From Acidimicrobiales bacterium (GTDB lineage Bacteria; Actinomycetota; Acidimicrobiia; Acidimicrobiales; GCA-2861595), in NCBI GenBank assembly GCA_035540975.1, contig DATLFN010000016.1, forward strand, positions 1 through 60,199: 60,199 nucleotides of DNA, in the 5' to 3' direction. Below the pieces are notes generated by a model that was given only the letters and a program-made list of their open reading frames with translations, was not told where the DNA came from and made no database searches. Positions within the stretch are counted from its first letter, which is position 1. Each line of letters opens with the position of its first letter. Positions 1 to 60,199 of this stretch are shown piece by piece. The position numbers and the translations under genes were made by a program.

Positions 1-2
1 CC

Positions 3-629
3 CTGGGGTACTCCAGCGCCCACCACGGCAACGGCCGGTGGAACGGCGTCGCCATCCTCAGCCGGGTGGGCATCGACGACGTGGTCGACGGCTTCTGCGA
101 GGGGTTGGAGGCCGACCCCGACAACCGCCTGATCTCGGCCACGTGCGGCGGGGTGCGGGTGTCCAGCGTGTACGTGCCCAACGGGCGCGCCGTGGGCAGC
201 GACCACTACGCCTACAAGCTGTCGTGGCTGGAGCGACTGCGCCGCCATCTGGAGAACACCACCGACCCCCGCTCGCCCGTCGCCGTGTGCGGCGACTTCA
301 ACGTGGCGCCCGAGGACCGCGACGTGTGGGACCCGTCGGCGTTCGTCGGCTCGACCCACGTGACCGGTCCCGAGCGGGCCGCCCTGGCCCACCTGCGGGA
401 GTGGGGCCTGGTCGACGCCTTCCGGCTGGTCCGCCAGGAGGACCGGCTTTTCACGTACTGGGACTACCGGGCGGGCGACTTCCACAACCACCGCGGCATG
501 CGCATCGACCTGGTCCTCGTGTCGAAGCCGCTGGCCGAGCGGGTGACGTTCACGCTGGTGGACCGCAACGCGCGCAAGGGAAAGCTCCCGTCCGACCACG
601 CGCCCCTGCTGGTGGACGTGGCGGACTGA
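3..629 (+). CDS. xthA: Exodeoxyribonuclease III / AP endonuclease, 5'-truncated by the window edge
   Basis: This is the C-terminal ~208 residues of an ExoIII-type member of the endonuclease/exonuclease/phosphatase family, which cuts DNA at abasic sites and trims 3' ends in base-excision repair. The frame is open from the first bases of the window, so the start lies outside it. Visible family motifs are HHGNGRWNGVAILSR at the left edge, VYVPNG, the metal-binding CGDFNVAPEDRDVWDP and the terminal SDHAPLLVD with the catalytic Asp-His pair. MRIDLVLVS is the usual penultimate strand. Internal GTG codons are not needed as starts because homology continues upstream of them. The next gene is convergent. 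Confidence 0.92.
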   Translation: MGYSSAHHGNGRWNGVAILSRVGIDDVVDGFCEGLEADPDNRLISATCGGVRVSSVYVPNGRAVGSDHYAYKLSWLERLRRHLENTTDPRSPVAVCGDFNVAPEDRDVWDPSAFVGSTHVTGPERAALAHLREWGLVDAFRLVRQEDRLFTYWDYRAGDFHNHRGMRIDLVLVSKPLAERVTFTLVDRNARKGKLPSDHAPLLVDVAD

Positions 630-644
630 GGGCCCGCGCAGGCG

Positions 645-1070
645 TCAGCGAGCGAGGCTGAGGCGCCGCAGGTCGAGCAGGTCGGCGGGGGAGACCCGCC
701 ACTCGTCCTCGCCGAACAGGTCGAACGGCAGGGGGAGGGCGGCCGCGCCCGAGCCGCTGAGCAGCGGGGGCCGGCGGGGGTCACGGGTGCCGGCGCTGCC
801 GCCGCGGCCACGCGAGATGACGAGCCCGAAGTCGGGGTCGGGGACGGCGTCGAGGGCCGCCCGCACGCCGTGCAGGCCCCGGAACCGCTCCCACGCCTCC
901 TCGTCGGTGAAGGCGACCTCGAAGACCACGCCCCAGGTGTGGCGGTGCCACGACCAGTCGACGGCACCGGTGGACAAGGCGGACTCGACCAGGGCGTCGC
1001 CATGGGCGTCGGCCCACAGGGAAGCCGCCGACGACCCGTCGATCACCTCGATGGACATCCAGTGCGGCAT
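645..1070 (-). CDS. Conserved hypothetical protein, ~141 aa
   Basis: I do not recognise a named family. The protein begins MPHWMSIEVIDG and contains WSWHRHTWGVVFEVAF, DEEAWERFRGLHGVRAALD and FGLVISRGRGG, and it looks like a small soluble alpha/beta protein. Three in-frame ATGs are possible (1082, 1070, 1058). I prefer 1070 because a TAGGAT hexamer at 1081-1086 overlaps the 1082 codon and would serve as a -10 element, and GGGAG lies just upstream of 1070. It converges with the exonuclease gene and lies downstream of a sigma-region-4-like gene. Confidence 0.6.
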   Translation of the reverse strand: MPHWMSIEVIDGSSAASLWADAHGDALVESALSTGAVDWSWHRHTWGVVFEVAFTDEEAWERFRGLHGVRAALDAVPDPDFGLVISRGRGGSAGTRDPRRPPLLSGSGAAALPLPFDLFGEDEWRVSPADLLDLRRLSLAR

Positions 1071-1123
1071 GGCTCCCGTCATCCTAGGTGGCACGAACGG
1101 CCGGCACGGACGAGCGGCAACCC

Positions 1124-1423
1124 TCAGCTCCCGAGCTGCATGCGCAGCTTGCCGAGCCCGGACCCCAGGGCCTCGCGCAACTCCGCCCTCGACATGCCCG
1201 TCTCGTTGTGCAGCTGCTTCATCGAGCACGGTTGGGCGCCGTCGAGGCCGTAGTGCCGGGTGATCACCTGGCGTTCGACGGCGTCGAGGGCGGCGAACAG
1301 GCGGGGGGAGCGGGCGTGGAGGTCGAGCAGGTCCTCGTCGACCTCACCCTGGGGGTCGGCGACCTCCGGGCCGGTGTCGGGATAGGGCCACCCGTCCTCC
1401 GCCGGCCACAGGAAGGTACGCAT
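1124..1423 (-). CDS. Stand-alone sigma-70 region 4-like HTH protein, 99 aa
   Basis: The protein starts MRTFLWPAEDGWPYPD, has an acidic stretch, and then from about residue 40 resembles sigma-70 region 4: LDAVERQVITRHYGLDG followed by a helix-turn-helix (SMKQLHNETGMSRAELREAL) and a closing basic helix. No region 2 is present, so it cannot be a complete sigma factor. It could bind DNA or core polymerase as an accessory factor, or be a diverged HTH protein. The ATG at 1421-1423 is the first in the coherent part of the frame; upstream sequence is a shadow of the uvrD2 region. Family assignment is by motif only. Confidence 0.6.
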   Translation of the reverse strand: MRTFLWPAEDGWPYPDTGPEVADPQGEVDEDLLDLHARSPRLFAALDAVERQVITRHYGLDGAQPCSMKQLHNETGMSRAELREALGSGLGKLRMQLGS

Positions 1424-1455
1424 GTCGTTGTTGTCGCGCCGCGCGTGGTGGCGAG

Positions 1456-1956
1456 TCAACCCCTGTTTGGATTTCGCAGCCATTCCGACAGCGCGTCGGC
1501 CTCGAGGCGCGCATGCTCGGCCAGGCCCGACACGATCGCCTTCTCCACCCGGCCGCCGACCAACGGGAAGCGGACGGTCACCTCGCCCTCGGTGAGCCGC
1601 CGGGTGCCGTCGCTGTCCGGCTCCACCCGGGTGGTGTAGGACGCCTTCAGGCGCCCCCCGTAGTGGTCGGGGCGGACCCGGTGGTCCCCCCGGTGCGAGC
1701 GCAGGTCGTAGGAGGTGTCCTCCACCCACGTGAGGCGGTCGGGGTCGACCACGGCGGTGACCGCCGGGGCGAGGTCGCCGGTGAAGCGGTAGCGGACCCG
1801 CCGGCGCACCACGTCGCCGTCGACCTCGTGCGACAGCACCTCCGGCGCCCCCAGCCCGGGCAGCCGGGAGAGCTCGGAGACGAAGGCGGGGTCGAGCAGG
1901 GCGGCCTCCACCACGTCGGGCGGGCCGTCGAAGCGCTGCTCGACCCGGAACCGCAC
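1456..1956 (-). CDS. DUF2505 family protein (START/SRPBCC-like), 166 aa
   Basis: The protein opens with MRFRVEQRFDGPPDVVEAAL and continues with alternating strands to RRLTEGEVTVRFPLVGGRVEKAIVSGL and a C-terminal helix. This pattern is typical of actinobacterial DUF2505 proteins, predicted helix-grip (polyketide-cyclase-like) folds that bind an unknown hydrophobic ligand. The GTG start has TAGTCT six bases upstream (1963-1968, minus strand). That promoter hexamer overlaps the stop codon of uvrD2, so the gene can be transcribed leaderless even though it sits behind uvrD2. Confidence 0.75.
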   Translation of the reverse strand: MRFRVEQRFDGPPDVVEAALLDPAFVSELSRLPGLGAPEVLSHEVDGDVVRRRVRYRFTGDLAPAVTAVVDPDRLTWVEDTSYDLRSHRGDHRVRPDHYGGRLKASYTTRVEPDSDGTRRLTEGEVTVRFPLVGGRVEKAIVSGLAEHARLEADALSEWLRNPNRG

Positions 1957-1965
1957 CGGTGGAGA

Positions 1966-3981
1966 CTACGAGCCGCAGGCCGCCAGCACGGCGAGCAGGG
2001 TGTCGCCGTAGCGCTGGGCCTTCACCGGCCCGAGGCCCGGGAGCGCCAGCAACTCGGCCCGGTTGCGCGGGCGGGCCTCGGCCACCGCGGCCAGGGTGGC
2101 GTCGTGGAAGATGACGTGGGCGGGCACGCCCGAGGCCTGCGCCGCCTGCGCCCGCCACGTGGTGAGCGCCTCCCACACGGCCGGGTCGGCGCCGGCGCCG
2201 GGGCGGTGGCGGCCGGGGCCGGGGCCGGGCAGGGCGCGCAGCCTGGCCCGCTCGGCGGCGAGGCGCTCGCGCCACTCCCCGGGCGTGCCGCCGGCGGCCA
2301 TGGCCGCCACCGCGTCCTCGATGGCGCCCAGCAGGGGCGACGGGCTTCGGGCGACCGACGACGAGCCGAACGTGCGCCGCTCGGCCCAGCTCACGTGGAC
2401 CTCGTCGACCGCCCGGGTGAGGGCGACGTGCAGCAGCCGCCGCTCCTCCGACTCCGCCGCCGGGGTGGTGGCGTGGCCGATGGGGACCAGCCCCTTCTCC
2501 AGGCCGGTGACGAACACCACCGGCCACTCGAGGCCCTTGGCCCGGTGGAAGGTCGCCAGCTCGACGGCGTCGGTGGGCCGCCCGCCGTCGGCGCCGTCGC
2601 CCCGGTCGCCGGCCGCCAGCCAGGCGACGAACCCGTCGACGGTGGCGGCGGCGTCGACCGCCGCGTAGTCGTGGCCCATGCGGACGACGGCCTCCAGGTT
2701 GGCCCGGCGCTCCTCGGCGCCGCCCTCGGCGGCCGCCGCCTCGACGTCGGCCAGGCGGGAGACGAACGGCGTGGTGGGGGGGAGCGACCGCAGGTGCTCG
2801 AGGGCCGCCTGCACCTCGGGCAGGCGGAGCAGCAGCGCCCCGCCGCCCAGGCGGCACGGGATGCCGGCGGCCCGGAGGCGCTCCTCGAACAGCACCAGCT
2901 GGGCGTTGGTGCGGGCCAGGACGGCCAGGTGGGACCACGGCACGCCGGGCCGGTGGGCCCGACGCAGGGCCCGGGCCACGCCGCGGGCCTCGTCGGCGTC
3001 GGTGTCGTACGGTCGCACCGCCGGCAGGGCCCCGTCGCCCCGCACGGCGGTGACGTCGTGCCCGCCGTCGCCACCGCCGCCGCCCAGCACGGCCCGGCCC
3101 ACGGCCACGATCTGCGCCGTGGAGCGGTAGTTGCGGTCCAGCCGCACCACCTCGGCGCCCGGGAAGCGGCGCTCGAAGCCGGTGAGCAGCGTGGGGTCGG
3201 CGCCGTTCCAGGAGTAGATGGCCTGGTCGGGGTCGCCCACCACGCACAGGTCGCTGCGGTCGCCCAGCCAGCCCTGGAGGAGGCGGAACTGCACCGGGTT
3301 CACGTCCTGGAACTCGTCCACGAACAGGTGGCGGAACCGCCAGCGCTGGGCCGCCGCGAACTCCCGGTCCTGCTCCAGGGCCAGGGCGCACAGCATCAGC
3401 AGGTCGTCGAAGTCGACCAGGCCCTTGCGGCGCTTCTCGTTCTCGTAGCGCTCGTAGAGGACCGCCATGGTGGCCGGCGGGACCGGGGGGCGCCGGCCGG
3501 CGGCCTCCACCTCGGCCTCGTACCGCGACGGGGGGACGAGGCGGGCCTTGGCCCACTCGATCTCGGCGGCCAGGTCGCCGGGCTGGACGGTCGCCCTGGC
3601 CGCCGCGCCGGTCCGGGCGCGGGGGAGCAGCGGCGCCAGCAGGCGGGCCTTGCGCTCGAGCAGCACCGGCGGGCGCTCGCCCCGGTCGGCCCATCGCCGC
3701 CGCAGCTGGGCGTAGGCCACGGCGTGGAACGTGCCGGCGGCGATGGGCTCGCGCACCCCGAGCGACCCCAGGCGGCCCCGCAGCTCGCCCGCCGCCTTGC
3801 GGGTGAAGGTCAAGGTGAGCACGCGGGCGGCGTCGGCCTGCCCGGTGGCGACGCGGTGGGCGATGCGGCGGGTGAGCACCCGCGTCTTGCCGGAGCCGGC
3901 CGGCGCCAGGACGCACAGCGGTTGCGCCTCCGACACCACCGCCCGGAGCTGAGCGGGGTCGAGCCCCTCGAGCAACGCCAT
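1966..3981 (-). CDS. uvrD2: ATP-dependent DNA helicase UvrD2 (superfamily 1, HRDC tail), 671 aa
   Basis: A 3'-5' SF1A helicase of DNA repair and replication-fork upkeep. The Walker A motif APAGSGKT is at residues 26-33, Walker B is FVDEFQDVN, motif III is QAIYSWNGA, and the C-terminal motifs TFHRAKGLEW and LLHVALTRA are present. The last ~75 residues (HVIFHDATLAAVAE ... LLALPGLGPVKAQRYGD) form an HRDC domain, the arrangement of mycobacterial UvrD2. I see no tetracysteine linker of the kind found in the mycobacterial enzyme. The ATG at 3979-3981 is chosen because MALLEGLDPAQLRAV matches the family N-terminus and TACGTT lies seven bases upstream. Upstream in-frame extensions are non-homologous. 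Confidence 0.9.
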   Translation of the reverse strand: MALLEGLDPAQLRAVVSEAQPLCVLAPAGSGKTRVLTRRIAHRVATGQADAARVLTLTFTRKAAGELRGRLGSLGVREPIAAGTFHAVAYAQLRRRWADRGERPPVLLERKARLLAPLLPRARTGAAARATVQPGDLAAEIEWAKARLVPPSRYEAEVEAAGRRPPVPPATMAVLYERYENEKRRKGLVDFDDLLMLCALALEQDREFAAAQRWRFRHLFVDEFQDVNPVQFRLLQGWLGDRSDLCVVGDPDQAIYSWNGADPTLLTGFERRFPGAEVVRLDRNYRSTAQIVAVGRAVLGGGGGDGGHDVTAVRGDGALPAVRPYDTDADEARGVARALRRAHRPGVPWSHLAVLARTNAQLVLFEERLRAAGIPCRLGGGALLLRLPEVQAALEHLRSLPPTTPFVSRLADVEAAAAEGGAEERRANLEAVVRMGHDYAAVDAAATVDGFVAWLAAGDRGDGADGGRPTDAVELATFHRAKGLEWPVVFVTGLEKGLVPIGHATTPAAESEERRLLHVALTRAVDEVHVSWAERRTFGSSSVARSPSPLLGAIEDAVAAMAAGGTPGEWRERLAAERARLRALPGPGPGRHRPGAGADPAVWEALTTWRAQAAQASGVPAHVIFHDATLAAVAEARPRNRAELLALPGLGPVKAQRYGDTLLAVLAACGS

Positions 3982-3988
3982 ACCGGCG

Positions 3989-3994
3989 AACGTA
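3989..3994 (-). promoter_or_regulatory. -10 element of uvrD2, leaderless type
   Basis: On the minus strand TACGTT ends seven bases before the uvrD2 ATG. This spacing would place the transcription start at or next to the start codon. Confidence 0.55.
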
Positions 3995-4621
3995 CCGACG
4001 GGGTGTGACCGCGCGGTGGATGGTCGCGGTCGCGTCGAGGCGAGCACGACCGGAGCCCGGACGCGGAACGGCCCCAAGTAGCCGCTCCGCTTGCGCTTCG
4101 CTGCTCCTCGGGGCCGGTCCAGGTCGGATCTCAGCTTCCTGACGCCTTCCCACCTTCCCGCCTTTCGGCGGTCCGGCGTTCCGGCGACGTTTTGGCTTCG
4201 ATCCTCTCCAGCCTGACGTTCCCGCCTTGCCGTGGCGAGTGACCTGGGGCCACTCCTCCTCGGCGCCGCGGTGGCGTCGTGCTGAAGTGATGGCAGTGTG
4301 AACCCTGGCGCGGCGGCCGTCAAGAGCCAGGAGGAAAATCCTCAGCTCGTCCCCGGACATTCCCGGTTGTCCCCACGTCGGTCCACACGGCGTCCCCAGA
4401 CCGGTGTCAGCCAGGCGGCGCCGATGGTGCGGTCGTGCGGCTCCAGGTGGTCGGGGTGGGCGGCGTTGACGAGCAGCACCTCGAAGTCGCCATTCCAGCA
4501 GTAGCAGGCGCGCCCCATTGGACTTCGGGCCGGTGAGGGCCCAGCAGTCATTGCGCTGCTCGCCGTCTCGTGTTTAGACTCCCGCCACGGCGCGTGATCG
4601 TGTCCGTTCTTAGCGGGGGGC
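3995..4621. other. Gene-poor spacer with hairpin, transposase scrap and promoter
   Basis: No intact gene is visible here. An imperfect GGCCCC...GGGGCC hairpin lies near 4072-4115. A possible IS110-type transposase scrap occupies 4399-4515 on the minus strand. The right end carries a plausible promoter for the next gene: TTGCGC at 4551-4556, an 18-base spacer and TAGACT at 4575-4580. GC content is lower than in flanking genes. Confidence 0.5.
4399..4515 (-). pseudogene. Possible IS110-family transposase fragment
   Basis: Reading the minus strand gives CYCWNGDFEVLLVNAAH followed by a degraded stretch ending near AAWLTPV. IS110 transposases carry a similar core, FE(V/C)LLVNAAH, followed by a TDV.DA.WL motif, and the spacing here is comparable. 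Only about 39 residues are recognisable, with no start, no catalytic residues and no terminal repeats. This is a weak call from remembered family motifs; chance resemblance is possible. Confidence 0.3.
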
Positions 4622-4960
4622 ATGGCGATGATGAAGCGAGCATTTGCATTCGCCGCGTTGGCGGCCATTGCGGGGGCGGGGTTCGTGAGCCCGGCGGGGT
4701 CGCAGGACGTGCCCCCCCACTCGCACCTGCTCCTGACCGGGATCGAACTCGACGAAACCGGCGAGTGGCCCCTCAGCATCAAAAAGTGCAGGCCGTTGGC
4801 GAATGGCCACTCGGTTCCCCTCCAGGCGCACCACGCCAACCTCCACACGGGGCGTGCCGGCGAGGCCCTGTGGGAGGCCGGCAACGCCGTGGTGCCCGTG
4901 TTCCCCGGGGACACGCCCTGGGAGGACTGTGAGACCCTCATGGAGTTCTTCTTCGGGTAG
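4622..4960 (+). CDS. Small secreted protein of unknown function, 112 aa
   Basis: The N-terminus MAMMKRAFAFAALAAIAGAGFVSPAGSQ looks like a Sec signal peptide (basic start, hydrophobic core, likely cleavage after an Ala-Gly-Ser region near residue 27). The mature ~85 residues contain two cysteines (KKCRPL and WEDCET) that could form a disulfide, many histidines (VPPHSHLLL, QAHHANLHTG), and end MEFFFG. I do not recognise the family. AGCGGGGGG upstream of the ATG could be a ribosome site, and a strong hairpin follows the gene, so it looks monocistronic. Confidence 0.6.
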   Translation: MAMMKRAFAFAALAAIAGAGFVSPAGSQDVPPHSHLLLTGIELDETGEWPLSIKKCRPLANGHSVPLQAHHANLHTGRAGEALWEAGNAVVPVFPGDTPWEDCETLMEFFFG

Positions 4961-4996
4961 GACGGCCGGCGCTGGTAGCGCCAAGTAGACGGAAGC

Positions 4997-5033
4997 GGCT
5001 CAGGACCCGGCGCTCCCGCCGGGTCCCTGAGCC
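4997..5033 (+). terminator. GC-rich hairpin downstream of the secreted-protein gene
   Basis: GGCTCAG-GACCCGGCG and CGCCGGGTC-C-CTGAGCC form a 16-bp stem with one bulged C and a four-base CTCC loop. There is no U-tract, as is common for high-GC actinobacterial terminators. Confidence 0.6.
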
Positions 5034-5106
5034 GGCCGCCGCGGGCGCCGGCCTGCGCCAGGGCGAGGTGGCGGGGCCGCTCCGGTCTCCCGGAACGGTC
5101 GTCCGG

Positions 5107-5112
5107 TAGGTT
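5107..5112 (+). promoter_or_regulatory. -10 element of the hydrolase/Mur-ligase operon
   Basis: TAGGTT lies eight bases before the GTG start at 5121, matching the leaderless pattern seen at many operon heads in this window. Confidence 0.55.
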
Positions 5113-5120
5113 CAACCGCC

Positions 5121-5864
5121 GTGCTCCAGGCCTTCGCCGACGGGCGGCTGTTCGGTTCCTCCTTCGGGTCGGGCCGCCCGGCCGTGCTGGCGCTTCACGG
5201 GTGGGGGCGGTCGTCAGCCGACTTCCGCGCCACCCTCGACGGCCTCGACGCGGTGGCCCTCGACCTGCCCGGCTTCGGCGCCACGCCCGAACCGCCCGAG
5301 GCGTGGGGGGCGGCCGAGTACGCGGCGGCGGTGGCACCCGTGCTGGACGAGATGGCGATGCCCGCCGTCGTGCTCGGCCACTCCTTCGGCGGCCGGGTGG
5401 CCGTCCACTTGGCGGCGGCGCACCCCGACCGGGTCGGCGGGCTGGTGCTGACCGGCGTCCCCCTCGTCCGCCGGCCCGACGCGCCCGGGCGCCGGCCGGC
5501 GCCGGCGTTCCGGGTCGGCAGGGCGCTCCACCGGCGGGGCCTGCTCTCCGACGGGCGCATGGAGGCGCTCCGCCGGCGCTACGGCTCGGCCGACTACCGG
5601 GCGGCCGGCGGCGTGATGCGCTCGGTCCACGTGCGCGCCGTCAACGAGACCTACGACGACGTGCTTCCCCGCGTCGCCTGCCCCGTCGAGCTGGTGTGGG
5701 GCGACGACGACGCCGACGTCCCGGTGGCCGTGGCCGAGGCGGCGAGCCGGCTCCTGGGCGACGCCACCCTGCACCTCGTGCCCGGGGCCGGCCACCACAC
5801 GCCCCTCACCGCGCCGGCGGCCCTGCGCGAGGCCGTCGCCCGCCGCCTGGCCGCGCCGGCATGA
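5121..5864 (+). CDS. Alpha/beta-fold hydrolase, 247 aa
   Basis: A soluble serine hydrolase of the alpha/beta superfamily. The oxyanion strand motif ALHGWGRSSADF lies near residue 24, the nucleophile elbow GHSFGG has Ser88, the acid is in VWGDDDADVP (about residue 195) and the base is the His of PGAGHHTP near the C-terminus. The cap region (residues ~115-160) is short and Arg-rich. The substrate cannot be told from sequence. The gene heads an operon and overlaps the next gene by four bases (ATGA), so it is co-translated with a Mur ligase, and a role in envelope metabolism is a reasonable inference. Confidence 0.8.
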   Translation: MLQAFADGRLFGSSFGSGRPAVLALHGWGRSSADFRATLDGLDAVALDLPGFGATPEPPEAWGAAEYAAAVAPVLDEMAMPAVVLGHSFGGRVAVHLAAAHPDRVGGLVLTGVPLVRRPDAPGRRPAPAFRVGRALHRRGLLSDGRMEALRRRYGSADYRAAGGVMRSVHVRAVNETYDDVLPRVACPVELVWGDDDADVPVAVAEAASRLLGDATLHLVPGAGHHTPLTAPAALREAVARRLAAPA

Positions 5865-7360
5865 GCGTGCTCGCGGTGGTCGCCGGCCTGGTGGCCGGCG
5901 CCGTGGCCGGCCTGCGCTGGCTGCGGGTGGCGCAGCGCGAGCACTACCTGCCCGGGTCGGTCTCCCGCTTCGCCGTCCGCTGGTGGTCGCTCGGGGCGAA
6001 CCGCGTGCTCGCGGTGGCCGTCGCCCTCGGGGTGGTGCTGTCGGTCGGCTCGCCGCTGTCGGCCGTGGTCGCCGCCGGCGCGGTGGCGGCCGGGCCGTTC
6101 GGGCTCTCGCTCCGGGGGCGCACGGCCAAGCTGGCGTGGACGCGCCGGCTCAAGACGCTGGCCGCCGTCTGGGCCACCGCCCAGGGCTGCGTCGTCGCCG
6201 TCGGCGTGGTCACGGGTGACGGGCCGACGGTGGCGGTGCTGGCCGCCGCGCTCACCCCGGTGCTGGTCGACGTCGCCCTCGCGGTGACCGCCCCCCTCGA
6301 GCGCAAGCTGGTGGAGCCGTTCGTGCGCGACGCCGCCGCCCGCCTGGCCAAGGTGGGGCCCACCGTCGTCGCCATCACCGGCTCCTACGGAAAGACCACG
6401 ACCAAGGGCTACGTGGCCCATCTGGTCGCCGGCAGCCGGTCGGTGGTCGCCACCCCGGCCAGCTTCAACAACCGGGCCGGGCTGGCCCGGGCCGTGAACG
6501 AGAACCTGACGCCGGGGACGGAGGTCTTCGTGGCCGAGATGGGCACCTACGGCCGGGGCGAGATCGCCGAGCTGTGCCGGTGGTGCCCGCCCGACGTGGC
6601 CGTCATCACCGCCATCGGGCCCGTCCACCTCGAGCGCATGGGCAGCGAGGAGAACATCACCGCCGCCAAGGCCGAGATCCTGGAACGGGCCCGGGTGGCC
6701 GTTCTCAACGTCGACTCCCCCCACCTGGCCGAGCTGGCCGCCGGCCGCACGGCGGCGGGCCGGAAGGTGGTGCGGTGCTCGGGTGCCTCGCCCGACGCCG
6801 ACGTCGCCGTGGTCGACGGTGAGGTGCGCGTCGGCGGACGCATGGTCGGCACGTCGGGCGGCGGGCACCCCACCAACGTGGCGTGCGCGGTGGCGGCCGC
6901 CCTGGAGGTGGGCGTGGCCGAGGACGACCTCGCGGCGCGCCTGGGGGGCCTGCCCACGGCCCAGCACCGCCTCACCGTGTCGACGACGGCCTCGGGGGCG
7001 ACGGTCATCGACGACACGTACAACGCCAACCCGGCCGGCGCGGCCAGGGCGCTGGAGGCGCTGGCCCGCCACGGTGCGCCGGGGAAGCTGCGGGTCGTCG
7101 TCACGCCCGGCATGGTGGAGCTGGGCGGGCGCCAGCACGAGGAGAACGCCCGGTTCGCCGAGGCGGCGGCCGAGGCGGCCACCCACCTGCTGGTCGTCGG
7201 CCACACCAACCGGCGGGCGCTGCTGGAGGGCGCGGCCGGGCGGGGTGCGCGAGTGGTGCCGGTCGAGACGAGAGAGCAGGCTGTGGCGTGGGTACGGGAC
7301 CACGTCGGCGAGGGCGACGCCGTCCTCTACGAGAACGACCTGCCCGACCACTTCCCCTGA
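5861..7360 (+). CDS. Membrane-anchored Mur ligase (MurF-like), 499 aa
   Basis: The first ~150 residues contain four or five hydrophobic segments (about 2-18, 47-62, 66-80, 100-117, 122-143), which ordinary MurF lacks. A Mur ligase module follows: P-loop AITGSYGKTTTK with GSYGKTT at 174-180, AEMGTYGRGEIAELC, the AIGPVHLERMGS substrate loop, and the MurF-like signature DDTYNANP in the C-terminal half, then GMVELGGRQHEEN. Family knowledge suggests ATP-dependent amide-bond formation on a UDP-MurNAc-peptide-like or other carboxylate. It overlaps the hydrolase gene by ATGA and precedes an ATP-grasp ligase gene. It is not in a dcw cluster, so it is probably a paralogue of the housekeeping MurF rather than the enzyme itself. 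Confidence 0.8.
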   Translation: MSVLAVVAGLVAGAVAGLRWLRVAQREHYLPGSVSRFAVRWWSLGANRVLAVAVALGVVLSVGSPLSAVVAAGAVAAGPFGLSLRGRTAKLAWTRRLKTLAAVWATAQGCVVAVGVVTGDGPTVAVLAAALTPVLVDVALAVTAPLERKLVEPFVRDAAARLAKVGPTVVAITGSYGKTTTKGYVAHLVAGSRSVVATPASFNNRAGLARAVNENLTPGTEVFVAEMGTYGRGEIAELCRWCPPDVAVITAIGPVHLERMGSEENITAAKAEILERARVAVLNVDSPHLAELAAGRTAAGRKVVRCSGASPDADVAVVDGEVRVGGRMVGTSGGGHPTNVACAVAAALEVGVAEDDLAARLGGLPTAQHRLTVSTTASGATVIDDTYNANPAGAARALEALARHGAPGKLRVVVTPGMVELGGRQHEENARFAEAAAEAATHLLVVGHTNRRALLEGAAGRGARVVPVETREQAVAWVRDHVGEGDAVLYENDLPDHFP

Positions 7361-7418
7361 CCCGCCGCCGCCCGTCCGCCCGTCCGCCCGATCGCGACCA
7401 CGCCGAGGAGCGCAACCG

Positions 7419-8498
7419 TTGCCCAAGCCCGCCGTCCTCTTCGGAGGGCCGTCCCCCGAGCACGACGTGAGCATCCTCACCGGCCTCCAGGCGGCCCGCG
7501 CCCTGGGCGACGTCACCGGCGTCTACTGGGCCAAGGACGGGCGCTTCTGGGAGGTGGACGCCGGCCTGGAGGCGGAGGCGTTCGCCGACGGCGTCCCCCG
7601 CCGGGCGGGCCAGCTGCGCCTCCAGGCGGGCGAGGGCCTGCTCGGCCGGCGCCGGGCGCTCGAGCTGTCGGCCGTCGTCAACTGCTGCCACGGCGGACCG
7701 GGAGAGGACGGGAGCGTCCAGGCCGCGCTCGACCTGGCCGGCATCGCCTACACCGGGCCCACCGTGGCGGGGGCGGCCCTCGGCATGGACAAGCTGGCGT
7801 TCGGGGGCGTGGTGACCGCCGCCGGGCTGCCGTCGCTGCCGCGCGTGGCGCTCACCCCGTCGACCACCGGGGTCCCGTGGGAGGGGCCGTGCATCGTGAA
7901 GCCGCGTTTCGGGGGCAGCTCGATCGGAATCCAGGTGGTCAGGGACGTGGCCACGGCGGTGGCCCTGCTGCCGGCCGTCCCCCACCTGCGGGCCGGCGCC
8001 GTGGCCGAGCCGTACCGCCGGGACGCCTACGACCTCAACGTGTCCGTGCGGTCGTGGCCCGACCTGCAGCTGTCGAACATCGAGCGCCCGCTGAGGGCGG
8101 CGGGCGGCGACATCCTCGGGTACGGCGACAAGTACCTGGGCGGCGAGGGCATGGCCAGTGCGCCGCGCGAGCTGCCCGCCGCCGTCCCCGACGCGGTGGC
8201 CGACCGCCTGCGGGAGATGGCCCGCACGGTGGCGGGGCTGGTCGGCCTGCGGGGCGTCGCCCGCATCGACTTCCTGGCCGCCGGCGACGACGGGCACGAG
8301 CTCTACGTCAACGAGATCAACACCATCCCGGGGTCGCTGGCCCGCTACCTGTGGGTCGACCCGGCCGTCCCCTTCCGCCGCCTCCTCGACGACATGTTGG
8401 AGGAGGCGGTGCGCCGACCGTCGTTCGCGTGGAGCACGCAGGGTGCGGACGGGACGGCGCTGCGGGCAGCCGGGGGCATCGCCGACAAGCTGGCCTGA
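7419..8498 (+). CDS. D-alanine--D-alanine ligase-like ATP-grasp enzyme, 359 aa
   Basis: An ATP-grasp ligase of the Ddl family. The N-terminus reads PAVLFGGPSPEHDVSILTG, matching the family's GG.S.EHEVS but with Asp in place of the usual Glu. The ATP-grasp core includes CIVKPRFGGSSIGIQ, YGDKYLGGEGM (equivalent of the Y.AKYL loop) and the metal site ELYVNEINTIPGSL. The start is a TTG at 7419, supported by GAGGAG eight bases upstream and by homology beginning at LPKPAVLFGG; no ATG or GTG is available. It follows the Mur ligase gene by 58 bases. Together they suggest synthesis and attachment of a dipeptide-like unit; the substrate is inference. Confidence 0.8.
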   Translation: MPKPAVLFGGPSPEHDVSILTGLQAARALGDVTGVYWAKDGRFWEVDAGLEAEAFADGVPRRAGQLRLQAGEGLLGRRRALELSAVVNCCHGGPGEDGSVQAALDLAGIAYTGPTVAGAALGMDKLAFGGVVTAAGLPSLPRVALTPSTTGVPWEGPCIVKPRFGGSSIGIQVVRDVATAVALLPAVPHLRAGAVAEPYRRDAYDLNVSVRSWPDLQLSNIERPLRAAGGDILGYGDKYLGGEGMASAPRELPAAVPDAVADRLREMARTVAGLVGLRGVARIDFLAAGDDGHELYVNEINTIPGSLARYLWVDPAVPFRRLLDDMLEEAVRRPSFAWSTQGADGTALRAAGGIADKLA

Positions 8499-8506
8499 GC
8501 GGTCGC

Positions 8507-8851
8507 GTGATCGACGTGCCTCCCGAGCGGTTCGGTGAGCTGGTGGCCGAGGCCCTCGACGACCTCCCGCCCGAGCTGGGGCGCCTCATGGAGAACGTGG
8601 CGGTGGTGGTGAACGACACGTCGCCCCCGGCCGGGCTGCTCGGGCTGTACGAGGGCATCCCCCTCACCGAGCGCTACGAGTACGGCGGCTTCGCCCTGCC
8701 CGACCGCATCACCATCTTCCGCCGGGCGATCTGCGCCGTGTGCGACCAGGAGGACGAGGTCACCGAGCAGGTCCGGGTCACCGTCGTCCACGAGGTGGCC
8801 CACCACTTCGGCATCGACGACGACCGCCTCGACGAGCTCGGCTGGTCGTAG
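8507..8851 (+). CDS. Minimal zincin-like metallopeptidase family protein, 114 aa
   Basis: A short protein with the zinc-binding HEXXH motif as HEVAHHFGIDDDRL near the C-terminus; the Asp after GID is the usual third ligand region in this family (PF06262/DUF1025-type). Preceding elements LPDRITIFRRAI and EGIPLTERYEYGG are also typical. The GTG start at 8507 lies eight bases after the ATP-grasp gene. It is widely distributed in actinobacteria without an assigned substrate. Operon position links it to the Mur/Ddl-like genes. Confidence 0.8.
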   Translation: MIDVPPERFGELVAEALDDLPPELGRLMENVAVVVNDTSPPAGLLGLYEGIPLTERYEYGGFALPDRITIFRRAICAVCDQEDEVTEQVRVTVVHEVAHHFGIDDDRLDELGWS

Positions 8852-8869
8852 GGCCGGAGGCGGGGCCGG

Positions 8870-9049
8870 TCAGCCGCCGGCCAGGGTGATCCAGCGCTCG
8901 GGCGGCACCCGCGCCGGGTTGGCCTCCTCGACGCCCTCGTCGGAGGGGTTGAGCGCCACGAGCACGTCGGGGTCGGCCGGCGGGGAGATGTCGGCCTCGA
9001 ACGTCACCTTGCCGTCCACGATGCGCACCTTCGGGGCGGGGTTGTCCAT
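8870..9049 (-). CDS. Small conserved hypothetical protein, 59 aa
   Basis: The protein reads MDNPAPKVRIVDGKVTFEAD and ends PPERWITLAGG. It is acidic with no membrane segment or cysteine, and no family is recognised. It is the only sensible reading between two plus-strand genes, and its codon choice matches its neighbours. TACCTG lies upstream at a leaderless-like distance but fits the local consensus poorly. Confidence 0.5.
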   Translation of the reverse strand: MDNPAPKVRIVDGKVTFEADISPPADPDVLVALNPSDEGVEEANPARVPPERWITLAGG

Positions 9050-9143
9050 GACGCCACAGGTACGCCTTCGGGGGCGCTCGTGTCCAGAGGTTTCGCGCCG
9101 GGGGCCGTCGTAGGATCGCCCGAGCCGAGGGGAGAGGAGAACG

Positions 9144-10391
9144 ATGCGCTGGACGCTGCCGCCCGACAAGGTCCCGGAGGCCTGGTTCAACGTGGTGCCG
9201 AGCCTGCCCACGCCCCTGGACCCGCCCCTCCACCCGGCCACGCGCGAGCCGGTGGGCCCCGACGACCTGGCGCCGCTGTTCCCGATGGCGCTGATCGGCC
9301 AGGAGGTGTCGGCCGAGCCGTGGATCGACGTCCCCGGCGAGGTGCTGGACGTGCTGCGGCTGTGGCGGCCCACCCCGCTGGTGCGGGCGACCCGCCTGGA
9401 ACAGGCGCTCGACACCCCGGCCCGGGTCTACTTCAAGGACGAGTCGGTGTCGCCGGCCGGGTCGCACAAGCCGAACACGGCGGTCCCCCAGGCCTTCTAC
9501 AACAAGGCCGAGGGCACGACCCGGCTCGCCACCGAGACCGGCGCCGGGCAGTGGGGGAGCGCCCTGTCGTTCGCCAGCGCCCTGTTCGGGTTGGACTGCA
9601 TGGTGTACATGGTCCGGGCGTCGTACGACCAGAAGCCGTACCGGCGGATGATGATCGAGACGTGGGGCGGCCGGGTCGTCCCGTCGCCGGTGGCGGACGC
9701 GAGCCATCCCGGGTCGCTGGGCAGCGCCATCAGCGACGCCGTCGCCGACGCCGCCTCCCGCCCCGACACGCACTACGCCCTGGGCTCGGTGCTCAACCAC
9801 GTGCTGCTGCACCAGACCGTCATCGGGCTGGAGGCGAAGGAGCAGCTGGCCCTGGCGGGCGAGGAGCGCCCCGACGTGGTGATCGGGTCGTGCGGCGGCG
9901 GGTCGAACCTGGGCGGGCTGGCGCTGCCCTTCGTGGCCGACGAGGGGGTCCGCCTGGTGGCCGTCGAGCCGTCCTCGTGCCCCACGCTGACGGCCGGTCG
10001 CTTCGAGTACGACTTCGGCGACACGGCGGGCATGACGCCCCTGCTGTCGATGTACACGCTGGGCCACGACTTCGTGCCGCCGTCGATCCACGCCGGCGGG
10101 CTGCGCTACCACGGCGACGCCCCCATCATCTCCAACCTGGTCCGCAGCGGCCGCATGGAGGCGGTCGCCTACCCGCAGTCGAAGGTGTTCGAGGCGGCCG
10201 TGCAGTTCGCCCGCACCCAGGGCACCATCGCCGCGCCGGAGACGAGCCACGCCATCCGGGCCGTCGTCGACGAGGCGCTGGCGGCCAAGGAGGAGGGCGA
10301 AGAGCGGGTGATCCTGTTCGGGTACTCGGGCCACGGGCTGCTCGACCTGTCGGCCTACGACGACCACCTCCACGACCGGCTCGACGCCTGA
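9144..10391 (+). CDS. TrpB-like pyridoxal-phosphate enzyme (TrpB2 type), 415 aa
   Basis: A tryptophan synthase beta-like enzyme of the TrpB2 subfamily, which makes tryptophan from indole and serine or may act on related substrates. The PLP lysine is in [11 protein letters not shown] (Lys109); the phosphate-binding glycines are in [38 protein letters not shown] is the characteristic TrpB2 stretch. The length agrees with TrpB2 (~420-450). GGGGAGAGGAG is a strong ribosome site for the ATG, with TAGGAT further upstream. No trpA lies nearby, so a stand-alone indole-salvage role is likely. Confidence 0.88.
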
Positions 10392-10443
10392 TGTCCGACC
10401 ACATTCGTCCGCTTCGCTCAGGCGCAAGGTCTGCGGCCGCTCT

Positions 10444-10578
10444 CGCCGCCGCAGGCGGCCCCTGCGGCTGCGGACACCGGGAAAGGACAGGGCGGAGGCG
10501 GCGCGAGCTTCGCTCGCCCGCCGGAGCACGTTCCAACTCGACCGAATGGAGTGAGCGAAGCGAACGAATGAGGTCGAA
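10444..10578 (+). repeat. Dispersed structured repeat A, copy 1
   Basis: About 135 bases closely match 15351-15486 in direct orientation. It contains two perfect hairpins: GCCGCC-GCA-GGCGGC (10445-10459) and GCGAGC-TTC-GCTCGC (10503-10517), then GGAGTGAGCGAAGCGAACGA near its right end. It ends six bases before the ATG of the double-ACT gene, so it forms that gene's leader. Confidence 0.8.
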
Positions 10579-10584
10579 GCACTG

Positions 10585-11121
10585 ATGCCGCACTTCGCGC
10601 TCAGCGCCGTCGGCGCCGACCGGCCGGGCATCGTGGCCGCCGTCACCGGCGCCCTCGCCGAGTCGGGCTGCAACCTGGAGGACTCGTCGATGACGATCCT
10701 GCGGGGGCAGTTCGCCATCATGCTGGTCGTGGCCGGCCCCGAGGGGCTGGACGCGGCCACCCTGGAGAAGGCGCTGGCCGCCCCCGCCGCCGACCTCGAC
10801 CTCGTCGTCCACGTCCGGCCGATCGACGAGGAGGTGCGCCCGGGCCCGAGCGGGGAGCCGTGGTCGGTGGCCGTCTACGGCGCCGACCGGCCCGGCATCG
10901 TGCACCGCTTCACGTCGCTCCTCGCCGACGCCGGCGTCAACGTGGTGGACCTCACCACCCGGGTGATCGGCGAGCCGGCCCGCCCCGTCTACGCCATGAT
11001 CCTCGAGGTCGCCCTCCCGCCCGGCGCCGACGGCACCGACCTCTCCGCCCGCCTCGTCGCCCTCGCCCGCGAGCTCGGGGTCGAGTGCTCGGCCCACCCC
11101 TCCGAGGCCGACATCCTGTGA
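10585..11121 (+). CDS. Double-ACT-domain protein, GcvR-like, 178 aa
   Basis: Two tandem ACT domains fill the protein. The first starts FALSAVGADRPGIVAAVTGAL (residues ~4-24), the second SVAVYGADRPGIVHRFTSLL (~93-112); both carry the DRPGIV amino-acid-binding turn. No DNA-binding or catalytic domain is present. The architecture matches the glycine-cleavage-system regulator GcvR and related two-ACT sensors. No gcv genes are in the window, so the ligand is unknown. The ATG directly follows repeat A, which has replaced any ordinary Shine-Dalgarno region. Confidence 0.8.
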   Translation: MPHFALSAVGADRPGIVAAVTGALAESGCNLEDSSMTILRGQFAIMLVVAGPEGLDAATLEKALAAPAADLDLVVHVRPIDEEVRPGPSGEPWSVAVYGADRPGIVHRFTSLLADAGVNVVDLTTRVIGEPARPVYAMILEVALPPGADGTDLSARLVALARELGVECSAHPSEADIL

Positions 11122-11163
11122 GGGGAATCGACTCGCAACCGGAGGTTCCGAGCCGAGCCGGCG

Positions 11164-11253
11164 GTGCTCCGGCCGGGCGGCAGAGCCGCCGGCCTCCGCC
11201 CTGTCCTCCCGGCCGGCAGCCGGGGGAGGCCGCCTTCGGCGGCGAGAGCGGCC
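11164..11253 (-). repeat. Dispersed structured repeat A, diverged inverted copy 3
   Basis: Read on the minus strand this aligns with the central part of repeat A; on the plus strand the shared cores are GTGCTCCGG, CTCCGCCCTGTCCT and GGCGGCGAGAGCGGCC. Both hairpins persist with changed bases: GGCGGC-AGA-GCCGCC (11176-11190) and GCCGCC-TTC-GGCGGC (11229-11243). It lies in the 249-base gap before the deformylase gene, the rest of which shows no gene. Confidence 0.65.
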
Positions 11254-11370
11254 GCCGGCGATTCTCGTCGTTCGATGGCCGCCCCGCCAGGGGCCGGTGG
11301 GGTCTGTGAGGCTCGCCTCGCGGCCAGGGCTCGCCCGGCGAGCCGGCCGTGCCGGCGCCCGGATGCGCTG

Positions 11371-11871
11371 ATGGCGGTGCGGCCGGTGTTGCGGCTGCCG
11401 GAGCCGGTGCTGAAGATCAGGGCCGCCGAGGTGGGGAAGGTGGACGAGGCGTGCCGGGACCTGGCCGCCGACCTGATCGACACCATGCGGGCGTCGCCCG
11501 CCTGCGTCGGCCTGGCCGCCCCGCAGATCGGCGTGAGCCTGCGGGCGTTCGCCATCGACGTGACCGGGCACCGCAAGGCCCGCTCGTGCCACGGCGAGGT
11601 GGTCCTGTTCGACCCCGAGGTCCTGGTGGCGTCCGACCCCGTCCACGGGCGGGAGGGGTGCATGAGCGTGCCCGACCTGACGGGCGACGTGGCCCGCTCC
11701 ACCCTCGTCGTGGTGCGGGGCCTGACGGTCGACGGGGAGGAGCGGGTGCTGCGCACCGACGCCTTCGAGGCCCGCGCCGTGCAGCACGAGATGGACCACC
11801 TGGACGGCCTGCTGTTCCTCGACCGGGTGAGCTCGGCCGACGCCGTGTTCCGGCGCACCGTCTACCGGTAG
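11371..11871 (+). CDS. def: Peptide deformylase, 166 aa
   Basis: Removes the formyl group from nascent N-terminal methionine. All three family motifs are visible: GLAAPQIG (motif 1), REGCMSVP (motif 2, with the metal-binding Cys; canonical EGCLS has become EGCMS) and AVQHEMDHLDG (motif 3, HEXXH). The ATG at 11371 is preferred over upstream in-frame codons because MAVRPVLRLPEPVL matches the family N-terminus. The upstream gap carries repeat A copy 3. Confidence 0.92.
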   Translation: MAVRPVLRLPEPVLKIRAAEVGKVDEACRDLAADLIDTMRASPACVGLAAPQIGVSLRAFAIDVTGHRKARSCHGEVVLFDPEVLVASDPVHGREGCMSVPDLTGDVARSTLVVVRGLTVDGEERVLRTDAFEARAVQHEMDHLDGLLFLDRVSSADAVFRRTVYR

Positions 11872-11899
11872 GGACCGCCCGGCGGGCCGCCGCGCGCTC

Positions 11900-11905
11900 T
11901 ACCGT
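11900..11905 (+). promoter_or_regulatory. -10 element of the PH/SHOCT gene
   Basis: TACCGT lies six bases before the GTG start at 11912; leaderless pattern. Confidence 0.55.
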
Positions 11906-11911
11906 GGGCCC

Positions 11912-12517
11912 GTGCCCTTCCCGCGGAAGCTGCTGAACGAGGGCGAGGACATCGTCCTCGACCTCCACCCGCACTGGTGGTACTTCGTGAAGCCGGTCGT
12001 CGTCCTCGTCGCCGGGATCGTGGGCGCCGTCGCCCTCCGCGACGTCGACGCCGCCCGCATCGCCTTCCTCGTCGTCATCGTGGTCGCTGCCGTGTGGCTG
12101 GCGGTCGTGTACGCCAAGTGGGCGACCACCAACGTGGTGGTGACCACCGACCGCCTCATCCACCGGGTGGGCGTGCTCGGCAAGCAGGGCAAGGAGATCC
12201 CCCTCGAGCGGGTCAACGACATCGCCGTGAGCCAGACCCTCTTCGAGCGGCTCATCGGCTCGGGCGACGTCACCATCGAGTCGGGTGGCGAGCGGGGCCA
12301 GCAGCTCTTCACCGACATCCCCAAGCCCTTCCTCGTCCAGAACGTCATCTACACCGAGATGGAGCGGGCCGGCGCCCGTGACGCGGCCCGGGCGTCGGGG
12401 TCGAGGGAGCTGTCCATCCCCGAGCAGCTGGAGAAGCTGGACGAGCTCCGCCAGCGGGGCGTGATCACCCAGGCCGAGTTCGACGCCAAGAAGGCACAGC
12501 TGCTCGACCGCATGTAG
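11912..12517 (+). CDS. Bacterial PH-domain membrane protein with C-terminal SHOCT domain, 201 aa
   Basis: Two adjacent transmembrane helices (residues ~26-43 and ~49-67: VKPVVVLVAGIVGAVAL and FLVVIVVAAVWLAVVY) precede a bPH2 (YdbS-like) domain beginning with the family signature WATTNVVVTTDRLIHRVGVL. The C-terminal ~35 residues (IPEQLEKLDELRQRGVITQAEFDAKK) form a SHOCT oligomerisation module. Function is not established for the family; a membrane-associated scaffold is likely. The GTG start is supported by the immediately upstream TACCGT. The Asp23 envelope-stress operon follows in the same direction with its own promoter. Confidence 0.85.
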   Translation: MPFPRKLLNEGEDIVLDLHPHWWYFVKPVVVLVAGIVGAVALRDVDAARIAFLVVIVVAAVWLAVVYAKWATTNVVVTTDRLIHRVGVLGKQGKEIPLERVNDIAVSQTLFERLIGSGDVTIESGGERGQQLFTDIPKPFLVQNVIYTEMERAGARDAARASGSRELSIPEQLEKLDELRQRGVITQAEFDAKKAQLLDRM

Positions 12518-12547
12518 TCGCCGGCGAGCGGCGGCGCCTCCGCCCGT

Positions 12548-12574
12548 TTGCGCCGTCGTGTCGTTCGGTAGAGA
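12548..12574 (+). promoter_or_regulatory. Promoter of the Asp23 operon
   Basis: TTGCGC (12548-12553) and TAGAGA (12569-12574) are separated by 15 bases. A 5' leader of about 27 bases with AGAGGAGG before the ATG at 12608 follows, so this operon is leadered, unlike many others here. Confidence 0.45.
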
Positions 12575-12607
12575 AACCTCCGGTCGCACGTGGCAGAGGA
12601 GGACGAC

Positions 12608-13051
12608 ATGTCCCAGCAAGCGACGATGGTGCCGGACGTCCAGCGGGGGACCCCCTCGCTGGTCGGGCCCCAGGGACGGACCTCGATCGCCGACTCGGTG
12701 GTCGCCAAGATCGCCGGGATCGCGGCACGCGAGGTCGCCGGCGTCCACCAGATGGGCACGGGCGCCACCCGGGCCTTCGGCTCGATCAAGGAGAGGCTGC
12801 CGGTGGGCGGGACCGGGCCGAACCCGACCCAGGGGGTGAAGGTCGAGGTCGGCGAGCGCCAGTCGGCCATCGACGTCGACCTCGTCGCCGAGTACGGCGT
12901 CTCCATCCCCGATGTCGCCGAGTCGGTGCGGCGCAACGTCATCGACCGCGTGCAGCGCATGACGGGCCTGGAGGTCACCGAGGTGAACATCGTCGTCGAC
13001 GACATCTGGCTGGGCGACGAGAGCGAGCCGGCGGAGCCGCGGGCCCAGTGA
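12608..13051 (+). CDS. Asp23/Gls24 family envelope stress protein, 147 aa
   Basis: First gene of the Asp23 operon. After a ~28-residue flexible N-terminus the domain reads TSIADSVVAKIAGIAAREVAGVHQM, then VKVEVGERQSAIDVDLVAEYG and a C-terminal RVQRMTGLEVTEVNIVVDDIWL, the complete Asp23 fold. In Gram-positive bacteria these proteins gather beneath the membrane, anchored by AmaP, and respond to cell-wall stress. The ATG at 12608 is preferred to the GTG at 12590 because AGAGGAGG sits just before it. The stop overlaps the next start (GTGA). Confidence 0.9.
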   Translation: MSQQATMVPDVQRGTPSLVGPQGRTSIADSVVAKIAGIAAREVAGVHQMGTGATRAFGSIKERLPVGGTGPNPTQGVKVEVGERQSAIDVDLVAEYGVSIPDVAESVRRNVIDRVQRMTGLEVTEVNIVVDDIWLGDESEPAEPRAQ

Positions 13052-13350
13052 CCACCGAGCGGGCGACCGTCGACCCCGAGGCGGTGGCGCAGGCCGCGGC
13101 CGCCTGCCCCGACGTCGCCGGCCTCTCCGAGGGCGTGGTGGGCGAGGTCGCCTCGTACCTTCCGGGCCGGCGGGTGCCGGGCGTGCGCGTCGGCGACGGC
13201 GGGGTCGAGGTGCACATCGTCGCCCGGTGGGGCCGGCCGCTCCCCGAGGTGGGCGAGGCCGTCGCCGCCGCCGTGGCGCCCGCCGCCGCCGGCCGGCCCG
13301 TACGGGTCTTCGTCGACGACCTGGAGGTGCCCGCCGTTGCCGCCGGGTGA
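13048..13350 (+). CDS. Short Asp23-like protein, 100 aa
   Basis: A compact Asp23-related protein of the type found in actinobacterial Asp23 operons. Key segments are CPDVAGLSEGVVGEVASYLPGRRVPGVRV, then VEVHIVARWGRPLPEVGEAV and RPVRVFVDDLEV. The GTG start overlaps the preceding stop by four bases, indicating translational coupling, and the 3' end overlaps the J-domain gene by 14 bases. It lacks the N-terminal extension of its neighbour and may be a partner subunit. Confidence 0.75.
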   Translation: MTTERATVDPEAVAQAAAACPDVAGLSEGVVGEVASYLPGRRVPGVRVGDGGVEVHIVARWGRPLPEVGEAVAAAVAPAAAGRPVRVFVDDLEVPAVAAG

Positions 13351-13615
13351 CGTCCTCGGGGTCGCCCCCGGGGCCTCGCCCCGCGAGGTCCGGGCCGCGT
13401 TCCGCCGGTTCGCGGCCGCCCACCACCCCGACCGGGGCGGCGATCCCGACCGGTTCCGGGCCGGCGTCGACGCCTACCGCCGTCTCACCGGCACGACCAC
13501 CGTGCCGACGCCGTCCACGGCCACGGCCGACGTCGTGTTCCACCACCGCCGCCGGGGTCTGCGACGGCTGGCCGGGCTGGCCCGCCGCCGCCGCGACGCC
13601 CGCCGGCTGCGCTGA
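13337..13615 (+). CDS. J-domain protein embedded in the Asp23 operon, 92 aa
   Basis: Residues 1-55 are a J domain: DVLGVAPGASPREVRAAFRRFAAAHHPDRGGDPDRF contains the HPD tripeptide needed to stimulate Hsp70 (DnaK) ATPase. The C-terminus is strongly basic (HHRRRGLRRLAGLARRRRDARRLR) and may touch membrane lipid or nucleic acid. No G/F or zinc region is present. The likely start is TTG at 13337, overlapping the previous gene by 14 bases; no ATG or GTG fits before the J domain. Context suggests it recruits DnaK to the Asp23 complex, which is inference. Confidence 0.75.
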   Translation: MPPGDVLGVAPGASPREVRAAFRRFAAAHHPDRGGDPDRFRAGVDAYRRLTGTTTVPTPSTATADVVFHHRRRGLRRLAGLARRRRDARRLR

Positions 13616-13632
13616 CCACCAGGAGGGAAGAC

Positions 13633-13824
13633 ATGCTGCTCCAGCGATCGACCGTCGGCTTGTTCGTCGGACTCGTGCTCGGCCTCGCCCTCGCCTTCGA
13701 GGGCTTCGGCGCCATGCTGATCGTCGCCTTCTGCGGCGCCCTCGGCTTCGTCGTCGTCAAGGTCGTCGAAGGCGAGATCGACGTCACCGAGTACATCAAC
13801 GGCTCCCGCCGCCCGCCCCGGTGA
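13633..13824 (+). CDS. DUF2273 small membrane protein, 63 aa
   Basis: Two transmembrane helices (residues ~7-23 TVGLFVGLVLGLALAF and ~26-44 GAMLIVAFCGALGFVVVKV) are followed by GEIDVTEYINGSRR. This is the DUF2273 pattern found next to asp23 and amaP in Firmicutes and actinobacteria, where the protein is thought to help anchor Asp23 to the membrane. AGGAGGG lies 6 bases before the ATG, the best Shine-Dalgarno of the operon, so high expression is likely. The stop overlaps the next GTG. Confidence 0.85.
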   Translation: MLLQRSTVGLFVGLVLGLALAFEGFGAMLIVAFCGALGFVVVKVVEGEIDVTEYINGSRRPPR

Positions 13825-14240
13825 GCACGACCGCCGTGCGGCCCGACGACCCCACCGTCCCGCTGCCGGCCGGCGGCGGGCGGCTGGAGACCGAGCTCGG
13901 CGTGACCACCGTCGCGCCGCGGGTGTGCGAGAAGATCGCGGCACGGGCGGCGGCCGAGGTCGACGGCGTCGAGGTCGTGGCCACCGGGCTCTCCCGGCTG
14001 GCGCCGTGGTCGTCGTCGGCGTCGGCCGGCGCCACCGCCGAGGTGAGCGGCCACGCCGTGTCGGTCGACCTCACCGTCGACGTGCGGTACCCGCTGCCCG
14101 TCGCCACCACCGCCCGACGGGTCCGCGAGCGGGTGACGGCCCGCCTGGGCGAGCTGGCGGGGCTGGGCGTGCGCGGCGTCACCGTCACCGTCACCGGCCT
14201 GCCCGCCCGGTGCCGGGCCCGCCCGGCGAGGGCCCGGTGA
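13821..14240 (+). CDS. Second Asp23/Gls24 family protein, 139 aa
   Basis: A full-length Asp23 domain: TELGVTTVAPRVCEKIAARAAAEVDGVEVV near residue 22, then ATAEVSGHAVSVDLTVDVRYPLPVATTARRVRERV and LGVRGVTVTVTGLPARC at the end. Compared with the first paralogue the N-terminal tail differs and the C-terminus is Arg/Ala-rich. GTG start and stop overlap neighbours by four bases on both sides. Confidence 0.85.
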   Translation: MSTTAVRPDDPTVPLPAGGGRLETELGVTTVAPRVCEKIAARAAAEVDGVEVVATGLSRLAPWSSSASAGATAEVSGHAVSVDLTVDVRYPLPVATTARRVRERVTARLGELAGLGVRGVTVTVTGLPARCRARPARAR

Positions 14241-14761
14241 CGGCCCGCCTCCTGCACCGGGCGGTGGCCGCCGCGCTGGCGCTCGCCCTGCTGGCGGGCG
14301 GCGTCGTGGTCGCGGTGGAGATCGCGGTGGCGGCGTTCGGCGCCCAGCCCTGGGTGCTGCCCCACGGCGACTGGTACCGGGCGGGCGTCGCCGACCGGTG
14401 GAGCTCGTCGGAGGCGACGTGGCTGTTCCTGGCGGTGGCCGCGGCCGGCGTGGCCCTGCTCGCCCTCCAGGTGGCCCGCCGTCGGCCCGACACCGTCCCC
14501 CTGGGTGGGGGCTCGCGGGCGGAGCTGTCCCGGAGGAGCCTGGAGCGGTCTCTGGCCCGCACGGCCCAGCGGGTGGACGGCGTCGCCACCGCCCGGGCCA
14601 AGGTCTCGCCGGCGCGGGCGACGGTGGAGGCGGCGACGAACCGCCGTCTGGTGAAGGACCTCCAGCCCCGGGTGGCCGAGGCCACGACGGCGCGGCTGCG
14701 CGCCGTTGGGCTGGCCGACACCGCCGTGGCCGTGGCCGTGAAGGCGAGGGACGAGCGGTGA
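14237..14761 (+). CDS. DUF6286-like membrane protein of the Asp23 operon, 174 aa
   Basis: Two hydrophobic helices (residues ~10-33 and ~54-72, LFLAVAAAGVALLALQVA) flank an external loop containing PWVLPHGDWYRAG. The cytoplasmic C-terminal half (ELSRRSLERSLARTAQRVDGV ... LRAVGLADTAVAVAVKARDER) resembles a reduced Asp23-like fold. The position between asp23 and the AmaP-like gene is where Streptomyces carries its DUF6286 gene. Assignment rests on architecture and synteny more than on strong motifs. Confidence 0.65.
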   Translation: MTARLLHRAVAAALALALLAGGVVVAVEIAVAAFGAQPWVLPHGDWYRAGVADRWSSSEATWLFLAVAAAGVALLALQVARRRPDTVPLGGGSRAELSRRSLERSLARTAQRVDGVATARAKVSPARATVEAATNRRLVKDLQPRVAEATTARLRAVGLADTAVAVAVKARDER

Positions 14762-15333
14762 GGAGCTCGGACCGGGCCGACGTCGTCGGCGTGACGCTGG
14801 CCGGCGTGCTCCTCCTCGCCGGCGGCGTCTACGGGGTGGCGCGGGGCCTCGGCGCCTTCGGCGAGGAGGCGTCCGACGACCCCGTGATCACCGACGCGGC
14901 GCGCTCGTTCGTGGACCGCAACGAGCCGTGGCTGTGGCCGGCGGCGGCGGCCCTGGCCGTCCTGGTCGCCTACGTGGGCTGGCGCTGGCTGCGCCGCCAG
15001 CTGGTGGGGGCCCGGGTGACGCGCCTCGACCTCAGCGAGCGGGCGGGCGGGCCGACCTTCGTCCAGGCGGCGCCCGCGGCGGCGGCGCTCGGCCGCGACG
15101 TCGAGTCGTACCCGGGCGTGCAGGCCGCCTCGGCCCGGTTCCTGCGCGACGGCTCGCGCCCGGAGGTCGTGCTCACCGTCGAGGTCGACGACGACGCCGA
15201 CGTGCCGGCCGTCAACCGCCGCATCGAGGAGGAGGCGTTCCCCCGCTTCCGCCAGGCCCTCGAGGTCGACGACGTCGACGCCCGAGTGCGCTACCGCTTC
15301 GCCGCCGGCGTGTCCCCGCGGCGCGCCAGATAA
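14758..15333 (+). CDS. AmaP-like Asp23 membrane anchor protein, 191 aa
   Basis: Two transmembrane segments (residues ~11-28 and ~57-76) surround a short extracytoplasmic loop. The cytoplasmic part starts VTRLDLSERAGGPTFVQAAPAAAALGRDVESYPGVQAASARF and ends NRRIEEEAFPRFRQALEVDDVDARVRYRF, the layout of actinobacterial AmaP-type anchors, which tether Asp23 to the membrane. It is the last gene of the operon, coupled by a GTGA overlap, and repeat A copy 2 follows 17 bases later. Confidence 0.75.
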   Translation: MRSSDRADVVGVTLAGVLLLAGGVYGVARGLGAFGEEASDDPVITDAARSFVDRNEPWLWPAAAALAVLVAYVGWRWLRRQLVGARVTRLDLSERAGGPTFVQAAPAAAALGRDVESYPGVQAASARFLRDGSRPEVVLTVEVDDDADVPAVNRRIEEEAFPRFRQALEVDDVDARVRYRFAAGVSPRRAR

Positions 15334-15350
15334 CGGTCCGTGGCCGCCCC

Positions 15351-15486
15351 CGCCGCCGCAGGCGGCCCCTACGGCTGCGGACACCGGGAAAAGGGACAGG
15401 GCGGAGGCGGGCGAGCTCCGCTCGCCCGCCGGAGCTTGATCCAACTCGAGCGAGTGGAGTGAGCGAAGCGAACGAACGAGGTCGAA
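15351..15486 (+). repeat. Dispersed structured repeat A, copy 2
   Basis: A close copy of 10444-10578. It has GCCGCC-GCA-GGCGGC (15352-15366) and an 11-bp hairpin, GGCGGGCGAGC-TCC-GCTCGCCCGCC (15406-15430). In copy 1 the second stem is shorter and its loop differs by one base. The right end GGAGTGAGCGAAGCGAACGA abuts the stop codon of the minus-strand glycosidase-like gene, so this copy lies at the convergent 3' ends of two genes. Confidence 0.8.
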
Positions 15487-16722
15487 TCAGCCCGACAGGG
15501 GCAGGGTCGGCTCGCGCCGGTCGACCCGGCCGGTCGAGGCCGACCGGCGGGCGGCGGGCCGGACGGCCGCCGGCCGCGCGAAGTAGGCGACGACGGGAGC
15601 GCCCTCGGCCGCCGCCCGATCGAGGGAGGCGACGTCGCGGGTGAACCGGTCGTCGTCGGTCGGAGTGTCGCTGACGACGGCGACGGGCACGCCGGCGTCG
15701 GCCATCGCCCGGCAGGCGTCGGCCAGCCAGACGGACGCCGCACCCGGCACGGGCCGGGGGAGCGGGAACGGGAGGGAGCGGTGGAGGTCGTCGTCGTCGG
15801 CGCCGAGGTGGACGACGTCCAGCGAACGCGCGCAGGCGGTCTCGTAGGCGGCGGCGGTGGCCCGGGCCAGCGCCTGCTCGAGGGGCACGGCCGACGCCGT
15901 CCACCAGCGCAGCGCCCGGGTCACGGCGGTGGCGGGCACGCCGGCGCCCGCGCCGTACCGGTCCCTGCGGTCGGCCAGCCAGGCCCCGAGATGGTGACGC
16001 TCGATGCCCGCGGACCGCCCGAGCAGGAGGTCGACCAGGAGGCGGTCGAGCTCGTAGACGGGCAGCACCCGGGTGCCGAAGCCGACCACGGCCTGAGGCT
16101 GTCGCTCCTTGACCGCTTCGAAGGCCAGCACGTGGGCGGCGAGGAGGTGGTCGAGGCACCGGATGGCGGCCCCCACGTCGAGGCGCCGGCCGGGCGGGCA
16201 GTGGCCGCCGAGGTACGACCACAGGGCGGTGACGTTGAGGTCGTCGATCGTCACCCACCGGTGGGTGCGCCCGGCGAAGCGGTCCACCGCCGTCTCCACC
16301 CAGCGCCGGAACCGTTCCGGGGAGTCGGGCCGCAGCCAGAAGTCGACGCCCAGCCACGCCGGGTGGGCCCTCCGGTGCAGCGTGACCACCGGCTGGAGCC
16401 CGTGGTCGTGGCAGGTCTCCAGCAGCCGGCAGTAGTCGCCCAGGGCCCGCCGGTCGAGGCGCCCGTCGAGCGGCTCGCACCGGGCCCACTCCACGCTGAC
16501 GCGGGCGGTCCGGCAACCCTGCTCGGCGGCCCGGGCCAGGTCGGCCTCCCAGCGCGGCCACGAGGCGCTGAGCGACGCGCTCCTCGGTGCCCGCCCTTCC
16601 GCCTCCCACCACGACCAGTTGTTGGCCGGGAGCCCCGGGCGGTTGTAGCCGCCCTCGGCCTCGAAGCCTCCGACCGCCACGCCCAGGCGCAACGGCCGCG
16701 GTCGGGCGAGGGACTCGGCCAT
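15487..16722 (-). CDS. Glycoside hydrolase family 1 homologue with altered catalytic residues, 411 aa
   Basis: A TIM-barrel protein of GH1 type: LRLGVAVGGFEAEGGYNRPGLPANNW is the N-terminal subsite motif of an actinobacterial GH1 subgroup, CRTARVSVEWARCEP is the second strand, and HDHGLQPVVTLHRRAHPAWL the third. The acid/base segment, normally T.NE., reads WVTIDDLNVTALW. The nucleophile segment, normally (V/I)TENG, reads AVVSDTPTDDDRF. Both catalytic Glu are therefore Asp, so activity may be weak, changed or lost. The ATG at 16722 fits the family start. It is downstream of the Rieske gene on the same strand. Confidence 0.75.
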   Translation of the reverse strand: MAESLARPRPLRLGVAVGGFEAEGGYNRPGLPANNWSWWEAEGRAPRSASLSASWPRWEADLARAAEQGCRTARVSVEWARCEPLDGRLDRRALGDYCRLLETCHDHGLQPVVTLHRRAHPAWLGVDFWLRPDSPERFRRWVETAVDRFAGRTHRWVTIDDLNVTALWSYLGGHCPPGRRLDVGAAIRCLDHLLAAHVLAFEAVKERQPQAVVGFGTRVLPVYELDRLLVDLLLGRSAGIERHHLGAWLADRRDRYGAGAGVPATAVTRALRWWTASAVPLEQALARATAAAYETACARSLDVVHLGADDDDLHRSLPFPLPRPVPGAASVWLADACRAMADAGVPVAVVSDTPTDDDRFTRDVASLDRAAAEGAPVVAYFARPAAVRPAARRSASTGRVDRREPTLPLSG

Positions 16723-16811
16723 GCCGAAGTGTGACACGTGCCACACCCTCTCCGTCGGGCGAACTCGGAGTCCGAACGACCCGGATCCGGTCGTCGGGCG
16801 CCGGGTCGGGG

Positions 16812-18548
16812 CTAGGCCTCGCCCTCGTCGAACAGGGCCTCGCCCCGTCGCAGCCGGAAGGCGATCTGGACGACCTGGGCCAGCTCCCGGCGGGTGGGCG
16901 TGTGGGCGGCGAGGAAGCGTGCGCACCCGGCCAGGACGAGCGCTCCCTCCTCCGAGCCGGCCGGCCAGGCCGAGAACTGCCGCACCGCCGCCTCGTAGGT
17001 CTGGTACCAGTGGAACCCGGCGTCCTCGGCCAGCAGCGCCCGGCCCAGGGCGGCCACCAGCGCGTCGGGGTCGCCGCCCCGGCGCAGCCAGCCGTAGGCG
17101 ATGGCGCCCGCCTCGTCCACCCCGCCCTGCCGGTCCCAGCAGGCCTGGAGCTCCTCGAGGCGCACGTCGCCGTCGACGCTGGGCAGCCGTGCCGCCGGGA
17201 CGTTCAGGAAGCGGTCGAGGTGGACCTTGAGCGCCCCGTGGATCACGCCGCGCAGCAGCTCGGGCGACGGGGCGCGCACGAGCGCCCGGTGGACGGCGTT
17301 GGCCGACGTGAAGGCGTGGTGGACGACGTCCCAGTCGCCGTGGTCGTTCTGGGTGTGGAACCGGGTGATGCGCAGCGCCGCCGCGTAGGCGACGGCCCGG
17401 CCCAGCTGCTCGGGCGTGGCGCCCGCCGCCACCGCGTCGCACAGCGCGTCGACGATCCCGGCCGGGTCGTCGCCGAGCACGGCCCAGGCGAGCCCGGCGA
17501 CGTCGTTCCACGTCCCCCGCCGGGGCTCTCCCGCCGCCACCAGGTGGGGCAGGCGGAGCGCCGCGTCCGCCGCCAGTCCCGCCAGGTCGGACGGGTGGCG
17601 CCAGCGACCCTCCTCCTCGGAGCGGGCCGCCCGAGCCGTCCCCGGGACCAGCGACGTGAGCACGGCCGCGGCCATGCCGTCGCCCAGCAGCTCCAGCGCC
17701 TCGAACGCCTTGTTGGTGAAGTCGACGGTGTGGCCCCCGTCGAGGAAGACGTGGTCGGTGGCGGCCGCCGTCATCATCCGGGCCACGTCGTCCGGGGCCA
17801 TTCCCGCCTCCAGCGCGGTCAGCAGGGTGCGCTCGGCGGCCGCGGCGTTGCGGTTCTCCACGAACCGCCGGTACCACCCGACGAGCCGCTCGGGCCCCAC
17901 GTCGCCCGAGCCGAGGGGCCGCAGCGGGAAGCTCGGCGGGCGGCCCCGGGTGTCGCGGGACACGAACGCCAGCCCGTGGACCAGCGCCCGTGGGCGGTCG
18001 TGGGGATCGAGGGAGGGGAGGACGTTCGCCATGGCGACGAGCACCGTCAGGCCGGCGCCCCACCCGGCGTCCCGGTAGGTGGTGCCGAACTCCACGCCTT
18101 CCCGCACGACCTCCTCGGCGGCCACGCCGGCGTCCAGCAGGGCCAGCGTGGCCTTGGCGGTGACCAGCGTGAGGCCCTGCTCGAGGCCCTCCTCCAGGCG
18201 CCGGCGCTGGTGGGCCACCACTGCGGCACGGGCCGCCTCGCCGGCCTCCTCCACCACGACGACCACCCGGCCGTCGTCGATCGACACCGGGTAGGCCCGC
18301 ACGTCGTCGGCGAAGGGGTTCATGGTGCCGCCCGACGACAGGTCGAAGCGGGCGTGGTGCCAGTGGCACGTCACCAGGCCGTCCTCGACGGTGCCGCGGT
18401 GCAGCGGGAAGCCCATGTGCGGGCAGCGGTCGTCCAGGGCGTACGCCCGGCCGTCGGACCAGAACACGCACACCGGCTGGGCGCCCGCCTTCCCGGTGAG
18501 GCACCCCTTTTCCCGGAGCTCCTCGACGGTGCCGACGTCTACGCGCAC
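16812..18548 (-). CDS. Rieske [2Fe-2S] protein with large helical C-terminal domain, 578 aa
   Basis: The first ~105 residues form a Rieske domain: cluster ligands are in CPHMGFPLHRG and CHWHHARFDLSSGG (Cys-X-His ... Cys-X2-His), followed by VRAYPVSIDDGRVVV. The remaining ~470 residues are mostly alpha-helical with no motif I can name, and no mononuclear-iron triad is evident, so this is not a standard ring-hydroxylating oxygenase. Recurrent His-rich spots (FHTQNDHGDWDVVHHAFTS, NVPAARL) could bind metal or haem. The GTG at 18548 is preferred to the ATG at 18599 because TACGGT lies six bases upstream and because the longer form would overlap the divergent mca gene. Confidence 0.75.
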   Translation of the reverse strand: MRVDVGTVEELREKGCLTGKAGAQPVCVFWSDGRAYALDDRCPHMGFPLHRGTVEDGLVTCHWHHARFDLSSGGTMNPFADDVRAYPVSIDDGRVVVVVEEAGEAARAAVVAHQRRRLEEGLEQGLTLVTAKATLALLDAGVAAEEVVREGVEFGTTYRDAGWGAGLTVLVAMANVLPSLDPHDRPRALVHGLAFVSRDTRGRPPSFPLRPLGSGDVGPERLVGWYRRFVENRNAAAAERTLLTALEAGMAPDDVARMMTAAATDHVFLDGGHTVDFTNKAFEALELLGDGMAAAVLTSLVPGTARAARSEEEGRWRHPSDLAGLAADAALRLPHLVAAGEPRRGTWNDVAGLAWAVLGDDPAGIVDALCDAVAAGATPEQLGRAVAYAAALRITRFHTQNDHGDWDVVHHAFTSANAVHRALVRAPSPELLRGVIHGALKVHLDRFLNVPAARLPSVDGDVRLEELQACWDRQGGVDEAGAIAYGWLRRGGDPDALVAALGRALLAEDAGFHWYQTYEAAVRQFSAWPAGSEEGALVLAGCARFLAAHTPTRRELAQVVQIAFRLRRGEALFDEGEA

Positions 18549-18554
18549 GGTGCC

Positions 18555-18560
18555 ACCGTA
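18555..18560 (-). promoter_or_regulatory. -10 element of the Rieske-protein gene
   Basis: On the minus strand TACGGT lies six bases before the GTG at 18548, in the 32-base gap shared with the divergent mca gene. Confidence 0.5.
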
Positions 18561-18580
18561 GGCCTGCGCGAGGATGATGG

Positions 18581-19390
18581 ATGGCAACGCTGGTGACATT
18601 CCACGCCCACCCCGACGACGAGGCGATCGCGTGCGGGGGCACGATGGCCCGGGCGGCCGCCGAGGGGCACCGGGTCGTCCTCGTGGTCGCCACCCGCGGA
18701 GAGCACGGAGAGGTGGAGGAGGGCTTCCTCGCCCCCGGGGAGACGCTGGGCGACCGGCGCACCCAGGAGACGCTGGCCGCCGCCCAGGTGCTCGGCGTGT
18801 CCCGGGTGGAGTTCCTCGGCTACCGCGACTCGGGAATGATCGGCATGCCCGAGAACGACGCGCCCGGCTGCTTCTGGCAGGCCGACGTGGACGAGGCGGC
18901 GGCCCGCCTGGCCGCCATCCTGGAGGACGAGCGGGCCGACGTCCTGACCGTCTACGACGACCACGGCAACTACGGGCACCCCGACCACATCCAGGTGTAC
19001 CGGGTGGGCGTGCGGGCGGCCGAGCTGGCGGGCACGCCGGCGGTGTACGAGTCGACCATGAACCGTGACCGGATCACCGAGATGATGGCCCTGGCGGCCG
19101 AGGGGATGGACACCCCCGAGGCGGAGGAGGCGGCCGGCGACCTCGACCTGGAGACGTTCGGCACGCCGGGCGAGCTCATCACCACCACCGTGGACGTCAC
19201 CGCCTACCTCGACCAGAAGCGCAAGGCCATGGCCGCCCACGCCAGCCAGATCAGCGAGTCGTCGTTCTTCCTGCGCCTGGACGCGGACACCTTCCGGGCG
19301 ATGTGGGGCACCGAGTGGTTCGTCCGCCGGGGCGCTCCGGAGGGCACCCGGGAGGACTGGCTGCTGGGACCGGCGCCGGCGCCGGCGTGA
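18581..19390 (+). CDS. mca: Mycothiol S-conjugate amidase / PIG-L family deacetylase, 269 aa
   Basis: A zinc-dependent LmbE/PIG-L family amidase. The zinc site AHPDDEAIACGG is at residues 9-20 and the distal histidine motif GNYGHPDHIQVYR is near residue 127. GEHGEVEEGFL and FLGYRDSGMIGMP are typical of the Mca/MshB branch, which cleaves mycothiol conjugates during detoxification or deacetylates the mycothiol precursor. I cannot separate Mca from MshB with certainty; the TVDVTAYLDQKRKAMAAHASQ helix favours Mca. The ATG at 18581 puts the zinc motif at the usual distance. The stop overlaps the next gene (GTGA). Confidence 0.85.
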   Translation: MATLVTFHAHPDDEAIACGGTMARAAAEGHRVVLVVATRGEHGEVEEGFLAPGETLGDRRTQETLAAAQVLGVSRVEFLGYRDSGMIGMPENDAPGCFWQADVDEAAARLAAILEDERADVLTVYDDHGNYGHPDHIQVYRVGVRAAELAGTPAVYESTMNRDRITEMMALAAEGMDTPEAEEAAGDLDLETFGTPGELITTTVDVTAYLDQKRKAMAAHASQISESSFFLRLDADTFRAMWGTEWFVRRGAPEGTREDWLLGPAPAPA

Positions 19391-20511
19391 GCGCCAGCTG
19401 GGTCCACACCGGGTACGCCCAGCGCATCGTCTTCGGCCCGGGGAGCGTCGAGCGGGTCGGCGAGCTGTGCGCCGCCGTCGGGATGCGGCGGGCCCTGCTG
19501 GTGACGACCGAGGGGCGGGGCGCCTCCGCCGGGGCCGCCCGCCTCGTCGACGCCGCGGGATCGGCGGGCGTGTCGGTGTCGGTGTTCACCGGCGTTCGGC
19601 CGCACGTGCCGACCTCGGCGGTGGACGCTGCCGTCGGCCGGGCGGGCGCCGAGGGTGTCGACGGCGTGGTGTCGTTCGGCGGCGGGTCGTGCGCCGACCT
19701 GGCCAAGGCCGTCTGCTTCGCCGCCGAGCAGCGGGCCGGTCCCGAGTCGCCCACGTGGGCGGACCGCCCCGTCCTGCCCCACGTCTCGGTGCCCACGACG
19801 TACTCGGGTGCCGAGCTGACGCCGTTCTTCGGCTCGACCGACGAGGCGACGCGGCGCAAGCGGGGCACGTCGTCGCCCGTGCTGGCGCCGGTTGCCGCCG
19901 TGTACGACCCGGTCCTCACGCTCGACACGCCCCCCCGGGTGAGCGCCGAGACGGGCATGAACGCCCTGGCCCACGGGGTGGAGTGCGCGTACTCGCCGAC
20001 CCGGTCGCCCGAGGCCGAGGCGCTGGCCCTGTCGTGCGTCGAGCGGGTGGCGTCGGCGCTGCCGCTCGTGGTCGACGACCCCGCCGACCTCCCCGCCCGC
20101 ACCGCCATGCTCGAGGGCGCCGTGCTCGGCGGGCGGTGCCTCCAGAACGCCTCCATGGGCGTCCACCACGGCCTGTCGCAGCTGCTGGGTGGGCGCACCG
20201 GGCTGCCCCACGGACTGGTGAACGCTCTCGTCCTGCCCCACGCCCTGCGCTTCAACCTCGACGCCATCGGCGACATGGCGGCCCGCCTCGGCACCGCCCT
20301 GGGCGACCCGTCGGACCCCGCCGGCGCGGCGGCCCGCCTGCGCGAGCGGCTCGGCCTGCCCGCCACCCTGGCCGAGTGCGGCGTCACCGCCGACGACGTG
20401 GAGGCGGCCGCCGAGGCGTCGCCGGGCAACGGGAACGTCGCCGGCAACGTCCGGCCCGTGAGCGTCGACGACGCCCGCGCCATCCTCACCGCCGCGCTCA
20501 CCGGCCGGTGA
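19387..20511 (+). CDS. Iron-containing alcohol dehydrogenase, maleylacetate reductase-like, 374 aa
   Basis: A group III metal-dependent dehydrogenase. RIVFGPGSVERVGEL opens the NAD(P)-binding domain, GVVSFGGGSCADLAKAV holds the nucleotide glycine motif and VSVPTTYSGAELTPFF is the maleylacetate-reductase-type PTTY segment. Helical metal-domain motifs are ETGMNALAHGVECAYSP, ASMGVHHGLSQLLGG and LPHGLVNALVLPH. Such enzymes reduce maleylacetate in aromatic-ring degradation, but no ring-cleavage genes are near, so the substrate is uncertain. It is translationally coupled to mca by a GTGA overlap. Confidence 0.82.
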   Translation: MSASWVHTGYAQRIVFGPGSVERVGELCAAVGMRRALLVTTEGRGASAGAARLVDAAGSAGVSVSVFTGVRPHVPTSAVDAAVGRAGAEGVDGVVSFGGGSCADLAKAVCFAAEQRAGPESPTWADRPVLPHVSVPTTYSGAELTPFFGSTDEATRRKRGTSSPVLAPVAAVYDPVLTLDTPPRVSAETGMNALAHGVECAYSPTRSPEAEALALSCVERVASALPLVVDDPADLPARTAMLEGAVLGGRCLQNASMGVHHGLSQLLGGRTGLPHGLVNALVLPHALRFNLDAIGDMAARLGTALGDPSDPAGAAARLRERLGLPATLAECGVTADDVEAAAEASPGNGNVAGNVRPVSVDDARAILTAALTGR

Positions 20512-20564
20512 TCGCTCCCGGGGCGATCTGACCGGCCGGCGGGGGTCGTGCCAAGATCGCCGGC

Positions 20565-20879
20565 ATGTCCGTCGTGCGCATCAACGCCATCAACGTCCCC
20601 GCCGAGCGGGCCGAGGCACTCGCCGCCCGGTTCGCCGCCCGCGCCGGCCAGGTCGAGAAGACCGATGGCTTCGAGGAGTTCCAGCTGCTGCGCCCCACCG
20701 ACGGCCGCGAGACGTGGCTCGTCTACACCCGCTGGGCCGACGACGAGTCGTTCCAGAAGTGGGTCGCCTCACAGGCGTTCAGCCAGGGCCACGCCCAGCC
20801 CGAGGGCGCGACGGCGCCAGTCGCCACCGGCTCGGAGCTGTGGTCGTTCGACCTCGAGCAGCGGGCGACCCGCGCCTGA
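20565..20879 (+). CDS. MhuD/IsdG-like haem-degrading monooxygenase, 104 aa
   Basis: A dimeric ferredoxin-like ABM-fold protein. It resembles mycobacterial MhuD, which degrades haem and releases iron: VVRINAINVP gives Asn7, FEEFQLLRP is the shared core strand, and FQKWVASQAF gives Trp66, the same numbering as the distortion-inducing Trp in MhuD. A haem-ligand candidate is His76 in FSQGHAQ, one residue off MhuD His75. The tail PVATGSELWSFDLE also matches. ATG start with CAAGAT seven bases upstream. No haem-uptake genes are adjacent. Confidence 0.78.
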   Translation: MSVVRINAINVPAERAEALAARFAARAGQVEKTDGFEEFQLLRPTDGRETWLVYTRWADDESFQKWVASQAFSQGHAQPEGATAPVATGSELWSFDLEQRATRA

Positions 20880-20901
20880 GGGCCCTGAGCGCCGCCCCGA
20901 G

Positions 20902-21273
20902 GTGATCGCCGCGCTGCGCGACGTCCACGTGGCGTGGGCGTGGGTGGTGGTGGTCGGCAACGGCGTGGCCGGCCTGTGGGCGCTGGGCGCCGACCGCTAC
21001 GAGGCGCTGCGGACGAGGGCGCTGTGGTGGTTCACGGCTGCCGCCGAGGTCGCCGTGTTCGTCCAGGTCGTCCTCGGCGTGCGCCTCCTGTCGGGGCGCG
21101 ACACCGAGCGGGCGCAGTTCCACATGTTCTACGGGTTCGTGGCCATCGCGGCCGTCGGCATCCTCTACTCGTACCGCCAGCAGCTGCGCCACCGGGTCCA
21201 CCTGCTGTACGGCCTCGGAGGGCTGTTCGTCATGGGCCTCGCCCTCCGGGCCATGACCATCCCCGCCACCTGA
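20902..21273 (+). CDS. Small polytopic membrane protein, 123 aa
   Basis: Four hydrophobic stretches are visible: AWAWVVVVGNGVAGLWAL (~10-27), WWFTAAAEVAVFVQVVLGV (~40-58), FHMFYGFVAIAAVGILYSY (~70-88) and HLLYGLGGLFVMGLALRAM (~98-117). Histidines in the loops (VHVAWAW, QFHMFYG, RVHLLYG) could bind haem or metal, but no family is recognised. The GTG start at 20902 follows CCGAGG. It lies 22 bases after the MhuD-like gene and probably shares its transcript, a possible hint toward haem handling. Confidence 0.6.
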   Translation: MIAALRDVHVAWAWVVVVGNGVAGLWALGADRYEALRTRALWWFTAAAEVAVFVQVVLGVRLLSGRDTERAQFHMFYGFVAIAAVGILYSYRQQLRHRVHLLYGLGGLFVMGLALRAMTIPAT

Positions 21274-21316
21274 CCGACCGCGGCTGCGAGGCGGCCGCCG
21301 GGCCGGCGCCGTGCCG

Positions 21317-21553
21317 CTACAGGTGGACGACGGGGCAGGTGAGGGTCCGGGTGATGCCGTCGATGAGCTGCACCTTGCTCACCACCATGCGCCCGAGCTC
21401 GTCCACCGAGGCGGCCTCGGCCCGCACGATGACGTCGTACGGACCGGTGACGTCGTCGGCCGAGACGACGCCGTCGATGCGCGCCACCTGGTCGGCCACC
21501 TGCGCCGCCTTGCCGACCTCGGTCTGGATGAGCACGTACGCGGTAACGGCCAC
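21317..21553 (-). CDS. Stand-alone Lrp/AsnC effector-binding (RAM) domain protein, 78 aa
   Basis: The whole protein is one RAM/ACT-like domain: VTAYVLIQTEVGKAAQVADQV, then VVSADDVTGPYDVIVRAEA and the terminal LIDGITRTLTCPVVHL. The DNA-binding HTH of full Lrp/AsnC proteins is absent. In actinobacteria and archaea such single-domain proteins form rings and may modulate Lrp partners or bind amino acids. The GTG start is backed by GAGGAGG. It is divergent from the S9 peptidase gene. Confidence 0.85.
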   Translation of the reverse strand: MAVTAYVLIQTEVGKAAQVADQVARIDGVVSADDVTGPYDVIVRAEAASVDELGRMVVSKVQLIDGITRTLTCPVVHL

Positions 21554-21592
21554 TTGGCTGCCTCCTCGCTGACCTGCCGGGCAGCGGCACTC

Positions 21593-21598
21593 TACCGT
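21593..21598 (+). promoter_or_regulatory. -10 element of the S9 peptidase gene
   Basis: TACCGT lies eight bases before the ATG at 21607. Confidence 0.55.
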
Positions 21599-21606
21599 GG
21601 AGGACC

Positions 21607-23445
21607 ATGGCGAAGACCCCCGAGCTGATCCCGCGCGACGTCCTTTTCGGCAACCCCGAGCGCATCGCACCCCGGATCTCGCCCGACGGCCGCCGGCTGG
21701 CGTGGGTCGCGCCCGACGACGGCGTGCTCAACGTGTGGGTGAGCGACGTCGGCGCCGACGATGCCCGCGCCGTCACCGACGACCGCGACCGCGGCATCCG
21801 CCAGCACTTCTGGGCGCGCGACGGCCGCCACCTCCTCTACCTCAAGGACCAGGGCGGGAACGAGGACTGGCGCCTGTTCGCCGTCGACCTGGAGACGGGC
21901 CAGAACCGCGAGCTCACCCCCTTCGGCGGTGTCCAGGCCCAGGTCATCGAGGTGTCCAAGCATCACCCGGGCACCGTGCTCGTGGGGCTGAACAAGGACA
22001 ACCCGCAGCTGCACGACGTCTACCGGCTGGACCTGGCCACCGGCGACCTCGAGAAGGTGGCCGACAACCCCGGGTTCGTCGGGTGGGTGGCCGACCGCGA
22101 CCTCCGGGTCCGGGCCGCCGTTGCACCCACCCCCGACGGAGGCATGGTGACCGTCGTCCGCGACTCGGAGGACGACGACTGGCGCCCGTTCCACCAGGTC
22201 GGCCAGGAGGACTCGTTGAGCACCGGGCCGGTCGACTTCACGGCCGACGGCACGGCTCTGCTCATGATCTCGTCCCAGGGCGCCAATGCCGGCCGCCTGG
22301 TGCGACTGCCGCTGGCCGGCGGCGAGCCCGAGGTGCTGGCCGAGGACCCCCGCTTCGACGTCACCGACGTCGTGGTCCATCCCGACACGCGGGAGGCGCA
22401 GCTGGTGGCGTTCCTGCGGGAGCGGCTGGAGTGGGAGGTGCTGGACGAGTCGTTGGTGGCCGACGTGGCGGCCATGCGGGCGCTGCACCCGGGCGACATG
22501 CAGGTCGCCAACCGCGACGACGACAACCAGGTGTGGCTCCTCGGCTTCACCGCCGACGACGGCCCCGTGTCGTACTTCTCGTTCGACCGCCGGACCGGCG
22601 AGGGGACGTTCCTGTTCCACCACCAGCCGGCGCTCGACCGGTACCGGCTGGCCGGCATGGAGCCGTTCTCCTACAAGTCCCGCGACGGGCTCGAGATCTC
22701 CGGCTACGCCACCTTCCCCCCGGGTGCCGCCCGCCGGTCGCTGCCGACGGTCCTGAACGTCCACGGGGGCCCGTGGGCCCGGGACCAGTGGGGCTTCAAC
22801 CCCGAGGCCCAGTGGTTGGCGAACCGCGGCTACCTGTGCCTCCAGGTGAACTACCGGGGCTCCATCGGCTACGGCAAGGACTTCGTCAGCGCCGGCGACC
22901 GCGAGTGGGGCGGGCGCATGCACGACGACCTGGTCGACGCGGTGGAGTGGGCGGTCGGCCAGGGGTGGGCCGACCCCGAGCGGGTGGCCATCTACGGGGG
23001 CTCCTACGGCGGGTACGCCGCCCTGGTGGGCGCCACGTTCACTCCCGAGCTGTTCCGGTGCGCGGTGGACATCGTGGGGCCGTCCAACCTGAGGACCCTG
23101 ATCGAGAGCATCCCGCCCTACTGGGCGCCGCTCGTCGCCCAGTTCCACACCCGCGTGGGCAACCCGGAGACCGAGGAGGACTTCTTGTGGTCGCGCTCCC
23201 CGTTGTCGCGGGTGGAGTCGGTGCGGATCCCGCTCCTGATCGCCCAGGGTGCCAACGACCCGCGGGTGAAACAGGCCGAGTCCGAGCAGTTCGTGGCCGC
23301 CCTGAAGGAGAAGGGCGTCGACCACCAGTACATGCTCTTCGAGGACGAGGGGCACGGCTTCGCCAAGCCGGAGAACCGCCTGCGGTTCTACGCGGCGGCC
23401 GAGTCGTTCCTGGCCAGGCACCTCGGGGGGCGCTGCGAGGAGTGA
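21607..23445 (+). CDS. S9 family prolyl oligopeptidase / acylaminoacyl-peptidase, 612 aa
   Basis: An N-terminal beta-propeller (residues ~15-350, with repeated short blades such as RISPDGRRLAWVA and FWARDGRHLLYLKD) is followed by an alpha/beta-hydrolase domain. The catalytic serine is in VAIYGGSYGGYAAL, the aspartate in AQGANDPRVKQAESEQF and the histidine in DEGHGFAKPENR near the C-terminus. NVHGGPWARDQWGFN is the oxyanion region. Such enzymes remove acylated residues or dipeptides from short peptides in the cytoplasm; no signal peptide is present. It is convergent with the TauE gene. Confidence 0.9.
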   Translation: MAKTPELIPRDVLFGNPERIAPRISPDGRRLAWVAPDDGVLNVWVSDVGADDARAVTDDRDRGIRQHFWARDGRHLLYLKDQGGNEDWRLFAVDLETGQNRELTPFGGVQAQVIEVSKHHPGTVLVGLNKDNPQLHDVYRLDLATGDLEKVADNPGFVGWVADRDLRVRAAVAPTPDGGMVTVVRDSEDDDWRPFHQVGQEDSLSTGPVDFTADGTALLMISSQGANAGRLVRLPLAGGEPEVLAEDPRFDVTDVVVHPDTREAQLVAFLRERLEWEVLDESLVADVAAMRALHPGDMQVANRDDDNQVWLLGFTADDGPVSYFSFDRRTGEGTFLFHHQPALDRYRLAGMEPFSYKSRDGLEISGYATFPPGAARRSLPTVLNVHGGPWARDQWGFNPEAQWLANRGYLCLQVNYRGSIGYGKDFVSAGDREWGGRMHDDLVDAVEWAVGQGWADPERVAIYGGSYGGYAALVGATFTPELFRCAVDIVGPSNLRTLIESIPPYWAPLVAQFHTRVGNPETEEDFLWSRSPLSRVESVRIPLLIAQGANDPRVKQAESEQFVAALKEKGVDHQYMLFEDEGHGFAKPENRLRFYAAAESFLARHLGGRCEE

Positions 23446-23494
23446 CTGAGCCGGCGATAGCGCCGCCACCGGGAGACGAGGTGGGGCTGCTCGG

Positions 23495-24397
23495 CTACCG
23501 GCGGGCCACGGCGAGCGGGGCGTCTGCGACGTGGCTGCGCCGGAGCAGGCGGGGGCGCAGGGCGGAGGCGGCGCACACGGCCACCACCAGCCCGTAGCCG
23601 GCCCAGCGGGCGGCGCCGACGCCGGCCGCGCCGGCCAGCTCTCGAACGTTGGTGACGAGCAGCACGGCGCCGACCCCGACGCCGAGCCCCCGGGCCGGGA
23701 GGAAGCGGATGGACCAGGCGGCGATGGGGGCGGCGACGACGGCCCCGCTCAGCATGGCGACCACGGTGCCGACGGCGATGCCGCTGCCTCCCACGGAGGC
23801 CAGCAGCGAGCCCGAGGCCACGACGGCCACCGCCACCTCGGCGGTGTTGACCGAGCCGATGGCGAAGCGCGGCGCCAGGCCACGGTGGAGCAGGAACGGG
23901 GTCACGATGGGCCCCCACGCGCCGACCAGGCCGTTGGTGACTCCGCCGACGGCCGCCACCGCCTCCGTGCCCCGCAGGTCGGCCGGCGCGCCGGTACCGT
24001 CGGGGGCGGCGTCGCCGGCGGAGGCCGGGAGCGGGCGGCTGAACCGCAGGAGGATGCGGGCGGCGATGACCAGGAGAAGTCCCGACAGGACGGGCCTCAG
24101 CTGGTCGCCGTCGACGCGGGCGAGGATGGTGACGCCGAGCAGAGCCCCGAGGCACCCGGGCCCGGCCAGGCGCCGGACCAGGCGCCGGTCGATGTTCCGG
24201 AACCGCCAGTGGGCGACGGCGGCGGTGGCGCCGGCCGCCACCTTGGCCAGGTTGACGGTGATCGAGATGCCGGCGGGGGACAGCCCCGTCCCGAGGAGGA
24301 TGCTGGACGACGTCGGGCCGAACCCCATGCCGAGCGCACCGTCGACGAACGAGGCGGCGAACCCGGCGAGGAAGACGACGAGGAGCTCCTCCGGCAT
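23495..24397 (-). CDS. TauE/SafE family sulfite exporter-like permease, ~300 aa
   Basis: A polytopic membrane protein with about eight hydrophobic helices and the TauE/SafE half-repeat signature twice: FAASFVDGALGMGFGPTSSSILL near the N-terminus and GVTNGLVGAWGPIVTPFLLHRG in the second half. These carriers export small anions such as sulfite or sulfoacetate; the substrate here is unknown. Start is either ATG 24397 (MPEELLVVFLAG) or GTG 24403, which would add two residues. A palindrome overlaps the upstream candidate start, so regulation at initiation is plausible. Confidence 0.82.
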   Translation of the reverse strand: MPEELLVVFLAGFAASFVDGALGMGFGPTSSSILLGTGLSPAGISITVNLAKVAAGATAAVAHWRFRNIDRRLVRRLAGPGCLGALLGVTILARVDGDQLRPVLSGLLLVIAARILLRFSRPLPASAGDAAPDGTGAPADLRGTEAVAAVGGVTNGLVGAWGPIVTPFLLHRGLAPRFAIGSVNTAEVAVAVVASGSLLASVGGSGIAVGTVVAMLSGAVVAAPIAAWSIRFLPARGLGVGVGAVLLVTNVRELAGAAGVGAARWAGYGLVVAVCAASALRPRLLRRSHVADAPLAVARR

Positions 24398-24402
24398 CCC
24401 CA

Positions 24403-24419
24403 CAAATCTAATGGATTTG
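24403..24419. promoter_or_regulatory. Palindromic candidate operator at the TauE gene start
   Basis: CAAATC-TAATG-GATTTG is a perfect 6-bp inverted repeat with a 5-base spacer, strikingly AT-rich for this genome. It covers the promoter/start region of the permease gene. A repressor site is inferred; no regulator gene is adjacent. Confidence 0.4.
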
Positions 24420-24461
24420 GTCGGGAATTCAAGTTCGCCCCCGCAGGAGCGAGCGGACGAC

Positions 24462-26258
24462 CTACGCGCCGACGCGCCGGGCCAGGGCGGCGAGCTGGTC
24501 GCGCAGCGCCTGGGGCAGGTGGTCGCCGAACTGGTCGAAGTGCTCCTGGATGGAGGGGACCTCGGCCCGCCAGTCGCCGTCGTCCACCCGCAACAGCTCG
24601 GCCATGTCGTCCTCGGTCACGTCGAGACCGCTGATGTCGATGGCGCCCGGGAGCGGCAGGCGGCCGATGGGGGTCTCCACCGTCTCGCCGCGGCCGGCGG
24701 TGCGGGCGAAGACCCACTCGAGGACCCGGCTGTTGTCGCCGAAGCCGGGCCACAGCCAGCGGCCGTCGGCATCCTTGCGGAACCAGTTGACGTAGAAGAG
24801 CTTGGGCAGGTTCGCCGGGTCGGTGGCCTGGCCCACCTCCAGCCAGTGGCGGAGGTAGTCGCCCATGTTGTACCCGCAGAAGGGCAGCATGGCGAAGGGG
24901 TCCCGGCGCAGCTTGCCCACCGCCCCGGCCTGGGCGGCGGTGGTCTCCGACGCCATGATGGAGCCCAGGAACACGCCGTGCTCCCAGTCGAACGCCTCCG
25001 TCACGAGCGGGATCACCGACGAGCGGCGGCCCCCGAAGAGGATGGCCGAGATGGGCACGCCCTTGGGGTCCTCCCACTCGGGGGCGATGGCCGGGTCCTG
25101 CGACGCCGGAGCGGTGAAGCGGGCGTTGGGGTGGGCGGCCGGGGTGCCGCTCTCGGGGGTCCAGTCCCGGCCCTTCCAGTCCGTGAGGTGGGCGGGCGGC
25201 TCCTCGCTCATGTCCTCCCACCACACGTCGCCGTCGTCGGTGAGCGCGGTGTTGGTGAAGATGCAGTTGGCCGCCAGCGTGAGCATGGCGTTGGGGTTGG
25301 TGAAGTCGCTGGTGCCCGGCGCCACGCCGAAGAACCCCGCCTCCGGGTTGATGGCCCACAGCCGCCCGTCGGGGCCGAACTTCATCCAGCAGATGTCGTC
25401 ACCCACCGTCTCGACCTTCCACCCGGGCAGGGAGGGGACGAGCATGGCCAGGTTGGTCTTGCCGCACGCCGACGGGAAGGCGGCGGTGACGTAGCGGGTG
25501 TCGCCCTCGGGACTGGTGAGCTTCACGATCAGCATGTGCTCCGCCAGCCACCCCTCGTCGCGCGCCATGACGGACGCGATGCGCAGGGCGAAGCACTTCT
25601 TGCCGAGCAGGGCGTTGCCCCCGTAGCCCGAGCCGAACGACCAGATCTCGCGGGTCTCCGGGAAGTGGACGATGTACTTGTTGTCGGCGTTGCACGGCCA
25701 CGCCACGTCGGGCCGCCCCGGCTCCAGGGGCATGCCGACCGAGTGGAGACAGGGGACGAAGGCGCCGTCGTCGCCCAGCACCTCGAGGGCGCCCGTCCCC
25801 ATGCGGGTCATGATCCGCATGTTGACGGCGACGTACGGCGAGTCGGTCAGCTCCACGCCGATGTGGGCGATGGGCGATCCCAGGGGGCCCATGGAGAAGG
25901 GCACCACGTACATGGTGCGGCCCCTCATCGACCCCCGGAACAGCCCGGTGAGCGTGGAGCGCATCTCGGCCGGCGGGCGCCAGTTGTTGGTGGGACCGGC
26001 GTCCGCCTCCGACTCGGAGCAGATGAAGGTGCGGTCCTCCACGCGGGCCACGTCGCCGGGGTCCGAGCGGGCCCAGTACGAGTTGGGGCGCTTGGCGTCG
26101 GACAGGCGGGTGAAGGTGGCGTTGTCGACCAGGAGCTGGCACAGCCGGTCGTACTCCTCGGCCGAGCCGTCGCACCACTCGACGCGGTCGGGCGTGGTGA
26201 GCGCCGCCACGTCGTCGACCCAGGCGAGCAGCTTCTTGTTGCGCGTGGGAGCCGTCAT
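24462..26258 (-). CDS. pckG: Phosphoenolpyruvate carboxykinase (GTP), 598 aa
   Basis: Converts oxaloacetate and GTP to PEP, CO2 and GDP, the entry step of gluconeogenesis. Key motifs are [13 protein letters not shown] (kinase-1a P-loop with the hyper-reactive Cys), [22 protein letters not shown] (kinase-2/metal), [18 protein letters not shown] and [13 protein letters not shown]. The length matches GTP-type enzymes, distinct from ATP-type PckA. The ATG at 26258 ([16 protein letters not shown]) is chosen over 26297 because TACGAT lies eight bases upstream and homology starts there. Confidence 0.96.
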
Positions 26259-26266
26259 GGCCGCCC

Positions 26267-26272
26267 ATCGTA
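26267..26272 (-). promoter_or_regulatory. -10 element of pckG
   Basis: On the minus strand TACGAT lies eight bases before the ATG at 26258. Confidence 0.5.
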
Positions 26273-26314
26273 GGCCCGGGGCCCCGGCCGGAGCCATGGC
26301 CCGGACGAGGATTC

Positions 26315-26548
26315 TCAGAGGGCCGGCGGGTCCGGCGGCGCCCCCATGTCGACCTCGGAGCCGAGGCGCAGCCGGCTGGCCCGGCCCTCTCCGTCGAGCT
26401 CGAAGATCACCCGCTGGCCCTGCCGCAGCATGCGCAGGATCGACCCGGCCAGGGCGTTGGGAGCGAGGTCGAGCTCCCGGCGGTCGGTGTCGCGCACGAC
26501 GACGCCGTCACCCGTGGCCGGATCGTAGGACTTGACGACGCCTTGCAT
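26315..26548 (-). CDS. Diverged cold-shock-domain-like protein, 77 aa
   Basis: [20 protein letters not shown] has the opening pattern of a CspA-type OB fold (M.G.VK.(F/Y)(N/D)...G.G.(I/V)), and [16 protein letters not shown] matches the closing strands. The aromatic RNP1/RNP2 residues (normally KGFGFI and VFVH) are replaced (DGVVVRD, ELDLAP), so nucleic-acid binding by stacking is doubtful. A short acidic/Pro tail ends PPDPPAL. It lies 56 bases upstream of pckG on the same strand and may be co-transcribed. Confidence 0.65.
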
Positions 26549-26604
26549 GCCTGGTTGGCCACTCCCTCTACGCTCCGGCGCGTGGACGGTAGCGGAGCGC
26601 GGCG

Positions 26605-27516
26605 GTGACGGGCGAGTTCGCCGTCGTCGACCGGCTGCGGCGCGCCCTCCCCGGACCGCCGGCGGGCCAGACGTGGATCGGCGACGACGCCGCCGTCGTC
26701 GGGCCTCCCGCCGGCGCGCTCGTGCTCACGTCCGACGCCGTGGTGGCCGGTGTCCACTTCGACCTCTCGCTGGTGTCGCTCGACGACGTCGGCTGGAAGG
26801 CGGTGTCGGTGGCGGTGAGCGACGTCGCCGCCATGGGGTGCCGCCCGATGTACGCGCTGATGACCGTGTGCGGCCCGCCCGACCTCGACGTCGACCTGCT
26901 CTACGAGGGGGTGGCCCAGGCGATCGACGCCTACGGGTGCCCCGTCGTGGGCGGCGACCTGGTGGGCGCCGGGCAGCTGGTCGTCTCGGTGGCGGTGGCG
27001 GGCGAGACCGGTCACCGCACCCCCGTGTTGCGGGCGGGCGCCCTGCCCGGGGACCGGGTGTTCGTCACCGGTCGGCTCGGCGCGTCGGCGGCCGGGCTCC
27101 GCCTCCTGCGGGATGGGAGCGCGGCGCCCGACCATCCCCTGGCCCTGGCCCACCGCCGGCCCCGCGCCCGGGTGGCCGAGGGGCGGGCGGCGCGGGCGGC
27201 CGGCGCGACGGCCATGGTGGACGTGTCCGACGGGTTGGCGGCGGACCTGGCCCGGCTGGCGGCGGCGTCGGGGGTCGGTGTCGCCCTCGACGCCGTGCCC
27301 CGGGCGCCCGGCGCCACCCCGGATGAGGCGCTGTCGGGGGGCGAGGACTACGAGCTGGTCTTCACCGCCACCAACGCCGGTCACGTGGCCGCCACCTTCG
27401 CCGAGGCGGGGCTCGCCCAACCACTCGGGCTCGGGTACTGCACGGCCGATGCGGGCGAGCGCACCCTGGCCGGCGAGCCGCTCGGGGCGGGCGGATGGGA
27501 GCACGAGTTCCGGTGA
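26605..27516 (+). CDS. thiL: Thiamine-monophosphate kinase, 303 aa
   Basis: Phosphorylates thiamine monophosphate to the active diphosphate cofactor. Visible motifs are WIGDDAAVV (metal/ATP), LTSDAVVAGVHFDLSLVSLDDVGWKAVSVAVSD with SDVAAMGCRP, VVGGDLVGAGQLVVSV, and MVDVSDGLAADLARLA plus ALSGGEDYELVF in the C-terminal domain, all diagnostic of ThiL. GTG start; TACGCT at 26568-26573 is the probable -10 element. The stop overlaps thiD (GTGA), forming a thiamine operon. Confidence 0.93.
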   Translation: MTGEFAVVDRLRRALPGPPAGQTWIGDDAAVVGPPAGALVLTSDAVVAGVHFDLSLVSLDDVGWKAVSVAVSDVAAMGCRPMYALMTVCGPPDLDVDLLYEGVAQAIDAYGCPVVGGDLVGAGQLVVSVAVAGETGHRTPVLRAGALPGDRVFVTGRLGASAAGLRLLRDGSAAPDHPLALAHRRPRARVAEGRAARAAGATAMVDVSDGLAADLARLAAASGVGVALDAVPRAPGATPDEALSGGEDYELVFTATNAGHVAATFAEAGLAQPLGLGYCTADAGERTLAGEPLGAGGWEHEFR

Positions 27517-28322
27517 GCCGCCGGCGACCCGTCGCGCTCACCATCGCCGGCACCGACTCGGGCGGGGGGGCCGGCGTCGTCGCCGACCTCAAGACCTTCG
27601 AGGCGCACGGCGTGTGGGGGACGTGCGCGGTGGTGGCGGTCACCGCCCAGAACTCGGTCGGCGTCCAGGCGTTCGAGACGGTCTCGCCGGCCCTGGTGCG
27701 GGCCCAGGTCGACAGCGTGGCGTCGGACATCGGCGTCGACGCGGCCAAGACGGGGATGCTGGCGTCGGCCCAGCTGGTGCACGTCGTGGCGGAGGCGGTG
27801 CGGGCTAACCGGATCGGGCCCCTGGTCGTCGACCCCGTGCTGGTGTCCAAGCACGGCGACTCCCTGCTGGCCGACGACGCGGTGGACGCCCTCCGGTCGG
27901 CGCTGCTCCCGCTGGCGACGGTGGTCACGCCCAACCTGCCGGAGGCGGCCCGCATCGTCGGCTTCGCCGTCGACGACCGGCAGGCCATGGAGGCGGCGGG
28001 CCGGGCCCTGGTCGAGATGGGCCCCACCGTGGCCGTGGTGAAGGGCGGTCACCTGGGCGGCGACTCGTCGCCCGACTGCCTGGTGGCACGCGGCGCGGCC
28101 GAGCCCGTGTGGCTGGAGGGCGGGCGCATCGCCGGCCGGCACACGCACGGGACGGGATGCGTGCTCTCGGCGGCGATCTGCGCCGAGCTGGCCCGGGGCA
28201 TGGACCCGGCCGACGCCTGCGTGGCCGCCCGCCACTTCTGCCGGCGCGCCATCGTTGCCGGCTTGGCCCTCGGCTCGGGCGTCGGCCCCGTCGACCCGGG
28301 CTGGGAGCGCCTCGGCGGCTGA
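27513..28322 (+). CDS. thiD: Hydroxymethylpyrimidine (phosphate) kinase, 269 aa
   Basis: Ribokinase-fold enzyme making HMP diphosphate for thiamine synthesis. Motifs: ALTIAGTDSGGGAGVVADLKTFEAHGVWG, VTAQNSVGVQAF, AAKTGMLASAQLV, VVDPVLVSKHGDSLL, TPNLPEAARIVG, VVKGGHLGG and the anion-hole/base motif THGTGCVLSAAI. The GTG at 27513 overlaps the thiL stop; the alternative GTG at 27495 would extend into thiL coding sequence without homology. Thiamine phosphate synthase is not in the window. Confidence 0.93.
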   Translation: MSRRRPVALTIAGTDSGGGAGVVADLKTFEAHGVWGTCAVVAVTAQNSVGVQAFETVSPALVRAQVDSVASDIGVDAAKTGMLASAQLVHVVAEAVRANRIGPLVVDPVLVSKHGDSLLADDAVDALRSALLPLATVVTPNLPEAARIVGFAVDDRQAMEAAGRALVEMGPTVAVVKGGHLGGDSSPDCLVARGAAEPVWLEGGRIAGRHTHGTGCVLSAAICAELARGMDPADACVAARHFCRRAIVAGLALGSGVGPVDPGWERLGG

Positions 28323-28354
28323 CCGCCGGGCGTTGGGCGGCGGCGGGCGAACGC

Positions 28355-28402
28355 CGCTCCGGCGGCGGATTCAGGCGCGTACCGCCCTTCTCTGCCGCCG
28401 GG
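28355..28402 (+). repeat. Repeat B, copy 1 (long-loop hairpin)
   Basis: CCGGCGGC (28359-28366) pairs with GCCGCCGG (28394-28401) across a 27-base loop. The element shares the arms plus GGAT, GGGCGC-like and CCCTTCTC-like segments with 53612-53650. It occupies the gap between thiD and the ABC-F gene and may act as an attenuator or terminator. Confidence 0.5.
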
Positions 28403-28456
28403 AGCGGGCGTCGTGCCCCGGCCTCGCTTCCCGGCGTCCGGATGGGGAACCGGCCG

Positions 28457-28462
28457 TAGCCT
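28457..28462 (+). promoter_or_regulatory. -10 element of the ABC-F gene
   Basis: TAGCCT lies seven bases before the GTG at 28470. Confidence 0.55.
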
Positions 28463-28469
28463 GGCCGGC

Positions 28470-30104
28470 GTGCTGACCGCCTCGGCCGTCACGTTCGCCA
28501 GGGGCGGGCGAACCGTCCTCGACGGTGTCTCGCTCACCGTCGGCCCCCGCAGCCGGATCGGCGTGGTCGGGCCCAACGGGGTGGGCAAGACGACGCTGCT
28601 GCGGGTGCTCGCCGGGTTGGAGGAGCCCGACGGCGGGCGGGTCGAGAGGGCGCCCGCCACGTTGACCGTGGGCTACCTGCCCCAGGAGCCCGACGCCCGG
28701 CCCGGGGAGACGCTGCGCGGTTACCTGGCCCGCCGGACGGGCGTGACCGCGGCGGGCGACGAGCTGGACCGCCTCACCAGCGTGATGGCCACCGACCCGG
28801 CCGCCGTCGACGCGTACTCCGAGGCGCTGGAGCGGTTCCTCGCCCTGGGCGGCGCCGACCTCGACGCCAGGGCGGGCGACGTGGTCGCCGGTGTCGGGCT
28901 GCCCGCCGACCGCCTGGACGTCGAGGTGGGCGCGCTGTCCGGCGGTCAGGCCGCTCGGGCGGCGCTGGCCGCCATCCTCCTGGCCCGCTTCGAGGTGTTC
29001 CTCCTCGACGAGCCAACCAACAACCTCGACTTCGCCGGGCTCGACCAGCTGGAGCGCTTCCTCGACGCCGTGGCGGGGGGCGTCGTGCTGGTGTCGCACG
29101 ACCGCGCCTTCCTCGACCGGGCCGTCGAGCGCATCGTGGAGCTCACCGAGCACGACCACCGGGCGGTGGAGTATGCCGGCGGGTGGAGCGACTACGTGGC
29201 GGCGCGCGACCTGGCCCGCTCGCAGCAGTACGCGGCGTTCGAGAAGAACGAGGCGCAGCGGCGCGACCTTGTCGACCGGGCCCGCATGCAGCGCCAGTGG
29301 GCGCACCAGGGTGTCGCCAAGGCCAAGCGGGACCCCAAGGACAACGACAAGGCGCGGCGCGGCTTCGTCAAGAACCGCACCGAGAAGCAGGCGTCGAAGC
29401 TGCGGGCCACGGAGAAGCGGCTGGAGCGGCTGGAGGACGTCGACAAGCGGTGGGAGGGGTGGCAGCTACGGCTCAGCCTGGCCCCGGCCGCCCGCAGCGG
29501 CGATGTGGTGGCGCGCCTGGAGAAGGCAGTGGTCGAGCGGGGGAGCTTCACGCTCGGGCCCGTCGACCTCGAGGTCCGCTGGCAGGAGCGCATCGCCGTC
29601 CTCGGGCCCAACGGCAGCGGCAAGACGACGCTGCTGCGGGCCCTCCTGGGCGACATCCCCCTGGCTGGCGGCTCGCGTTGGCTCGGGCCCGGCGTGGTGG
29701 TCGGCGAGATGGACCAGTCGCGGGTCGCGTCGGCGGACGGGCAGACCCTGCTCCGCTCGTTCCTGGCGGCCACCGGGCTGCCGCTGTCGGAGGGGCGGTC
29801 GCTGCTCGCCAAGTTCGCCCTCGGGGCCGACGACGTCGAGCGCCCGGCGGCCGAGCTGTCGCCGGGCGAGCGCAGCCGCGCCATCCTCGCCACCCTCATG
29901 GCCCGGGGCGTCAACTGCCTCGTCCTCGACGAGCCGACCAACCACCTCGACCTGCCCGCCATCGAGCAGCTGGAGGAGGCGCTCGACGACTTCGAGGGGA
30001 CCCTGCTCGTCGTCACGCACGACCGCCGCTTCCTCGAGGCGCTGCACGTCACCCGGACCGTCGAGCTCGACACCCGCAGCGCCACCCGGTCGACCGTCGG
30101 CTGA
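28470..30104 (+). CDS. ABC-F family ATPase, 544 aa
   Basis: Two soluble ABC cassettes with no membrane domain. Cassette 1: Walker A GPNGVGKTT (~residues 35-43), signature LSGGQAARAAL, Walker B FLLDEPTNNLD. Cassette 2: GPNGSGKTT, a modified signature LSPGERSRAIL, and CLVLDEPTNHLD. The ~80-residue linker between them is highly charged (QRRDLVDRARMQRQWAHQGVAKAKRDPKDNDKARR-type), as in translation factors that bind the ribosomal E site. It may be a housekeeping elongation-type ABC-F or an antibiotic-resistance one; sequence alone does not decide. The GTG at 28470 is backed by TAGCCT. Confidence 0.88.
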   Translation: MLTASAVTFARGGRTVLDGVSLTVGPRSRIGVVGPNGVGKTTLLRVLAGLEEPDGGRVERAPATLTVGYLPQEPDARPGETLRGYLARRTGVTAAGDELDRLTSVMATDPAAVDAYSEALERFLALGGADLDARAGDVVAGVGLPADRLDVEVGALSGGQAARAALAAILLARFEVFLLDEPTNNLDFAGLDQLERFLDAVAGGVVLVSHDRAFLDRAVERIVELTEHDHRAVEYAGGWSDYVAARDLARSQQYAAFEKNEAQRRDLVDRARMQRQWAHQGVAKAKRDPKDNDKARRGFVKNRTEKQASKLRATEKRLERLEDVDKRWEGWQLRLSLAPAARSGDVVARLEKAVVERGSFTLGPVDLEVRWQERIAVLGPNGSGKTTLLRALLGDIPLAGGSRWLGPGVVVGEMDQSRVASADGQTLLRSFLAATGLPLSEGRSLLAKFALGADDVERPAAELSPGERSRAILATLMARGVNCLVLDEPTNHLDLPAIEQLEEALDDFEGTLLVVTHDRRFLEALHVTRTVELDTRSATRSTVG

Positions 30105-30125
30105 CGCGACGGGGAGCCGGTCGGG

Positions 30126-30944
30126 TCAGGCGGCTCCCGGCCACCACAGGGCGGCGACCGTCACGTCCACCGGGGGCAGCGTCCGCAGCAGCTCGGCGAT
30201 CTCCTCGTCGCGCTCCTCGCCGACGTAGAGCCGGCGCCGGGCGAAGGCGACCCGCTCGGGCGTCACCTCCCTGGCCTGGCCGGGCACCACGACGTCCTCC
30301 CGCCCGGCGACCAGGCCCATGGCCGCCAGGACCCCCTCCAGGAGGTCGGCGACCGGCGGCGTGGGGCGTTCCGTGCCGTGGACGGCCTTCCACACCCGCG
30401 CCAGGCCCCACGGTGGAGGCACCGTCGACACCTCGACCACGACCCGGCGGCGGGCGTGGGTGGTGAGCGCCTCGAAGAACGGCTCGATCTCCTCCTCGCC
30501 GTAGACGGCGTTGTGGCACACGACCACGTCGGCCGGCTCGACCTCGGCGGCGACGGCGGGCCACGTGCCGAGCACGCCGCGTGCGTCGATCCCGGCGTGG
30601 CGGGCGCTCGCTTCGAACGAGGCCAGCATCTCCTCGCTCCGGTCGACGCCGACGATGCGGCTCGCACGGCCGCCCAGCGGGAGGCTCGACCGCCCTCCAC
30701 CGACGCCCACGTCCAGCACGGTGCCGCCCTCGGGCAGCGCCTCCAGCACCCGGCGGCGCGACGGGCGGATGGGCACGCCGTCCTCGTCGCCCGGTCGCCA
30801 CCGGAACATCTCCGGCTCGAGGTGCTGCGGGCGGGGCGGCGCGGCGTCGACGAGGTGCTGCGGCGGGGCGGCCTCGGCGAGGGCCCGGCGCCAGGCGTCG
30901 CCCGGCCGGCCGCCCGCTCCTTCGGTAGAGGTTCCGGTCGTCAC
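30126..30944 (-). CDS. Class I SAM-dependent methyltransferase, 272 aa
   Basis: The Rossmann motif I is TVLDVGVGGGRSSLPLG (residues ~84-100), followed by the acidic motif RIVGVDRSEEMLASF and motif post-II VEPADVVVCHNAVY. The C-terminal half has EALTTHARRRVVVEVSTVPPPW, consistent with a small-molecule methyltransferase. The substrate is not predictable. Start is probably GTG 30944, with CAGTGT eight bases upstream; the N-terminus TTGTSTEGAGGRPGDAWRRAL is variable. A glycosyltransferase remnant lies immediately upstream. Confidence 0.75.
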   Translation of the reverse strand: MTTGTSTEGAGGRPGDAWRRALAEAAPPQHLVDAAPPRPQHLEPEMFRWRPGDEDGVPIRPSRRRVLEALPEGGTVLDVGVGGGRSSLPLGGRASRIVGVDRSEEMLASFEASARHAGIDARGVLGTWPAVAAEVEPADVVVCHNAVYGEEEIEPFFEALTTHARRRVVVEVSTVPPPWGLARVWKAVHGTERPTPPVADLLEGVLAAMGLVAGREDVVVPGQAREVTPERVAFARRRLYVGEERDEEIAELLRTLPPVDVTVAALWWPGAA

Positions 30945-30987
30945 GGACGCGAACACTGGCAGAGGCGCCGGCCCGCCGCACGTCGGG

Positions 30988-31122
30988 TCAGCCGTACGCC
31001 GCGTGCAGCCGGTCGGCCACGTCGGCGGGGGAGGGCAGGGCGGCGATCTCCGCGCCCACCCGGTCCACCGCCTCCCGGAACGACCCGTCCTCGAGCAGGC
31101 GCCGGACGGAGTGGCGGTCGCT
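30988..31122 (-). pseudogene. C-terminal remnant of an MGT-type glycosyltransferase
   Basis: The last 44 codons before a stop read RHSVRRLLEDGSFREAV then AEIAALPSPADVADRLHAAY, which matches the terminal helices of macrolide/UDP-glycosyltransferases (family GT1: V..LL.D..FR..A ... EIAAMPSP.E.AD.L). Nothing upstream in any frame continues the enzyme; the sequence changes to unrelated material near 31122. The body of the gene is lost or was never here, which marks a rearrangement breakpoint. Confidence 0.5.
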
Positions 31123-31295
31123 TGGTCGGCGGGCTGACGGTCCCCGTGCCTGCCGCCGCCCCACCGTTCGACGCCCGGCCGGCGCGCCGGTGCGACGGTC
31201 GTGACGGTCCCGGGCGCAGGAGAAATCCGCGGCTCTCCCACCCATCCGTGGGTGGAACCGTGGTGAGCGCCCCGCTGACTGGCAAAGATGGTGCG

Positions 31296-31937
31296 GTGAG
31301 CAGTGACGGGCAGGCCAGGTGGAGCCCGGACACCGACGAGGAATATGAGCTCGTGCGCGCCGAACTCAAGGCAAGGTTCGCGGCATGGGCAGCGGAGAAG
31401 GCGATCGCCGTCGATCGAGAAGCGCCTGAGTCGCCGCTGCACTACAAGTGGGGCTTCCTCGACGGCCATCTCACCCGCTGGACGCGCGACGACCTGAACG
31501 AGCTCTACCTCGAGCTCCATCCCGCCAAGGTGATCGCCGAGGCGGAAGAGCTCGGGGACGTCATGGAGGAGGCGAAGGCGTTCATCGCGTTCCTGGCCGA
31601 GACCGACCTCCTCGATCCCGGCAGCGAGCCTGCCGACGTGCTCATCGACCACCTCGAGCGGATCGAGGGCCGCTTCCGTGCCCACATGGCCGATGCGTCC
31701 CGCCACAGCTTCGGCAAGCGCTTCTGGCTGGCGGCGTCGGCCGAGGGCGTCCGGCCCGACGATCCCGAAGCGATGGAAGCCTTCATGGCTCGGTTCAACG
31801 CTCGCCCTCGCGACGAGCGCGAGGCGGTGCTCGGGCCACTCCCGGCAGCGCCCCGACCTCCGCCGAGCGGCCGGTTCACCCCTCCCGGCACCCGGCCCCG
31901 GCACTCGTCGGCCAAGCGACGCAAGCGCCGGCGCTGA
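31296..31937 (+). CDS. Conserved hypothetical protein with basic C-terminus, 213 aa
   Basis: Mostly helical and acidic: DEEYELVRAELKARFAAWAAEKAI near the N-terminus, YKWGFLDGHLTRWTRDDLNELYLELHPAKV in the middle, then RHSFGKRFWLAASAEGV. The final stretch is Pro-rich and ends SSAKRRKRRR. I do not recognise a named family; the N-terminal part resembles uncharacterised actinobacterial proteins that sometimes carry SEC-C zinc tails, but no cysteines are present here. The start is taken as GTG 31296, with AAAGAT six bases upstream; GTG 31260 is an alternative. GC is lower than in the surroundings. Confidence 0.55.
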   Translation: MSSDGQARWSPDTDEEYELVRAELKARFAAWAAEKAIAVDREAPESPLHYKWGFLDGHLTRWTRDDLNELYLELHPAKVIAEAEELGDVMEEAKAFIAFLAETDLLDPGSEPADVLIDHLERIEGRFRAHMADASRHSFGKRFWLAASAEGVRPDDPEAMEAFMARFNARPRDEREAVLGPLPAAPRPPPSGRFTPPGTRPRHSSAKRRKRRR

Positions 31938-31994
31938 ACGAGGCGACCTGCACTCGCTCGTCGAGCCGAGCAAGGGGTCAGGAGACCAGAAACC

Positions 31995-32294
31995 GTGGCC
32001 ACGCAACGATTTCTCCTTGCGCCGGTGGATCGAACAGGTGCACGATGTGTCGTGATCGACGGGCTGGAGGCGGTGCTGGAGGCGGTGCTGGAGGAGGTGG
32101 GGGCGGCCGAGCCGCAGGCGCTGGCACGGGACCGGGAGTGCTTCCACCCCACCTGCGACGAGCCGGCCGGGCGCTGCCAGGTCGACCACCTGGAGCCCTG
32201 GTCGGCCGGCGGGCGCACGGTGGCCGCCAACGGCAGACCGGCCTGCGGGTTCCACAACCGGGCCCGCCACCGGGGACCACCGCCGGGGGCGTAG
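31995..32294 (+). pseudogene. HNH-endonuclease C-terminal fragment
   Basis: The coherent part (from about VIDGLEAVLEAVLEEVGAAE) ends with an HNH-type zinc nuclease region: RECFHPTCDE, CQVDHLEPWSAGGRTVAANG and ACGFHNRARH. Such domains normally end 400-500-residue DUF222-HNH proteins that are abundant, mobile-like and often fragmented in actinobacteria. Only ~80 residues are present and the first ~20 codons look non-native. It may be a 5'-deleted remnant; a small functional stand-alone HNH protein is the alternative. Confidence 0.55.
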
Positions 32295-33055
32295 CAGCGC
32301 CGGCGCGAGCGCCTTCCGGGCGTGCGGCCGGCCGGTGGCCGGAAGCCGCCGTACCTAGGTGAGCGAGCAGGTGCGCGCTAGCGCGCTGCAGCGAATTCGC
32401 CTGCTGATCGGGCACTGCGTCCAGGGGAGGCGGCGCATCAGCTTGTCCATGCATGGGGCTCCTACGGCGGCCCGATCGCCCCAGGCCCGCTCCCGTTCGC
32501 GACTCCACTCCCCGTGCCTGGGGCACTGGGGAATGACCGGTCACCAAGCCAACATCTTGCGCCCTCACACCGGCCAAGCCCGTTCCACACTCTGGGCACC
32601 GCCCGCCGAATCCGACTCCACTCGGCCCCACGTCGGGTAGGCCTTCTTCGATCTCCGCCATGCCATGTCCACGAAACAGATCAGCCTGGCCGAACGGTCC
32701 GAGCCGAGGTTTCGTGTCAGAAACGAGCGCGACTCGACTCTCATTCTCAGCCTGATCTCGACATCCCCACTGTGTCTGGTCCCATGCCCGACCGGTCGGG
32801 CGTTCCCGAGCGCGGCGCGCCAGACACGTCGTCGCTCGTGGCGCCGCTGACATTTCCGAGCGGTCGGCACGCAAACCGCGCGCCGGATGTCAGGTGGCCG
32901 AGGCAACGACGCCAGGGCGACGGCTCTTGCCTCCCCGACCACGCGGTACCAGGGTTTTCCCGACATTGCCTGACCGCCGTTGGTCGGGGTGTCCTGGACG
33001 CTGGCGACGGGTGACTCTCGCCCGCCCCCGCCAGGCAGGTGTCACACGGCGTGCG
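32295..33055. other. Gene-free, lower-GC stretch
   Basis: About 760 bases hold no reading frame with coherent codon usage on either strand. Base composition is visibly less GC-rich than the flanks and codon-position bias is absent, suggesting decayed or acquired DNA. No tRNA, terminal inverted repeat or recombinase remnant was found. Confidence 0.5.
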
Positions 33056-33061
33056 TACCGT
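33056..33061 (+). promoter_or_regulatory. -10 element of the EEP-nuclease gene
   Basis: TACCGT lies six bases before the GTG at 33068, so this possibly acquired gene uses the host-type leaderless promoter. Confidence 0.5.
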
Positions 33062-33067
33062 GGAGAT

Positions 33068-33886
33068 GTGATCCGTCTGATCTCCTGGAACCTCAACAAG
33101 CTGGCGCTCTGGCAAGAGCTCGCCACGAGTGGCGCCGACGTCGGCCTGCTGCAGGAAGTGCCTGAGCCGACCGGCGACTTGAAGTCCAAGGTGCTCCCGG
33201 GCGGCACCGACACCTGGTCCACGGCCGGATGGGAGAAGCGTCCGTGGCGCACTGCGATCCTGCCGTTGTCCGACCGGATCACACTCGAGCCGATCATCAG
33301 CGGGGACATCCACGGCGAAGACCCCAGCGTCTTGCCGATCAGCCGGTCCGGCACCAGCACGGCGGCAAAGGTGTCCGTCGACGGCGCGCCGCGGTTCACC
33401 GCTGTCAGCGTGTATGCACCGTGGGAGCGGTACTTCGGCAAGGAGTCGCCCATGTGGGCGGACGGCTCAGCGCACCGAGTCCTCTCTGACCTCGCTCCGC
33501 TGCTGTGGAACCAGCGGCGCGAACCAGTCGTCGTGTCAGGCGACTGGAACATCCTGTACGGCTACGGGGAGAACGGAGCGGCGTACAACAAGGCGCGCTA
33601 CGACACCGTGTTCGCACGAGCCGAGGCGTTGGAGCTGACGTTCCTCGGGCCTCAACACCCTGCCGGGCGACAGGCGGAACCCTGGCCCGACGAGCTTCCG
33701 AAGGACAGCAAGTGTGTTCCGACCTACCACCACAGTCGTCAGAACCCGGCGACCGCCACGCGGCAGCTCGACTTCGTGTTCGCGTCGAAGTTCATCGCCG
33801 ACCGCGTCAGCGCCAGAGCGCTCAACGACCCTGAGGAGTGGGGGCCCAGCGACCATTGCAGGATCGTCATCGACGTCGAGCTCTGA
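33068..33886 (+). CDS. Endonuclease/exonuclease/phosphatase family protein, 272 aa
   Basis: An EEP-fold metal-dependent hydrolase: IRLISWNLNKLALW (metal Asn), GADVGLLQEVPEP (metal Glu), RFTAVSVYAPWERYF, PVVVSGDWNILYGYG (catalytic Asp/Asn) and WGPSDHCRIVIDVEL (Asp-His). It has no signal peptide and differs clearly from the ExoIII gene at the window start. The family includes DNA nucleases, phosphodiesterases and toxins; no subgroup can be assigned. Its GC content is noticeably lower than the neighbours and it stands alone, consistent with horizontal transfer. Confidence 0.8.
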   Translation: MIRLISWNLNKLALWQELATSGADVGLLQEVPEPTGDLKSKVLPGGTDTWSTAGWEKRPWRTAILPLSDRITLEPIISGDIHGEDPSVLPISRSGTSTAAKVSVDGAPRFTAVSVYAPWERYFGKESPMWADGSAHRVLSDLAPLLWNQRREPVVVSGDWNILYGYGENGAAYNKARYDTVFARAEALELTFLGPQHPAGRQAEPWPDELPKDSKCVPTYHHSRQNPATATRQLDFVFASKFIADRVSARALNDPEEWGPSDHCRIVIDVEL

Positions 33887-34100
33887 TCTGAGGTGGCACC
33901 GCCGCTCTACGGTGGGCGACTCCGACCAGACGGTGCCGTTCACCTTCGAGGGCGCCGGCAGCCGCCGGGAGGAGCGGCACGGGGCCGGCGCACCGACGTG
34001 GCCGAGGGAGACGAGCGCCGGCTCATGGTGCCCACCGACCACGGGCGGGCCTCGAGCCGCACGTCCCCCGACCATCCCCGCCCGCCCGAGGCGGCGGCGG

Positions 34101-34106
34101 TACCGT
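34101..34106 (+). promoter_or_regulatory. -10 element of the DUF3097 gene
   Basis: TACCGT lies eight bases before the GTG at 34115. Confidence 0.55.
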
Positions 34107-34114
34107 CGCTCGCC

Positions 34115-34951
34115 GTGAAGACGTGGGACCCGTGGGCCGGGCTGCTGGCCGGCCCACTCGACGGCCCGGCGAAGCCGAAGGTCGCCTACCCCGAGGTGGC
34201 GGCCGTGGCCGGGCTGCGGGCCGCCCACCGGGCGAGCGGCTTCTCCGGGGTGATCGCCCGGCTCGAGCGCGACGGGGTGGTGCTGAGGGGTGTCACCGGC
34301 ATGGAGCGCGTCTTCCCGTACACGGCGGGCGCCTTCGACGTCGACGGCCGAGCCGTCACGCTCGTGGCGCCCCGGCCCGACCGGGCAGCCGGACCGGCGA
34401 CCACCGCCTCGGGGTCGTTCACCGTGCAGCGCCGCTCCGCCCGGGTCGCCCGCGCCGGGCGGATCCTGGTCGAGGGCGTGCACGACGCCGAGCTGGTGGA
34501 GCGGGTGTGGGGCGACGACCTGCGGGTCGAGGGCGTGGTGGTCGAGCGCCTGGACGGCGTCGACGTCCTCCGCGACGTGGTCGCCCGGTTCCGCCCGGGG
34601 CCGGGACGGCGGCTCGGCGTGCTGGTGGACCACCTGGTGGCCGGCTCCAAGGAGGCCCGGCTGGCGGCCGGCGTCGAGGGGCCCGACGTCCTCGTGACCG
34701 GCACTCCGTTCGTGGACGTGTGGGAGGCGGTGCGCCCCGCCGCCGTCGGCCTGTCCGCCTGGCCGGCGGTGCCGCGGGGAGAGGACTGGAAGGCCGGGGT
34801 GTGCCGGCGGCTCGGCGTCGGCGACCCGCCGCTGATGTGGAGGCGGATCCTGTCGTCGGTACGGTCCTACGCCGACCTCGAGCCGGCGCTGGTCGGCGCC
34901 GTCGAGCGGCTCATCGACTTCGTCACCGAGCCCGCCGAGCAGCCCCGGTAG
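34115..34951 (+). CDS. DUF3097 family protein, 278 aa
   Basis: An actinobacteria-specific conserved protein. It opens VKTWDPWAGLLAG, has GFSGVIARLERDGVVLRG and the signature ILVEGVHDAELVERVWGDDLRVEGVVVERLDGVDDL-like stretch (here ending GVDVLRDVV), then GVLVDHLVAGSKEARLA. The EG.HDAELVE and LVDHLV.GSKE segments resemble Toprim-type acidic motifs, so a metal-dependent nucleic-acid role is possible, but this is inference. The start is GTG at 34115; upstream in-frame sequence lacks homology. Confidence 0.82.
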   Translation: MKTWDPWAGLLAGPLDGPAKPKVAYPEVAAVAGLRAAHRASGFSGVIARLERDGVVLRGVTGMERVFPYTAGAFDVDGRAVTLVAPRPDRAAGPATTASGSFTVQRRSARVARAGRILVEGVHDAELVERVWGDDLRVEGVVVERLDGVDVLRDVVARFRPGPGRRLGVLVDHLVAGSKEARLAAGVEGPDVLVTGTPFVDVWEAVRPAAVGLSAWPAVPRGEDWKAGVCRRLGVGDPPLMWRRILSSVRSYADLEPALVGAVERLIDFVTEPAEQPR

Positions 34952-34963
34952 CGGGGCGGCGCC

Positions 34964-35575
34964 TCAGCGCAGGCCGCCGCCCTCCATCTCGGGCGGCACG
35001 AATGCGAGGTCGAGGTCGGCCAGGCGCACCAGCCCGGAGGCGATCCACGCCCCGAGCGGACCGAGGTGGTCGTCCAGGCGGCGGATGTCCTCCAGCACCT
35101 CGACACCGAGGGCGACGGTGCCGGCGTAGGAGACCTCGAGCGCGTACTGGGAGGTGTTCGTGCCGGTGTCGACGTGCTGCTCCACCGTCGGGTCGTCGCG
35201 CTCCAGGGGCTCGCCGAGGACGGCCGGCCCCTCGGCGGGGAGCACGGAGAGCACGGTCGACACGTCGGGCTGGCGGGCCAGCCGCTGGATGCGCAGCACC
35301 ACCTCCACGTCGATCTCGGGGGGGTCTTCCCCGGGGTCGCCGATGCGCCACGACCGGTAGGCGGCCTGGCTCCACGCCGACCAGTCGACGGCCAGCTCGG
35401 CCTGGACCCGGGGCGGGACGCCCTCGAAGGGCAGCGTGTACGAGGTCTCCCAGGAGACGTCGCCCAGCAGGATGTCGACCTGGAAGCGCTCCTCGACCGC
35501 CGAGCGCTGGAGGAGCGCCCCCTCGAGGCCCCGGCGCACGGCGGCGATCGCCTCCACGAACGCGTGGTCGAGCAT
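34964..35575 (-). CDS. Conserved hypothetical protein, 203 aa
   Basis: Soluble and acidic, beginning MLDHAFVEAIAAVRRGLEG and containing RFQVDILLGDVSWETSYTLPF, IDVEVVLRIQRLARQPDV and a C-terminal helix VEVLEDIRRLDDHLGPLGAWIASG. No family is recognised. It is convergent with the DUF3097 gene (12-base gap) and divergent from the phosphodiesterase gene, whose TACCGT element lies in the 26-base gap between them. Confidence 0.6.
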   Translation of the reverse strand: MLDHAFVEAIAAVRRGLEGALLQRSAVEERFQVDILLGDVSWETSYTLPFEGVPPRVQAELAVDWSAWSQAAYRSWRIGDPGEDPPEIDVEVVLRIQRLARQPDVSTVLSVLPAEGPAVLGEPLERDDPTVEQHVDTGTNTSQYALEVSYAGTVALGVEVLEDIRRLDDHLGPLGAWIASGLVRLADLDLAFVPPEMEGGGLR

Positions 35576-35587
35576 GCGGGTCGAGGC

Positions 35588-35593
35588 TACCGT
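35588..35593 (+). promoter_or_regulatory. -10 element of the glycerophosphodiesterase gene
   Basis: TACCGT lies eight bases before the GTG at 35602. Confidence 0.55.
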
Positions 35594-35601
35594 CCCGCGG
35601 C

Positions 35602-36453
35602 GTGGACAATCCGTGGCTGGAGCGCCGGGTCCTGAACTACGCCCACCAGGGGGGCGCCCGGGAGGGCCCGTCGAGCACCCTCCACGCCATGCACCACGCC
35701 GTCGCCGGGGGCGCCCACGCCATCGAGCTGGACGTGCACGCCACCGCCGACCGCCAGCTGGTCGTGTGCCACGACGCCACCGTCGACCGCACCACCGAGG
35801 GAACGGGCCGGATCGCCGACATGACGCTCGCCCAGGTGCAGGCGCTCGACAACGCCTACTGGTGGGTGCCGGGCACCGTGGTGGACCACGAGGCGGAGCC
35901 GTCCGAGTTCCTGCTCAGAGGACGGGCGCCGGGCGACGCCGCCCTGCGCATCCCCACCTTGCGCGAGGTGCTCGAGGAGTTCCCCGGCACGATCCTCAAC
36001 CTCGACATCAAGCAGACGGCGCCCGAGGTGGAGCCCTACGAGGAGGACGTGGCGCGGCTGCTGCGCGAGTACGGGCGCGCGGACGACGTCATCGTCGCCT
36101 CGTTCTCCGACGCCGCCGTGTCGGCCTTCTCTGCCGCCGCGCCGGAGATCGCCACCGCCGCCGCCTCCAACGCCACCGCCGCCTTCTACTTCGCGGCCGT
36201 GAACGGCGAGGAGCCCCCGCCCTGCCGGGCGGTGGCCCTCCAGGTGCCGGCGAGCCTCGGTGGCGTCACCGTGGTCGACGAGCGCTTCGTCGCCGCTGCC
36301 CACCGGGCCGGCCTCGCCGTCCACGTGTGGACCGTCGACGAGCGCGACGAGATGGAGGCGTTGCTGGCGGCGGGGGTCGACGGGATCATGACCGACCGCC
36401 CCAGCCTGCTCGGTGTGGTGCTCGCCGCCACGGGGGCACCCGAGCCGCCGTAA
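35602..36453 (+). CDS. Glycerophosphodiester phosphodiesterase, 283 aa
   Basis: A GDPD-family TIM-barrel enzyme that splits glycerophosphodiesters into glycerol-3-phosphate and an alcohol. Motifs: LNYAHQGGAREGPSSTL (usually AHRGG; His present, Arg is Gln here), GAHAIELDVHATADRQLVVCHDATVDRTTEGTG (metal Glu-Asp, catalytic His), TILNLDIKQT and HVWTVDERDEMEALLAAGVDGIMTDRP. No signal peptide, so cytoplasmic. The His-Gln-Gly variation at the first motif removes the common Arg. Start GTG 35602 with TACCGT upstream. Confidence 0.9.
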   Translation: MDNPWLERRVLNYAHQGGAREGPSSTLHAMHHAVAGGAHAIELDVHATADRQLVVCHDATVDRTTEGTGRIADMTLAQVQALDNAYWWVPGTVVDHEAEPSEFLLRGRAPGDAALRIPTLREVLEEFPGTILNLDIKQTAPEVEPYEEDVARLLREYGRADDVIVASFSDAAVSAFSAAAPEIATAAASNATAAFYFAAVNGEEPPPCRAVALQVPASLGGVTVVDERFVAAAHRAGLAVHVWTVDERDEMEALLAAGVDGIMTDRPSLLGVVLAATGAPEPP

Positions 36454-36485
36454 CCGGCACGGCTCGGCGGCGGGAAGCGGTGGAG

Positions 36486-36566
36486 TCAGCGCCCGGCGTT
36501 GGGCCGCTTCCCGTGGTTGGCCTTCTTGGTGGCTCGCTGCTTGCGCTTGCTGGTCTTCTTCGACAT
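36486..36566 (-). CDS. Ribosomal protein bL37-like micro-protein, 26 aa
   Basis: The minus strand encodes MSKKTSKRKQRATKKANHGK followed by RPNAGR. The KANHGKRPNA core and strongly basic character match the ~24-residue large-subunit protein bL37 seen in mycobacterial ribosome structures. It is far below normal gene-calling length. TACGGT (plus-strand 36576-36581) lies nine bases before the ATG, and the gene is divergent from ychF with a 39-base gap. Identification is by remembered motif, not by search. Confidence 0.75.
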   Translation of the reverse strand: MSKKTSKRKQRATKKANHGKRPNAGR

Positions 36567-36592
36567 GGCCTGAGCACCGTAGCGGGCGCAGG

Positions 36593-36598
36593 TAGCCT
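36593..36598 (+). promoter_or_regulatory. -10 element of ychF
   Basis: TAGCCT lies seven bases before the ATG at 36606. The bL37 element on the opposite strand is 12 bases away, giving a divergent promoter pair. Confidence 0.55.
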
Positions 36599-36605
36599 CC
36601 GCCGA

Positions 36606-37682
36606 ATGGAGCGACTCGGGATCGTCGGCCTGCCCAATGCCGGCAAGTCGGCGCTCTTCAACGCGCTCACCGGCGGCAGCGCGGCGGTGGCGCCCCACCC
36701 CTTCTCGACCACGGAGACGAACGTGGGTGTCGCCCAGGTGGCGGACGCCCGCCTCGACGCGCTGTCGGCCATGTCCAGGAGCAGGAAGACGGTGCGGGCC
36801 ACCGTGGAGCTGGTGGACGTGGCGGGGCTGACCGCCGGGTCGTCCACCGGCGAGGGGATGGGCAACCGGTTCCTGGCCGGCATCCGGGAGACCGACGCCA
36901 TCTGCCTGGTGCTGCGGGCGTTCGAGGACGACACCGTGCCCGGCGGCTCGGACCCGGTGGACGACCTCGAGGTCCTCGAGCTGGAGCTGGTCCTGGCCGA
37001 CGCCGCCACGGTCGAGAACCTGGTCGGGCGCCGGCGCAAGGCCGCCAAGAACGACCCGGTGGCGCGCACCGAGGTGGCCGCTCTGGAGGCGGCGGGCGAG
37101 GTGCTCGAGGCCGGCACGCCGCTCTACCGGGCGTCGCTGCCCGCCGACGTGATGACCGCCCTCAAGCCGTCGTTCCTCCTCACGGCCAAGCCGGTGCTGG
37201 CGGTGGTGAACGTGGGCGAGGACGACGTCGCCGACCTGGACGCGGCGGTCAAGCCGGTGGCCGACGCGCTCGGCGGCAGTGCCGACGTGCTCGGCGTGTG
37301 CGTCCAGCTGGAAGCGGAGGCGGCCCGCCTGGACGCCGCCGAGCGGGCCGAGCTGCTCGAAGGCCTCGGCCTGGGGGAGGGCGCTCTCGCCCGGGTGACC
37401 CGCGCCGCCTACCACCTGCTCGGCCGGCGCACGTTCCTCACCACCGGCGACAAGGAGTCGCGGGCGTGGACGTTCCGGGCCGGCGCCCGCGCCCCGGAGT
37501 GCGCGGGCGTCATCCACTCCGACCTCCAGCGGGGTTTCATCCGGGCCGAGGTGATCCGCTGGGACGAGCTGCTCTCGCTGGGTTCGTGGCACGCCGCCAA
37601 GGAGGCGGGCCGGCTGCGGGTGGAGGGCAAGGACTACGAGGTGCTCGACGGCGACGTCCTCGAGATCCGCTTCAACGTGTGA
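36606..37682 (+). CDS. ychF: Redox-regulated ATPase YchF, 358 aa
   Basis: An Obg-related P-loop NTPase that prefers ATP and associates with ribosomes. G1 is GLPNAGKSALFNALT (residues ~7-21), G3 is DVAGLTAGSSTGEGMGN, and the nucleotide-specificity region VVNVGEDD replaces NKxD as expected for YchF. The C-terminal TGS-like domain ends GVIHSDLQRGFIRAEV and GKDYEVLDGDVLEIRFNV. Length is normal. It is followed at nine bases by the DUF192 gene, so it heads a ychF-DUF192-rsmI operon. Confidence 0.95.
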   Translation: MERLGIVGLPNAGKSALFNALTGGSAAVAPHPFSTTETNVGVAQVADARLDALSAMSRSRKTVRATVELVDVAGLTAGSSTGEGMGNRFLAGIRETDAICLVLRAFEDDTVPGGSDPVDDLEVLELELVLADAATVENLVGRRRKAAKNDPVARTEVAALEAAGEVLEAGTPLYRASLPADVMTALKPSFLLTAKPVLAVVNVGEDDVADLDAAVKPVADALGGSADVLGVCVQLEAEAARLDAAERAELLEGLGLGEGALARVTRAAYHLLGRRTFLTTGDKESRAWTFRAGARAPECAGVIHSDLQRGFIRAEVIRWDELLSLGSWHAAKEAGRLRVEGKDYEVLDGDVLEIRFNV

Positions 37683-37691
37683 GGGCTCGGG

Positions 37692-38027
37692 ATGGCGTGG
37701 CTCCTGCGTGACGGTGAGGTGCTGGCGGCCATCGAGGTGGCCGACGGGTTCGCCGGGCGCTCCCGCGGCCTCCTCGGGCGGGACGGCATCGAGGGGGCCA
37801 TGCTCATCAGGCCGGCCCGGTCGGTGCACACCGTCGGCATGAGGTTCGCCATCGACGTCGCCTTCTGCGACAAGGACCTGACGGTGGTCGACACCATCAC
37901 CATGGGCCGGTTCCGGGTGAGCCGGCCCCGCCTGCGCGCCCGGTGCGTGGTGGAGGCCGAGGCCGGTGCCTTCGAGCGATGGGGGCTGAAGCCCGGCGAC
38001 CGCCTGGAGATCAAGGGTGACGGGTGA
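37692..38027 (+). CDS. DUF192 family protein, 111 aa
   Basis: A small beta-barrel-like protein of family DUF192: VADGFAGRSRGLLGRDGIEGAMLI, then RSVHTVGMRFAIDVAFCDKDLTVV, GRFRVSRP and VVEAEAGAFERWGLKPGDRLEI. Many homologues are exported, but this one lacks a signal peptide. Function is unknown. It is the second gene of the ychF operon and overlaps rsmI by four bases (GTGA). Confidence 0.88.
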   Translation: MAWLLRDGEVLAAIEVADGFAGRSRGLLGRDGIEGAMLIRPARSVHTVGMRFAIDVAFCDKDLTVVDTITMGRFRVSRPRLRARCVVEAEAGAFERWGLKPGDRLEIKGDG

Positions 38028-38866
38028 CGGGTGAGGCCGCGCTGGTCGTGGTCGGCACGCCGCTGGGCAACCTGGGGGACCTGAGCCCGAGGGCGGTGGA
38101 GGCGCTGGCCGGCGCCGACGTCATCGCCTGCGAGGACACCCGCCGGACCCGCGCCCTGCTCACGGCGGCCGGCGTCACCGGCCGGCGCCTCGTCGCCGTG
38201 CACGAGCACAACGAGGCCCAGCGGGCGGAGGAGATCACGGCCCTGGTGCGCGACGGGTCCCGGGTGGCGCTGGTCACCGACGCCGGCATGCCCTCCATCT
38301 CGGACCCCGGCCAGCGGGTGGTGGCGGCGGTGGCTGCCGAGGGGCTGCCGGTGGACGTCGTGCCGGGCCCGTCGGCGGTGGTCGCCGCGCTGGTGGCGAG
38401 CGGGCTGCCCTGCGAGCGGTTCGTGTTCGAGGGGTTCCTGCCCCGCACGGGCTCACCCCGGCGTCGGCGGCTGGCGGCGCTGGCGGGCGAGCCGCGCACG
38501 GTGGTGCTGTACGAGGCGCCGCACCGCGTGCGCGAGACGGTGGCCGACCTGGCGGCCGCGTGCGGCGACGGCCGGCCGGTGGCGCTGGCGCGCGAGCTCA
38601 CCAAGCTGCACGAGGAGGTGTGGCGGGGCACCCTCGGCGAGGCCGTCGCCGACCTTTCCGACCGGGCGCCGCGAGGTGAGTACGTGGTGGTGGTGGGCGG
38701 CGCCCCGCCGCCCGCCGACGCGTCCGACGAGGAGATCGCGGAGGCGCTGGTGGACCGGATGGCGGCGGGCGACGACCGGCGGGCGGCGGTGGCCGCCGTG
38801 GCGTCAGACCTGGCCGTCGCCAAGCGGCGCGTCTACGAGCTGGCGCGCCGGCTGCCCGGCCACTAG
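38024..38866 (+). CDS. rsmI: 16S rRNA 2'-O-methyltransferase RsmI, 280 aa
   Basis: SAM-dependent tetrapyrrole-methylase-fold enzyme that methylates the ribose of C1402 (E. coli numbering) in 16S rRNA. Motifs: [84 protein letters not shown] and LARELTKLHEEVWRG. GTG start coupled to DUF192. Its last 63 bases overlap the AbrB-type gene on the opposite strand. Confidence 0.95.
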   Translation: MTGEAALVVVGTPLGNLGDLSPRAVEALAGADVIACEDTRRTRALLTAAGVTGRRLVAVHEHNEAQRAEEITALVRDGSRVALVTDAGMPSISDPGQRVVAAVAAEGLPVDVVPGPSAVVAALVASGLPCERFVFEGFLPRTGSPRRRRLAALAGEPRTVVLYEAPHRVRETVADLAAACGDGRPVALARELTKLHEEVWRGTLGEAVADLSDRAPRGEYVVVVGGAPPPADASDEEIAEALVDRMAAGDDRRAAVAAVASDLAVAKRRVYELARRLPGH

Positions 38867-39094
38867 GTCGTGCCAGCACGACCCGCACACCTGCTTGTCG
38901 CGGTACGGCCGCAGCCCGCCGGCGTCGCCGCAGAACACGCAGCGGGCCTCGATCTTGCGCAGGAGGATCGACGCGCCGTCCACCGCGATCTCGAGCTCGT
39001 CGCCCGGGCGGATCCCGAACATGCGCCGCATCTCGACCGGCAGGACGATCCGCCCGAGGTCGTCCACCTTGCGTGCCATCCCGGTCGAAACCAT
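38804..39094 (-). CDS. AbrB/MazE/SpoVT-type regulator with C-terminal zinc ribbon, 96 aa
   Basis: Residues ~6-50 form a swapped-hairpin AbrB DNA-binding domain (ARKVDDLGRIVLPVEMRRMFGIRPGDELEIAVDGASILLRK). A CxxC...CxxC zinc ribbon follows (CVFCGDAGGL ... QVCGSCWHDL). The tail of ~20 residues overlaps rsmI antiparallel by 63 bases. A strong GGGGGAGG ribosome site precedes the ATG, and its promoter overlaps that of metG. It may repress metG or itself from the shared region; this is inference. Confidence 0.82.
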   Translation of the reverse strand: MVSTGMARKVDDLGRIVLPVEMRRMFGIRPGDELEIAVDGASILLRKIEARCVFCGDAGGLRPYRDKQVCGSCWHDLVAGQPARQLVDAPLGDGQV

Positions 39095-39113
39095 CGAGCC
39101 TCCCCCGCTGCCG

Positions 39114-39123
39114 TCTATAGCCT
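39114..39123. promoter_or_regulatory. Overlapping bidirectional -10 region of metG and the AbrB-type gene
   Basis: TCTATAGCCT contains TAGCCT (39118-39123) six bases before the metG GTG and, on the minus strand, TATAGA (39114-39119) upstream of the regulator gene. The two -10 elements share two bases, so the promoters should compete for polymerase. Confidence 0.5.
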
Positions 39124-39129
39124 AGGCAC

Positions 39130-40629
39130 GTGGGCCGTTTCTATGCGACGACGCCGATCTACTACGTCAACGACGCGCCCCACATCGGCCACGCGTACTC
39201 CACGGTCACCGCCGATGCCCTCTGCCGCTGGCACCGGCTGGTGGGCGACGAGGTGTTCTTCCTCACCGGGACCGACGAGCACGGGCTGAACGTCGCCCGC
39301 AAGGCGGCCGAGAACGGGCTGTCGCCCCAGGAGCAGGCGGACCGGACGAGCGAGCGCTTCCGTGATGCGTGGAAGCTGCTCGACATCTCCTACGACGACT
39401 TCATCCGCACGACGGAGGAGCGCCACCACCGCGCCGTCCGGGCCTTCCTCCAGCGCATCTACGACAACGGCGACATCGAGCTCGGCACCTACCAGGGCCC
39501 GTACTGCGTGTCGTGCGAGGCCTATTACAACGAGGGCGAGCTGGTCGACGGCGGCTGCCCGGTGCACCTCCGCCCGGTGGAGATGTTCGAGGAGGAGAAC
39601 TGGTTCTTCAAGCTGAGCCGGTACCAGCAGGCGCTCCTCGACTGGTACGAGGCGCACCCCGACGCGGTCACGCCGGAGTCGAAGCGGAACGAGGCGCTGG
39701 GCCTCATCCGCCAGGGGCTCCAGGACGTGTCCATCACCCGCACGTCGCTCGACTGGGGCGTGCAGGTGCCGTGGGCGCCGGGCCACGTCTTCTACGTCTG
39801 GTACGACGCGCTCATCAACTACGCCACGGCCATCGGCTACGGCGAGGACGACGAGCGGTTCCGGGCGTGGTGGCCCGCCGTGCACCACCTGATCGGCAAG
39901 GACATCGTGCGGTTCCACTGCGTGTACTGGCCGGCCATGCTGCTGGCCGCCGGGCTCGATCCTCCCGCCCACATCCACGTCCACGGGTACCTGCTGGTGG
40001 GCGGCGAGAAGATGTCGAAGACTCGGCTCAACGCCATCGCCCCCGCCGACCTGGTGGAGGAGTTCGGTGTCGACGCCTTCCGCTACCACTTCCTGCGCGA
40101 CACCCCGTTCGGCCCGGACGGCGAGTTCTCGTACGAGGGCATGGTCTCCCGCTACAACGCCGACCTGGCCAACAACCTCGGGAACCTGCTGTCGCGCGTC
40201 TCGACGGTGGTCAACGGCAAGTGCGGCGGTGTCGGGCCGGCCCCCGCCGCCGGCAGCACCCTGGCGCCGGTGGCCGCCGCCGCCTTCGCCGACGCGGCGC
40301 GGGCGTGGGAGCGGGTGGCGCCCAGCGAGGCGCTGGACGCCACGTGGCGGCTCATCCGCGAGACCAACGCCCACCTCGAGGCCAACGAGCCGTGGAAGGC
40401 GCAGCCCGGGCCCGAGGTCGACGCCGTGCTGGGCGACGCCCTCGAGGCGCTGCGCATCGTCGCCGTGCTCGCCACCCCGGCCATGCCGGCTGCGTGCGCC
40501 GAGGTGTGGCGGCGCATCGGCCTGCCGGGCGTGCCGGGCGACGAGCACCTGCCCCGGGCGGCGGCGTGGGGGGGCTACCCGGGTGGGCTCCCGGTGGAGA
40601 AGGGCCCGCCCCTGTTCCCCCGCAAGTGA
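39130..40629 (+). CDS. metG: Methionyl-tRNA synthetase, 499 aa
   Basis: Class I synthetase charging tRNA-Met. The HIGH motif is in YYVNDAPHIGHAYST, the KMSKS loop reads GGEKMSKTRLN (last Ser is Thr), and the connective-peptide region has CVSCEAYYNEGELV with one CxxC only. The anticodon domain (DLANNLGNLLSRVSTVVNGK) is present, while the C-terminal tRNA-binding appendix of longer MetRS forms is absent, as is normal for the ~500-aa type. GTG start, leaderless. Confidence 0.96.
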   Translation: MGRFYATTPIYYVNDAPHIGHAYSTVTADALCRWHRLVGDEVFFLTGTDEHGLNVARKAAENGLSPQEQADRTSERFRDAWKLLDISYDDFIRTTEERHHRAVRAFLQRIYDNGDIELGTYQGPYCVSCEAYYNEGELVDGGCPVHLRPVEMFEEENWFFKLSRYQQALLDWYEAHPDAVTPESKRNEALGLIRQGLQDVSITRTSLDWGVQVPWAPGHVFYVWYDALINYATAIGYGEDDERFRAWWPAVHHLIGKDIVRFHCVYWPAMLLAAGLDPPAHIHVHGYLLVGGEKMSKTRLNAIAPADLVEEFGVDAFRYHFLRDTPFGPDGEFSYEGMVSRYNADLANNLGNLLSRVSTVVNGKCGGVGPAPAAGSTLAPVAAAAFADAARAWERVAPSEALDATWRLIRETNAHLEANEPWKAQPGPEVDAVLGDALEALRIVAVLATPAMPAACAEVWRRIGLPGVPGDEHLPRAAAWGGYPGGLPVEKGPPLFPRK

Positions 40630-40632
40630 CGC

Positions 40633-40755
40633 TCTCGGCGAGGAGACCGGGGTCGGGGCCCCGGGCCGGGCTGATGGCGTCGACGGCGCCGGACGGGGCT
40701 GGGGCCCCCGTCTCGGCGAGGAGGCCGGGGTCGGGGCCCCGGCCGGGCTGATGGC
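40633..40755 (+). repeat. Direct repeat pair spanning the tatD start
   Basis: Two near-identical units, 40633-40678 (46 bases) and 40711-40755 (45 bases), differ by one substitution and one indel and are 32 bases apart. Each contains GGTCGGGGCCCC and ends CTGATGGC. The second unit supplies the ATG of tatD; the first supplies an out-of-frame ATG. Recent tandem duplication of the metG-tatD junction is the simplest explanation. Confidence 0.8.
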
Positions 40756-41503
40756 ATGGACCGACAGCCACTGCCACGTCCCGTTCGAGGGCCTCGGGGC
40801 GGACCCGGCCCAGGTGGTCGCGGACGCCCGGCGGGCGGGCGTCACGCGGCTGGTCGACGTGGGCACCGACGCCGCGCAGTCGGCGGCCGCCATCGCGGTG
40901 GCGCAGGCCCACGACGGCGTGTGGGCGACGGTCGGCCTCCACCCCCACGACGCCAAGCTGGGCGTTGACACCATCGTCCCCCTGCTCGGCGAGGCCAAGG
41001 TGGTGGCCGTCGGCGAGTGCGGCCTCGACTACCACTACGACCACTCGCCCCGCCCCGCGCAACGGGAGGCGTTCGCCGCCCAGATCGCCCTGGCGCACGA
41101 GCGGGGCCTGGCCCTGGTGATCCACACCCGCCAGGCGTGGGACGACACCTTCGACCTGCTGGCCGCCGAGGGGGCCCCCGCCCGCACCGTCTTCCACTGC
41201 TTCACCGGCGGCCCCACCGAGGCGCGCCGGGCGCTCGACGTCGGCGCCTTCCTGTCGTTCAGCGGCATCGTCACGTTCAAGGCGGCCGACGACCTGCGCG
41301 CCGCGGCGGCCCTCTGCCCGCTGGACCGGCTCCTGGTGGAGACCGACTCGCCGTTCCTCGCCCCGGTTCCCCACCGCGGGAAGCCCAACCGGCCCGAGCT
41401 GTTGCCCGTGGTGGGCGCCGCCGTGGCGTCGGCCAGGGCGGTCGCCGTCGAGGAGGTCGAGGCGGTCACCTGGGACAACGCCGGACGGGTCTTCGGCCTT
41501 TAG
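40751..41503 (+). CDS. tatD: TatD family metal-dependent DNase/hydrolase, 250 aa
   Basis: Amidohydrolase-superfamily TIM barrel. Metal ligands are visible in TDSHCHV (HxH), VGECGLDYHYD (Glu), LVIHTRQAWDD (His), VFHCFTGG (His) and LLVETDSPFLAP (Asp). The family hydrolyses DNA 3' ends and possibly other phosphoesters in repair. Start at ATG 40751 lies within the second unit of a direct repeat. Position directly after metG is the conserved actinobacterial order. Confidence 0.93.
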   Translation: MAWTDSHCHVPFEGLGADPAQVVADARRAGVTRLVDVGTDAAQSAAAIAVAQAHDGVWATVGLHPHDAKLGVDTIVPLLGEAKVVAVGECGLDYHYDHSPRPAQREAFAAQIALAHERGLALVIHTRQAWDDTFDLLAAEGAPARTVFHCFTGGPTEARRALDVGAFLSFSGIVTFKAADDLRAAAALCPLDRLLVETDSPFLAPVPHRGKPNRPELLPVVGAAVASARAVAVEEVEAVTWDNAGRVFGL

Positions 41504-41629
41504 CGGTCCGCAACCCCCGCTTGCGCCCGGTAGCCCCTTGTCGGCCCGCCGAAGTTGCGGTAGCTGTCGGCTCCACCTAGGGTCCCCCCAGCGCCACAAG
41601 GGGAGGACCTGAGGCTGGAACATGCTCAG

Positions 41630-42301
41630 GTGAGGCGGGTTGTGGTTGCCCTGCTGCTGTGTTCCGGGCTTCTGCTGATTCCCGCGCTCATCGCACGAAC
41701 CAATCGAGAGTCGCCCGCTCCAGGGGCCGGGGCCACCCGGCTGAGCGCCGCTGACCTCGAGCGCCCGGGCTCGTCGCGGGCGGCGCGCGACGCCGGTGCC
41801 AGGCCGCCGATCTCGTTGCCGGTGACCGCGCCGTCGACCATCGCCGTCCCCGTCCCGCTGGCGGTGAAGGCGCCGACGACCACGGAGGCACGAGCGGCGA
41901 CGACCACCACGGTCAAGCCGACGACGACGACGCACACGCACGCCCCGGCGACCACGACGACGGTCAAGCCCACGACCACCACCCACACCCACGCCCCGGC
42001 CACCACGACCACGGCCAAGCCCGCGACCACGACCACGACGGCCGCCCAGTTCGTGGCCGGCCAGGAGGTGGGCAAGGCGTCGTGGTACGTGGCGGCCGCC
42101 CCGGGCACGTGCGCACACCGCACGATCCCCAAGGGGACCCGGGTGCGGGTGACGCACCTGGCGAGCGGCAGGTCGGTCATCTGCACCGTGGCGGACCGCG
42201 GCCCGTACATCGACGGGCGGGTCGTCGACCTGTCGGAGGTGGACTTCGCCCAGCTCACCGGCTCGCACGAAGGCGTGGTGGACGTCAAGATCGAGTGGTG
42301 A
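41630..42301 (+). CDS. Secreted RlpA-like double-psi beta-barrel protein with Thr-rich linker, 223 aa
   Basis: An N-terminal signal/anchor (VVVALLLCSGLLLIPALIA, residues ~4-22) leads into a ~110-residue Pro/Thr/Ala linker with two copies of TTTVKPTTTTHTHAPATTTT. The C-terminal ~85 residues are a DPBB domain: GKASWYVAAAPGTCAHRTIPKGTRVRVTH, then VADRGPYIDGRVVDLSEVDF, with the conserved DRGP Asp and AHRT His. It sits where actinobacteria usually carry rpfB, but no Rpf, G5 or DUF348 domain is seen. Start is GTG 41630. The 126-base upstream gap has TAGGGT near 41578 and no evident riboswitch. Confidence 0.8.
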   Translation: MRRVVVALLLCSGLLLIPALIARTNRESPAPGAGATRLSAADLERPGSSRAARDAGARPPISLPVTAPSTIAVPVPLAVKAPTTTEARAATTTTVKPTTTTHTHAPATTTTVKPTTTTHTHAPATTTTAKPATTTTTAAQFVAGQEVGKASWYVAAAPGTCAHRTIPKGTRVRVTHLASGRSVICTVADRGPYIDGRVVDLSEVDFAQLTGSHEGVVDVKIEW

Positions 42302-42341
42302 GGCCCCGTCCCCCCCGGCGCCCGGCGGGCCCCCGCGCCGG

Positions 42342-43175
42342 GTGACGCTCACGCGGCGGGAGGTCGCCGATCTCCTCCGCCGCAGCGGGATCCGCCCCAG
42401 CCGGGCGCTGGGCCAGAACTTCGTGGTCGACCCCAACACGGTGCGCCGCATCGCCCGCCTGGCGGCCGTCGGGCCCGGCGACCGGGTGGTCGAGATCGGC
42501 GCCGGCCTGGGGTCGCTCACCCTGGCGCTGGCCGAGACGGGCGCATCGGTCGTCGCCGTCGAGCTGGACCGTTACGTGGTGCCGGTGCTGCGCGAGGTCG
42601 TGGAGCGGGCGGGCGTCCGGGTGGTCGAGGCGGACGCCCTGCGCCTCGACTGGGCGGAGCTGCTCGGAGACGGCGGAGCATGGGTGCTCGTCGCCAACCT
42701 GCCCTACAACGTGGCGACGCCACTGGTCCTCACCCTCCTCGAGCGGGCGCCCATGATCGGTCGGATGCTGGTGATGGTGCAGCGGGAGGCGGGCGAGCGC
42801 CTGGCCGCCGGGCCGGGCGAGGAGGCGTACGGGGCGGTGTCGGTGAAGGTGGCGTACCGGGCCGAGGCCCGGCTGGTGGGCCGGGTGCCGCCGACGGTGT
42901 TCGTACCGCAACCGAAGGTCGAGTCGGTCCTGGTGTCGGTCACGCGGCGGCCCGAGCCGGCGGTGGCGGTGGACGAGGCGCGGCTGTTCGCGCTCGTCGA
43001 GGCGGGCTTCGCCCACCGGCGCAAGATGCTGCGCCGGGCGCTGGCCGGGGTGGTCGACGACCGGGTGTTCGCGGCCGCCGCCATCCGGCCCGAGGCGCGG
43101 GCCGAGGAGCTCGGCGTCGAGGCATGGGGGAGGCTGACCGAGTGCGCGACCGCCGCCGGGCCCTCGCCAAGCTGA
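42342..43175 (+). CDS. rsmA: 16S rRNA (A1518/A1519) dimethyltransferase RsmA/KsgA, 277 aa
   Basis: Dimethylates two adjacent adenines near the 3' end of 16S rRNA. Motifs: RPSRALGQNFVVDPNTVRRI, VVEIGAGLGSLTLAL (motif I), VAVELDRYVVPVLRE, LVANLPYNVATPLVL (motif IV NLPY), MVQREAGERL and VFVPQPKVESVLV. The GTG start at 42342 directly abuts a GC hairpin (CCCGGCG 42321-42327 with CGCCGGG 42336-42342), which may modulate initiation. The 3' end overlaps ispE by 34 bases. Confidence 0.95.
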   Translation: MTLTRREVADLLRRSGIRPSRALGQNFVVDPNTVRRIARLAAVGPGDRVVEIGAGLGSLTLALAETGASVVAVELDRYVVPVLREVVERAGVRVVEADALRLDWAELLGDGGAWVLVANLPYNVATPLVLTLLERAPMIGRMLVMVQREAGERLAAGPGEEAYGAVSVKVAYRAEARLVGRVPPTVFVPQPKVESVLVSVTRRPEPAVAVDEARLFALVEAGFAHRRKMLRRALAGVVDDRVFAAAAIRPEARAEELGVEAWGRLTECATAAGPSPS

Positions 43176-43837
43176 CCCTGACGCTGCGCGTCACCGGCCG
43201 CCGGGGTGACGGCTACCACCTGCTCGACTCGGTCATGACCACGATCGACCTGGCCGACGTCCTCGAGTTCTCGGACGGCGACGGGGTGGAGGTGGTCGGC
43301 GCCGACCTGCCGGCGGACGACCTGGTCACCCGCGCCCTGCGGGCGGTGGGGCGGCGGGCGGCGGTGCGGCTCGAGAAGCGGATCCCGGTGGGCGGCGGCC
43401 TCGGGGGCGGCTCGGCCGACGCGGCCGCCGTCCTGCGCTGGGCGGGCTGCTCCGACCCGGCGGTGGCCGTCGCCCTGGGAGCCGACGTCCCGTTCTGCCT
43501 GGTGGGCGGGCGGGCGCGGGTGACGGGAGTGGGCGAGGTCGTCGAGCCCCTCCCGTTCGTGGAGGCGGCGTACACCCTCCTCACACCGCCGCTGCACGTG
43601 TCGACGCCCGCCGTCTACGCGGCGTGGGACGACCTCGGGGGGCCGACCGCCGACGGCCCCAACGACCTGGAGCCGGCCGCCCTGCGGGTCGAGCCCCGCC
43701 TGGCGGCGTGGCGCGACGCGCTGGGGGACGCCACGGAGTGCGTGCCGGTCCTCGCCGGGAGCGGCGGCACCTGGTTCGTCGAAGGGGCCTTCCCCGACGT
43801 GCGCGGTGCGGTCGTGACGCGGACCGAGCGTCCCTAG
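43142..43837 (+). CDS. ispE: 4-diphosphocytidyl-2-C-methyl-D-erythritol kinase, short form, 231 aa
   Basis: GHMP kinase of the non-mevalonate isoprenoid pathway. The N-terminus ALAKLTLTLRVTGRRGDGYHLLDSVM carries the AK.(N/T)L.L.V and GYH substrate motifs, PVGGGLGGGSADAAAVLRW is the ATP-binding GLGGGSSDAA motif, and VLAGSGGTWFV near the C-terminus is motif III. At 231 residues it is ~50 shorter than typical IspE (~280-310), with losses mainly between motifs 2 and 3. The GTG at 43142 overlaps rsmA by 34 bases; the order rsmA-ispE is conserved. Confidence 0.88.
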   Translation: MRDRRRALAKLTLTLRVTGRRGDGYHLLDSVMTTIDLADVLEFSDGDGVEVVGADLPADDLVTRALRAVGRRAAVRLEKRIPVGGGLGGGSADAAAVLRWAGCSDPAVAVALGADVPFCLVGGRARVTGVGEVVEPLPFVEAAYTLLTPPLHVSTPAVYAAWDDLGGPTADGPNDLEPAALRVEPRLAAWRDALGDATECVPVLAGSGGTWFVEGAFPDVRGAVVTRTERP

Positions 43838-43877
43838 TCGGGACGGTCGGCAGGGGCGGTGTCCGGGGGAGCCGTCG

Positions 43878-43976
43878 CTACTTGCCGGCCCGCCGTTGCC
43901 AGCGGGTGGCCTTCAGCATCTTCTTGTGCTTCTTCTTCCGCATCCGCTTGCGGCGCTTCTTTATCAGTGAGCCCAT
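43878..43976 (-). CDS. Ribosomal protein bS22 (AURKAIP1/COX24-domain micro-protein), 32 aa
   Basis: The minus strand encodes MGSLIKKRRKRMRKKKHKKM then LKATRWQRRAGK. This is the tiny, extremely basic 30S protein found in mycobacterial ribosomes as bS22. The KKRRKRM.KKKH core is diagnostic. It lies between ispE and tRNA-Gln on the opposite strand and is too short for routine gene calling. Confidence 0.88.
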   Translation of the reverse strand: MGSLIKKRRKRMRKKKHKKMLKATRWQRRAGK

Positions 43977-43990
43977 GCCGGGGAGGACAG

Positions 43991-43996
43991 TAGCCT
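43991..43996 (+). promoter_or_regulatory. -10 element of the tRNA-Gln gene
   Basis: TAGCCT ends 11 bases before the mature tRNA 5' end, which leaves a very short precursor leader. It is the same hexamer used by several protein genes here. Confidence 0.5.
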
Positions 43997-44007
43997 CGAT
44001 GGAGGGA

Positions 44008-44080
44008 TGGCGGGTAGTTCAACTGGCAGAACGCCGGACTTTGGATCCGGAGGTCGCAGGTTCGATCCCTGCCCCGCCAA
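44008..44080 (+). tRNA. tRNA-Gln (anticodon TTG)
   Basis: A full cloverleaf can be drawn: acceptor TGGCGGG with CCCGCCA, D-arm starting TAGTTCAACTGG, anticodon stem CCGGA/TCCGG with loop CTTTGGA (anticodon TTG), T-arm GCAGG-TTCGATC-CCTGC, and discriminator A. The weak U1-A72 first pair is typical of tRNA-Gln. CCA is not encoded. The tRNA-Gln/glmU order is common in actinobacteria. Confidence 0.95.
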
Positions 44081-44105
44081 CGGGCCGTCGCGGTAGAAAG
44101 GAACC

Positions 44106-45212
44106 ATGAACCGTCCGCTCTCCGCCGTCGTGCTGGCCGCCGGGGAGGGCACCCGCATGAAGTCGTCGAGGCCCAAGCCGGTGCACCTCCTCTGCGGGAG
44201 GCCCATGGTCCTGCACGTGATCGACTCCCTCGGCGCCGTCCCCGTCGACCGGGCCGTGGTGGTCGTCGGGCACGGCGCCGAGCGGGTCACCAAGGCGCTG
44301 CTCGAGGAGGCGCCGGCCCGCCTCCGCATCGACTTCGTGGAGCAGCGGGTGCAGCGGGGGACGGGCGACGCCGCGTCGGTGGCGCTCACCGCCTTCCCCG
44401 ACGACGATGCGGACGACGGCGAGATCGTCGTCCTGCCCGGCGACACGCCGCTGCTGCGGCCGTCGACGGTGGCCGACCTGCTCGCCCGCCACCGCGAGAA
44501 GAACGCGGCGGCCACCCTGCTCACCACCCGCATGGCCGACCCCACCGGTTACGGGCGCGTCGTGAGGGACAAGAACGACCGGGTCGCCCGCATCGTCGAG
44601 GAGGCCGACGCCACCCCCGAGGAACGGGCAATCGACGAGGTCAACACGTCGATCTACTGCTTCCGCCGCAGCGTGCTGGCGCCCGCCCTCCGGCGGCTGA
44701 GCCCCGAGAACGCCCAGGGCGAGTACTACCTGACCGACGTGATCGAGGTGCTGCACGACGCCGGCTACCCGGTGTTCTCCCTGCTCGCCGGCGACCCGCT
44801 GGAGGCGGCCGGCGTCAACGACCGGGCCCAGCTGGCCGTGGCGGAGGCCGAGCTGCGCAACCGGACCAACCGCATGTGGCTGGAGCGGGGCGTCACCATG
44901 CTCGACCCGGCTCGCACGTACATCGACGCCACCGTCGAGCTGGGCACCGACGTCACCCTCTTCCCGGGCACCGTGCTCCAGGGCCGGACGGTCGTGGCCG
45001 CCGGGGCCCAGCTGGGCCCGGACTGCCGGCTGGTGGACTGCGCCGTGGCCGAGGGCGCGGTGGTGGAGCACACCGTCGGCCGCCAGGCCGAGATCGGGGC
45101 GGACGCCCGGGTCGGCCCGTTCGCGTCGCTGGCGCCCGGGTCCCGGGTCGAGCCGGGGACGGTCACCGGGCCGTTCTTCTCGGCCGTCCCGCACGTGCAG
45201 GAGCGCCCGTGA
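44106..45212 (+). CDS. glmU: GlmU-type UDP-GlcNAc pyrophosphorylase with truncated left-handed helix, 368 aa
   Basis: The N-terminal uridylyltransferase domain is complete: AVVLAAGEGTRMKSSRPKPVHLLCGRPM, GHGAERVTKAL, VQRGTGDAASVAL, VVLPGDTPLLRP, GYGRVVRD and VNTSIYCF. After the linker (NDRAQLAVAEAELRNRTN) a short hexapeptide-repeat helix begins (MLDPARTYIDATVELGTDVTLFPGTVLQG), but the protein ends at FFSAVPHVQERP. Bifunctional GlmU is ~450-490 residues; the acetyltransferase catalytic His/Asn region and C-terminal arm are missing. The frame runs directly into prs (GTGA overlap), so this is not an assembly break. Acetylation of GlcN-1-P must occur elsewhere or not at this protein. Confidence 0.9.
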   Translation: MNRPLSAVVLAAGEGTRMKSSRPKPVHLLCGRPMVLHVIDSLGAVPVDRAVVVVGHGAERVTKALLEEAPARLRIDFVEQRVQRGTGDAASVALTAFPDDDADDGEIVVLPGDTPLLRPSTVADLLARHREKNAAATLLTTRMADPTGYGRVVRDKNDRVARIVEEADATPEERAIDEVNTSIYCFRRSVLAPALRRLSPENAQGEYYLTDVIEVLHDAGYPVFSLLAGDPLEAAGVNDRAQLAVAEAELRNRTNRMWLERGVTMLDPARTYIDATVELGTDVTLFPGTVLQGRTVVAAGAQLGPDCRLVDCAVAEGAVVEHTVGRQAEIGADARVGPFASLAPGSRVEPGTVTGPFFSAVPHVQERP

Positions 45213-46180
45213 CGACGCTCGAGGTCGTCCCCACCAAGCGGCTCGAGCTCTACTCGGGGCGGGCCCACCGGTCCCTGGCCGAGGAGATCGCCGCCCACCT
45301 CGGCGTGCGCCTGGGCGAGCCGAACCTGCGGCAGTTCCCGAACGGCGAGATCCACTGCCGGTTCAACGAGTCGGTGCGGGGCGCCGACGTGTTCATCATC
45401 CAGACCCACTCGGGCCCGGTGAACGACTCGATCATGGAGCAGTGCATCATGATCGACGCCGCCAAGCGGGCGTCGGCCAAGCGGGTCACCGCAGTCTGCC
45501 CCTACTACGGGTACTCCCGCCAGGACCGCAAGGCCGAGGGCCGCGAGCCGATCACCGCCAAGCTCGTCTCCGATCTCCTGCAGGCGGCGGGCGCCAACCG
45601 GGTGGTGAGCGTCGACCTCCACTCGGGGCAGATCCAGGGATTCTTCGACGGGCCCGTCGACCACCTCACGGCCATGCCCGTGCAGGTGGAGTACCTGCTC
45701 GGCCACGATCCCGAGGGCATGGTGATCGTGGCGCCCGACGCCGGCCGGGTGAAGGTGGCGGAGAAGTTCGCCCAGCGCCTGCGCGCCGACCTGGCCATCG
45801 TCCACAAGAAGCGGTCCTCCGGGGTGGTGGAGGCGCGCGAGGTCATCGGCGACGTGGCCGGGCGGCGGTGCGTCCTCATCGACGACATGATCGACACGGC
45901 CGGCACCATCGTGGCGGCCGCCGAGATCCTCACCAGCCGGGGCGCCGGCGAGGTGTGGGCCATGGCCACCCACGGGGTCCTCTCCGACCCCGCCGTCGAC
46001 CGCCTGAAGAACTCGCCCATCGCCCGGGTGGTGGTCACCAACACCCTCCCGGTGCCCCCCGAGAAGCAGATCGACAAGCTGGAGGTGCTCTCGGTCGCCG
46101 GGATCATCGCCGACGCCCTCGACGCCGTGTTCGAGGATGCCTCCGTGTCCGACATCTTCGGCGGCGACAACCAGTCGTGA
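45209..46180 (+). CDS. prs: Ribose-phosphate pyrophosphokinase, 323 aa
   Basis: Makes PRPP from ribose-5-phosphate and ATP. Motifs: LRQFPNGEIHCRFNESVRGADVFIIQT, CPYYGYSRQDRKAEGREPI (flexible ATP loop), VSVDLHSGQIQGFFDGPVDHL, VIVAPDAGRVKVAEKFA and the PRPP-binding CVLIDDMIDTAGTI. Normal class I length. GTG start coupled to glmU; glmU-prs is the conserved order. Confidence 0.96.
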   Translation: MTTLEVVPTKRLELYSGRAHRSLAEEIAAHLGVRLGEPNLRQFPNGEIHCRFNESVRGADVFIIQTHSGPVNDSIMEQCIMIDAAKRASAKRVTAVCPYYGYSRQDRKAEGREPITAKLVSDLLQAAGANRVVSVDLHSGQIQGFFDGPVDHLTAMPVQVEYLLGHDPEGMVIVAPDAGRVKVAEKFAQRLRADLAIVHKKRSSGVVEAREVIGDVAGRRCVLIDDMIDTAGTIVAAAEILTSRGAGEVWAMATHGVLSDPAVDRLKNSPIARVVVTNTLPVPPEKQIDKLEVLSVAGIIADALDAVFEDASVSDIFGGDNQS

Positions 46181-46185
46181 ACGAC

Positions 46186-46200
46186 GGCCCCCGAGGGGCC
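46186..46200 (+). terminator. Short GC hairpin after prs
   Basis: GGCCCC-CGA-GGGGCC starts five bases after the prs stop. There is no T-tract; rplY has its own -10 element about 80 bases downstream, supporting a transcription break here. Confidence 0.45.
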
Positions 46201-46281
46201 GAGGCGAGCGACCAGCACGGCACGGAGCCGCTCGGTGCCGCCCGGGGGTTGGGCGGATGCTGGTGCCGCACGGACGGTCGG

Positions 46282-46287
46282 TAGACT
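46282..46287 (+). promoter_or_regulatory. -10 element of rplY
   Basis: TAGACT lies six bases before the ATG at 46294. Confidence 0.55.
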
Positions 46288-46293
46288 CCCGGG

Positions 46294-46977
46294 ATGGCCG
46301 AGATCACCCTTTCCGCCGACAGCGGGCGCGCCCTGGGGTCGCGCTCGTCGGGCCGCCTCCGCGCCGCCGGCAAGATCCCCGGCGTGGTGTACGGGCACGG
46401 CATCGAGCCGCTGCCCGTCGCCGTGGACGCCCGCGCCCTGCGCGCCGCCCTCACCACCGACTCGGGGCTGAACGCCCTGCTCAACATCGAGGTGGACGGG
46501 GCGTCGCACCTCACCCTGGCACGCGAGCTCCAGCGTCACCCCGTGCGCCACACCGTCGTGCACGTCGACTTCCAGGTCGTGCGCCGCGACGAGGTGATCT
46601 CCGCCGAGGTCCCCCTGGCGCTGGTCGGCGAGGCCGAGAAGGTGCACCGGGGCGACGGGGTGGTGGAGCAGCAGCTGTTCGGCCTCACGGTGCACGCCGT
46701 GCCGGCGCGGATCCCCAACAGCATCGAGATCGACATCAGCGGGCTGGCCATCGGCGACACCGTGCGCGTCGGCGACCTGCCCCTGCCGTCGGGCGTCACC
46801 ACCGACACCGACCCGGAGGTGACGGTCGTGGTCGCCCAGCCGCCTCAGGTGTCCGACGCCGACCTGATGACCGAGGCCGAGCAGGAGGCCGCCCAGGAGG
46901 CCGAGGCCGCCCAGGCCGAGGCCGAGGCCGAGGGTGGCGAGGCACCCACCGCGGCGTCCGAGGGCGGCGAGGGCTAG
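46294..46977 (+). CDS. rplY: 50S ribosomal protein bL25 (long, CTC form), 227 aa
   Basis: The N-terminal 5S-rRNA-binding domain (ITLSADSGRALGSRSSGRLRAAGKIPGVVYGHGIEPLPV) is joined to the TL5/CTC C-terminal beta domain (VPLALVGEAEKVHRGDGVVEQQLFGLTVHAVPARIPNSIEIDISGL). The last ~45 residues are an acidic Ala/Glu-rich tail (EQEAAQEAEAAQAEAEAEGG). Actinobacterial L25 is often extended like this. Its stop codon is in frame with pth, which begins only three bases later. Confidence 0.94.
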   Translation: MAEITLSADSGRALGSRSSGRLRAAGKIPGVVYGHGIEPLPVAVDARALRAALTTDSGLNALLNIEVDGASHLTLARELQRHPVRHTVVHVDFQVVRRDEVISAEVPLALVGEAEKVHRGDGVVEQQLFGLTVHAVPARIPNSIEIDISGLAIGDTVRVGDLPLPSGVTTDTDPEVTVVVAQPPQVSDADLMTEAEQEAAQEAEAAQAEAEAEGGEAPTAASEGGEG

Positions 46978-46980
46978 CAC

Positions 46981-47583
46981 CTGGCCGGGCCCCGAACGGG
47001 CACCCCCGCCGACCTCCTGGCCGTCGGCCTGGGCAACCCGGGCACGCAGTACGCCGGTACCCGCCACAACGCCGGGGCCGACGTCGTCGCCCTCCTGGCC
47101 GCCCGCCACGGCGGCCGGTTGCGCAAGGGCCGGGAGCTGGCGCTGGTCGACGAGGTGCGGGTGGGCGGCCGCCGCCTGGCCCTGGCCTTCCCGCAGACGT
47201 ACATGAACGAGTCGGGCATGGCGGTGGCGCCCCTCGTCCGCCGCTTCGGCATCGACGACCTCACCCGGCTGGTGGTGGTCCACGACGAGCTGGACCTGCC
47301 GGTCGGCCGCATCCGGGTCAAGGTGGGCGGCGGGCTGGCCGGCCACAACGGGCTGAAGTCGATCAAGGCCCACCTGCACACCGACGCCTTCTGCCGGGTG
47401 CGCATCGGCATCGGCAAGCCGCCGGGCCGGCGCCAGGGCGTGGACCACGTGCTGCGGGCGCCGGGCAAGGCGGAGCGCGAGCTGCTGGCCGTCGCCGTGG
47501 AGGAGGCGGCCGACGCCGTCGAGGCCGTCCTGGCCGAGGGCCCGGCGGCCGCCATGAACCGCTTCAACGCCGCCCCCGCCTGA
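46981..47583 (+). CDS. pth: Peptidyl-tRNA hydrolase, probable CTG start, 200 aa
   Basis: Releases peptides from stalled peptidyl-tRNA. LLAVGLGNPGTQYAGTRHNAGADVVALLA contains the catalytic His of RHN; further motifs are FPQTYMNESGMAV, VVVHDELDLPVGRIRVKVGGGLAGHNGLKSI and CRVRIGIGKP. The conserved N-terminus begins before any ATG/GTG/TTG in this frame: only CTG at 46981 lies between the in-frame rplY stop and the VGLGNPG motif at a usual distance, with GGCGAGGG just upstream. TTG at 47119 would delete the active site. Alternatives are readthrough of the rplY TAG or reinitiation. Confidence 0.88.
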   Translation: MAGPRTGTPADLLAVGLGNPGTQYAGTRHNAGADVVALLAARHGGRLRKGRELALVDEVRVGGRRLALAFPQTYMNESGMAVAPLVRRFGIDDLTRLVVVHDELDLPVGRIRVKVGGGLAGHNGLKSIKAHLHTDAFCRVRIGIGKPPGRRQGVDHVLRAPGKAERELLAVAVEEAADAVEAVLAEGPAAAMNRFNAAPA

Positions 47584-47651
47584 TTCACCTCGCGCCGGCG
47601 CGCCAGCAGGTGGCGCTCAATCGCGAGGTGAGCGCATGGCGTGGGCCGCCG

Positions 47652-47657
47652 TAGCCT
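47652..47657 (+). promoter_or_regulatory. -10 element of mfd
   Basis: TAGCCT lies seven bases before the GTG at 47665. Confidence 0.55.
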
Positions 47658-47664
47658 TGTCCCG

Positions 47665-50600
47665 GTGAGCCTGCGGTCCCTCCCGTCGCTGCTGCGCGCC
47701 GATCCGACCCTCACCGCCGTGGCCGGACGGAGGACGGCGGTGCTGGCCGTCCCCCAGCCGGCCCGGGCGTTCACGGTCGCCGGGCTGGCCCAGCTGTCCG
47801 ACCGCCACCCCCTGGTGGTGGCGCTGCCCACGGCGACCGACGCCGAGCGGCTGGCGGCCGACGTGCGGGCCTTCCTGGGCGACGACTCGGTCGACACCTT
47901 CCCGGCGTGGGAGACGCTCCCCTTCGAGCGGGTGAGCCCCAGCGTGGAGACCATGGGCCGGCGCCTGCGGGCCATGTGGCGGCTGCGCAACCCGGACCGC
48001 ATGCCCCGGGTCCTCGTGGCGCCGGTCAAGGCGCTGGTCCAGCGGCTCGGGCCCCACGTGGAGGCGGCCGAGCCCGTCGTCCTGGCGCCCGGCGACCGGG
48101 TCGATCCCGAGGAGCTGGTCGCCCGCCTGGTGGGCGCCGGCTACCGGCGGGAGTACCAGGTCGAGCACCGGGGGGAGGTCGCCGTGCGGGGCTCGATCGT
48201 CGACGTGTTCCCGTCCACCGCCGACGTCCCCGTCCGCGTCGACCTGTGGGGCGACGAGGTCGACCGCCTCACCGAGTTCGCGGTGGCCGACCAGCGCTCG
48301 ACGGCCGACGTGGAGGGGGTCGAGATCTTCGCCTGCCGGGAGCTGCTGCCCACACCCGAGGTGCGGGAGCGGGCGGCCCGGCTGGTGGGCGCCGAGCCGT
48401 GGGGCCGCGAGCAGTGGGAGCGGCTGGCCGAGGGCCTGGTGTTCGACGGCATGGAGTCGTGGCTGCCGTGGCTCACCGAGGGCGAGCACCTCCTGCCCGA
48501 CCTGGTCGAAGAGGACGCCCAGGTGCTGCTGGTCGAGCCTCGCCGCATGCGCGACCGGGCCGCCGAGCTGCTGGACGAGGAGGCCGCCCTGGCCGGCACC
48601 CCAGGTGCTGGCCAGGGTGCCGGCGACCGCTCCTTCCCCCCGCTCCACCTGCCCTTTGACCGCCTGCTGGCCCACACCAGGGCGCCGGTGTGGTCGGTCA
48701 CCGGCACCGCCGAGGGCCCCGGCACGCCGACGCTCGCCGCCACCGGCTGGGACCCCGTGGTGGGCGACGGGTCGCGCCTGGCCAAGCAGCTCACCGACCT
48801 GGTGGGCGACGGGTTCCGGGTCGTCGTGGCGGCCGACGGCGAGGGCACGGCGGCCCGCATCACCGGCCGCCTGCGGGACGAGGCGGTGGGCGGCGTCGAG
48901 GTGGTGGTGGCGCCCCTGGAGCGGGGGTTCGTCCTGCCGTCGATCAAGCTGGCCGTGCTGGGCGAGAGCGACGTCACCGGCCGCCGCCGCCCCCACCGCC
49001 GCCCCCGGGCCCGCCCCCGGGCCAGCGATGGCTTCTTCGACGACCTGGCGCCCGGCGACCACGTCGTTCACCACAGCCACGGCGTCGCCCGCTACGGCGG
49101 CATGGTGAAGCGGTCGATGGGCGGCGCCGAGCGCGACTACCTCCTGCTCGAGTACCGCGGCGGCGACAAGCTGTACGTCCCCTCCGACCAGATCGACCTG
49201 GTGCGCCCCTACACGGGCGGCGAGTCGCCCACCCTGCACAAGCTGGGCGGGGTGGACTGGGGGCGGAGCAAGGCCAAGGTCCGCTCGGCCGTGCGGGAGA
49301 TCGCCCAGGAGCTCATCGTCCTGTACCGCCGGCGGGTCACCAGCACGGGCCACGCCTTCGACCCGGACACGCCGTGGCAGCACGAGCTGGAGCAGTCGTT
49401 CCCGTACACCGAGACCCCCGACCAGCTGAAGGCCATCGAGGAGGTCAAGGCCGACATGGAGGAGCCGGTCCCGATGGACCGGCTGGTGTGCGGCGACGTG
49501 GGCTTCGGCAAGACCGAGGTGGCGCTGCGCGCCGTGTTCAAGGCGGTGCAGGACGGCAAGCAGGCGGCCGTGCTGGTCCCCACCACCCTCCTGGCCCAGC
49601 AGCACTACGCCACCTTCTCGGACCGCTTCGCCGGCTACCCGGTGCGCGTCGAGGTCCTGTCCCGCTTCCTGACGGGCCCCCAGGCCAAGAAGGTCACCGA
49701 CGGCCTGAAGGACGGGACGGTGGACGTGGTGATCGGCACCCACCGCCTCCTGAGCGCAGACATCGTCTTCAAGGACCTCGGCCTGCTGGTGGTGGACGAG
49801 GAGCAGCGCTTCGGCGTCAGCCACAAGGAGTCCATCAAGAAGCTGCGGGCCGACGTGGACGTGCTCACGCTCACGGCCACGCCCATCCCCCGGACGCTGG
49901 AGATGAGCCTCACCGGCATCCGCGACCTCACCCTGCTCAACACGCCCCCGGCCGACCGCCAGCCCATCCTCACCTACGTCGGCGAGTACGACGAGCGGGC
50001 GGTGGCCGAGGCCGTCCGGCGCGAGCTGCTGCGCGAAGGACAGGTCTTCTTCGTGCACAACCGGGTGGCCGACATCGAGCACGTGGCCCGCGACCTGCGC
50101 CACCTGGTGCCCGAGGCCCGCATCGCCGTCGCCCACGGCCAAATGGACGAGGGGACGCTGGAGCGGGTCGTGCTCGACTTCTGGGAGGGCGCCTTCGACG
50201 TCCTCGTCTGCACCACGATCATCGAGTCCGGGATCGACATGCCCACCGTCAACACGCTGGTGGTCGACCGGGCCGACCTGCTGGGGCTGGGCCAGCTCCA
50301 CCAGCTCAGGGGCCGGGTGGGGCGGGCCGGCTCCCGGGCGTACGCCTACCTGTTCTTCCCACCCGACCGCTCGCTGTCGGAGCAGGCCTACGAGCGGCTG
50401 AGGACGATCGGCGAGCACACCGAGCTGGGGTCGGGCTTCAAGATCGCCATGCGGGACCTGGAGATCCGGGGCGCCGGCAACCTGCTGGGCGCCGACCAGA
50501 CCGGCCACATCGCGGCGGTCGGCTACGACCTGTACGTGCAGCTGGTGAGCGAGGCGGTGGCCGAGCTCAAGGGCGAGAAGCCCCGCGAGCCGGCCGAGGT

Positions 50601-51051
50601 CAAGCTCGACCTGCCGGTGACGGCCAACCTGCCGCCCGACTACGTGGCCCGCGAGGACCTGCGCCTGGAGGCGTACCGGCGCCTCTCCACGGTCACCAGC
50701 CACGCCGAGGTGGACGACATCCGGGCCGAGTGGCTGGACCGCTACGGCCCCCTGCCCCCGCCGGCCGAGGCCCTCCTGGCCGTCGGGCGCCTCCGCGCCG
50801 AGTGCGTGCGCACCGGGGTGCGGGAGGTGAACGTCGCCCGCGACGTCATCCGCCTCAGCCCGCTCGCCCTCAGGACGAGCCAGGCCATCCGCCTCAGGCG
50901 GCTGTTCCCGCGGGCCGTGTTCAAGGAGGACCTGCGCCAGCTGGTCGTGCCCGTCGTGCGGGGCGCCGAGCCGGTGGACGCCGTCCTCTCCCTGCTGGGC
51001 ACGCTCGTCCCCCCGGGCGACGAGAGCCCGGCGGCGGGTGCCACGGCGTAG
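47665..51051 (+). CDS. mfd: Transcription-repair coupling factor Mfd, 1128 aa
   Basis: ATP-driven translocase that removes stalled RNA polymerase and recruits UvrA. Order: UvrB-like N-terminal domain ([37 protein letters not shown]), RNAP-interaction domain ([38 protein letters not shown]), and RecG-like translocase (Walker [89 protein letters not shown]). The C-terminal TRCF domain is present. GTG 47665 is preferred over 47641 because TAGCCT lies just upstream. Its TAG stop forms part of the next gene's -10 element. Confidence 0.97.
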
Positions 51052-51054
51052 GAT
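51049..51054 (+). promoter_or_regulatory. -10 element of the SurA-like gene, overlapping the mfd stop
   Basis: TAGGAT, whose first three bases are the mfd stop codon, lies eight bases before the GTG at 51063. Confidence 0.5.
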
Positions 51055-51062
51055 CCCGGCCC

Positions 51063-52091
51063 GTGAAGCGCCTCGCCGCCCTGGTCGTGGCATCCGTCGC
51101 CGTGGTCGGCGGCTGCGGCACCTTCGACACCTACGCGGCCGAGGTGAACGGCCAGCGCATCACCCAGGAGGAGCTCAACCGCGAGCTCGAGGCGATCCTC
51201 GAGAACGAGGACTACCTGGAGCAGGTCGACCAGGGCTTCGCCAGCCGCGGCGGGGAGCCGGCCGTCGGCGAGGGGCGGGGCACGTTCAACACGGTGTTCG
51301 TGGCCGCCGTGCTCGACCGCCGCATCGGGTTCGAGCTGATCCACCAGGAGGTCGTGCGGCGCAAGATCCCGATCTCGGCCGAGCGGCGCCGGGAGACGCA
51401 GGCGAACCTGGAGGAATCGTACGGCAAGGAGATCTTCCGGGCCTTCCCGAAGGGGTACCGGGAGGACCTGGTGCGGATCTTCTCCGAGGTGGCGGCCCTC
51501 CAGGAGGCGCTGGGCGAGGCCGAGGTCGACGACGCCGCCGTCCGATCGTTCTACGAGGAGAACCCCGACGCGTTCCAGCAGTCGTGCGTGCGCCACATCC
51601 TGGTGGACAGCCAGGCCAAGGCGGCCGAGCTCAAGGCGCGCATCGCCGCCGGCGAGGACTTCGCCGCCGTCGCCATGGCGGAGTCCACCGACAACCAGGT
51701 GCCGAACGGCAGCGCCCAGCAGGGCGGCGACCTGGGCTGCGTCGCCCGGGGAAGCCTGGTCCCCGAGTTCGAGGCGGCCATGGACGACCTCGTGCCCGGC
51801 CAGGTGAGCGACCCCGTCCAGACCCAGTTCGGCTACCACCTCATCGAGGTGCGCGAGCGCAAGGTGGTCTCGCTGGAGGAGGCCACGCCGCAGATCCGCC
51901 AGAGCCTCCAGTCGTCCCGGGCCGATCCGGTGCAGCAGTTCGTCAACCGGGCCCTGGCCGAGGCCGACATCAAGGTGAACCCGCGGTACGGGACGTTCGA
52001 GAAGGAGGGGGACAGCCCCGGCGTCAAGGCCCCCAAGCTGCTCGGCGCGCCCACCGAGCCGCAGCTCCCCGAGCCGACCCCCGGGCCTTGA
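51063..52091 (+). CDS. SurA/PrsA-like peptidyl-prolyl isomerase lipoprotein, 342 aa
   Basis: An exported foldase. The signal peptide KRLAALVVASVAVVGGCGTF ends in a lipobox with Cys18, predicting a membrane-anchored lipoprotein. A SurA-N-like helical region follows (AAEVNGQRITQEELNRELEAIL), then a parvulin domain (~residues 175-275): VRHILVDSQAKAAELKARI, GGDLGCVARGSLVPEFEAAM and VQTQFGYHLIEVRERKV. The tail is Pro-rich. Mfd-PrsA-like-MazG order is typical of actinobacteria. Confidence 0.88.
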   Translation: MKRLAALVVASVAVVGGCGTFDTYAAEVNGQRITQEELNRELEAILENEDYLEQVDQGFASRGGEPAVGEGRGTFNTVFVAAVLDRRIGFELIHQEVVRRKIPISAERRRETQANLEESYGKEIFRAFPKGYREDLVRIFSEVAALQEALGEAEVDDAAVRSFYEENPDAFQQSCVRHILVDSQAKAAELKARIAAGEDFAAVAMAESTDNQVPNGSAQQGGDLGCVARGSLVPEFEAAMDDLVPGQVSDPVQTQFGYHLIEVRERKVVSLEEATPQIRQSLQSSRADPVQQFVNRALAEADIKVNPRYGTFEKEGDSPGVKAPKLLGAPTEPQLPEPTPGP

Positions 52092-52158
52092 CGCTCGACC
52101 GCGCCGGGGCGCCGGCCCCCGCCTCGCCTGTGCCGGGGCCCCGGCCCCGCTCGACGCC

Positions 52159-53598
52159 GTGAACCGGCGGGTCGTGGTCGGCGGGCTCGGCCCGGCCGGC
52201 CCCGAGCTGCTCACCGCGGCCACGCTGGAGGCGGCCGGGCGGGCGCCTCGCACGTTCCTGCGCACCGCCCGCCACCCGGCCGCCGCCGCCTTCCCGTCCG
52301 CCGTCGCGTTCGACGACGTGTACGAGCGGTCGGCGACGCTGGACGAGGTGTACGCCGGCATCGTGGACGCCCTCGTCGAGGCGGCCGGCGAGGAGGGCGA
52401 GGTCCTGTACCTCGTCCCCGGGTCGCCGTCGGTGGCCGAGCGCACGGTCGAGCTGCTGCGGGACGACGACCGGGTGTCGGTGGTGGTGCTGCCCGCCCTG
52501 TCGTTCGTCGACCTGGCGTGGGACCGCCTGGGCGTCGACCCGGTGGCGGCCGGTGCCCGGCTGGTGGACGGCCGCCGCTTCGCCTCGGAGGCGGCCGGGG
52601 AGCGGGGCCCGCTGCTGGTCGCCCAGTGCGACTCGGCGCTCGTCCTCTCCGACATCAAGCTGGCGGTGGACGACCCGCCGCCGTCGCTCACCGTGCTCCA
52701 GCGCCTCGGCCTGCCCGACGAGCGGGTCCGGGAGGTGGCTTGGCACGACCTCGACCGGGAGGTCGAGGCCGACCACCTCACCTCCCTGTGGATCCCGTTG
52801 CTGGCCGCCCCCGTGGGCCGGGAGCTGGTCGCCTTCGCCGAGCTGGTCCGCACGCTGCGCCAGCGCTGCCCGTGGGACCGCGAGCAGACGCACGCCAGCC
52901 TCACCCGCCACCTGCTGGAGGAGGCGTACGAGACGGTCGAGGCCATCGAGGCGCTGGGCCGCACGGACGGGCCCGAAGGCATGGCCCACCTGGAGGAGGA
53001 GCTGGGCGACCTTTTGTTCCAGGTCTGCTTCCACGCCACGCTGGCCGCCGAGGAGGGCCACTTCACGCTGGCCGACGTCGCCCGGGGCATCTCCGACAAG
53101 CTGGTCCACCGCCACCCGCACGTGTTCGGCGCCGTAGAGGCCGGCACGGCCGCCGAGGTCATGGCCAACTGGGACCGCATCAAGACCGAGGAGAAGGGCC
53201 GCTCCAGCATCATGGAGGGGATCCCGTCGGCCCTCCCGTCGCTCCTCCACGCCGCCAAGGTCCAGCGCCGCGCCGCCTCCGCCGGCTTCGACTGGGAGTC
53301 GGTCGAGGGCGCCTACCCCAAGGTGGCCGAGGAGCTGGAGGAGCTGCGGGCGGAGCCGTCGGAGGAGGAGCTGGGCGACCTGCTCTTCGCGGTCGTGAAC
53401 GTCGCCCGCCACCTCGGGCTCGACCCCGAGGCCGCCCTGCGGGGCGCCACCGTCAAGTTCCGGGACCGCTTCCGTGCCGTGGAGGCGTTGGCCGGGGACC
53501 GGGGCCTGGACCTGGCCGCCCTCGACCTCGACGGCCTCGACGCCCTCTGGGACGAGGTGAAGGCGGTCGCAGGGCCGACGGCGGGGCGGCCCGGCTGA
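52159..53598 (+). CDS. mazG: MazG nucleotide pyrophosphohydrolase with N-terminal TP-methylase-like domain, 479 aa
   Basis: Residues ~1-215 resemble a tetrapyrrole/corrin methylase fold (VVVGGLGPAGPELLTAATL, LVPGSPSVAERTVELL), the YabN-type fusion. Two MazG modules follow: RQRCPWDREQTHASLTRHLLEEAYETVEAIE with EELGDLLFQVCFHA, then KVAEELEELRAEPSEEELGDLLFAVVNVARHL, each with the EExx..ExxD metal motif. MazG hydrolyses non-canonical NTPs. GTG start. The 67-base leader contains the palindrome GCCGGGGCCCCGGC (52132-52145), similar to the core of the tatD repeat. Confidence 0.93.
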   Translation: MNRRVVVGGLGPAGPELLTAATLEAAGRAPRTFLRTARHPAAAAFPSAVAFDDVYERSATLDEVYAGIVDALVEAAGEEGEVLYLVPGSPSVAERTVELLRDDDRVSVVVLPALSFVDLAWDRLGVDPVAAGARLVDGRRFASEAAGERGPLLVAQCDSALVLSDIKLAVDDPPPSLTVLQRLGLPDERVREVAWHDLDREVEADHLTSLWIPLLAAPVGRELVAFAELVRTLRQRCPWDREQTHASLTRHLLEEAYETVEAIEALGRTDGPEGMAHLEEELGDLLFQVCFHATLAAEEGHFTLADVARGISDKLVHRHPHVFGAVEAGTAAEVMANWDRIKTEEKGRSSIMEGIPSALPSLLHAAKVQRRAASAGFDWESVEGAYPKVAEELEELRAEPSEEELGDLLFAVVNVARHLGLDPEAALRGATVKFRDRFRAVEALAGDRGLDLAALDLDGLDALWDEVKAVAGPTAGRPG

Positions 53599-53611
53599 GG
53601 CACGCCGTTCC

Positions 53612-53650
53612 GGCGGCAGGATCGGGCGCACAGCGGCCCTTCTCGCCGCC
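53612..53650 (+). repeat. Repeat B, copy 2 (long-loop hairpin)
   Basis: GGCGGC (53612-53617) pairs with GCCGCC (53645-53650) around a loop containing GGATCGGGCGC and GGCCCTTCTC, matching the layout of 28355-28402. It sits just after mazG, at the convergent end with the methyltransferase gene, a terminator-like position. Confidence 0.5.
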
Positions 53651-53698
53651 AGACGCGTCCGGCGGCCCGCCCGCCCGGGCCCCGGCGGGCGAACCCGG

Positions 53699-54547
53699 TC
53701 ACGACGGCGGGCGGGCGGCGGTGACGAGCCAGGCCGACGACGCGAACTCGACGCCTCCGGGCCCCTCGGCGGCGGCGAGCGCAGCCCGCACCGATGCGAA
53801 CGCCCGCTCCCGGTCGGCCGGCTCGAGGTCCTGGGTGAGTCCCTTCACGATGCCCATGGTCCGCACGAAGCCCCACGCGTCGTCGGCGTCGTCGCCCAGC
53901 CACACCGGCTCGTCCACCGGCTCGAGCTCGACGGCGCCGAACCCCGCCGCGCCCAGGACGGCGCGCACGTGGTCCTCACGCGCCAGGCCGAACGGCCCCG
54001 GGGCGTCGGCCGGCGGCTCGGGGAGCGCCCGGCCCAGGGCCAGCGCGTCGCGGATGGCGGTGACCCACTGGTTGCGCCCGAGGTCGCGCCACGCCAGGAC
54101 GGCCAGCCGCCCGCCGGGGCGCAGGGCCCGCCCGATGTTGGCGAAGGCGGCCACCGGGTCGGCGAAGAACATGGCGCCGAAGCTGCTGATCGCGGCGTCG
54201 AAGGCGCCGTCGGCGAACGGGTGGACCTGCACGTCGGCCTGCTCGAACGACACGTTGGCGAGCCCCTCGGCCGCCGCCCGCCGCCGGGCCTCCTCGAGCA
54301 TCTGCGACGACAGGTCCACGCCGAGCACCGGCCCCGGCGCGGCGACGCGGGCGGCGTCGCGCGTCGACCGGCCCGTGCCGCAGCCGACGTCGAGCACCGC
54401 ATCGCCGGAGGCGACGAGGCCGGCGCCGGTGAGCCGGCCGTCGTGGCGGCGACCGGCGGCCTCGTAGCGGTCGGCCTGCGCCGTCCAGCGCTCGCCCTCC
54501 TCGCCGTCCCACGCCCTGGCCATGTCGACGTTGGCGATCGTCCTCAT
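53699..54547 (-). CDS. Class I SAM-dependent methyltransferase, 282 aa
   Basis: UbiE/Coq5-like fold: DAVLDVGCGTGRSTRDAARVA (motif I), VLGVDLSSQMLEEARRRAA, NVSFEQADVQVHPFADGAFDAAISSFGAMFFADP and ALRPGGRLAVLAWRDLGRNQW. The C-terminal half has VEPVWLGDDADDAWGFVRTMGIV-like elements seen in small-molecule methyltransferases. It is divergent from the PadR gene, and both share a 62-base regulatory gap with a palindrome, so PadR control is likely. Confidence 0.85.
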   Translation of the reverse strand: MRTIANVDMARAWDGEEGERWTAQADRYEAAGRRHDGRLTGAGLVASGDAVLDVGCGTGRSTRDAARVAAPGPVLGVDLSSQMLEEARRRAAAEGLANVSFEQADVQVHPFADGAFDAAISSFGAMFFADPVAAFANIGRALRPGGRLAVLAWRDLGRNQWVTAIRDALALGRALPEPPADAPGPFGLAREDHVRAVLGAAGFGAVELEPVDEPVWLGDDADDAWGFVRTMGIVKGLTQDLEPADRERAFASVRAALAAAEGPGGVEFASSAWLVTAARPPS

Positions 54548-54563
54548 CCGTCGGCCCTCCCCC

Positions 54564-54580
54564 TATACTCCCTTTGGGAG
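54564..54580. promoter_or_regulatory. Divergent promoter with palindrome between methyltransferase and padR genes
   Basis: TATACT (54564-54569) is the best -10 match to TATAAT in the window and overlaps the palindrome CTCCC-TTT-GGGAG (54568-54580). On the other strand GTATAG could serve the methyltransferase gene, which also has GGGGGAGGG before its ATG. A PadR auto-repression site is inferred. Confidence 0.5.
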
Positions 54581-54609
54581 GAAGGTAGGGCGGGGCGAGG
54601 AGGAAGTCA

Positions 54610-55263
54610 ATGGCCAAGGAGCTGACCACCACCTCGTACGCCGTCCTCGGCCTGCTCGCCGTGCGCTCGTGGACGACGTACGAGCTCGCCCAGCAGATGG
54701 GACGCGGCCTGGGCGACTTCTGGCCCCGGGCCCAGAGCAAGATCTACGAGGAGCCGAAGCGGCTGGTTGCGGCCGGGCTGGCCCACGCGTCGCGGGGGAC
54801 GGTGGGCCGGCGTCCCCGCACCGTCTACGCCATCACACCCGAAGGCCGCCGGGCGCTCGCCGCCTGGCTGGCCCGGCCGGGAGCCGCCCCCGTGCTCCAG
54901 TTCGAGCAGCTGGTGAAGGTGTTCTTCGCCGAGTTCGGCACGCGCCACGACCTGCTGGCCGGCCTGGCCGGCGTGGGCGAGTGGCGGGAGCAGCGGGCGG
55001 CCGTGGGGGCCGCCATCTGCCGCGAGTACCTCGACGGCCGGGGCCCGTTCCCCGAGCGGCTCCCGTGGCTGATCCTGGCCGGCGGCTTCCTCGCCCGCTT
55101 CGACCACATGGTGGGCGAGTGGGCGGCGTGGGCGACGGCCACCGTCGAGTCGTGGCCCGACGACCTGGTCGCGGCCGAGCCCGACTGGGCCGCCCTGGAG
55201 GCGATGGCCGAGCAGGACGAGGCCGTGGTGCGGGGGGCGGCGGCCCGCCGGGGCGACCGGTGA
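54610..55263 (+). CDS. PadR family transcriptional regulator, 217 aa
   Basis: Winged-helix repressor: TTTSYAVLGLLAVRSWTTYELAQQM, WPRAQSKIYEEPKRLVAAGLAHA and the wing GRRPRTVYAITPEGRRALAAWLARP fill residues ~6-90. The longer C-terminal half (FEQLVKVFFAEFGTRHDLLAGL onward) is the PadR dimerisation/effector domain of the ~180-220-aa subfamily. GAGGAGG precedes the ATG. It probably controls the divergent methyltransferase gene. GTGA overlap with the next gene. Confidence 0.9.
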   Translation: MAKELTTTSYAVLGLLAVRSWTTYELAQQMGRGLGDFWPRAQSKIYEEPKRLVAAGLAHASRGTVGRRPRTVYAITPEGRRALAAWLARPGAAPVLQFEQLVKVFFAEFGTRHDLLAGLAGVGEWREQRAAVGAAICREYLDGRGPFPERLPWLILAGGFLARFDHMVGEWAAWATATVESWPDDLVAAEPDWAALEAMAEQDEAVVRGAAARRGDR

Positions 55264-55970
55264 CGGCGCGACCCCCCGGCGACGGCATCCGGTTGTCGCG
55301 GCAACATGGGTGGGTGGACGAAGAGCTGACCGACGCCGTCGAGGCCCTGCGCCGGGAGCACCGGCTGGCCGTGGACGTGGACGAGCGCACCATCACCGTG
55401 GTCGAGGCCGTGAAGGGCGACCCCGGCCACGCCGTGCTCCGGGTCCTCGGCGTGGCCGAGCGGGTGTCGCCGGTGGCCGCCGCCGCCTACGGGGCCGCCG
55501 GCGTGGCCGCCGGCGTGTGGTCGAGCCCCGAGCTGTACCTGGCCCGCTGGACGCGGGGGAAGCGCTGGGTGGTCGGCTACCGCCTGGGCGTCGGGTCCTC
55601 GCCCAACCACTACGTGCGCACCGAGGGCCGCATCCCCACCCGCCTGGAGACGGGCAACTGGTACGCCGCCGTGCCCGACGACGTGCGCCGGCTGTTCGTC
55701 GACGCCGGCCTTTCCGTGGACGAACGGCCCTTCGCCGGCGTGGACGTGCCCGGGGCCGACGCCCCGCCGCCGCCGCCTCCCCGGACGCCCAGGTCTCCCC
55801 GGGCGCCGCGCCAGCCGGCCGCCCCCCGCGCCCCCCGGGCGCCGCGGCCGGCCAAGCCGGCGGCGCCGCGGGCCCGGGCCGAGCCGACCCGGCTGTGCCC
55901 GTCGTGCCAGATGCAGAAGGTGGCCAGCCAGTTCGTCGCCGGGTCGGACCTCTGCGTCGACTGCCGGTAG
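55260..55970 (+). CDS. Hypothetical protein with Pro/Arg/Ala linker and C-terminal zinc ribbon, 236 aa
   Basis: Residues ~1-160 form a globular domain (LTDAVEALRREHRLAVDVDERTITVVEAVKGDPG, YLARWTRGKRWVVGYRLGVG, RIPTRLETGNWYAAVPDDVRRLFVDAGL). A ~45-residue linker of PRAP/RPAKPAAPRA repeats follows, then a CxxC...CxxC ribbon: RLCPSCQMQKVASQFVAGSDLCVDCR. The ribbon resembles those in nucleic-acid-associated proteins, but no family is recognised. GTG start coupled to padR; a start further inside (GTG at VDEELTD) is possible. Confidence 0.6.
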   Translation: MTARPPGDGIRLSRQHGWVDEELTDAVEALRREHRLAVDVDERTITVVEAVKGDPGHAVLRVLGVAERVSPVAAAAYGAAGVAAGVWSSPELYLARWTRGKRWVVGYRLGVGSSPNHYVRTEGRIPTRLETGNWYAAVPDDVRRLFVDAGLSVDERPFAGVDVPGADAPPPPPPRTPRSPRAPRQPAAPRAPRAPRPAKPAAPRARAEPTRLCPSCQMQKVASQFVAGSDLCVDCR

Positions 55971-57713
<1,743 letters not shown>

Positions 57714-57730
<17 letters not shown>

Positions 57731-58184
57731 CCCGGACGACGCCGGCCATCCCGTGGGCGAGGTGGCCGGGCAGGTGGCAGGCGAACGCCGTGTCGCCGCT
57801 CGCAGGCGCGGTCCAGGTGGTGGAGGCCGTCTCGCCGGCGGGCACGCTGATCTCGCCGGGGACGTCGCCGTGGTGGTGGGTGTCCCGGCCCGTGGCGTGG
57901 TGCCGGTGCACCTCGGGGCCGCCCACGATCAGCTCGTGGTCGATGGGGTCGAGGTTGCGGACGACGAACCGCACGGTGGTCCCGGCGGGCACCGTCACCG
58001 CCGGGGGCGTGAACCGGCTGTGGCGGGCGGTGAGCGTGACGGTCACGGTCGCCGGGCCGGTCGCCGGGTCGTCGTGACCGCCCTCGCCGGGCCCGCCGCC
58101 GCTCGCCGCGGCGGCCACGCCGGCCGAGCCGGCCAGCGCGACCGCCGCGGCGGCGAGGGCGAGGCGGCGCCGTGGGGTCGTCAC
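57714..58184 (-). CDS. Secreted cupredoxin (type 1 copper protein), 156 aa
   Basis: A signal peptide (RRRLALAAAAVALAGSAGVAAAA, residues 5-27) precedes a plastocyanin/nitrosocyanin-like domain. Copper ligands are visible as His83 in PIDHELIV and, in FACHLPGHLAHGMAG, Cys136, His141 and Met146. An extra His-rich loop (EVHRHHATGRDTHHHGD, ~91-107) is unusual and may bind additional metal. GTG start overlaps the stop of the upstream DUF2330 gene, so the two form an operon of exported proteins. Confidence 0.88.
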
Positions 58185-59236
58185 CCCACCCGCCGGAGGG
58201 CGGCGGCGGTGCCGGCGAGGAGGGCGACGCCGACGGCCAGGGCCGGCCACAGGGCACCATCGCCGTCGGAGCCCGGACGGGCCGTCGGCGTCACGGGGTC
58301 GCCGGGGCGGGCCGCCGTCGAGTCCCGCACCACCCGGTCGAAGTCGAAGGCGGACGGCCGGCCGCCCGTCGGGTGGATGGCGAGGTCGTGGTCGAGGTCG
58401 GACGCCGGCCCGTCGACCCGCACGTGGGTCAGCCACATGTCCTCGGGCATCCACTCCATGCCCTGGTCGGAGCGCAGGTCGGCGAGCAGCGACTCGGAGG
58501 CGGCCTCGAAGCGCTCGGTGCGCAGGCCCGAGCCCGTCATCAGGGACGGCTGCTGCTCGGTCAGCAGGTACACGTCCGCCTCGACGGGCTCGGCCTTCTC
58601 CCGCCCCAGGGCGAGGATGCGGATGGGCACCCACGGGCGGTCGGTCGGGATGGTGAGGTGGATGGGCGTACCGTCGCCGATGCCCTGGCCCGCCTCGCGG
58701 GCGGCGGTGGCGTCGAAGCGGGCGGCCAGGAAGATGGGGCTCTTCTCGGCGTAGAAGTCGAGGACCTCGGGGGCGTCGGGCGTCAGGGCGAACCCGTGCT
58801 GGCGGGCCCAGTCGCCGACCGCCCGGCCGCCACCCTCGAGGACGGTGAGGTCGAGGGCGTCGATGCGGGTCTCCAGCAGGACCTTGGCGCCGGCCGTCCG
58901 GACCGAGGCGGCGTCCTCGTTGGCGCTGGCCAGGACCTGCGGCTGGGTCTCCCGGGCCAGGCGCTGGAGCGTCCAGTCCCCGCCCCGCTCGACCTTGGTG
59001 GGGACGCCGGGCAGCGGCACGATGGAGCCCACCTCGGCGCCGCCCCCGGCGAACTGGAACGAGGTGACGTAGTGCTCCACGCCGTCGGCGTAGGCGGCCA
59101 GCGTGCTGGTGCGCAGGAGGCGGACGGTGCCGTTCGGTGCGACCAGGCCGCCGCACGCGGCGGCCGGTCCGGCGGTGAGGACGGCGGCGGCCATGGCGAT
59201 GCCGGCACCGGTGGCGAGGGTGAGGAGTCGTCGCAT
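58181..59236 (-). CDS. DUF2330 exported membrane-anchored protein, 351 aa
   Basis: The signal peptide ends in TAGPAAACGGLVAPNG, where the ACGG cysteine is a hallmark of DUF2330 proteins. The body includes GVEHYVTSFQFAGGGAEVGSIVPLPGVPTKVERGGDWTLQRL and IHLTIPTDRPWVPIRILALGREKAE. A C-terminal Pro/Asp-rich spacer leads to a transmembrane helix (LWPALAVGVALLAGTAAAL) and a short basic end, so it is probably membrane-tethered outside the cell. Function unknown; translationally coupled to the cupredoxin. Confidence 0.85.
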   Translation of the reverse strand: MRRLLTLATGAGIAMAAAVLTAGPAAACGGLVAPNGTVRLLRTSTLAAYADGVEHYVTSFQFAGGGAEVGSIVPLPGVPTKVERGGDWTLQRLARETQPQVLASANEDAASVRTAGAKVLLETRIDALDLTVLEGGGRAVGDWARQHGFALTPDAPEVLDFYAEKSPIFLAARFDATAAREAGQGIGDGTPIHLTIPTDRPWVPIRILALGREKAEPVEADVYLLTEQQPSLMTGSGLRTERFEAASESLLADLRSDQGMEWMPEDMWLTHVRVDGPASDLDHDLAIHPTGGRPSAFDFDRVVRDSTAARPGDPVTPTARPGSDGDGALWPALAVGVALLAGTAAALRRVG

Positions 59237-59291
59237 GGCCCTTCGACGCCTGCCGCGCCCCTCCCGGTTCCGCCCTGGTGCCCTCAGGCCG

Positions 59292-60199
59292 TCAGCCGTC
59301 GTCCTCCCCGGACGGCACCCGGCCGTCGTCGGGGCCGGCTCCGAACGCCCCGCCCGCCGGCGTCTCGGGCGGCCGCCGGCGCTCGGCCGCCGCCGCCAGC
59401 TTGGCGACGGCGCCCTGGGGTGACGGCCACTTCGGGCGCCGGGAGGGCTTCGGTGAGCCCTCGGGCGGCTCGGCCCCGGCGCGCCGCCCGGCGGGAGCCG
59501 CCCGCTGGTCTCCCTTCGTGGAGGGGCGGGGCCGGGCCGGGCGAGGGTGAGGGCGTTCGCCCCCGGCGGCGGCCGGCGCCTCCGCCGCGCGCGACGGGCT
59601 CCGCCGCCTCGGCTCGCCCGCCGGCCGCCGCGGCGCGCCGGTGCCGCCCCCGCCGGCCTCGGCGGGCGCCGCGTCGGACGGGCCGCGGCGCTTCGGCCGC
59701 CCGGCGGCAGGCCCCGTCGCCGCGCCGCCGGAGGCTTCCCCCCCGTGGGCGGCGGGGCGACCGGGGGGCGACGCCTCCGGCGGCCGCCCCTCGCCGCCGG
59801 CCCGGCGCGCCGCCGCCTCGTTCTCCGCCGGCCGCCTCTCCCCGCCGGCCCGGCGCCCCGCCGCCTCGTTGCCGAACCAGGCGGCGGTGGCCGCTTCGCT
59901 GCCCACCTCGTCGGGCGGCCCGGCGCCGGCGGCGGGCGGCAACGGCGGGTCGCCGGGCGAGGGGTGCCGCCGCCGCAGGCGGCCGGGCAGGGACCCGGCC
60001 GGCGGCAACGGCGGGTCGGCGGGCGACCGGCGCCGCCGCAGGCGGTCGGGCAGCGACCCGAGGGCGGCGACCGGCGGGAGGGTCGGCACCGGGGGCTTGA
60101 GCCCGGCGGCCCCGTGCTGGCGCACCCGGGCGGCCAGCGGGCGGGCGACCAGGCTGGCCAGGGCGCCTCCCAGGGCGACGACGGTGACCAGGACGGGGG
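59292..60199 (-). CDS. Membrane protein with long low-complexity tail, 5'-truncated by the window edge
   Basis: The minus-strand frame is open from the right edge. It begins with a hydrophobic segment (PVLVTVVALGGALASLVARPL) and continues for ~270 residues of Pro/Gly/Arg/Ala-rich sequence containing two imperfect repeats: DRLRRRRSPADPPLPPAGS with GRLRRRHPSPGDPPLPPAA, and NEAAGRRAGGERRPA with NEAAARRAGGEGRPP. It ends acidic (PSGEDDG). The tail is probably disordered. Since composition alone can keep a GC-rich frame open, the membrane segment and repeats are the main support for coding. Confidence 0.55.
   Translation of the reverse strand, partial: PVLVTVVALGGALASLVARPLAARVRQHGAAGLKPPVPTLPPVAALGSLPDRLRRRRSPADPPLPPAGSLPGRLRRRHPSPGDPPLPPAAGAGPPDEVGSEAATAAWFGNEAAGRRAGGERRPAENEAAARRAGGEGRPPEASPPGRPAAHGGEASGGAATGPAAGRPKRRGPSDAAPAEAGGGGTGAPRRPAGEPRRRSPSRAAEAPAAAGGERPHPRPARPRPSTKGDQRAAPAGRRAGAEPPEGSPKPSRRPKWPSPQGAVAKLAAAAERRRPPETPAGGAFGAGPDDGRVPSGEDDG

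Follow-up and report, generated by a model that had tools for sequence, protein, structure and literature searches.

To our knowledge, bifunctional GlmU is regarded as near universal in bacteria. Both of its activities are antibacterial targets. In the eukaryotic hexosamine route (GNA1, phosphoacetylglucosamine mutase and UAP1), acetylation and uridylylation are carried by separate proteins, and GNA1 acetylates GlcN-6-P before the mutase step. The archaeal bifunctional sugar-1-P nucleotidylyltransferase/acetyltransferases (TIGR03992) keep a hexapeptide acetyltransferase. In Mycobacterium tuberculosis the uridyltransferase and acetyltransferase activities are each independently essential, and the engineered protein GlmU-N (residues 1-352) is active as a uridyltransferase, with acetyltransferase activity absent (PMC4619583).

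Here we describe a short GlmU encoded on a contig of an Acidimicrobiales bacterium (DATLFN010000016.1, of which 60,199 nucleotides were analysed, hereafter the window). It resembles the bifunctional enzymes of M. tuberculosis and E. coli (profiles TIGR01173 and PRK14352) in its uridyltransferase domain, linker helix, beta-helix start and glmU-prs gene order, but it ends about 90-120 residues earlier and has neither the acetyltransferase site nor the C-terminal arm. It is cut at nearly the same place as M. tuberculosis GlmU-N and the truncated E. coli crystal forms (1fwy and 1fxj). However, those are laboratory constructs, of which the M. tuberculosis one has been shown to be a uridyltransferase only, whereas the short GlmU is a natural, order-wide form with a conserved ending of its own. 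The order would resemble eukaryotes in placing acetylation and uridylylation on separate proteins, but in place of AGM1 and UAP1 it uses a bacterial GlmM and a uridyltransferase of the GlmU type. The short GlmU has a nucleotidyltransferase domain related to that of the archaeal enzymes but not their hexapeptide acetyltransferase, and its TIGR03992 score (117.7 bits) is below the cut-off of 292.1.

The literature searched consisted mostly of papers available without subscription. In it we found no account of GlmU in Acidimicrobiales and no described natural loss of the GlmU acetyltransferase half. A natural loss, across a whole order, of one half of an essential bifunctional enzyme, together with a named candidate for its replacement, thus appears to be new here, as we found no description of it.

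A GlmU that ends before its acetyltransferase site

In NCBIfam profile searches, TIGR01173 aligned to the short GlmU (Table 1) only at positions 2-344 of 452, with a score of 361.3 bits that falls below the curated cut-off of 366.85, and PRK14352 aligned at positions 5-355 of 488. Pfam matched an NTP transferase domain and one hexapeptide stretch. The protein reaches no further than the counterpart of TIGR01173 position 344 and lacks the His, Tyr, Asn and Lys of the GlcN-1-P acetyltransferase site. These alignments agree with the initial annotation, which had described a full uridyltransferase domain and the start of the helix as kept and the acetyltransferase site as gone. That annotation had also judged the protein to stop about 90-120 residues early at residue 368, a figure that fits the lengths of class relatives with full-length GlmU (460-491 aa), in which the PHL.Y, NYDG and KH.T acetyltransferase blocks are kept. 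It is close to certain that the acetyltransferase half has been lost from this GlmU.

Table 1. Features of the glmU region, in window coordinates
Feature	Position	Strand	Basis or remark
tRNA-Gln (ttg), just upstream of glmU	44008..44081	+	context only
short glmU, 368 aa, predicted monofunctional N-acetylglucosamine-1-phosphate uridyltransferase	44106..45212	+	translation, profile matches, AlphaFold model
uridyltransferase (NTP transferase) domain and linker helix, residues 1-260	44106..44885	+	Pfam, alignment, model
first turns of the left-handed beta-helix, kept, residues 263-352	44892..45161	+	Pfam, model, structural match
order-typical ending VTGPFFSAVPHVQERP (elsewhere xTGPFYTA...), in place of the acetyltransferase half	45162..45209	+	alignment of relatives
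prs (ribose-phosphate pyrophosphokinase)	45209..46180	+	GTG start overlaps glmU stop by four bases, fixes glmU end

Genes of the window, named by sequence, include metG-tatD-ksgA-ispE-like, tRNA-Gln, glmU, prs, ribosomal L25/Ctc-like, pth and mfd. The glmU stop codon TGA (45210-45212) and the prs start codon GTG (45209-45211) share the bases GTGA. As prs begins inside the glmU stop codon, there is no space for the missing piece of GlmU. Among 28 loci of relatives, 27 have the prs start at -15 to +89 bases relative to the glmU stop (the remaining one, L059, has no usable prs match), so there is no space for the lost domain in these genomes either. The overlap had been read earlier as the mark of a real gene end; this reading is borne out by the bases themselves and by the prs adjacency common to relatives.

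The retained part appears competent for nucleotidyl transfer. Residues R17, K24, Q80, G85-T86, D113 and N238 of the uridyltransferase site are invariant in 17 short GlmUs. With a mean pLDDT of 89.0, the AlphaFold model superposes on M. tuberculosis GlmU over 362 residues (Z score 44.4, 2.5 A), with 43% identity in the structural match. The nucleotide-binding loop (44346-44376, residues 81-90) reads QRGTGDA where GlmU usually has QLGTGHA. Since full-length class relatives carry RGTGDA too, the changed loop is older than the domain loss, and we discarded a link between the two.

The only acetyltransferase-site position that the short protein reaches is that of E. coli Arg333, which we take, with this numbering, to be a residue of that site; it is unconserved (LAPGS versus LRPG). 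For the short GlmU still to acetylate, the retained helix turns and the conserved ending would have to act, as they could in principle, through an unusual site or a partner. We found no positive evidence for this, all known acetyltransferase residues past Arg333 are missing and M. tuberculosis GlmU-N has no such activity (PMC4619583), all of which makes it exceedingly improbable. Taken together, the domain evidence, the order-wide conservation described below and the behaviour of M. tuberculosis GlmU-N (PMC4619583) argue that the short GlmU is very probably a monofunctional uridyltransferase, and that acetylation has to come from elsewhere. The initial annotation had likewise called for another enzyme or route.

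Spread of the short form and history of the loss

Relatives of the short GlmU were present in 302 of the 397 Acidimicrobiales genomes (one per species) that made up our order-wide set, and most of their open frames measured about 365-425 aa. When read to their stop codons, the GlmU relatives of the order were 357-372 aa long and shared an ending of the type VGPFAxLxPGsxVpxGxxTGPFYTA. We searched the same set with the acetyltransferase domain from the full-length GlmU of a class relative, and found no match to this domain in 396 of the 397 genomes. The sole match was weak (5e-13, 44% identity) and came from a genome that is 88% complete, whereas the same query matched all nine full-length-GlmU genomes at 1e-36 to 1e-79. 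Our search of the bacterium's own genome found no GlmU C-terminal domain elsewhere.

Because many independent assemblies show frames of 357-372 aa, the short GlmU is not the product of a frameshift in one of them, and the recurring short frame with its adjacent prs rules out assembly error more generally. The loss first proposed for this genome therefore holds there, but not as a peculiarity of a single genome, being a fixed trait across the order.

A tree of the first 345 GlmU residues grouped all of the 51 short forms into a single clade (support 98/92), sister to eight full-length GlmUs of the class (support 98/90), with Firmicutes and another actinobacterium falling outside. This topology points to a single ancient loss. 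On these sequences, the simplest reading is that the acetyltransferase half was lost once, before the order spread.

At a threshold of 1e-40, 95 of the 397 genomes had no match to the short GlmU, and several of them (for example, G037, G038 and G058) carry L208, the acetyltransferase discussed below. These genomes may have another, or a strongly divergent, UDP-GlcNAc pyrophosphorylase.

Other steps of the pathway

Of 40 genomes sampled from the order, 37 had a GlmM that scored above its profile cut-off. GlmS matched in 33 of the 40, as a long form in 19 and an ordinary form in 14; the other seven had no match at 1e-60. We infer that UDP-GlcNAc is still made via GlmS, GlmM and GlmU. One alternative dispenses with de novo acetylation and has salvaged GlcNAc or recycled wall sugars feed the uridyltransferase. 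Salvage can indeed supply UDP-GlcNAc through the GlmU uridyltransferase alone, and host GlcNAc sustains Capnocytophaga canimorsus (PMC4619583). However, the frequency of GlmM and GlmS among the sampled genomes, and the occurrence of the short GlmU in hundreds of largely environmental species, make this highly unlikely for the order.

In the bacterium's own genome, a divergent 1133-aa form (G000:C58, locus L196, core 52767-54467) was the sole GlmS match at our threshold; it adjoins glmM and scores 238.7 bits against PRK00331 (cut-off 381). About 150 residues are inserted in the early part of its glutaminase domain, and it carries a C-terminal extension of about 300 residues, of which the last 240 or so match no Pfam or PDB sequence.

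A separate hexapeptide GlcN-1-P acetyltransferase had been suggested at the outset. We sought one among the hexapeptide proteins of the own genome and found no stand-alone enzyme of the GlmU type; a protein of the GNAT fold, described below, makes a better candidate. By sequence, these proteins are DapD-like, polysaccharide-type acetyltransferases or sugar nucleotidyltransferases. An 830-aa open frame (G000:C124, locus L002) combines a nucleotidyltransferase with hexapeptide repeats and a phosphomannomutase-like part.

The GlcNAc-phosphate might instead be supplied by an enzyme of another fold, or by a GNAT outside PF00583. Our survey of the own genome covered PF00583 and hexapeptide proteins, which leaves room for such an enzyme, and the unusual GlmS of this genome also speaks for it. 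Yet the short GlmU co-occurs with an ordinary GlmS in, for example, G033, G029, G032 and G008, so that the extension is no general answer, and we rejected it as the acetyltransferase of the order. A source of this kind is possible but, in our judgement, unlikely.

A GNAT that accompanies the short GlmU

PF00583 was detected at 18 places, in 17 proteins, in the own genome. In a sample of 25 genomes, each from a different genus of the order, six of the 17 GNATs were broadly conserved: RimI, RimJ, MshD, L205, L207 and L208. The last is a 143-aa GNAT encoded outside the window (G000:C85:4481-4909) that scores 51.7 bits against PF00583 (cut-off 20.7).

Four of the six were tested in both halves of a contrast panel made up of nine full-length-GlmU and nine short-GlmU genomes, and only L208 separated the two groups. 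Eight of the nine short-GlmU genomes carried it, at 46-62% identity and 1e-38 to 1e-48; the nine with full-length GlmU did not, their matches being no better than 6e-8. The short-GlmU genome that lacks it (G407) was also missing RimI in the same search and is thus probably incomplete. Class-wide, by counts from the match table, 146 of 151 genomes of the order carry L208, as do 21 of the 244 class genomes outside it; these 21 represent two or three other families. Because the loss appears to be one event, however, the presence and absence of L208 across the order amount to about one independent observation.

The acetylation step could alternatively have been taken on by a GNAT of longer standing in the class, either the PAT/ArsN1-like L207, the murJ-linked L205 or a protein of the MshD/RimJ type. 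Along with RimI, these are conserved over most of the 25-genome sample, and L205 lies in a cell-wall neighbourhood, adjoining DUF6049 and murJ. On the other hand, L205, L207 and RimI are equally present alongside full-length GlmU and so do not track the loss; as replacements they were set aside on this ground, as was L212, and MshD and RimJ have established functions of their own. We therefore regard this alternative as rather improbable. In the own genome, locus L281 (G000:C3) encodes a GNAT whose first half is degenerate; it sits next to DUF6049-like and murJ genes, and its conservation extends over the order and the class.

Among the GNATs surveyed, L208 is the best candidate for the replacement acetyltransferase, and from its sequence and distribution we give it only slightly less than an even chance. 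In many genomes L208 adjoins citrate synthase, and in others NUDIX genes; amino-sugar genes are not among its neighbours. Relatives with 57-61% identity occur on plasmid records of Streptomyces and Actinomyces. The GlmU of these two genera is normally full length.

Resemblance of L208 to GNA1 and a proposed route

In a PDB profile search with L208, 1z4e ranked first and Trypanosoma GNA1 (3fb3/3i3g) second, with other solved eukaryotic GNA1s lower, among many GNATs. The T. brucei protein (TbGNA1, 3i3g) was also the second-best PDB relative by sequence. Conversely, TbGNA1 as a query picked L208 as the best of the 17 GNATs in the own genome, at 26.2 bits versus 21.5 for the next. The yeast and Arabidopsis GNA1 queries did not pick it, which argues that L208 is not a clear GNA1 orthologue.

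In GNA1, a Glu-Asp pair binds the sugar hydroxyls and a Tyr lies near the thiolate (PMC3413214). In the TbGNA1 alignment these residues correspond to E78, D79 and Y126 of L208, which are invariant in 16 orthologues. The phosphate-binding Lys136 of GNA1 (C. elegans numbering) aligns with a Thr, and the loop of L208 is three residues longer. Arginines 116, 119 and 140 of L208 are invariant, and Arg140, which is beyond the printed alignment, may match Arg164 of GNA1 (C. elegans numbering), which also binds the phosphate. By sequence, L208 is a GNAT that shares the Glu-Asp and Tyr positions with GNA1, yet it is a distant relative that resembles the Trypanosoma enzyme only weakly.

We propose a single loss of the acetyltransferase half of GlmU, no later than the common ancestor of the order, and that this loss was fixed because another acetyl-CoA-dependent enzyme makes an N-acetylated glucosamine phosphate. 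L208 would be the most likely such enzyme, and we infer for it one of two substrates: GlcN-6-P, acetylated before the mutase as by GNA1, or GlcN-1-P, acetylated after it. The short GlmU would then catalyse UTP + GlcNAc-1-P -> UDP-GlcNAc + PPi. For this explanation as a whole (a single loss, a monofunctional GlmU and L208 as the most likely replacement), we estimate a probability of about 0.5. More tentative, and somewhat below even odds, is the view that the order rebuilt UDP-GlcNAc synthesis in the eukaryotic style, through one loss of the acetyltransferase half of GlmU and the acetylation of glucosamine phosphate by a separate GNAT, with a monofunctional GlmU left behind.

An order of hundreds of species without one half of GlmU indicates that the two activities are separable in largely environmental bacteria. 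The loss points to an essential enzyme that is still unassigned, and L208 offers a concrete candidate for the missing step. The automatic label "bifunctional GlmU" is wrong for the short forms of Acidimicrobiales.

As for the order of acetylation and the mutase step, the GlmM motif GGEQSGH is kept in all 30 loci read. GlmM is thus canonical, which leans slightly toward acetylation of GlcN-1-P after the mutase.
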